Below are positions 1 through 36,650 of a DNA stretch of 36,650 nucleotides, piece by piece. The notes beneath the pieces were generated by a model, which was given only the letters and a program-made list of their open reading frames with translations, had not been told where the DNA came from and did no database searches. The stretch covers positions 1 to 36,650 of the forward strand of contig CALDTK010000031.1 in NCBI GenBank assembly GCA_937924035.1, written 5' to 3'. The translations under genes and the position numbers were made by a program. The stretch is from an uncultured Saprospiraceae bacterium (GTDB lineage: Bacteria > Bacteroidota > Bacteroidia > Chitinophagales > Saprospiraceae). Each line of letters starts with the position of its first letter. Positions within the stretch are counted from its first letter, which is position 1.

Positions 1-920
1 ACAGACTTGATGTCCTGACCGCCCTTTCCAATCAGGATGTTCTTCTGACTTTCTCGCTCTACGTAGATTACTGCGCTGATGCGAATAAGGTCTTTGCCTT
101 GAGTTGTTTGTGTCTCTTCGAATTTTTCGACCACAGGTTCGACAGCATAAGGGATTTCTTGATAGTACTGCTCCAATATCTGTTCACGAATGATCTCGGT
201 GACGAAGAAACGCTCAGGCCTATCTGTCATCTGATCCTTCGGATAATAAGCAGGCCCTTGAGGTAGGCCTTCTAGAATCCAATCAAGCAATTCGGCTGTT
301 CCTGTTTGATTTAAAGCGCTAATCGTTACCGCATGCGCAGCATTTATCCGTTCTTTTAAAGACGCGGCAACTTCGTCTGCTTCTTCTTGGGTGACTGTAT
401 CGGTCTTGTTGACGACTACACATACCGGAGAGTCGAGATTCTTTAACCTAGTGATAAGGTGATGATCTTCTTCGTATTCTTCTTGTGGTACGACAACGAA
501 GAGCAATACATCTGCATCTTCAAACGCACTTGATACAAATGCATTCATCCGCTCTTGCATTTTATAATGCGGCTCTTCTATTAACCCGGGTGTGTCGCTA
601 AACACTGCTTGAAAATCATCTCCACTCATCAGTGCAAGGATGCGGTGACGAGTGGTTTGAGGCTTGGCGGTGATGATACTCATCCGCTCACCTACGAGTG
701 CATTGAGCAACGTTGACTTGCCCACGTTGGGACGGCCGAGGATATTAACGTATCCAGACCTATGCGCAGCGTCGTTTTCTACATTGAGTGGTTTACCTAA
801 TCCTTCGAGCGCACGCTCCAAATCAAAATGCTCTCCGTCCTTCTCGGCTCCAGGTGCATTGGGGTCGGTTTGAAAGGGTTCTGGTTTTTGGTTGTAGGGA
901 TGATCTTCAGGCAGTGACAT
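1..920 (-). CDS. era: GTPase Era (ribosome-associated, KH domain), 3' end outside window
   Basis: Minus-strand translation from ATG at 920..918: MSLPEDHPYNQKPEPF...SGYVNILGRPNVGKSTLLNALVGERMSIITAKPQTTRHRILALMSGDDFQAVFSDTPGLIEEPHYKMQERM...; G1 GRPNVGKST, G3 DTPG, G4 NKTD; KH-type end ILIGKGGQDIKSV at the window edge. Confidence 0.93.
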   Translation of the reverse strand, partial: MSLPEDHPYNQKPEPFQTDPNAPGAEKDGEHFDLERALEGLGKPLNVENDAAHRSGYVNILGRPNVGKSTLLNALVGERMSIITAKPQTTRHRILALMSGDDFQAVFSDTPGLIEEPHYKMQERMNAFVSSAFEDADVLLFVVVPQEEYEEDHHLITRLKNLDSPVCVVVNKTDTVTQEEADEVAASLKERINAAHAVTISALNQTGTAELLDWILEGLPQGPAYYPKDQMTDRPERFFVTEIIREQILEQYYQEIPYAVEPVVEKFEETQTTQGKDLIRISAVIYVERESQKNILIGKGGQDIKS

Positions 921-1116
921 GGGTGCAAGCTAGTGCCTTGGGCATAAAGCCAGGGCAAATTTGAGTTTTAGAAGTTTGAAACGGAGATTTTGCTCCACTT
1001 CATCGTACGAGTGCGTCTGACTAGCGTCGTGTGATTCAAAAGTTATAATTGCTTACGCGAAGCGCTGAGCCTGTAAATTCAAAATTCCTTACAAGGAAAC
1101 CTTCTACCTTCGCGCC

Positions 1117-2424
1117 ATGAGTAACATCGTTGCAATTGTCGGGCGACCGAATGTGGGGAAATCCACACTGTACAACCGTTTGATCGGTGAACGTCAAGCG
1201 ATCATCGATGATGAGTCTGGCGTGACACGTGATCGTCAATACGGAACCTGCGAATGGAATGGCAAATCCTTCACGGTTGTCGACACCGGGGGATTTGTAA
1301 AAGGCTCCGAAGACATTTTCGAGGCTGCTATCAGATCACAGGTGCGTATTGCGATTGAAGAAGCTGCAATAATCATCTTCGTTTGTGATGTTGAGACCGG
1401 AATTACGGACCTCGACGAGGAAGTTGCTCGGATGCTTCGGAAAACGAAAAAGCCCGTACTGCTGGCCGTCAACAAGGTGGACAATCACCAGCGCTTGTTA
1501 GAAGCAAATGAGTTTTGGAGCCTTGGTTTTGAAGAAAGCTACTTTTTGAGTTCAATGACCGGTTCGGGTACAGGAGAGATTCTAGACTCTGTTACCGAAA
1601 AACTCGAAGCAATTCCCGAATCTGAACTTGAAAAAGACGTTCCTAAGATCGCGATCGTAGGTCAGCCAAATGCTGGGAAGTCAAGTGTTGTCAATGCGCT
1701 ACTCGGTGAGGATCGCAACATTGTAACCGATGTACCGGGCACTACACGAGATTCAATTCACACTCGCTTTACGAAGTTTGACAAGGACTTCTACCTCATA
1801 GACACGGCCGGATTACGGAAAAAAGCCAAAGTGCACGAAGACTTGGAGTTTTATTCCGTCATGCGTGCAATCAATGCAATTGAAGAAGCAGATGTGAGCA
1901 TCATCCTTATTGACGCCACCGAGGGTATTCAGGCGCAAGACATGAGCATTTTACGTGTTTTGCAGAAGCGAAATAAAGGTGTTGTCGTTGGCATCAATAA
2001 GTGGGATTTGATTCCAAAGGAGACCAACACAATGCGTGACTTCGAGTTGAAGGTGCGCGAGAAAATGGCGCCTTTTACAGATGTGCCTATGGTGTTTACG
2101 AGTGCGACCGAGAAGGTCCGCCTACTCCAGTTGATAGACGCTGCGCTTCAAGTAAATGAGAATAGAAACCGCAAAGTCTCTACTTCAGAATTGAACAGAG
2201 TGATGTTGGAGGCCATCGAGAAGGTACCACCACCAACTTATCGTGGTCGCTATGTCAAGATCAAATACGTAACCCAGCTTCCTACCTATTTCCCAGCGTT
2301 CGCTTTTTTCTGCAACAATCCTAAGCAGGTCAAGGATAGCTATAAGGGCTACTTGGAGAATCAGCTACGGAAGAAGTATGATTTTTCTGGAGTGCCTATG
2401 GGTATTTATTTCAGACAGAAGTAG
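1117..2424 (+). CDS. der: GTPase Der (EngA), two tandem G domains
   Basis: MSNIVAIVGRPNVGKSTLYNRL ... IAIVGQPNAGKSSVVNALLGEDRNIVTDVPGTTRDSI; KH-like C-terminus. Confidence 0.97.
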   Translation: MSNIVAIVGRPNVGKSTLYNRLIGERQAIIDDESGVTRDRQYGTCEWNGKSFTVVDTGGFVKGSEDIFEAAIRSQVRIAIEEAAIIIFVCDVETGITDLDEEVARMLRKTKKPVLLAVNKVDNHQRLLEANEFWSLGFEESYFLSSMTGSGTGEILDSVTEKLEAIPESELEKDVPKIAIVGQPNAGKSSVVNALLGEDRNIVTDVPGTTRDSIHTRFTKFDKDFYLIDTAGLRKKAKVHEDLEFYSVMRAINAIEEADVSIILIDATEGIQAQDMSILRVLQKRNKGVVVGINKWDLIPKETNTMRDFELKVREKMAPFTDVPMVFTSATEKVRLLQLIDAALQVNENRNRKVSTSELNRVMLEAIEKVPPPTYRGRYVKIKYVTQLPTYFPAFAFFCNNPKQVKDSYKGYLENQLRKKYDFSGVPMGIYFRQK

Positions 2425-2458
2425 GCGTAAGTGCTTTTTCCTGACTGAAGTGCTATGC

Positions 2459-2595
2459 ATCGTCAACGCTGGGGTTTAACTTAAAAAAGTCTCGTGAAGC
2501 CTGGATCCTCGCACTTCGCAAGCGACTAGACCGCTCGCGCGCCTGTCTGTTGGTCTGCTATGAGGGATGCAATAGCCCTTTAGGCTGGAATTTGG
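2459..2595 (+). repeat. Left copy of degenerate direct repeat flanking the 2.6-5.8 kb block
   Basis: atcgtcaacgctgggg-tttaa-cttaaaaaagtctcgtgaagcctggatcctcgcacttcgcaagcgactagaccgctcgcgc; matches 5834-6152 once an insertion is removed. Confidence 0.75.
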
Positions 2596-2919
2596 AACGT
2601 CAGTGCAAATAACCCTTGGCCCGTTCGCTCGGGACATAAATCGCGATAAAAATTGTCATTTCAACTAAGGGGTGAATAGCACATAAAAAAGTCTCTTTTG
2701 AGCTCCTGTATATTTAGGATCATCTACACTTTGCCCGATTGATAAATGTCAGTCAACTTCACTTATCCAAATTTAAATATCTATTTACTTTTGGAAAACT
2801 AAAGAAATACTAGTAAAAAAGTATGCTATAAAATTAAATAGCCACCCTTTAAAGGCTCCTGAATATCTGTAATACAGACTATAAAACCAAGTATCATTCT
2901 TGAATCCTCTTGAGACCTT

Positions 2920-4398
2920 CTAGTCCTTAATGAAAGTAAACTGACCATACCTCCCCCTACCTTCTAACGGGTAAAATATAATTGAATAGAATCCATTCTT
3001 TAAACAAGCAACCTCTATCCCGCTTGAATGATCATAAAGGTTTTTTGACATGAGCCGCCCAGATGTATCATAGATTTCATAATTATAACCAACTGGAATA
3101 AGCTCACCGTAATCTACGTAAATCACATCTTTTGCAGGATTGGGGAATACGCTTAGAGCCAAAGGGACCTCTTCGGCTATGCTTTGAACACTAGTAGATT
3201 GGTCATAGCGATCTATGTAATAAAGAATAGTCTTAATTGTAATACTATTATCTGGATTGAAAAAGATCTGCTTAGTCGTCAAGACATAAGTAGAATCAGA
3301 GTCCGTACTTGCAATCCCCTCCAATCTTCCAGATCTTCCCATATCCAATCGATATGTACGTATTTGATTTAGAAGAGTATCAAATTCAGTGAAAATAATA
3401 GAGTCATTTGGCACCGATATGGAATCCCAAGTAACACCAATAACAAAAGTCATATCCGAGTTTACATGAAAACAATGACTAGTTGCTTGCTCAATAATTT
3501 CTCCCTCACTAAAATTAATCGCATCTTCGACTAAAGCTCTCGTAATATCTATTTCTTCCAATTTTGAATTTAATTTCTGAACGAATATTGCATGATACTG
3601 ATTCTCGAAATTAGTTCCATTAATATATCCTACAACTCCAAATCTATAAATATAACCATCGAGCACAAAGACAGTCTCGCCGAGCCCAGCACTGAGTAAG
3701 AAGTCTGGATCAAACTCCTGAAAAAGTGGCTCTGCTACTTCAATTTTCGCTAAAGTACTGTCGAGCGTGTAAATATCTTTTGACAGGAATTCAAATCCTA
3801 CAAACAAACTATCCACCTGTCCCACTAATAGTGTATTCTGCAACTCTCTTGACGACACAGCTAGAGCCCGAACACCGTCAAAATACAAATACATGGAATC
3901 ACTCAAATTGCTCAAAGCTTGCTCTCGAACTTTTGGCTCATAGAGACATGTACTTCCTGAACAGGAATATTGCACCGATGGGACTCCATTAGGAGCAAAA
4001 GGTAAAGAAAAAGTATCTGGAGTACATGTAAAACCAATTGAGTTAAAAAGACAGACACGACCACTCATTTCGACACTATCCGACTTCTCCCATGATATAG
4101 TTGAAAACTCTTCTCCGATATACCTTGTCCCAGAAAAGTTAATTGCATTATCGAATAAAGTATCGAATACAATATTTCCACTTTTCAAATCTATAACTTT
4201 CGAAATTAATTCACCACTTGTATCAATTCCTAACACATATAATTCACCTCCATCAATGACAGTAAACAAGTCGAATTCCAATACTAATTGATCAGATGTA
4301 TTAGACACCTGCGAACAAATAGTATAGGGAAAAAACATGGCTAGGGTGAAAACACACCCTAGCCATATTTTCAGAATAGTTTTAAAAAAGGTCTTCAT
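2920..4398 (-). CDS. Secreted protein with T9SS (Por secretion) C-terminal sorting domain, function unknown
   Basis: Listed ORF is 2920..4605, but internal Met at 4398 gives a good signal peptide (MKTFFKTILKIWLGCVFTLAMFFPYTICSQ); C-term ALSVFPNPAKDVIYVDYG...YEIYDTSGRLMSKN...LKNGFYSIIF. Confidence 0.75.
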   Translation of the reverse strand: MKTFFKTILKIWLGCVFTLAMFFPYTICSQVSNTSDQLVLEFDLFTVIDGGELYVLGIDTSGELISKVIDLKSGNIVFDTLFDNAINFSGTRYIGEEFSTISWEKSDSVEMSGRVCLFNSIGFTCTPDTFSLPFAPNGVPSVQYSCSGSTCLYEPKVREQALSNLSDSMYLYFDGVRALAVSSRELQNTLLVGQVDSLFVGFEFLSKDIYTLDSTLAKIEVAEPLFQEFDPDFLLSAGLGETVFVLDGYIYRFGVVGYINGTNFENQYHAIFVQKLNSKLEEIDITRALVEDAINFSEGEIIEQATSHCFHVNSDMTFVIGVTWDSISVPNDSIIFTEFDTLLNQIRTYRLDMGRSGRLEGIASTDSDSTYVLTTKQIFFNPDNSITIKTILYYIDRYDQSTSVQSIAEEVPLALSVFPNPAKDVIYVDYGELIPVGYNYEIYDTSGRLMSKNLYDHSSGIEVACLKNGFYSIIFYPLEGRGRYGQFTFIKD

Positions 4399-4399
4399 A

Positions 4400-5497
4400 C
4401 TAGTTACAGCCTGGTTGATTTTTCCCTCCGATAAATCCAAAATTCCCATAAAACAAATTATATCTGAACCAGTTGTCTGGATTTGGGTCAGAAGTATTGC
4501 TAAGTGGCTGAAGCCATGTATGAGTAAGAGCTTTAATGTCGGCATCCACTGGCAAAAGGCTAGAATGATAAAAACCTTCTTCACCAAGAAAATCAATTTT
4601 TTCACAGGAAAAACACAACTCGTCTGTTTCTGGATCTAGATGATAAGAGTATGCGCCATCGTCAACAAAAGGGCCTGGTCTTCCAGTTGGAAATTGATCA
4701 TTTGTTTTCGACCATAACAAAGAGGGATTAGTACTTAGGTAACGATTTACGAGGGCCTGTCTAATTCCGTACCTATAGTATGTGCTTGCAGAAGGACATC
4801 TTGAACGAATAGCAGCATCTGCTCGATTGTTAATGTCTTGAGAAACGAAATAGTATGCTGGATCTCTAAAACAATTAGGACTAGACCCACCAGTCCAGCC
4901 TAAACCCCATGTAAAAGTTCGGGGTTGAGTACAATCTATAGATGAGTTGGAAGTTATTGTGTATGTCGCATTCACGTAAAAAGCTTCATTTTCTTCAAAA
5001 GGGCCGGACAAATCAACTATTCCAAGTTCGTAGCCATCGCCTTCTTGGAGTGATATTGCCTCGTTCACTTCTGAAAGAACTGCACTATAAAGTTCTCTTG
5101 AATTTTCGATTTTCCAACTCTCAATTGACTCTATAGTTAAGTCGAAAGTCTTATTCTTACCCAAAATTACAGTAGATGATTCCGGCTTTGAAGGTTGAGA
5201 GAAGCTTCGACAAGGTAAACTTCTCTACCAGCAGATAGAAGCGTATTTTCAGAATCCAAGCCTAGACTAGCTGAATTGTAAGCCTCATTGGACAAAACTA
5301 TTTGCTCATAAAATAGCTCTTCGGACCATTCCCCAGGAGCTACATACCCAGCAACAGATTCGCTCCTATTTTCTAAACCTACTAAGGTTTGAGATTCATG
5401 TGGTTGAACTTCATCAATCGAGGTTGAACTACATCCAACTACTAATGAAATACCGACTAATGCTATTAAAAGTCGTGTGTGTGTGTGTATAAAACAT
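4400..5497 (-). pseudogene. Disrupted or phase-variable lipoprotein gene (signal peptide and N-terminal part in one frame, remainder in another)
   Basis: ATG at 5497..5495, then (AC)7; the frame after the tract encodes RLLIALVGISLVVGCSSTSIDEVQPHESQTLVGLENRSESVAGYVAPGEWSEELFYEQIVLSNEAYNSASLGLDSENTLLSAGREVYLVEASLNLQSRNHLL* (stop 5169..5167). The rest (GKNKTFDLTIESIESW...NQPGCN) continues in the other frame as ORF 4400..5164, whose listed start is TTG. Confidence 0.65.
5475..5488. repeat. Dinucleotide microsatellite (GT)7 on +, (AC)7 on the coding strand
   Basis: agtc-gtgtgtgtgtgtgt-ataaaacatctc. Confidence 0.97.
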
Positions 5498-5833
5498 CTC
5501 TTAAGAGATTTGAGCTACTTAAGTGTAGCGATTAAGGATCGATTTTATAGCGACTCTCAATATAAATATGAGATTATTTGCTATTAAAAATTTGAAAATA
5601 GCGCGTAAGTTTTTAATACTCGAAAAAAACTAGGACAAACCTCAAACTTTAACACTTCCCAGAGTTGATAAGCATCAATTTATAAGGTAGTCCTAAAGCC
5701 TTAGTTACTCTGAGTATGATAAGATTTACCCCAACGTTCTTTATGCTAGCCGAAATTCCAGTCCTTCTCGGTAGTCCAGCCACAACGAGCAGAGCGATCT
5801 AGCCCCAATAGTACTTCTCTAAAGCGTATTTAG

Positions 5834-6152
5834 ATCGTCAACGCTGGGTTTGGCTTAACCCGGACTGTGCATTATAATTGCTACTATAAGCCGGAAGGGT
5901 CTGCAAACACAGACGCACGCGAGAAAAATCTGTCTTCACCCTAGCGGTGCTAGGTCTGCGGAAAATTTTCCTCGCGAGCACCTGTGTTTATTGGCTTAAC
6001 AAGCTTTCGCTACGCATCCCAATGCACGATCCAGGCTTAAAGAAGTCCTGCGAAGCGTGGATCCTCGTACTTAGCACTGGACTAGACCGCTCGCGCCTAT
6101 CTATTTGTCTATAACTGTATGCACGTTAGAGATTTGCGACTGGAAATCGATG
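5834..6152 (+). repeat. Right copy of the flanking direct repeat, interrupted by a palindromic insertion
   Basis: atcgtcaacgctgggtttggcttaa [insert] aggcttaaagaagtcctgcgaagcgtggatcctcgtacttagcactggactagaccgctcgcgcct. Confidence 0.75.
5859..6033. repeat. Long imperfect palindromic (MITE-like or structured) element with nested hairpins
   Basis: Nested inverted arms: ccggactgtgcatt/aatgcacgatccagg; taagcc (5887)/ggctta (5993); aaacacag (5905)/ctgtgttt (5982); gcgag (5919)/ctcgc (5971); central cctagc-ggt-gctagg (5940-5954). Confidence 0.65.
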
Positions 6153-6284
6153 AGCTTTCGTCCACATATGAACGTATCTACCAGCAATCTATCCTCTATA
6201 GCACCCCACCAAGCGGATCAGGTACATATTTTGCACCATAGCAGACTCTTGGCGCATATTCGCGCTTAGCACTATACTTTCCTT

Positions 6285-6830
6285 ATGATTACTGATGGAC
6301 CGATTCCTGGACTCAAGCTCTATACTCCTCGAGTGTTCGGAGATGACCGTGGTTACTTTTTTGAAACATTCAATGCGAACGTTTGGAAGGAGGCTGGCAT
6401 CACAACGCCTTTCGTTCAGGACAACGAAGCATACTCAAGTCGCGGTGTTTTGCGTGGATTGCACTACCAACGTGGTGAGCATGCACAAGCAAAGCTTGTA
6501 CGTGTGATTCACGGCGAAGTGCTTGATGTTGCTGTGGATTGCAGACCCGGATCGCCAACTTATGGGCAGCACCATGCTGTGCTTTTGAGCGGAGAGCTAA
6601 AAAACCAATTTTACGTACCACGAGGCTTTGCCCACGGGTATGTAGTACTAAGTGAAACCGCGCTTTTTGCTTATAAGTGTGATAATTTTTATCACCCTAA
6701 AGCAGAAGGAGGGCTAAAATTTAATGATCCTACCCTGGGTATCGATTGGAAGATCGGCATGGCAGAAGTTCAACTGAGTGAGAAGGATGCGATTCTTCCT
6801 CACTTCGGAGATCACTTAGCAGCTCTTTAA
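6285..6830 (+). CDS. rfbC: dTDP-4-dehydrorhamnose 3,5-epimerase
   Basis: MITDGPIPGLKLYTPRVFGDDRGYFFETFNANVW...QDNEAYSSRGVLRGLHYQ...KLVRVIHGEVLDVAVDCRPGSPTYG. Confidence 0.95.
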   Translation: MITDGPIPGLKLYTPRVFGDDRGYFFETFNANVWKEAGITTPFVQDNEAYSSRGVLRGLHYQRGEHAQAKLVRVIHGEVLDVAVDCRPGSPTYGQHHAVLLSGELKNQFYVPRGFAHGYVVLSETALFAYKCDNFYHPKAEGGLKFNDPTLGIDWKIGMAEVQLSEKDAILPHFGDHLAAL

Positions 6831-6862
6831 ACACCTCAAGCCTCTTACTCAATTTTTGTTTT

Positions 6863-7714
6863 ATGCGCATCTTAATTACAGGAGCAAATGGCCAGGTGGG
6901 CATGGCCCTTCGTCGCACACTCACCAACCCTTCGTTTGAATGTCGATTCACAGATCGAGAGGAATTGGACATGCGTGATGAAGAGGCGGTTCGGGAGACG
7001 ACACTGTCTTTTAGACCTGACGTGGTAGTAAATTGTGCTGCGTACACAGCTGTAGACAAAGCAGAGGACGATACGCAGGCTTGTGTTGAGATCAATCAAG
7101 ATGCAGTGCGTGTTTTGGCGGAAGCCTGCAGCTCTATCAATGCACGTTTTATCCATATCTCGACAGACTATGTGTATCACAATAAAGTGAATCGACCGTT
7201 ACGGGAAGATGATCCTACAGATCCTCAGAGCGTTTATGCACGTACGAAGTTGGCCGGTGAAAAAGAGGCCCTTTCAGCTTGCGCCAAAACCACTATTCTG
7301 CGCACCAGCTGGGTATTCGGGCTTGAAGGAGCAAATTTTGTCCGCACCATGGTTCGCTTGGGAGGTGACAGAGATCAACTCTCCGTTGTCGCAGACCAAA
7401 TTGGGGCTCCGACTTATGCTGATGACATCGCTGGAGCGATCCTTCATATCATCGAATCGCCAGAACTAAAGCCCGGTACGTACAACTACGCTGGCCTTGG
7501 GATAGCCTCATGGTATGACTTTGCAAAGGCAATCATGGAAATTTATGGCCTCTCCTGTGAGGTGAAACCAATTCCAACCACTTCCTATCCTACTCCAGCA
7601 GCTAGGCCTCACTACAGCGTCCTCGACCTAACTAAAGCTCAGAATGCAGGCTTTACTTTTCGTCATTGGCGCGACGCATTGGTAGACTTCAAAGCAAGCG
7701 ACGCAACGTCGTAA
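6863..7714 (+). CDS. rfbD: dTDP-4-dehydrorhamnose reductase
   Basis: MRILITGANGQVGMALRR...VVNCAAYTAVDKAEDD...ISTDYVY...YARTKLAGE. Confidence 0.95.
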   Translation: MRILITGANGQVGMALRRTLTNPSFECRFTDREELDMRDEEAVRETTLSFRPDVVVNCAAYTAVDKAEDDTQACVEINQDAVRVLAEACSSINARFIHISTDYVYHNKVNRPLREDDPTDPQSVYARTKLAGEKEALSACAKTTILRTSWVFGLEGANFVRTMVRLGGDRDQLSVVADQIGAPTYADDIAGAILHIIESPELKPGTYNYAGLGIASWYDFAKAIMEIYGLSCEVKPIPTTSYPTPAARPHYSVLDLTKAQNAGFTFRHWRDALVDFKASDATS

Positions 7715-7752
7715 GCCAAATTGACGTTGAGGTAGTTATTACCTTGCCGCAA

Positions 7753-10542
7753 GTGACTCTACCTACCCCCTTTCGCGTACTCTTCATTTCCTTACTCGTA
7801 CTGGTTGCGAGTGAGTCGGTTTTTGCGACGCACAACCGTGCCGGCGAGATTCGTGTAGAACAGCTTTCGGGCTTTACTGTACGAGCTACAGTTGTAACGT
7901 ACACTGCTTTTCAAGGCAACTCAAATGACGCTGATCGTGACTCCGTATTGGTTGAATGGGGTGACGGCACCGAAGAGTGGGTCATAAGAAGCAACGGGCC
8001 TGTGGTCGATGGCTTTCCAAACGGAGTTCGCCTAGGTGACAACATCAAGGTGAACATTTATACAACTACACATACGTACAGTGGACGAGGTCGATACGTC
8101 ATTGGAATGCAAGATCCTAACCGGGTCGACAATGTCCTCAACATTAATAATGGAGGTAGTACAGAAGTTCGCTTTTACATACGGACAGTTTTTACCTTCC
8201 TAGACCCGAATTTCCAAGGTCCAAACTCAACACCAGAGCTCTTACAACCCCCAATAGATGATGGCTGTGTAGATCAACGGTTCACGCACAACCCCAATGC
8301 ATTTGATCCAGATGGTGACTCATTGGCCTACCGTCTAGGAGTTCCGCTTCAAGGAGAAGGAATACCTGTTCCGAATTACCAATCTCCAAGCGAATTTGGA
8401 GGGATTGGTGGAGCGAGTTTCTTCACCTTAGATGAGACCACCGGTACTTTAACGTGGGACAGACCTAGGCGTCGAGGCGACTACAACGCTGTCATTTTGA
8501 TCATTAGCTACCGTAATGGCTTTGCGATCGACACCACTGTTCGGGATATGCAAATCTCGATCAAGGAATGCGATAATCTTCCTCCGGCGATTGTGGTCGA
8601 CAATGAATTTTGTCTCATCACAGGACAATCGCTCACTTTGGATCCTGTAGCAACTGCACCAATTTCAGAACCAGACCAAGAGGTACGCCTAGAAGCGACA
8701 AGTGCGACGTTTGATTTGCCATTCTCGCCTGCGACATGGAATGGCGACAGCCTTTACCATCCTCAACCTTGGACTCGACGGTATTCCTGGCAAACAGTAT
8801 GTGAACATACCGACCGATATCCCTATAATTTGATCTTCAAAGCAACCGATGACTTCGGCACTAACATTGGCGGCGAGACAGATTTGAGTTGGCTTGAGGT
8901 GGTACGCATTAAGGTGAGTGCTCCACCACCTGAGGACGTTCAGATTGATGCTGACAATGGCCTCATCGATTTAGACTGGGAATCACCCTATGCATGCGAA
9001 GACGCCGCAGATAATTTTTTCTACGGTTTTAGTGTGTGGCGCCGTGAAGGCTCTAATCCCTTTCCTTTTGATTCTTGTATGCAAGGTCTTAGTGGGCGGG
9101 GATACACCCGCATCTCTAATCGCACGTTAGACATGTCTGGTGGTCGCTATGTATTTACAGACGATAACATAGAACGTGGTCGAACGTATTGCTATCGAAT
9201 TCTCGGTCAGTTTGTACGCTATACTGCCACAGGGCGTCCTTTCAACCTCGTTGAAAGTCTTCCAAGCGCAGAAGTTTGCATACAGTCTTCTCGAGATTTA
9301 CCCCTCTTGACACGTGCAGATGTCCTCAATACAGATCCAACTTCAGGTTCGGTTGATGTGAGATGGACAGCACCGTTGGCCATTGACTTGGATACGATTG
9401 CCAATCCTGCGCCGTACACGTACGAAATCTTAAGAAGTGATGGCGTTGGAACAAACAACTTCAACCCAATTCCTGGAACATTGAACACTTACGCAAGCTT
9501 TGTTGCATTGCAAGCAGACACCATGTTTGTTGATCAGAACTTGAATACAGTGTCTCAAGGCTATACCTATGCTATACGATTCACCGCCAATGGTAGTGAC
9601 AATGGCATCGCACCGCTCCCTTCTTCCACAATCGATTTGAGTGTAGCCAGTACAGACCAACTCAACACCTTAGGGTGGGATTCTGAAACCTCGTGGGAAA
9701 ACACGCGCTATGAGGTGCTCCGACAAACGTTGACAGGATTTGACACTTTGGCGTCGGTAACCTCAACTACCTATGCTGATGCTGATGTCGAGAATGGAGT
9801 CGAATATTGCTACAAGATTTTGGGCTATGGCACGTATGGTGTTTCGACGATTCATTCACCGTTGCTCAACAATAGCCAAGAAGTATGTGGTATTCCAGTT
9901 GATACCGTTGGTCCTTGTCCACCGATAGTAAGCGTATCTACAATTTGTGACCTCTTAGAAGACCAGCAGAATATTCGTCCTCCGTTTTCGAATACGCTAT
10001 CTTATAGTTTTGGCGAAAGCTGCGAACCCGCTGGAGATTTAAGTGCGCTTCGTTTCTATGAACTATCTGATTCATTAGGCACCAACAGAACCTTACTTGG
10101 AGAGATTGATTACCCAATCGATTCTACTTTCCTAGTGGAGGATTTACTTGAAATCGCAGGTTGCTATGCGGTATCTGCTGTAGATTCTACAGGCAATGAA
10201 GGTCCACTTTCAGCTACTGTCTGTGTTCCCAATTGTCCTTTCTACTTGCTGCCGAATGTAATTACACCCAATGGTGACAATCAGCATGACGTGCTTCGTC
10301 CGAGGATCAATCGCTTTGTAGAGCGTGTTGACTTTTTACTCTATAATCGTTGGGGTGAACTTGTTTACCAAACCGAAGATCCTACACTGGGATGGGATGG
10401 TACGAACCTAAATGGTGAGCCCGTTTCTGATGGCACCTTCATCTATACATGCGAGGTGTTTCAGCGCTTGCCTGGAGGCGAAATTGAGCGTCTAAATGGC
10501 GAAGCGTTAAGTGGCAGTATTGAAGTCTTTAGAGGTAATTGA
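7753..10542 (+). CDS. Large secreted protein with fibronectin-like repeats and gliding-motility-associated (CHU_C type) C-terminal domain
   Basis: Listed ORF starts at 7666 inside rfbD; GTG at 7753 gives signal peptide VTLPTPFRVLFISLLVLVASESVFATHNRAGE. C-term NVITPNGDNQHDVLRP...FLLYNRWGELVYQTEDPTLGWDGTNLNGEPVSDGTFIYTCEV. Confidence 0.85.
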   Translation: MTLPTPFRVLFISLLVLVASESVFATHNRAGEIRVEQLSGFTVRATVVTYTAFQGNSNDADRDSVLVEWGDGTEEWVIRSNGPVVDGFPNGVRLGDNIKVNIYTTTHTYSGRGRYVIGMQDPNRVDNVLNINNGGSTEVRFYIRTVFTFLDPNFQGPNSTPELLQPPIDDGCVDQRFTHNPNAFDPDGDSLAYRLGVPLQGEGIPVPNYQSPSEFGGIGGASFFTLDETTGTLTWDRPRRRGDYNAVILIISYRNGFAIDTTVRDMQISIKECDNLPPAIVVDNEFCLITGQSLTLDPVATAPISEPDQEVRLEATSATFDLPFSPATWNGDSLYHPQPWTRRYSWQTVCEHTDRYPYNLIFKATDDFGTNIGGETDLSWLEVVRIKVSAPPPEDVQIDADNGLIDLDWESPYACEDAADNFFYGFSVWRREGSNPFPFDSCMQGLSGRGYTRISNRTLDMSGGRYVFTDDNIERGRTYCYRILGQFVRYTATGRPFNLVESLPSAEVCIQSSRDLPLLTRADVLNTDPTSGSVDVRWTAPLAIDLDTIANPAPYTYEILRSDGVGTNNFNPIPGTLNTYASFVALQADTMFVDQNLNTVSQGYTYAIRFTANGSDNGIAPLPSSTIDLSVASTDQLNTLGWDSETSWENTRYEVLRQTLTGFDTLASVTSTTYADADVENGVEYCYKILGYGTYGVSTIHSPLLNNSQEVCGIPVDTVGPCPPIVSVSTICDLLEDQQNIRPPFSNTLSYSFGESCEPAGDLSALRFYELSDSLGTNRTLLGEIDYPIDSTFLVEDLLEIAGCYAVSAVDSTGNEGPLSATVCVPNCPFYLLPNVITPNGDNQHDVLRPRINRFVERVDFLLYNRWGELVYQTEDPTLGWDGTNLNGEPVSDGTFIYTCEVFQRLPGGEIERLNGEALSGSIEVFRGN
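10007..10020 (+). repeat. Dispersed 14-mer GTTTTGGCGAAAGC
   Basis: Exact match, inside the CHU_C protein CDS. Confidence 0.9.
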
Positions 10543-10647
10543 TAAGTCACCTGTTCATCTATCGATGCTAGACTCCATGAACTCGTTTTGCTTTGTAAAC
10601 TTGCGAAGCCTTCGCTCGTTCTATTAGCTCACTCAACGATCAACATC

Positions 10648-11259
10648 TTGTTTACCGGAATCATTAAAGCCCTAGGCACCATTACTGCCATTGCGCATGA
10701 AGGCAGTAATATTCATGTTACGGTTGAATCTGCATTAGCCAATGAAGTAAGTATAGATCAAAGTGTAGCGCACGATGGGGTTTGCTTGACGATTACGTCT
10801 GTTTCTGCTTCCGCCAAAACCCATGTTGTAACGGCAATTCAAGAGACCTTAGATCGATCCACTTTAGGTGAATGGAGAGTTGGTCGACAAGTGAATTTGG
10901 AATTAGCGATGCAAGCAGGCGCACGTCTTGATGGACACATGGTACAAGGCCATGTGGATACGACAGGCGAGTGCACAAGTGTAGAGGATGTGGATGGAAG
11001 TTGGAACTATCGTTTCAAGTATGAGGCGCACCCAGAACGCATCTTAGTAGATAAAGGAAGCATTTGCATTAATGGGGTTAGCCTTACCGTGGTTGACCCA
11101 ACTATAGATTCCTTCGGAGTATCAATTATCCCATATACTTACGAGCATACGACTTTCAAAAACATGAAGCCCGGTTCGAAGATCAACTTGGAGTTTGATG
11201 TGATCGGCAAGTATGTGGTTCGTTATGCGAAATTGTATCGCGAAGGGAAGCAATCCTAA
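10648..11259 (+). CDS. ribE: Riboflavin synthase alpha subunit
   Basis: Canonical N-terminus (L/M)FTGIIKALG begins at TTG 10648, downstream of the listed ATG 10588; two lumazine-binding repeats; MVQGHVDTTG, GSICINGVSLTV. Confidence 0.92.
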   Translation: MFTGIIKALGTITAIAHEGSNIHVTVESALANEVSIDQSVAHDGVCLTITSVSASAKTHVVTAIQETLDRSTLGEWRVGRQVNLELAMQAGARLDGHMVQGHVDTTGECTSVEDVDGSWNYRFKYEAHPERILVDKGSICINGVSLTVVDPTIDSFGVSIIPYTYEHTTFKNMKPGSKINLEFDVIGKYVVRYAKLYREGKQS

Positions 11260-11334
11260 AAAGGGAAAGCTTCTAAAGTCCAAGCGCATATCTTGAGAGC
11301 ATCAGCTTTTTATGCATCGGCGCCATGATTCTTT

Positions 11335-11390
11335 AGAATTTCCTTTCGACTATAGACTATTAAATAAGGTCCACAGTCAAAAGGAAATCT
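11335..11390. terminator. Inverted repeat between convergent genes, possible terminator or mRNA-end hairpin
   Basis: agaatttcctttcgact (11335-11351) pairs with agtcaaaaggaaatct (11375-11390), near complete; no strong T-tract seen. Confidence 0.45.
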
Positions 11391-11436
11391 AATTCGAATA
11401 AAATAGCTTTGTTGTCTTGTTCGGTAAATTTTAAAC

Positions 11437-13008
11437 TTAGCGTATTTGAGCTACCGTAAACGACTTTTGCCTACCCTCAATTTCTACATTTAAAATCACA
11501 ACCCCTTTGTAATCTACAATCGGTTGCCAAGAATTCAGCTGGATTTCCTGAGACGAAAGGTGAACGCCTGCAGTATTAAATTGTGACACAGTAGCTTGAA
11601 GGTCTTGGTCAGCTTTCAAGAAGTATTGGCCGTTATTAGTTAAAAGTTCAAGGTCGAGCAAAATTGGAGACTGTACACCAGTCGCGACATCTAAGTCAAT
11701 ACTAAAAATCTCAGCTCCAACAGCTGCATCGAGTTTACTTGCAAAGTACAAGACCCCTCCAGTTGCACCTATTGGACGTACGGATCGAATTTCAGTAGAT
11801 CTTAGTGGATCAAAATCATAAACTGTTGTAGCATCTCCAGTCTCCATATCTACGAGCGTCAACTTGGGCCTGAAATTATTAGAAACCCCTTCACCATAAA
11901 GCGAGTATTTACCAAAACTGATAAAATCTGTTTGCTGAGGTTCTAACTCTTTCACTTGTCGAGTCCCAGCCTCAGTACCATCTGTAAAGATTAGAAAGTC
12001 GTCGCTAAACACACCTCCGCTGCTGATGAATGCATACTTATCGTTATGCACGGCCACCTTCATTGTTGCACCTTGCGTGTAAGATGCCTCAGATTCAGAA
12101 ACTACTTTTTCAATAGTTGGTGTTGCTCCAGATACGTTGTAAAACCCGCTTGAAACTTTCCAGCAAAGGGCGGATTTAGTTGAAAGTGGATTAATCCTCG
12201 CTGCCAAGCCTCCGTCTATTGAGAAGGTCTCAATTACTCCAGTCGTTGGACGATAGATATAATTATCTTCAAAATCAGCATCGAAAGAAGACTGGGTACT
12301 AAACATTAAGGCTCCATCAAGGTCGGTCAATCCAAAGGCTGTAGAAAATCGCGATGTACTTTCGATCATTCCTTTAAAGGCAGCCGAATCACCTTCGACT
12401 GCATATAATTCCCAGTTATTTCCTCGTTGATAGAGGAATGCGATTTCATCTAGATAAGTGGTGTATACAGGACTTGCTTGACGTCCTGAAATAAAAAGGT
12501 TAGCACCTTCTGTGATGTTTTGAAAGTTCGTGCCATCGGCCGTGCGGTAGAGTATGTTATCGTAGCTGAAATACAGATTGCCAGACGCTGATACAACAAG
12601 CCTAGATAACGAAGCACTAGGAGTACCGGTTGGAAACACTTTTTCGGTTCCTGCCTCAGTCCCATCAGTAACCCAAAGTGCTGTACCTCCTGTGCCATCG
12701 TTCGCAGAGAAATAGACTTTGCCGTTAAATTCAGTGAAAGACCTAGGGTCAGATTCCTGATCTCCAACATTAATGTCCTTGACGATGGTAATCGAGTTGC
12801 CTGTGATTTTTGCCAACTCTAATCCTGTTGAAGGAGAAGATAAGGGCATAAGTAGGCTACCATCATAAACGATGCCTTGATAGTTAAAGTCATCAACCGA
12901 TCCATCACCACCAGGTGTAAAGTCTTGAACAAGCTGAGGGACTTGTGCAGCAAGAATTGAGGAGATGAAAAGGAGTAAAAAAGCAGTAGAAAAGAAGCGT
13001 TGGAACAT
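11437..13008 (-). CDS. Secreted protein with DGT-type repeats (WVTDGTEAGT)
   Basis: Signal peptide MFQRFFSTAFLLLFISSILAAQ; repeats ALWVTDGTEAGTEKVF and LIFTDGTEAGTRQVKE. Confidence 0.7.
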   Translation of the reverse strand: MFQRFFSTAFLLLFISSILAAQVPQLVQDFTPGGDGSVDDFNYQGIVYDGSLLMPLSSPSTGLELAKITGNSITIVKDINVGDQESDPRSFTEFNGKVYFSANDGTGGTALWVTDGTEAGTEKVFPTGTPSASLSRLVVSASGNLYFSYDNILYRTADGTNFQNITEGANLFISGRQASPVYTTYLDEIAFLYQRGNNWELYAVEGDSAAFKGMIESTSRFSTAFGLTDLDGALMFSTQSSFDADFEDNYIYRPTTGVIETFSIDGGLAARINPLSTKSALCWKVSSGFYNVSGATPTIEKVVSESEASYTQGATMKVAVHNDKYAFISSGGVFSDDFLIFTDGTEAGTRQVKELEPQQTDFISFGKYSLYGEGVSNNFRPKLTLVDMETGDATTVYDFDPLRSTEIRSVRPIGATGGVLYFASKLDAAVGAEIFSIDLDVATGVQSPILLDLELLTNNGQYFLKADQDLQATVSQFNTAGVHLSSQEIQLNSWQPIVDYKGVVILNVEIEGRQKSFTVAQIR

Positions 13009-13321
13009 AAGTAAAATGTATTTAGAGTAATGGTTTGCCTCCTTTTAGAAGCAAAGGAAAGGCATTAAAAGTAATTTATTGGCTTCTCTCCAATCCACCA
13101 AATTTTCCTGGAAATGAATTGTTGGAAACTACATTTATCCTGCAGATTTTCCTTATTTCTTGCAATTGGTACCGCTATGAGCGGAGTTGCAATGACTCTT
13201 GTTGATGAAACACTTAACCTTGTTCCAAACAGGCGACAAATATGAACTCAACAGATGCTCTTGCCTGTAGCAAAACTCTCGGTATACCTATCTTAAAGGT
13301 GCCCGAACCTAGTCTCTTAAA

Positions 13322-13335
13322 GTTTTGGCGAAAGC
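13322..13335 (+). repeat. Dispersed 14-mer
   Basis: Exact gttttggcgaaagc, intergenic. Confidence 0.95.
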
Positions 13336-13436
13336 TGAAAAATAGCTTCGGAAGCTCATATCCTTAGAGGTAAGTGAGACAGTTTCCTTGACTTCCAACT
13401 CCTTAGAAGTTGATCCTGATGTTTTATTTGACTAGC

Positions 13437-15959
13437 CTACAGCCTAATCATCATCTGATCAACCTGCTGGGCACCTTTTATCTCAATGCTGTATAAGCCA
13501 GCTGAAAGGTTTTGTAGATGAAGCTGTTCGATTTTTGCTCCTGATGCCTGAATTGCAGTTTCCCAGGTCTTTACGACCTTACCGCTCATATCTATCACCC
13601 GAATGTGAACATCCTCATTTACTCCCCAATCATTGAGTTGCAGTATTCCAGAACCTTGCGCGAGTGGATTAGGATAAACTTCGATCGACTTATTATCACT
13701 TTTGATCGTTACAGCTACGATGTCTGACTCTGCTTGAGTACCATCAACATCTACGCTGATAAGCTTGTAATAGTGAATCCCAGACGCACTGTTCGGGTGC
13801 ACCACACTATATGAAGACTTTTGCTTCGCTTCAGTGGTCGCAATCTTTTCCCAGTATTCAGTTTCGCTTTTATGAAAGATCTGATACTCATACAGATCAA
13901 CCTCGTTAGCTACAGTCCAGCTTAAATCGACAGTGCTTTTCTTAGGTGTTGCTTCGAAAGAAACGAGCTCCACAGGGAGTGGAACTGAAAGGGTAAGGCC
14001 ATAGTCTTCAACCTCTTGAAAGCTCGAGTTTGTGCACCCGTTAACCCCTGCACCACTTGAAGTACCTACCGCAATTATTCGCATCCGAAGAATTTGATTC
14101 TGGACAGCACCGGCAGGTAGGTTTAGTGTTCCAGTTACAGGGACATCTGCACTAGAACTAAATCCAACACCTGTTACAGTTTGTGATAAATACTCTTCGC
14201 TAGCTGCAAATGTTCCGTCATTATTTGCATCTACATAAACCTCGACTGTTTGCGTATTGGCATTGTTAATAGTGGCACTAAAAGGAATTGAACTAGAACT
14301 CGATGTCCCCATAAACTGACATGACCAATCTGAGTAAGCATTTCCAGTTTGACCTGCGTCACCCGTTGTATTATTAATCCCCGCAACTGTTACATTTCTC
14401 ACACCAATCGCAAAGAAGCCCGTAGTAGAGGTGTTGGTTGTATTTGGTGTGCAGCTCGCTGCAGTTGGTGGTGAATCTGCAATTACGTCTACTGATCCGG
14501 ACCCTGACACAGTAACGCTACTCCCGCAATCCGAATTTGAACTTGATAAATTGATGGTCTTGATTCCTGTTGTTGAATAGGAAATTGTAGGATCAGTAGC
14601 TGTAGAGCTAGCTGGGGATGCTCCAGTCATTGTCCAAGAGAACCCTCCTGCATTCCGGCCAGACCTATTATCTATAGTGATTTGCTGCCCGATACATAAT
14701 TGAGAAGGAGTCAAAAAATTCACCTTAGGACTTCCGGTTAGCTGATAAGTACCATCAACACAAGCAGTAGCACTTACACGTGCTTCAAATTCAGCAGTTG
14801 ACTGAGAAGACCAACTTGTGGTATTGTTTATTGCAGGGGCCATAATAAACCCTGATCCGGAGGCATCGTGCGTTATTCCAAAATTATGTCCCGTCTCGTG
14901 AGAGGCGAGTACTCTTAGTTGCCAAGCTGATGTTGTAAAATTTTCAAAAATCGCTACCCTACTGTTTTCAGTACAAACTCCTGGACGACGAGCTACACCG
15001 ACGGCAGAGCTTGTATTTCCCACGATGTCTCTTTCTACCCAAATTTGAGAAAGGTCATATGAAGAAGTAAATCCACTACCGCTTTGTCCCCACGTATTGA
15101 AGTTGGTTAGTAAGGTACTTGCAGACGTTGAGCTTGTAAGTGTGGTCTCTAAACTTGTGGTGGCAGTTGTACTCACATATTGCTCTACAATAGTAAACTC
15201 AACGTCTTCTTGAAAAATGCCTTGATAGTCCGTTTCCATCGAATTAATAACACCCACAATGAATGCTTCAGTAGCTGCAACCGTACCATAGGTCGTAAAC
15301 ATTTCAAAGTCGGAAGCGATGGCAAGATCGATCTTGATACACTGCCCCCCAATTCTTTGCTGATGTTGCCGATTCCGAACACTCTTCTGGAAGTCCTCAA
15401 TCTTGTCCTCTGTAGCCTGATATCCACAAGTATGATTCTCATCTAGTATCACATCAGAAACACGATACATAAGGAAGGTACCAGGTGCAGCTTCAGGAAT
15501 AAGGTGCTGTGCTGGTTCTATGTACCATGCGCCGCCGTTGTATGGTAACTGGCCTTGAATGAAATTCTCAGTAATGGTTAAGCTTGCGCCAAAACCAGAT
15601 ATCTTCTCTCCTTGAAAAGTACGTATCGGAGAATATGTACGTGCACCAACACCAAATTCATCCTCAACTCGTAAAGAATAACTTGGTGCAAGTTGACTAA
15701 CTTCTTCAAGGTTTATTGCAATCTGCTCACCGTTAGGTAGGTCGAGTGAAAACACGGACCCTCGATCCAGTTGCAATAGTAGTTTTTGCGTATTGATTTT
15801 GACCAATTGGTACTCCTTAATCACTCTGTCAACGATAGTCGTTGAATTAGGCTGTGGAGCCGCATCCAGTTTGAGTTGTTGGGCGATCAGATCAGAACAG
15901 AAAAGATTGCCTGCAAAAAACAAGAATAGTGTTAGAAAACCTGAGAGTAGTGTGCGCAT
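13437..15959 (-). CDS. Secreted zinc metalloprotease (reprolysin/M12-like) with GEVED-like domain and T9SS C-terminal domain
   Basis: HETGHNFGITHD zinc site; PKKSTVDLSWTVANEVD; C-term IEVYPNPLAQGSGILQLND...LHLQNLSAGLYSIEIKG. Confidence 0.9.
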   Translation of the reverse strand: MRTLLSGFLTLFLFFAGNLFCSDLIAQQLKLDAAPQPNSTTIVDRVIKEYQLVKINTQKLLLQLDRGSVFSLDLPNGEQIAINLEEVSQLAPSYSLRVEDEFGVGARTYSPIRTFQGEKISGFGASLTITENFIQGQLPYNGGAWYIEPAQHLIPEAAPGTFLMYRVSDVILDENHTCGYQATEDKIEDFQKSVRNRQHQQRIGGQCIKIDLAIASDFEMFTTYGTVAATEAFIVGVINSMETDYQGIFQEDVEFTIVEQYVSTTATTSLETTLTSSTSASTLLTNFNTWGQSGSGFTSSYDLSQIWVERDIVGNTSSAVGVARRPGVCTENSRVAIFENFTTSAWQLRVLASHETGHNFGITHDASGSGFIMAPAINNTTSWSSQSTAEFEARVSATACVDGTYQLTGSPKVNFLTPSQLCIGQQITIDNRSGRNAGGFSWTMTGASPASSTATDPTISYSTTGIKTINLSSSNSDCGSSVTVSGSGSVDVIADSPPTAASCTPNTTNTSTTGFFAIGVRNVTVAGINNTTGDAGQTGNAYSDWSCQFMGTSSSSSIPFSATINNANTQTVEVYVDANNDGTFAASEEYLSQTVTGVGFSSSADVPVTGTLNLPAGAVQNQILRMRIIAVGTSSGAGVNGCTNSSFQEVEDYGLTLSVPLPVELVSFEATPKKSTVDLSWTVANEVDLYEYQIFHKSETEYWEKIATTEAKQKSSYSVVHPNSASGIHYYKLISVDVDGTQAESDIVAVTIKSDNKSIEVYPNPLAQGSGILQLNDWGVNEDVHIRVIDMSGKVVKTWETAIQASGAKIEQLHLQNLSAGLYSIEIKGAQQVDQMMIRL

Positions 15960-16329
15960 TGTGAGAGACTTTGAATAAGGCTAATTTAAGGCGAAAAGTT
16001 GACGCCACACAATACATTTAAGTCATTTTCAAAAGACATAAGTCGCTGATAAAAAGACATTTACCATCAAATGAATACCGTTACAGCCCGTCTTCACAGA
16101 CTAAGTCAAGGAATTTATCCCTAGAAACTTAAGCGTTGCATTCCTTTGCTCAACCTTTCCCAACACCCTGCTTTGCCCATAAGTCGAACGGCAAAAGACG
16201 ACTCATTTGCTTAGTGCCTAGTAAGCCTTTATGGTCTCCTATAAAACTTGGATAAATGATGAAAAATTACATTGAACTTTAAGAACTAACAATAGAATGG
16301 ATATCATAGACAATGAGCACATCGAATAA

Positions 16330-16695
16330 AAACAAGTATTCAACCTTTTTCGACCAATCGCTCTCTTACTCGAATGGCCTTTGGTTGTGCTCACGCTTTT
16401 GGGAATTTCACTTGGAAATGAAGAGGTAAAAACGTTTGCGGTTTTATCTCTCTCTGAACAGGATCTAATACGAACTGACTAATTATTCTTAGAAGTATAC
16501 TTCGAGCCAGGCACAGACACAGTATTGAATGGTAAAATTGGCCCTAACAATAGCACTGAAGCCAATGAATTTTACTACGCCCGGCAATCGAAAATCCCCA
16601 TCATCGATGGTACTATTTGTCGGCCTTTCTTTTGTCCATCATTGTCAACACACGATCGTAGTTGTGCGGAACCAATCGAAAATATTGTAGTGTGA
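16330..16695 (+). pseudogene. Decayed membrane/secreted protein fragment, single frame with one in-frame stop
   Basis: Same-frame reading KQVFNLFRPIALLLEWPLVVLTLLGISLGNEEVKTFAVLSLSEQDLIRTD*LFLEVYFEPGTDTVLNGKIGPNNSTEANEFYYARQSKIPIIDGTICRPFF...IENIVV*; not in the ORF track. Confidence 0.4.
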
Positions 16696-16882
16696 CTGTT
16701 TGCTGTAAGTACTCTCGCTCCAAGCGTGTATCTCAGTCTGACCTAATTATAGATTGGGTATAATGTATCTATATTACGACAATAACCAGCAACCAAAGAC
16801 CTATACACCTGAAAGGTTGCAGTGTACACAAGACTTACCTAAAAGACAAGCGAGCTATTTCTGGGGTTTACTCAAAAAACTC

Positions 16883-17704
16883 CTATTGCCTCGAAAGCTC
16901 ACTTACCCCTATCATAACTCCAAACCTTCCATCATGCCCATCTTCTCGAATACGAGGGTCGAAGACGCGTGAGACAAACCCATCCAAATAAAGCGCCTGC
17001 TTGCAACCCAATTTTCGAAAATAGTTGGCAAATGAATAAAAGTTAACAGGGCGCTTTGACATCGCAAGATGAATCCGACCATCAGGCAATATCCCGACCC
17101 CGTTCCTAATATTTAAATTAGTCGAGTTTTGACGAAAGGCAGAATGCACTACTCCATCAATAAGCAACATTGGCCCCGACTGGGTAGCAAAAGAAGGGTT
17201 AATATCTGACCGATATGTGCTAGTTTGTATGACATGACCTGCACCTACAGAATCTATGTAAAAGACACCATTGGGCATCAAATAGAAATTACCTTCCCCT
17301 TTGCCTGTATCAAGAGCGCTCAACTCCTTACCCTCTTCAATATATAGGCCCACAGGAGAATATCCCTTAGAAAACATGCCACCGTTCATCGCAAAAACGA
17401 GATCCTGATTAGATTTTTTGACGTGACCGTCTAGCGCATTAAAATGTCGCATCGGCTCACCGTTTGCACCAAGCCAATACGTCTGAACAATCTGTAACGC
17501 CGGTGAAACTGTAAAGGATATATAATTTGAATCGAGTTGCTTATTTGATTCTAAAACATCCACCCTACCCTCCTCAATAGAAGTAAAAGGTTCAACTTTT
17601 TTATTTGAACATGAAACTAAAAAAAGAACAACCAATAACACCGACACACTATTGACAAATAATCTACACCATTCCCTTAAAGTATTCGTCATACCAAAAA
17701 CCAT
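16883..17704 (-). CDS. Phosphodiester glycosidase (NAGPA/DUF2233) domain protein, probable lipoprotein
   Basis: LLVVLFLVSCSNKK lipobox; FAMNGGMFSKGYSPVGLYIEEGKEL...GPMLLIDG...RNGVGILPDGRIHLAMS...ALYLDGFVSRVF. Confidence 0.85.
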   Translation of the reverse strand: MVFGMTNTLREWCRLFVNSVSVLLVVLFLVSCSNKKVEPFTSIEEGRVDVLESNKQLDSNYISFTVSPALQIVQTYWLGANGEPMRHFNALDGHVKKSNQDLVFAMNGGMFSKGYSPVGLYIEEGKELSALDTGKGEGNFYLMPNGVFYIDSVGAGHVIQTSTYRSDINPSFATQSGPMLLIDGVVHSAFRQNSTNLNIRNGVGILPDGRIHLAMSKRPVNFYSFANYFRKLGCKQALYLDGFVSRVFDPRIREDGHDGRFGVMIGVSELSRQ

Positions 17705-17748
17705 TTAGATTATAAAGAATGAAGCGAATAGTGCTAAGCTTTTGAAGA

Positions 17749-19692
17749 CTAGTCCAAGAATACTTTGCCCGACTGAATTTCCAAGTCGGAACAGACTACA
17801 ACAAAATACATCCCCCTCTTTAAATCTGAAACGTGCAGCGAAACAGGTTTTGGCGAAAGCGGAAAACCTTCGAACAAATCTCTCTTGAGGTCTCTAACTA
17901 GCTTCCCAGTGATGTCATACAACTTCACACTGGTAAGAATATCTATTTCACTGTAAACGAAAATTTCATCTGAAGCTGGGTTTGGATAAAGAATGAGCGA
18001 CTCATTAGAAGTTGCATAAACAGTCTCATTGCTACTTACAATCCCCTCACAGTCGCTCGCTAACACCTCTGCTACAGCTTTAAATTTAGGAGCAGGAATA
18101 AGACTGGTATCCTGGTGCATCGTTTCCAGCATTCCCCAGCTGCCAAACTGCCCAGAGCGACCGGTTACTAAAGAGAAGTGCTGTAGTTGCAGAGGTTCAT
18201 TCCCTACCTGCAACGTGCGCAAAGTATCAAACCACTCGTTATAAATGTTATAGAGCGCCGTGTCACGCTGAATATCAAGCAAGGCCTGGTTGTACGATTG
18301 AACTTGTCCAAACGGCTGTCCAGTTAAATGCTGACCACCTTCATAAAAAAGCATCGGAATATTCAATGAATCCGCAATGGTTTCTTTTATCTCACGTAAA
18401 TAAGGCGTAGCCTCTTCGGTGATGTTTCGCCGCGCCCAGTAGGCAATATCGGCAGCTGTAGCAGCAGATCCAAGTGCATCTAAGGCCGCATCGCCGTCCT
18501 CTCCAATTCCGAAATAAAACGTTGGCGCAACGGCATCAAAACTTCCTGGCCGCATATTGAACACCGTGCGTTGGGCAACATCAGGCCAGCCCGTCTGCAC
18601 ACCTACTACCCTTTTAATACGGGCCGTATCGGCACCATAGACGTCCGTCCAAATATCCATGGTACGCTGAACGAAACCAACCGTATTCTCTGGCCATGGC
18701 AAACCCGTTTCTAGTTCACCGTATTTGCTACACCAATGTGCTTGCCCAAAAAGCCAATTCCAATTTTCGTTACTGTACTCAACCGTTAGCGTACGCTCCC
18801 GATCAAGGTTATCGTGAAAGAGTTGGGCCATCTCACGGATGTATTCAGGACTGGCGCGGTATGGCACGCAAACCCATCCATCGAGACCTTCTTGATTCAT
18901 CAAATCGATCATGAGTTCGTATGGGATGCCTTTGTTGTGCGCGTAGGTGTAGTAGTCTGGTTGCTGGCGTTCGTTCCAAGCATACAACGCTGGTGAATCC
19001 CAGCTCGTCCAGTCTTTTTGCCCCCAATTGTTGGTCTGCCCCCAGTCCATGAAGCGCACCGAACGAAACATGCGCACGCGATCCAACCAAACTTCACTGA
19101 ACGGCTGATCCATATAGGTAGATTCGGTACCCGGCATTAGCACCCGGATATTACGGATAGGATTCCCAACTTCAGATCGATTGATTCGCATTTCAAGAGC
19201 GTTCCCTCCAGCTGCGGTATCCAAATCGAAAGTCATGCGCCCGTTGCCGTGATCTATAAAGTTGGTAAAGCCGCCCCACCAAGCAAGCTCTCCTTCACCG
19301 TCGTAGAGTACAGTGTAGGTCCCTTCCTCCCAACCATCGAGTTCAGCCCATATAGTGGCTACTACTTGCCTATATGGATGACCGTTTACAATTTGTGGAA
19401 GCGAGACAGGATAGCCGTCAGGTCTTAGCGCTAGGCTGTCCTGCAAGTCTGTACTCCAAGGGCTTCCGTTCGGATTATCGAAATCCTTAGTGTACCACTC
19501 TCGCGCATTGCGCATACGGTCGACAAAAGGCAGTTCCGTGCCCCAATCGAACATGCCTGCGAGGTTGGTCCCGATGGCGAGCTTGCATGAATCTGGCAGA
19601 GTTGATTGGGCGTAGCTATTCAAGCTATTGACCAGGATGCTAACCACCAAGAATGTAAGAAGAGCAAGATGACGCATAGCTGTAGATTTCAA
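17749..19692 (-). CDS. Secreted glycoside-hydrolase-like or carbohydrate-active protein with T9SS C-terminal domain
   Basis: Signal peptide; TVEYSNENWNWLFGQAHW, LFYEGGQHLTG; C-term LILYPNPASDEIFVYSEIDILTSVKLYDITGKLVRDL...LKRGMYFVVV. Confidence 0.7.
   Translation of the reverse strand: MKSTAMRHLALLTFLVVSILVNSLNSYAQSTLPDSCKLAIGTNLAGMFDWGTELPFVDRMRNAREWYTKDFDNPNGSPWSTDLQDSLALRPDGYPVSLPQIVNGHPYRQVVATIWAELDGWEEGTYTVLYDGEGELAWWGGFTNFIDHGNGRMTFDLDTAAGGNALEMRINRSEVGNPIRNIRVLMPGTESTYMDQPFSEVWLDRVRMFRSVRFMDWGQTNNWGQKDWTSWDSPALYAWNERQQPDYYTYAHNKGIPYELMIDLMNQEGLDGWVCVPYRASPEYIREMAQLFHDNLDRERTLTVEYSNENWNWLFGQAHWCSKYGELETGLPWPENTVGFVQRTMDIWTDVYGADTARIKRVVGVQTGWPDVAQRTVFNMRPGSFDAVAPTFYFGIGEDGDAALDALGSAATAADIAYWARRNITEEATPYLREIKETIADSLNIPMLFYEGGQHLTGQPFGQVQSYNQALLDIQRDTALYNIYNEWFDTLRTLQVGNEPLQLQHFSLVTGRSGQFGSWGMLETMHQDTSLIPAPKFKAVAEVLASDCEGIVSSNETVYATSNESLILYPNPASDEIFVYSEIDILTSVKLYDITGKLVRDLKRDLFEGFPLSPKPVSLHVSDLKRGMYFVVVCSDLEIQSGKVFLD
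17847..17860 (+). repeat. Dispersed 14-mer
   Basis: Exact gttttggcgaaagc, inside the C-terminal part of CDS 17749-19692. Confidence 0.95.
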
Positions 19693-19770
19693 TTAAAGGT
19701 AAAGAGCACTGGTCATTTGAAGGATCCGCGTTCAATTAGGTTACGGATATAGATTAAGATGGATTTACTT

Positions 19771-20619
19771 TCATGCAAATGCTTTCTCCCTCACCGCTGC
19801 TCTTGTACAACGCATGATTACCTCCTGCATATCGGCGCCATCGCTTTTAATAGGATCAATAAACCGAACTAGCTCGGTGCGGAGGCGGTACAGTTTGCGT
19901 AGGTCATCGGTCTGCTTGGCCTCGGCAACCATTTCGATTTTATTGAGGTGAGCCGCTCGAGCTTGGCGCGGATTATAAATGCCTGCAAGCTCAGAGCACT
20001 GGTTGCACGTTCCCTTTTGATTAACAAGCGCACAACGCCTCGAGAATACGTTGGTCATCGTAGTCCGTGCATCGTGAAGTAGGTGCTTCACCTTGCCCTC
20101 GGTGAGCTCTAGAATCTCAGCGATCTCTCGCCGCTTAAACTGGTAAACGTCTTTGAGCATCACGGCGACTTGCTGATCAATCGGGAGGGTTTTCCCAATG
20201 CAGGTGAAGCAAAAATCAATGTGCTCCCGTACGTCGTAGCGCCCACTAGGAGACTGGTGATGAACCTTCATAAACGCCTCTGCAATTGTGGAGCTCCCCA
20301 TGGCTAAGGACTTCGATCGATCCTGCGCATCCTCTGGCCAGCGCTGCCTTTGTCGTAAAGCATCCCGACCCAGGTTGGCAGCAATGCGAAACACCCAAGT
20401 CTTCAGACTCGACTCTCCACGAAAGGTGCCGATCTTTTCAAAGGCCCGCACGAAAGCATCCTGCGCCAAATCTTCGGCGTCTTCCCTGTTTGCGACCAAG
20501 CGATACAGAAAACTTTTAAGCTGATCCTGAAAGCCTAAAAAGAGTTCTTGAAAAGCAAGGATATCACCTCCTTTCGCTTTTTCGAGTAGATTGATTTGAC
20601 TGTTACTTGGAGAGCTCAT
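19771..20619 (-). CDS. RNA polymerase sigma-70 (ECF-like) factor with Cys-containing C-terminal extension
   Basis: FQELFLGFQDQLKSFLYRLVANREDAEDLAQDAFVRAFEKIGTFRGESSLKTWVFRIAANLGRDALRQ; region 4 QFKRREIAEILELTEGKVKHLLHDAR. Start MSSPSNSQ (20619) preferred over listed 20664. Confidence 0.88.
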   Translation of the reverse strand: MSSPSNSQINLLEKAKGGDILAFQELFLGFQDQLKSFLYRLVANREDAEDLAQDAFVRAFEKIGTFRGESSLKTWVFRIAANLGRDALRQRQRWPEDAQDRSKSLAMGSSTIAEAFMKVHHQSPSGRYDVREHIDFCFTCIGKTLPIDQQVAVMLKDVYQFKRREIAEILELTEGKVKHLLHDARTTMTNVFSRRCALVNQKGTCNQCSELAGIYNPRQARAAHLNKIEMVAEAKQTDDLRKLYRLRTELVRFIDPIKSDGADMQEVIMRCTRAAVREKAFA

Positions 20620-20926
20620 CGAGTAAGTTTTGGTGTGCGGCTTTCGCCAAAACAGGCCATTCATCAGAAGCCGAAGAGGGTACCTGAATCCAAGCCTTCA
20701 TCGGTTTGCCCTTCCCCGCAGGATCGAAGAGTGAAAAACCATCGCGAGCAAGAAGGTCTGGGTGCAACTCAGGTGGCAGCTTAAAGGCTACATGATCGTT
20801 AGTATCCGCATGCCAGAAAACGAAGGGTTTACGACCGATGTTAAGGCTCGGGTATCCAAACATGCTCCCCTTACGTGCTTCGGGTAGCTCGTCAAGCAAG
20901 GCCAAAAAATTGTCTGGTGGGTACAT
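20603..20926 (-). CDS. TfoX-N/YjbR-like small protein
   Basis: MYPPDNFLALLDELPEARKGSMFGYPSLNIGRKPFVFWHADTNDHVAFKLPPE...; K-x-MFGYP pattern. Confidence 0.55.
   Translation of the reverse strand: MYPPDNFLALLDELPEARKGSMFGYPSLNIGRKPFVFWHADTNDHVAFKLPPELHPDLLARDGFSLFDPAGKGKPMKAWIQVPSSASDEWPVLAKAAHQNLLDELSK
20640..20653 (-). repeat. Dispersed 14-mer
   Basis: Exact gctttcgccaaaac, in the 3' end of the TfoX/YjbR-like gene and just upstream of the preferred sigma start. Confidence 0.95.
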
Positions 20927-20935
20927 ATAAAGTGA

Positions 20936-20949
20936 GTTTTAGCGAAAGC
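20936..20949 (+). repeat. Dispersed 14-mer, one mismatch
   Basis: gttttagcgaaagc followed by tgaa, intergenic. Confidence 0.8.
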
Positions 20950-20969
20950 TGAAATTGCCTTAAACCGGA

Positions 20970-21335
20970 TTAGAACGGAAGGTATCGATCACGGGCAAAA
21001 CCCTCGGAGAAGAGAAGTGCCGCACCTGCCATGGCAATGTCTCGAAAGACCGCGATGACTCCCACAAAGTCTCCCGAGATCGCTTTAGGTACATGAATGA
21101 GAATAACGAAAAGGAGCAGTTCGAGCGCGAGTGCGTGACCGGCTAAGCGATCAAGTTTGCCGAGTACGACACTCAGCGCAAAGGCCAGCAAACCGACGCC
21201 AGCGAAGTAAACCCAGAATGCTGGAAACGGCAGCCAGTCAGGTACGTAGTCAATCGAAAACTCGAGCGGACCGAAGTGGAGAATGCCGAAAGCGGCCATG
21301 GGAAGTGTGAAGAGGATAGTGGCGATGCGTCGCAT
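20970..21335 (-). CDS. DoxX-like small integral membrane protein
   Basis: 121 aa hydrophobic, four predicted helices by eye, MAAFGILHFGPLEFSIDYVPDWLPFPAFWVYFAGVGLLAFALSVVLGKLDRLAG. Confidence 0.6.
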   Translation of the reverse strand: MRRIATILFTLPMAAFGILHFGPLEFSIDYVPDWLPFPAFWVYFAGVGLLAFALSVVLGKLDRLAGHALALELLLFVILIHVPKAISGDFVGVIAVFRDIAMAGAALLFSEGFARDRYLPF

Positions 21336-21378
21336 GTCAGAAAGGGTTTAGAGGTTAAAAAATTGGAGAATGTTAGGA

Positions 21379-22173
21379 CTAGATGACGCTGCGCGTTCCG
21401 CGATCAGCGTCAATGATGTGGCTGTTGAGGATGGCTCCAGCAGGACTGGCGACAAAGGCAATTAGTTCGCCTACTTCAGCGAGTGTAGGTCCGCGACCGG
21501 TGAGATATCCCTGTTTCATACCGGCCAAGAGCGCCTCTGGACTGATGCCCATGCGCTTGGCTTGGAGGGCGTTAGTCTCGGCAATCGTGCGGGTTTCAGC
21601 AAGGGCGGTGACGTTGATGCAGGTTGCACGTCCACCGAGCGGTGCAAGTTCTGAAGCAATGGCTCTGGTCAGACCTTCAATGGCGGCAGATGCGGAAGCG
21701 AGTCCTGCCATGCCCGTCATTTTCATGCGGCTCAGCGAGGAGGTGAGACTGATGACCGTCCCTGCAGTACCAAGTGATTGCCAATGGCGTGCCGCGCATT
21801 GGGCTGTCACGAACTGGCCACCAACTACAAGTTTGTGCAGCTTGGTGAAGCTGTCGAGCGAGAGGTCTGCAATCGCCGTTCCGTAGTCGGCCTCTACAGC
21901 TCGCGGTCCGACGCCGTTGAAGATGACTTCGACGCGGCCGAACTGTTTCTGCACGTTGTTGATAGCAGCAGTTACTTGGTCGGGGTCGAGTACATCAACT
22001 CGTTGTACGGGCAGTACACATCCGAGCTCTTGGTGCAAATGGGCAACAGACTCAGGATTACGTGCGGCGAGGGTGACCTTTGCACCGCTCTGATGAAGTG
22101 CTCTTGCAGCTGCTGAGCTGATAGCTCCGCCTGCAGCGAAAACGAGGCAAGAAGTGGGGTTTGTGATTTCCAT
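21379..22173 (-). CDS. Short-chain dehydrogenase/reductase (SDR) family
   Basis: CLVFAAGGAISSAAARALHQSGAKVTLAARN...DVLD...VIFNGVG...ISLTSSLS...SASAAIEGLTRAIASELAPLGGRATCINV. Confidence 0.85.
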   Translation of the reverse strand: MEITNPTSCLVFAAGGAISSAAARALHQSGAKVTLAARNPESVAHLHQELGCVLPVQRVDVLDPDQVTAAINNVQKQFGRVEVIFNGVGPRAVEADYGTAIADLSLDSFTKLHKLVVGGQFVTAQCAARHWQSLGTAGTVISLTSSLSRMKMTGMAGLASASAAIEGLTRAIASELAPLGGRATCINVTALAETRTIAETNALQAKRMGISPEALLAGMKQGYLTGRGPTLAEVGELIAFVASPAGAILNSHIIDADRGTRSVI

Positions 22174-22323
22174 GTCAGTAGGTTTTTACTACTGACGAAT
22201 GGCGGATTAAAAACGGTCGAAGGTTTTTCTAGTTCACCTAAAAACAAAAAAACCGTTTTCATTTGCTGGCGTGACAACCATTGCAAATAAAGTCAAAAGA
22301 GGCCTCTCGGCTTTAGAGTTTCA

Positions 22324-22337
22324 GCTTTCGCCAAAAC
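22324..22337 (-). repeat. Dispersed 14-mer
   Basis: Exact gctttcgccaaaac in context tttcagctttcgccaaaac, intergenic. Confidence 0.95.
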
Positions 22338-22566
22338 AAGCTCTGCCAGGATGAGCAGAAACACGATCACAATGCACCTCAGAATTTGCCCAGAGCTGGA
22401 CTCCTCGTGAACCGAGACGTCTCACGCCTCACAAAAGAGATATGAGTGACCACTTGAAAGGAAATGCAATTAGCATATTAGCCGACTGAAAAAAGCCTAG
22501 AATTGAAGTAATGTTGAGTGCGATGAACTTTTTATTCATCAATTTAGGAAAATACAGAATAAAGTG

Positions 22567-22574
22567 TAAATTTG
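22567..22574 (+). promoter_or_regulatory. Candidate Bacteroidota-type -7 element (TAnnTTTG)
   Basis: taaatttg upstream of the GntR gene; no clear -33 box, so modest support. Confidence 0.4.
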
Positions 22575-22588
22575 TCGCACTCACGAAT

Positions 22589-22598
22589 TGGTTAACCA
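22589..22598. promoter_or_regulatory. Candidate FadR-subfamily operator TGGTTAACCA
   Basis: Perfect 10-bp palindrome tggttaacca, 31 bp before the GntR ATG and downstream of the candidate -7 box. Confidence 0.55.
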
Positions 22599-22628
22599 GT
22601 TGAAGGTTGACCACCGACCTATTGAAAA

Positions 22629-23339
22629 ATGCTTAAAAGTTTCTCCAAAATCCAGATGGAAAGTCCGGTCGACAAGATCGTTGGGCAAATTAAAGAATTG
22701 ATCCATGGAGGAGACCTTAAACTTGGTCAAAAACTACCCAGTGAGCGATCGCTAGCCGAGCAGCTCGACGTAGGTCGCAGCTACGTTAGAGATGCCATCA
22801 AAAAGCTTGAATTTTTTGGTGTTCTGCGTACGTCGCCACAAAGTGGAACTTACGTAGTCGGAGTGGGCGTAAATGCACTTCAAGGACTTATTGGAGATGT
22901 GTTATCGTTTGAGGGACATGAATTCAATTCATTAGTAGAAACACGGTTACTCATCGAGTGTGAGACAGCTGCACTTGCCGCTACTCGTCGCACGGCTACT
23001 GATCTCGATGAGTTGAAGTATGCCTTTGACGAGCATGAAAAAATAACAAAAACTGGTAAAGCTGGAATTGAGGCCGATCTTCTCTTTCATGTGAAAATAG
23101 CAGAAGCTTCAAAAAATTCCGTTTTGCAATCGCTTTTAATGATCATCACGCCTGATATCATTAAGCGATACAATGAACTCAAAATTTGTGGTGTTGATGA
23201 TCTCCAAACAACACTTGAAGAACATTCACAAATCATAGACTGCATCATAAACAAAGATGCTTTGGGTGCTAATAGTGCTATGGCAACACACCTCGCTGGA
23301 GTTTCAAAATTCAGTACCCAACTTTTAAACAACGAATAG
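22629..23339 (+). CDS. GntR family transcriptional regulator, FadR subfamily
   Basis: LIHGGDLKLGQKLPSERSLAEQLDVGRSYVRDAIKKLEFFGVLRTSPQSGTYV; FCD-type C-terminal domain. Confidence 0.92.
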   Translation: MLKSFSKIQMESPVDKIVGQIKELIHGGDLKLGQKLPSERSLAEQLDVGRSYVRDAIKKLEFFGVLRTSPQSGTYVVGVGVNALQGLIGDVLSFEGHEFNSLVETRLLIECETAALAATRRTATDLDELKYAFDEHEKITKTGKAGIEADLLFHVKIAEASKNSVLQSLLMIITPDIIKRYNELKICGVDDLQTTLEEHSQIIDCIINKDALGANSAMATHLAGVSKFSTQLLNNE

Positions 23340-23624
23340 TTTCATTTAATCTTCGAACTAATAAAATTTTGAATGAAACTACCATATGATTAAATCAGAG
23401 TCTGATTTTTATCGGACGGGACAAGTTATCTTTCAATTCCATTGGAAATTAAAATGAATTTCAGCAGAAATTCTACTGGAAGAGAACATCCTACTTTTTT
23501 GTCATCAACCCCATCGGCACCTGAATGTTTGCCATACACCAGCAAGTTATGGACTCGAATCAATAACGATGGACCCTAAATCGGAAATTGTTTTTTAGTA
23601 AGACTTGAGTTTTAAAATCGTGAA

Positions 23625-23668
23625 GGAGAGGTACCACTTTAACGTGGTATCCTCCCTTTATTTTTTCC
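23625..23668 (+). terminator. Intrinsic terminator-like hairpin upstream of the alginate lyase gene
   Basis: ggagaggtaccac (23625-23637) / gtggtatcctcc (23644-23655), then ctttattttttcc. Confidence 0.7.
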
Positions 23669-23744
23669 TCAAGGTACAATCTTACTAAAAAAATATAGAC
23701 AAGAGATGTAATTTAAACACCTCAATCAATCATTCTCAACTAAG

Positions 23745-26075
23745 ATGTTTTCAAACTACGCTTCCTACTTCAATTGCTTCCACACAAACATTGTGTGGAG
23801 TGATTCCACCTTTAGAAGTAAGAAGCGAATTACGGTAGGAATAATAATGTTGATCTTTTTGTGTGGAGTTTTAGCGCAAGCTCAAAAAACATCCATGCAG
23901 GATAATACCGCAGAAATAGTCGAAGCCGTACGTGAAGGATCAGCCCCTCCTGTATTTCTGAAGTCGTTGAATGCGGCAAAACTATCCGTTGAAGACTGGA
24001 TGGCAGATGGAACCTTAGTGCCCGTCCCAAAAGACATGGCGGGAGGATACAGTCATGAAGTACATAAGCGCAACCTTTTGCTCATGCAGAAAACAGGCTC
24101 TTTGTACGAGCTAACTGGAGAGAAGAAGTATTTCGCCTTTTTGAGAGAGTTATTCTTGACCTATGCTGAGAAGTATCCAACTTTCGGTGTGCACCCTTCC
24201 ACCAAGTCATACGCGCCAGGTAAGCTCTTTTGGCAAGCTCTTAACGATGCGAATTGGCTCGTCTATGGTAGTCAGGCATACGCAATCATACGTGATGAAC
24301 TTCCTACTAGCGAGCAACAAAAAATTGAGAATGACTTCTTAAGACCTTACGCAGATTATATCTCCTTAGAAAGTCCTCAGTTTTTCAATCGCGTCCACAA
24401 CCACAGTACTTGGGGTAATGCGGGTGTCGGCATGCTTGCAATCGCACTTAAAGATAAAGACCTTCTTCAACGAGCGCTATACGGCCTTCCTAAAAACGTA
24501 ACTACAGAGCTAAAACTCGACAATGATGGAGGTGACATTAAAGCTGGACCAAATGGTGAGGCTGGCTTTTTTGCTCAACTTGACAATGCCTTTTCCCCAG
24601 ACGGCTACTACAGTGAAGGTCCATATTACCAGCGCTACGCGATGTTACCATTCATTGTGTTTTCGAAAGCACTAGAGTCCTATGACCCTTCTATTAAAAT
24701 ATTTGAATATCGCGATGGACTACTTCGCAAAGCAGTTCATACGCTTGTTGGGATGACCGATGAAAGTGGTGCCTTTTACCCTATCAACGATGCTCAGAAG
24801 GGCATGTCCATTCAGTCTCGTGAATTAATCGCTGCGGTAGACGCAATTTATTTCTATTGCGGGCGAGAACAAACACTTTTGACTACTGCTTTGAAGCAAG
24901 GTAAAGTTCAACTTGACGAGACTGGATTTGCTGTTGCTAAAGCACTGGAAAATCTACAAGTATCACCACCCCAACTTAAAAGTCAATTATGGGTAGACGG
25001 AAAAGATGGTAATGGTGGAGGAATTGCTACATTGAGAGGCCATTCCCATCCCAACGGGACGATCAACGCACTCTTTAAATTTGGTACCCAAGGAATGGGG
25101 CACGGGCACTTCGACCGCTTATCCTTCTCTCTTTATGCTGGCAGCACAGAAATACTACAAGACTACGGCGCAGCGCGCTGGGTTAATATTGACCAAAAAG
25201 CTGGAGGACGCTATTTACCCGAAAACAAAACCTGGGCAAAGCAGACGGTCGCGCACAATACCGTCGTACTGGGCCGTAAAAGTCAGTTTGAAGGAAGCAC
25301 TAAAAAAGGAGAAGAGCACCCTTCTCAGCGCTATTTCTTTCTTGAAAAAGACAAGACATACACAGCTGTAAGCGCTAAAGATCGCCACGCGTATCCAGGT
25401 ACAGAGCTACACAGAACCCTTGCACTTCTTCAGGGAGAGGAATCTAAACAACCCTACTGGCTTGACATCTTTCGCGTATCAGGAACTGAAGCAAAGTCAG
25501 CCGACTTGCCCTTTCATTTTGCATCTCAACTCTTAGGGTCTTCAGTCGATCTAGATACGAAGCTAAATGGGATAGAGCCACTAGGAAAAAATGCAGGTTA
25601 TCAGCACGCATTCCTTGAAGCAGCAGGTAGAATTGACAGTACGCATTATGAAATGTCTTGGTATACGGACAAGCAATTTTTCACTCAAGTTAGTACTGCT
25701 GATCCTAGTGATACACTACTGCTTGCTCGAGTGGGCGCCAATGACCCCGATTTCAATTTACGGCGAGACGCATTTCACATTCAGCGTAAACAGCAAGCAA
25801 AAGATCACATCTTTGTCTCCGTCATTTCTGCACATGGGAAGTATGATCCAGTTTCTGAAATCGCGAGCTTCCCGTATGCGGAAAAGATTATTCCTACAGT
25901 TCGCTTTCAAGATGTGTCTTACACCGCAGTCTCCGTCAGCATTGAAGATCGGACTGAGTGGCTTGTTATTATCGCCAATCAAAACAATGAAAGTGAGCTA
26001 CAACACTCGCTCAAGATTGGTGGTCAGCAATATTCATGGCAAGGACCACTCCTCATTCAAAAAACTAAATCATGA
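23745..26075 (+). CDS. Oligoalginate lyase, PL17-type (heparinase II/III-like fold)
   Basis: FFNRVHNHSTWGNAGVGMLAIALKD; DNAFSPDGYYSEGPYYQRYAMLPF; GMGHGHFDRLSFSLYAGSTEILQDYGAARW...KQTVAHNTVVL. Exact start uncertain. Confidence 0.88.
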   Translation: MFSNYASYFNCFHTNIVWSDSTFRSKKRITVGIIMLIFLCGVLAQAQKTSMQDNTAEIVEAVREGSAPPVFLKSLNAAKLSVEDWMADGTLVPVPKDMAGGYSHEVHKRNLLLMQKTGSLYELTGEKKYFAFLRELFLTYAEKYPTFGVHPSTKSYAPGKLFWQALNDANWLVYGSQAYAIIRDELPTSEQQKIENDFLRPYADYISLESPQFFNRVHNHSTWGNAGVGMLAIALKDKDLLQRALYGLPKNVTTELKLDNDGGDIKAGPNGEAGFFAQLDNAFSPDGYYSEGPYYQRYAMLPFIVFSKALESYDPSIKIFEYRDGLLRKAVHTLVGMTDESGAFYPINDAQKGMSIQSRELIAAVDAIYFYCGREQTLLTTALKQGKVQLDETGFAVAKALENLQVSPPQLKSQLWVDGKDGNGGGIATLRGHSHPNGTINALFKFGTQGMGHGHFDRLSFSLYAGSTEILQDYGAARWVNIDQKAGGRYLPENKTWAKQTVAHNTVVLGRKSQFEGSTKKGEEHPSQRYFFLEKDKTYTAVSAKDRHAYPGTELHRTLALLQGEESKQPYWLDIFRVSGTEAKSADLPFHFASQLLGSSVDLDTKLNGIEPLGKNAGYQHAFLEAAGRIDSTHYEMSWYTDKQFFTQVSTADPSDTLLLARVGANDPDFNLRRDAFHIQRKQQAKDHIFVSVISAHGKYDPVSEIASFPYAEKIIPTVRFQDVSYTAVSVSIEDRTEWLVIIANQNNESELQHSLKIGGQQYSWQGPLLIQKTKS

Positions 26076-26145
26076 TCTTTCTCATTCAACTAACTATTGT
26101 TGAAAGGGAAACGATCCCTCTCAGTCAACAGCTAAATTCTAGCCT

Positions 26146-27444
26146 ATGAAAATTAATGGATTAAGGTGGTGGGTTGTCGCTTTAGTAGCGATTGCGGCTG
26201 TAATCAACTACATCGACAGACAAGCTTTTGGAGCGCTGTGGCCAGATATCGCTAAGGAACTTTTTCCTGAAATGGATCAGGATAATCACAAGGTGATCTA
26301 CGGTACAATCTCGACAGTATTCATTTTGTCTTATGCAGGCGGACAAGCGTTGTTTGGGAAAATCTTTGATTGGATTGGGACTAGAATTGGATTCGCCCTT
26401 TCAATCGGAGTATGGTCATTGGCTACAATGATGCATGCTTTCGCTCAAGGGTTAGTGAGCTTTTCGATTTTCAGGTCGATTTTAGGTATCGCTGAGGCAG
26501 GCAATTGGCCTGGAGCTGCGAAAGCCAATGCAGAATGGTTTCCAACCAAAGAGCGTGCATTTGCTCAAGGAATTTTTAATTCTGGAGCAGCGATTGGAGG
26601 GATCGTTGCCTATCCAATCATTGGAATACTTGCGGCCTATTTAGGCTGGAAATCAATTTTTATCGTCGTGAGCGTCTTAGGCTTTATCTGGCTACTACCT
26701 TGGCTGTATTTAGTGAAAGCTGCTCCAAAGGAGCACCCTTGGCTAACTAAAGCTGAAAAGGACTACATCCTCTTAGGACAAGAAAATCAAGACCTCGATG
26801 GGGATGGAGAATATGATGAAGGCTATGCTCCGAGCACTGGACAGCTGCTTGGACACAAGGAAAGTTGGGGGGTAATTATTGCATCTGCGGCAATTGATCC
26901 GATTTGGTGGCTATTCATTGTCTGGATTCCAATCTATTTGTCCGAAGTCTTTGGGATGAACGTAAAAGAAATCGCGTTTTCTGCATGGTTGCCTTATGTA
27001 GGCGCAATGATAGGAGCATGGTTTGGTGGACTCTTAGCCCAAAACAGATTAGGTGCAGGTTGGAGCACTGATAAAACAAGAAAAATGGTCATTACACTAG
27101 GTTGTTTGATCATGATTCCGTGTTTCTTCCTGCTGAGAGCACCAGGGTCTGCACTGAATGCCGTAATCATTATGGCGGTTCTTCTATTCGGATTTCAAAC
27201 GGCTATCGGAAACGTACAGACTTTACCTAGCGACATGTTTAGTGGTAAGATTGTTGGAACGCTTTCTGGTTTTTCAGGAATGGCTGCAAAACTCGGCGCC
27301 GCAGGACTCACAATCCTGGTACCAATGATTACCACTGGTGGCAATTATACCCCCGCATTCATCATCGGTGGTGTCCTTGCTTTAGTCGCCTTAGCTGCGA
27401 TTTGGGTTCTATGTCCACGCATCGAACCGCTTAACCCAAAATAA
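26146..27444 (+). CDS. MFS transporter, hexuronate (ExuT)-like
   Basis: INYIDRQAFGALWPDIAKEL...ILGIAEAGNWPGAAKANAEWFPTKERAFAQGIFNSGAAIGGIVAYP; 12-TM pattern. Confidence 0.9.
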   Translation: MKINGLRWWVVALVAIAAVINYIDRQAFGALWPDIAKELFPEMDQDNHKVIYGTISTVFILSYAGGQALFGKIFDWIGTRIGFALSIGVWSLATMMHAFAQGLVSFSIFRSILGIAEAGNWPGAAKANAEWFPTKERAFAQGIFNSGAAIGGIVAYPIIGILAAYLGWKSIFIVVSVLGFIWLLPWLYLVKAAPKEHPWLTKAEKDYILLGQENQDLDGDGEYDEGYAPSTGQLLGHKESWGVIIASAAIDPIWWLFIVWIPIYLSEVFGMNVKEIAFSAWLPYVGAMIGAWFGGLLAQNRLGAGWSTDKTRKMVITLGCLIMIPCFFLLRAPGSALNAVIIMAVLLFGFQTAIGNVQTLPSDMFSGKIVGTLSGFSGMAAKLGAAGLTILVPMITTGGNYTPAFIIGGVLALVALAAIWVLCPRIEPLNPK

Positions 27445-27635
27445 TTTTGCGCTTGTAACACTTGTTTGCAAAACTCGCCCGATGAATCTAGCTGGAAAGG
27501 TCTTCAGTAGTACTGATGGTTTTGCAGCGACTTTCTCCGAAAACGAAAACACCTCCTTCAACATAGGAGCAATCTTTGACAATAATTGAGGTCTAGCTTT
27601 TTCACTTTGCGCAGACCCATCAAATCTTTTTATTC

Positions 27636-28694
27636 ATGCATGTAGTCACTTTTGGAGAAATCATGCTTCGTCTTTCTCCTCCTGGTCACCTCAGATTTAG
27701 CCAAGCCAATACCTTCGATGTAATTTATGGTGGTGGCGAATCAAATGTTGCTGTTGCTCTAGCAAATTATGGCATCGAATCCACCTTTGTAACTCGATTG
27801 CCAAACAATGATTTAGGTGACTGTGCGCGCAATTCATTGCGTTCACGTGGCGTCAATACTGATCAGATCATCCGAGGTGGTGATAGACTCGGCATCTACT
27901 TTCTCGAAGTAGGGGCTGTTGCTCGAGGCTCAAAAGTTGTTTATGACAGAGCGCATTCTGCGATTGCAGAAATGGGAGCCGGAATGATTGATTGGGAGTA
28001 CGTATTTACGCATGACGCTAAGGGCAATAAAAAGAAAGCCGACTGGTTCCACTGGACAGGCATCACACCTGCCATCTCACAAGGTGCCGCGGATGCTTGC
28101 CTCGAAGCTATCCAGATGGCGAACAAGCTCGGTATTATGGTTTCTACCGATTTAAATTATCGTAAGAACCTCTGGAAGTATGGCAAGGATCCACGTGAGG
28201 TAATGCCAGCACTAGTGGAAGGCTGTGACGTGATTCTTGGAAATGAAGAGGATGCTGAAAAGCACTTTGACATTCACCCTGAAGGGATGGATGTGACCAA
28301 AGGACATGACATGGCAGCAGGAAATTACCTCCCGGTTATGAAAGCCCTCATGGATCGCTTCCCACGTTGTAAGAAAGCAGTAGTAACCCTGCGTGGAAGC
28401 ATTAGTGCGAGCCACAACTCTTGGGCAGGTACGCTATATGATGGCACCAAGCAGTTTGAAACCAAAACCTATCAAATCACAGATATTGTTGACCGTGTAG
28501 GAGGTGGAGATAGCTTTATGTCTGCCTTAATTTACGGTCTCCTCAACTATCCTGAAGATGACCAGCGAGCGCTTGATTTTGCAGTTGCAGCTTCTTGCCT
28601 CAAGCACACTATTTTCGGTGACGCCAACCTAGTCACAGTCGATGAAGTTGAAAAACTCATGGAAGGTGATGGAAGTGGTCGGGTTAGCCGATAA
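27636..28694 (+). CDS. kdgK: 2-dehydro-3-deoxygluconate kinase (PfkB family)
   Basis: MHVVTFGEIMLRLSPPGHLRFSQANTFDVIYGGGESNVAVALANYG...; DIVDRVGGGDSFMSALIYGL. Confidence 0.92.
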   Translation: MHVVTFGEIMLRLSPPGHLRFSQANTFDVIYGGGESNVAVALANYGIESTFVTRLPNNDLGDCARNSLRSRGVNTDQIIRGGDRLGIYFLEVGAVARGSKVVYDRAHSAIAEMGAGMIDWEYVFTHDAKGNKKKADWFHWTGITPAISQGAADACLEAIQMANKLGIMVSTDLNYRKNLWKYGKDPREVMPALVEGCDVILGNEEDAEKHFDIHPEGMDVTKGHDMAAGNYLPVMKALMDRFPRCKKAVVTLRGSISASHNSWAGTLYDGTKQFETKTYQITDIVDRVGGGDSFMSALIYGLLNYPEDDQRALDFAVAASCLKHTIFGDANLVTVDEVEKLMEGDGSGRVSR

Positions 28695-28827
28695 TGTGTA
28701 AAGGGAGTAAGGTAGACTGTTTGTTCATTGAGTAAGGAATACCAATTGGCCATTACTTGTAACCCCTTGACGATGACTTCTGTCTCCTTACACCCTCTAT
28801 TTCTTTTTGCTCTTTAACGAGGTAATA

Positions 28828-29496
28828 ATGTCCTTACATACACGCATTCACGTAGCGCATCTCATGTCTTCGACGGGCATGGTTCCGCTTTTTTATCATG
28901 GTGACATTGAGGTTGCCAAATCAATCGCGCTAGCTTGCTATAAAGGAGGTGCGCGGCTTCTCGAGTTTACGCATCGTGGCGATTTCGCGCATGAGGTTTT
29001 CGGAGAGTTGCGTAAGTTTTTAGCCAAAGAATGTCCTGAACTAGCACTCGGTGTTGGATCAGTTACCGACGCAGCCTCTGCATCCTTTTACATGATGCTC
29101 GGTGCAGATTTTATCGTAACTCCCGTGCTCAGAGAAGATATCGCTATCGTCTGCAATCGCCGCAAAGTAATGTGGAACCCGGGTTGCGCAAGCCTAGGAG
29201 AAATATGCCGAGCCGAAGAACTTGGTGCTGAAGTCGTCAAACTTTTCCCTGGAAGCGTCTACGGTCCTGGATTCGTCAAAGGAGTACTAGGACCACAAAA
29301 GTGGACGAGCATCATGCCTACAGGTGGTGTCTCTCCTGAAAGAGACAACCTAAAGGGCTGGTTTGATGCAGGTGTTGTCTGCGTTGGAATGGGATCAAAG
29401 CTCATTTCAAAAGACGTAATCGCGTCTAAAGATTGGGCTGGCTTAGAGAAGAAGACTAGAGAGACGTTAGCGTTGATTAAGGAACTTCGCGCTTAA
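28828..29496 (+). CDS. eda: KDPG / 4-hydroxy-2-oxoglutarate aldolase
   Basis: GMVPLFYHGDIEVAKSIALACYKGGARLLEFTHRGDFA...LGVGSVTDAASASFYMMLGADFIVTPV...KLFPGSVYGPGFVKGVLGP...IMPTGGVSPE. Start MSLHTRI (28828) preferred over listed 28807. Confidence 0.92.
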   Translation: MSLHTRIHVAHLMSSTGMVPLFYHGDIEVAKSIALACYKGGARLLEFTHRGDFAHEVFGELRKFLAKECPELALGVGSVTDAASASFYMMLGADFIVTPVLREDIAIVCNRRKVMWNPGCASLGEICRAEELGAEVVKLFPGSVYGPGFVKGVLGPQKWTSIMPTGGVSPERDNLKGWFDAGVVCVGMGSKLISKDVIASKDWAGLEKKTRETLALIKELRA

Positions 29497-29562
29497 GGCT
29501 CGATGAGTTGGGGAAGGTAAGACCCCGCTAATAGGAACTACAACACCGGTTAAGAATCCCCC

Positions 29563-29602
29563 CAAAAAAAAGCCCCACTAGATCCTAAAATCTAGTGGGG
29601 CT
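29563..29602 (-). terminator. Intrinsic terminator of rpoC
   Basis: agccccactagat-cctaaa-atctagtggggct (29571-29602), 13-bp perfect stem; on the minus strand followed by TTTTTTTT. Confidence 0.93.
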
Positions 29603-29607
29603 AATTT

Positions 29608-29621
29608 GTTTTGGCGAAAGC
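29608..29621 (+). repeat. Dispersed 14-mer
   Basis: Exact gttttggcgaaagc between the rpoC stop and its terminator. Confidence 0.95.
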
Positions 29622-29630
29622 CGAAGGAAC

Positions 29631-32600
29631 TTAATCCATCATCTCCGTCTCATAACTCTCTTCTCGCTCAGACTCACGCTTGTCACGTGCATCTGCTTGC
29701 TCTTGAGTAAGAACGTAGAGATCCTTGAACGCACGCTGGCCAGTACCCGCTGGGATACGCTTACCAACGATGACATTCTCCTTAAGACCGTTGAGGAAGT
29801 CTTGCTTCGCACCAATCGCTGCCGTTGAAAGCACCTTCGTTGTCTCCTGGAACGATGCAGCCGAAATCCAACTTGTCGTACCTAATGATGAACGAGTGAT
29901 ACCCTGAAGCATCGGACTAGATGTTGCTGGAACCGCATCACGCGACTCTACCAACTTCTTATCCTCACGCTTGAGCAATGAGTTCTCTTCGCGGAGTTGA
30001 CGCACGCTTACAAGCTGACCTGCTTTGAAGTTCTCAGATTCTCCAGCATCAACAACGAATTTCTTGTCGTAGATCCAGTTGTTCTGATCAAAGAAGTCAT
30101 ACTTCTCAACTGCTTCGTTCTCGAGGAAGGTAGTATCACCAGAATCTTCGATGAGCACTCGGCGCATCATCTGACGTACAATCACCTCGATGTGCTTGTT
30201 GTTGAGTGTGATACCCTGCGAACGGTAAACTTCTTGAACACCATTGACGAGGTACGACTGTACTGCGAATGGCCCCATGATGTTGAGGATATCCTTAGGA
30301 GCTGTTGCACCATCACAAAGAGGTGTTCCTGCACGGATGAAGTCTCCATCTTGTACAAGTACGTGACGACTAAGTCCTACGAGATACTTACGCTTCTGTC
30401 CATCCTTCGCAGTGACGATAACCTCACGGTTACCACGCTTGATTTTCGAACCAAAGCTGATGACACCGTCGATCTCCGTTACAACCGCAGGGTTGCTTGG
30501 GTTACGCGCCTCGAAAAGCTCTGTAACACGTGGAAGACCACCGGTAATATCCTGAATACCACCTGCAGAACGAGGCATCTTCGCCACAATCTGACCTGCT
30601 TCTACAGCATCACCGTCTTGAACGGTTAGGCGTGAACCTACAGGCATGTTATAGTTACGCTCGTCTTCTCCGTCTTTGGTTGAAATACGAACCGTTGGAA
30701 GGATTCTTTTAGCGCCTTTCGACTCGATGATAATCTTTTCCTCCATTCCGGTCTGATCATCACGCTCTGTGCGGTAGCTAATTCCTGGCTCGATGTTCTC
30801 GAACTGAACAACACCCGCAAACTCGGAAATGATCACAGAGTTATATGGATCCCACTCTACAAGTGGATCACCTTTCTTCACAGAACTACCCTCTTTCGCA
30901 AAGAGTGTTGAACCGTAAGGAACGTGGTGTGTAATGAAGATCTTTCCTGTTTCTGCGTCTACTATTCGAATCTCGCCAGTACGAGAAAGAACAATGTTGA
31001 TGTCCTGGCCTGTAGCATCCTTGGATGCAATAGTGCGAACATCATCAAACTCAATCTTTCCTTTGTACTTGGCAGCGATGCTAGACTCTGTACGGTTTAC
31101 ACTTGCAATACCACCTACGTGGAATGTACGAAGTGTCAACTGAGTACCCGGCTCACCAATCGACTGTGCAGCGATGATACCTACAGCGTCTCCACGCTCA
31201 GCAACTCGGCCACTTGCGAGGTTCTTTCCATAGCATTTGCGACATACACCACGCTTGGTCTCACAAGTGAGTACCGAACGAATCGTTACGCTTTCTACAC
31301 CAACCTCTTCAATGAGTTTAGCCATCGCCGGAGTGATGTACTCACCCGCTTCTAGCAATACCTCTTCCGTTTCAGGATGCTCGATGTCATGCAATGTGTA
31401 ACGTCCATCTGTACGACTCTGAAGTGACTCAATCACTTTGTCGCCTTCGCGAAGAGCCGAAGTTTCAATTCCACGAAGCGTATCACAATCCTCTTCAAGG
31501 ATTACAACATCCTGAGCTACGTCAACGAGACGACGAGTCAAATAACCCGCATCTGCTGTCTTAAGTGCCGTATCGGCAAGACCCTTACGTGCACCGTGTG
31601 TCGAGATAAAGTACTCGAGTACCGAAAGACCATCCACAAAGTTGGAAAGGATCGGGTTCTCGATAACTGCTCCACCTGTATCACCAGATTTACGCGGCTT
31701 GGCCATCAAACCACGAAGACCACAAAGCTGCTTGATCTGTGCTTGAGAACCACGTGCTCCTGAATCAAGCATCATGAATACAGAGTTAAATCCCTGCTTG
31801 TGCTCACGAAGTTCAGTCATCAAGTTAGAAGTGATGCGATTATCCGCATTATTCCACTTATCGATTACTTGGTTGTAACGCTCATTCGCTGTAATCATAC
31901 CCATCTCGTAAGATTGGATGATTTCTTCTACCTCTTCAGTAGCACGATCGAGCGTTGATTGCTTTAAAGATGGCGTGATGAGGTCGCCCAAGTTGAACGA
32001 AAGACCACCTTTGAATGCCCAACCAAAACCAATCTCTTTCACCTTATCAAGGAAGATCGCAACCGTGCGGAAGTCCGTACGTGTAATGATTCCTTGGATA
32101 ATGCGCTTGAGGTTACGCTTTGTAAGTAGCTCATTTACAAACGGTACCGATTCTGGAACCGCCTGGTTAAAAAGTACACGACCAACGGTTGTGTCCACGC
32201 GCGCTTGCACAAGATTTCCGTTCTCATCCTCTGTACGTACGCGACAAGTGATCTTCGAGTGAAGCTCAACTTTGCCTTCATCCAATGCGAGAACTACCTC
32301 CTCTGGAGAGTAAAAGCGACGTCCTTCACCGAGCATCTTATGCTCTGGTGTTGAGCTACGCTCTTTCGTGATGTAGTACAATCCAAGAACCATGTCCTGT
32401 GAAGGAAGCATGATTGGTGAACCGTCTTGTGGGTTGAGCATGTTGTGCGCCGAAAGCATCAACACTTGTGCTTCCAAAATCGCCGCTTGGCTCAAAGGAA
32501 CGTGAACCGCCATTTGGTCACCGTCAAAATCGGCGTTGAAGGCAGTACAAACAAGTGGGTGCAATTGGATTGCTTTTCCTTCGATCAACGTCGGCTGAAA

Positions 32601-33995
32601 TGCCTGAATTGAAAGACGGTGAAGCGTCGGGGCACGGTTAAGCATGATCGGGTGCCCTTTGAGAATGTTCTCAAGGATATCCCAGATGATAGGATCTTTA
32701 CGCTCAACTAATTTCTTAGCACTCTTAACTGTCTTCACGATTCCACGCTCAATGAGCTTACGGATAACGAAAGGCTTAAAGAGCTCGGCAGCCATTCCTT
32801 TAGGAAGACCACACTCATGAATTTTCAACGTTGGTCCAACCACAATGACCGAACGGCCAGAGTAGTCAACACGCTTACCCAATAGGTTTTGGCGGAAGCG
32901 ACCTTGCTTTCCTTTCAAAATGTCAGAAAGAGACTTAAGTGGACGTCCACCTTCGGCCTTCACTGCATTTGACTTACGAGAGTTGTCGAAGAGACTGTCT
33001 ACAGCCTCTTGAAGCATACGCTTCTCGTTACGAAGGATTACTTCCGGTGCCTTGATCTCGAGCAATCGCTTGAGACGGTTGTTACGGATAATCACACGAC
33101 GGTAAAGGTCGTTAAGGTCAGAAGACGCAAAATGGCCACCATCAAGAGGTACAAGCGGACGAAGTTCTGGTGGAACAACGGGCAAGTACTGAATGATCGC
33201 CCATTCCGGACGGTTCTCCACGCGCGTTTGGCCATCACGGAAGCTCTCTACTACACGTAGACGCTTCAATGCTTCAGACTTACGCTGCTGACTTGTTTCT
33301 GTAGCCGCTTGGTTACGAAGGTCGTAACTTAACTGGTCAAGGTCTAGACGCTCAAGCAGATCAAAGATCGCTGAGGCACCCATTTTGGCCATGAATTTTG
33401 TTGGATCTGAATCCTCAAGTTGCTGGTTGCCTTCTGGCAACGTGTCCAACATATCAAGGTACTCTTCCTCTGTGTAGAGGCCCATTTTTTCAATACCATC
33501 GGCCTCTTTGACACCAGGCTGAATTACGACGTAACGCTCGTAGTAAATGATACTCTCAAGCTTCTTGGTATTGAGACCAAGCATATAGCCGATTTTATTC
33601 GGCAAGCTCTTAAAGAACCAAATGTGAACAACAGGTACGACCAACTTGATATGGCCCATGCGCTCGCGACGCACTTTCTTTTCGGTTACTTCTACACCAC
33701 AACGGTCGCAGACAATACCCTTATAACGAATACGCTTGTACTTACCGCAGTAGCACTCAAAATCCTTTACAGGTCCGAAAATACGCTCACAGAATAGTCC
33801 GTCACGCTCCGGCTTATAAGAGCGATAGTTGATAGTTTCAGGCTTGAGCACTTCTCCGTAGCTGCGCTCGAGAATTTCGTCCGGACTAGAGAGCGTCAGC
33901 GTAATTGTGCTGAAGTTCTGATCGAGTACCGGGGTCTTTTTTGATAACGCCATGTTCTTGTTATTACCACCAAATTGCTTTGGTAGGATGATCAC
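29631..33995 (-). CDS. rpoC: DNA-directed RNA polymerase subunit beta'
   Basis: [74 protein letters not shown]. Start probably [14 protein letters not shown] (33953), inside the listed ORF. Confidence 0.98.
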
Positions 33996-34079
33996 CGCCC
34001 CCGAAGGTTTGGCTAAAGGAGTTACCGACGCTAGGTCGGCTGGAGTTGGTTTGTACTGCTCCGTTTTACAGGATTATAG

Positions 34080-34093
34080 GCTTTCGCCAAAAC
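34080..34093 (-). repeat. Dispersed 14-mer
   Basis: Exact gctttcgccaaaac, rpoB-rpoC intergenic. Confidence 0.95.
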
Positions 34094-34140
34094 AAACCGT
34101 GCGTCTAGGTTTAATACCGTTGACGCTTTGCTGTTAGTGT

Positions 34141-34184
34141 GCTTTCGCCAAAACCAATCACGTTTGATCAGTTTTGGCGAAAGC
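34141..34184. repeat. Inverted pair of the dispersed 14-mer, perfect 14-bp stem with 16-nt loop
   Basis: gctttcgccaaaac (34141-34154) ... gttttggcgaaagc (34171-34184). Confidence 0.97.
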
Positions 34185-34228
34185 TGTAAGCCCTATGTGA
34201 ATGGGGCTTCAAAAACAGCCTGTTCGAC

Positions 34229-36650
34229 CTAGTCGAACTTGACGTCGAGCGCCAAACCGCGCAGCTCGTGCACGAGGACGTTAAACGACTCTGGAATACC
34301 AGGCTCAGGAAGGTTGTCTCCCTTCACGATGGCTTCGTAAGCTTTCGCACGTCCGTTAATGTCATCCGACTTGATCGTCAAGAGCTCTTGTAGAATACTG
34401 GAAGCACCGAATGCCTCAAGTGCCCATACCTCCATCTCACCAAAACGCTGTCCACCAAACTGTGCCTTACCACCGAGTGGCTGCTGCGTGATGAGCGAGT
34501 ATGGTCCGATAGAACGAGCGTGCATCTTGTCGTCAACCATGTGGCTGAGTTTCAACATGTAGATCACACCTACCGTTGCACGCTGGTGGAAGCGGTCACC
34601 CGTCTCACCATCGCTGAGGTATGTCTGACCTAGACTCGGAAGGCTAGCCTTCTGGATGTACTCTTCAATCTCATCTTGGCTTGCACCATCAAAGATTGGA
34701 GTACCGAATGTCATTCCTAACTTCTCACCGGCCCAACCAAGAACCGTCTCGAAGATCTGCCCGAGGTTCATACGAGATGGTACACCAAGTGGGTTGAGTA
34801 CGATGTCGACTGGAGTTCCATCCTCTAGGAATGGCATATCCTCTTGACGTACGATACGACTCACGATACCCTTGTTACCATGACGTCCCGCAAGCTTATC
34901 ACCAACCTTCAGCTTACGCTTCTTCGCTAGATAAACCTTTGCGAGTTTGAGTACGCCTGCAGGAAGCTCATCACCAATAGAGATGTTGAACTTCTCACGC
35001 TTGTAGCGACCTACTTCCTCGTTGTACTTGATGTTGAAGTTGTGGAGCAAACGACTGATGAGCTGATTGTCATCATCCTTTGTTGTCCAGCCTGAATAAT
35101 CAGCCTTCAATACGTCGATGTTACGGAGTACTTCCATGGTGTACTTCGCTCCTTTCGGTACGATTTGCTCACCGTAGATGTCCTTTACTCCTTGAGAGAC
35201 ACGACCGCGAACGATTTGCGCGAGCTTATCGACCATGATGGTACGAATCTCGTTCACCTTAACGGCGTGCTCATCGTCGAGCTTAGAAAGCATTTCTTTC
35301 TCTTGCTCTTTTTGATCCTTGTCCTTCTTCGCACGAGCAAACAACTGCTTGTTGATGATGACACCTTTCACACTTGGTGCGGCCTTCATCGATGCGTCCT
35401 TGACATCACCGGCTTTATCACCGAAGATTGCTCGAAGGAGCTTCTCTTCTGGTGTTGGATCAGATTCTCCTTTCGGTGTGATCTTACCAATAATGATGTC
35501 ACCTTCGCTTACCCAAGCACCAACACGTATGATACCGTGCTCGTCGAGATCCTTCGTTGCTTCTTCAGAAACGTTAGGAATGTCGTTGGTCAACTCTTCT
35601 TCACCCAACTTCGTATCGCGCACATCCATTTCAAAGTGCTCGATGTGAATCGAAGTGAAAATATCCTCACGTACTACACGCTCAGAAAGTACGATTGCAT
35701 CCTCGAAGTTGTAACCCTTCCAAGGCATAAATGCCACCTTAAGGTTCTGTCCGAGTGCAAGCTCTCCTTTGTCCGTTGCATAACCGTCACAAAGGAGCGT
35801 TCCCTTGTCAACACGATCTCCCTTACGCACAATCGGCTTAAGGTTGATACAAGTTCCTTGGTTAGTACGGAGGAACTTCGTGAGGTGGTATGTTTTGCTA
35901 TCGCCTTCGAAGCTTACCAACTGGTCTTGCTCAGAACGCTCGTAGCGAATTGTAATCTTACGTGCATCAACATACTCGACTACACCAGGCCCTTCGGCGT
36001 TGATGAGCATACGAGAATCTTGTGCAACTTTCGCTTCCAGGCCTGTTCCGACGATCGGAGCGGCCGGACGAAGTAATGGAACTGCCTGACGCTGCATGTT
36101 CGAGCCCATCAAGGCACGGTTTGCATCATCGTTTTCTAGGAAAGGAATCAAACTAGCAGAAACACCTACGATTTGGTTAGGTGCAACATCCATGTACTCG
36201 ATCTCTTCTGGTTCGAGTACTGGAAATTCCCCGTGCTCACGACAAGCTACACGAGCTGTCTTAAAGTCGCCAGTATCTCCATCGATGGCTGCGTTTGCCT
36301 GGGCAATTTTCTTGAAGTTCTCTCCCTCTGCTGATAAGTATTGAACCTCACCTGCAACATCGACCTTACCTTCAACAACCTCACGATAAGGAGTTTCAAG
36401 GAAGCCCATCTTGTTCACCTTCGCGTGAACGCAAAGTGTGGAGATTAGTCCAATGTTAGGGCCCTCTGGTGTTTCGATCGTACAAAGACGGCCGTAGTGG
36501 CTGTAGTGTACATCACGCACCTCGAATCCTGCACGCTCACGTGAAAGACCACCTGGTCCAAGTGCCGAGATACGGCGCTTGTGGGTGATTTCAGAGAGTG
36601 GGTTCGTTTGATCGAGAAACTGTGACAATTGACTCGTTCCGAAGAATGAG
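34229..36650 (-). CDS. rpoB: DNA-directed RNA polymerase subunit beta, 5' end outside window
   Basis: [69 protein letters not shown]; the frame runs open to the window edge. Confidence 0.98.

Follow-up and report, generated by a model that had tools for sequence, protein, structure and literature searches.

The question raised by this locus is whether the number of units in a short AC repeat, placed between a start codon and a lipoprotein signal peptide, switches a surface-protein gene on and off by changing its reading frame, and whether the copy at hand is a gene in its off state. The window, that is, the whole stretch of DNA analysed here (36,650 nucleotides), carries this locus on its minus strand. 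The features on which the following analysis depends are listed below (coordinates of the window).

5495-5497, minus strand: ATG start codon, in a frame different from that of the lipoprotein signal at (AC)7; product MFYTHTHTTFNSISRYFISSWM*
5475-5488, minus strand: (AC)7 dinucleotide tract
5431-5474, minus strand: core of the lipoprotein signal (LLIALVGISLVVGC, with lipobox cysteine); its frame has no normal start codon
5170-5430, minus strand: initial portion of the lipoprotein body, in the frame that follows the tract, assigned by codon usage; ends at the TAA at 5169-5167
5167-5221, minus strand: zone of the second coding-frame change, placed by stop codons and codon usage
4400-5166, minus strand: second part of the gene in another frame, assigned by codon usage; 254 codons and a stop, without an ATG start
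2920-4398, minus strand: intact downstream gene; its secreted product ends in a type IX sorting tail

Read on the minus strand from 5497, the sequence is ATG TTT TAT followed by (AC)7. Translation from this ATG runs out of frame and ends after 22 codons. The frame that follows the tract reads RLLIALVGISLVVGC-SSTSIDE..., in which a hydrophobic signal with a lipobox cysteine was recognized by inspection; this frame has a stop codon upstream (5517-5515), and ATG, GTG and TTG are absent between that stop and the lipobox cysteine. The number of tandem-repeat units thus sets the frame between the start codon and the body of the gene. In these respects the original prediction, which had described the ATG with its 22-residue product, the (AC)7 tract, the lipoprotein signal in the other frame and the lack of a start codon in that frame, was borne out. 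The tract is longer than expected by chance: ACACACACAC occurs three times, all inside the (AC)7 tract, against 0.08 expected, and the whole 4.1-Mb draft assembly contains three AC tracts of at least seven units, the one in the window included.

The body of the gene is not continuous. The lipoprotein frame terminates at the TAA at 5169-5167, and the remainder lies in a different frame, open from 5221 to 4403 with its stop at 4402-4400 (about 254 to 266 codons); at (AC)7 the ATG is in this same frame. Codon-usage scores, trained on the other genes of the window, gave +17.4 bits to frame 0 over 5430-5201 and +50.4 bits to frame 2 over 5166-4403. A single gene running through 4400-5497 in the post-tract frame, as originally drawn, therefore does not exist in this sequence. 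Because the second frame change lies between 5221 and 5167, one additional AC unit, which had been proposed to restore the gene as (AC)8, does not restore it; the frame breaks again and the product is a fragment of about 110 amino acids, so that a change of unit number alone does not yield the full-length protein. For this reason the copy in the window is probably a pseudogene with its frame broken twice. Two observations had been named in advance as counting against phase variation, and one of these, another inactivating change in the gene, is present in the form of the second break. A standard slippery heptamer for ribosomal frameshifting was not seen at this break by inspection.

To place the locus among its relatives, 61 genomes were scanned on either strand for AC tracts of at least seven units with the context left free, and the flanking sequences were then read out. 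A tract was taken to show the layout when an ATG preceded it by no more than 60 nt and a hydrophobic core resembling a signal peptide followed, with a long open frame and no intervening start codon. Hydrophobicity and inspection were the criteria for signal peptides, and the in-frame or out-of-frame status given below is that of the deposited consensus. The layout was found in seven genes besides that of the window: two paralogues in genome G074, two genes in G010, and one each in G024, G016 and G008. Their open reading frames span 371 to 1192 amino acids, that of G024 being still open at the contig end, and both registers are represented (six genes out of frame, one in frame with its ATG). 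The two G074 paralogues lie about 5 kb apart, have the ATG at a common position and, over 1.8 kb, are about 70% identical at the DNA level; the copy with (AC)8 is in frame and the copy with (AC)10 is out of frame. Of 30,000 positions drawn at random from the fetched loci, 0.71% passed the same layout test, and with the gene of the window excluded, the enrichment (7 of 36 tract-strand trials) corresponds to a P value of about 7e-9, calculated for independent trials with each tract counted on both strands. Five of the seven proteins carry a type IX sorting tail, four of them above the Pfam cut-off and the fifth just below it (26.6 versus 27 bits). Further features are a subtilase domain in the G016 protein, a beta-helix region in the out-of-frame G074 copy and an RHS repeat in the G024 protein; one of the G010 genes encodes a lipoprotein without a Pfam match.

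Since the layout recurs far above chance, is followed by long open reading frames and is found in paralogues both in frame and out of frame, slippage phase variation is a credible reading of these sequences for the class of genes as a whole. In this class of surface-protein genes, the reading frame would be set by the dinucleotide tract that separates start codon and signal peptide, and repeat units gained or lost by replication slippage, a process that would be maintained by selection, would turn synthesis of the exported protein on and off. The copy in the window combines an off register with a second, downstream frame break, presumably a genuine mutation and not an error of assembly, and would thus be a decayed member that slippage alone could not restore. 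On balance, the evidence favours this placement of the window locus as a decayed, off-register member of a slippage-switched class. The original proposal of phase variation accordingly keeps its footing in the relatives, where the layout occurs in both registers, and is weakened in the gene for which it was made, with its second break.

The main competitor is a plain pseudogene, in which the AC tract belonged only to the 5' leader, the true start downstream of it was lost, the ATG at 5497 is incidental, and the tract length never controlled the gene. The second frame break is what gene decay would leave, and the other tracts of the same genome are in agreement with such an origin. The second (AC)7 (1501-1514 of locus L007, G000:C200) lies in a 5' leader outside the coding sequence, about 15 nt upstream of the ATG of another lipoprotein, and the tract in the window could therefore also have been a leader; the (AC)11 (1497-1518 of L004, G000:C154) is intergenic. 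Seven units is, moreover, short for a switch. Against this stands the recurrence in relatives of ATG, tract and signal in the same order, with no start codon separating the tract from the signal core and with long open reading frames behind them, at the P value given above. We regard the plain pseudogene as rather unlikely.

The (AC)11 tract has an orthologue in the sister species, where it counts 13 units (1501-1526 of L096, G001:C110); in both genomes it lies 150-167 nt upstream of the same gene.

An error of assembly, or a mixture of strains, could also have produced one or both of the frame changes in the consensus of a gene that is in reality intact. The draft genome is fragmented (364 contigs, 85.6% complete), errors are frequent in short repeats, where strains may differ as well; the second break, however, lies outside any long repeat, and internal stops are absent from 17 other genes of the window, which cover 25 kb. 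These 17 genes make a general assembly problem unlikely; a local one is possible, and as a whole we consider such an artefact quite improbable. It is very improbable that the locus holds two genes with no second lesion, the first coding for a short phase-variable lipoprotein that ends at 5167, the second beginning at the TTG at 5164: the stop at 5169-5167 does adjoin this TTG, as in coupled genes, but the TTG is the only start available to the second part, which lacks its own signal peptide despite having the look of an exported protein (several cysteines), and its open frame reaches upstream of the TTG into the first ORF, where codon usage does not favour the lipoprotein frame.

No convincing homologue of either half of the protein was found in 100 relatives, 399 genomes of the order, the genome collection and plasmids, and no orthologue of the gene was found in the 399 genomes or the genome collection; comparison with relatives, which had been suggested as a check, was thus informative for the layout, through the seven genes of the 61-genome scan, and not for the gene itself. 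The second part matched no Pfam or NCBIfam family. In a search of one genome, a DUF4249 protein (L040) aligned weakly to it (E value, 1.5e-6). Membership in DUF4249 (PF14054) was rejected: there was no Pfam match, the family search missed the window protein in its own genome, and the probability from profile comparison was 0.2%. The likeness to these lipoproteins therefore consists of the weak alignment to the second part, and the difference is that the family model does not match the window protein. Among solved structures nothing was significant (best, 2ivf_B; E value, 0.32), and the structure predicted for the second part, with a mean pLDDT of 34.9, was left out of account.

The downstream gene at 2920-4398 has its ATG directly past the stop of the lipoprotein gene, and the two probably share one operon; its secreted product is an orphan, with no relative in 399 genomes. 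In the sister genome G001 the region is missing, with contigs ending at der and inside rfbC (contig gap). Rfam and tRNA scans of the window gave no matches. Between the lipoprotein gene and rfbC, a dispersed, largely palindromic element of about 180 nt occupies 5849-6041; it recurs once more in its own genome (C195, 73%), matches the sister genome G001 at four places, is absent from Rfam, folds better than shuffled sequences (z = -2.8), and is MITE- or REP-like. A second, shorter repeat in the same intergenic stretch (approximately 6036-6110) matches 2480-2556 at 81%.

A wider scan of the genome collection was performed for ATGAAA followed by 0 to 16 bases and an AC tract of at least nine units. 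It gave 114 stretches, of which 80 were listed; several matches came from one genome and some from named genomes, and these 80 loci are to be read as a survey, not as a rate. Among the matches listed, 25 loci, 12 of them from Bacteroidota, had the layout and lacked an inner start; 6 are in frame and 19 out of frame, close to the one third in frame to be expected under free slippage. In the control on the GT strand, 3 of 95 fitted the layout. A metagenome-assembled genome of Bacteroidia (JAEUTH) contributed seven loci with a common start, all out of frame and some cut by the locus ends. Six of the seven read ATGAAAAAATC and then plain (AC)n, with n = 10, 10, 11, 13, 14 and 17; in the seventh (L145) the tract is interrupted by a G before (AC)12.

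Three further sets of loci were met in the wider scan. Many pilin-like N-termini (GITLIALIITVILLLILAGVAI) in Clostridia Lapin-022 bin51 (CANRGE; L146, L175, L176, L178, L182, L191, L203 and others) are preceded by ATGAAA and AC tracts of differing length, mostly out of frame, which points to repeats that switch or break a pilin repertoire. In proteobacterium RUG791 (OMQP), a set of exported paralogues begins MKAAEI-(AC)n-GCLCKIILSI, with tracts of 21, 9, 16 and 14 units in L160, L171, L189 and L202, respectively; one is in frame and three are out. A SusD-family lipoprotein of Tannerellaceae (L194, 2635-4632) has (AC)15 between ATGAAA and its signal, in frame. Among isolates, Mesonia hippocampi DSM 29568 (L151) has a lipoprotein gene with (AC)9.

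For the group at large, we lean, with some reserve, towards the view that Saprospirales and other Bacteroidota carry scattered, unreported contingency genes in which AC or TG tracts, placed in codons ahead of the signal peptide, would switch type IX-secreted proteins and lipoproteins, the gene in the window being a decayed member. If so, the genomes of environmental relatives hide on/off surface repertoires of type IX cargo and lipoproteins, which annotation scores as pseudogenes; as an illustration of the class the gene in the window is weak, because its frame is broken twice. No report of phase variation in Saprospiraceae and no paper on contingency loci with type IX secretion was found in a search that left most subscription papers outside its range and is weak evidence of absence.

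Among known systems, the opa genes of Neisseria have a pentamer repeat in the leader-coding region; they are alike in that a repeat within the signal-sequence codons sets the frame and different in the pentamer unit and in the proteins encoded. A dinucleotide repeat is found in sabA of Helicobacter pylori, with CT repeats in its 5' coding region and 6, 7 or 8 units among clones of one strain (PMC2715451). Seven dinucleotide units can therefore vary, and slippage was rightly cited at the outset as a mechanism known in other bacteria. In both cases a dinucleotide tract lies near the start of a surface-protein gene and its unit number sets the frame; the repeat is CT in sabA versus AC or TG here, and the present genes belong to a different phylum, have lipoproteins and type IX-secreted cargo as products, and would switch by analogy. 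In Bacteroidota, phase variation is known above all from gut Bacteroides, where it works by DNA inversion, and the Bacteroides passages found in a recent review concern recombinase-driven inversion, not short repeats (PMC11868660). The present class would share with that system the phylum and the phase variation of surface features, and would differ from it in using slippage of a short repeat where Bacteroides uses a recombinase.
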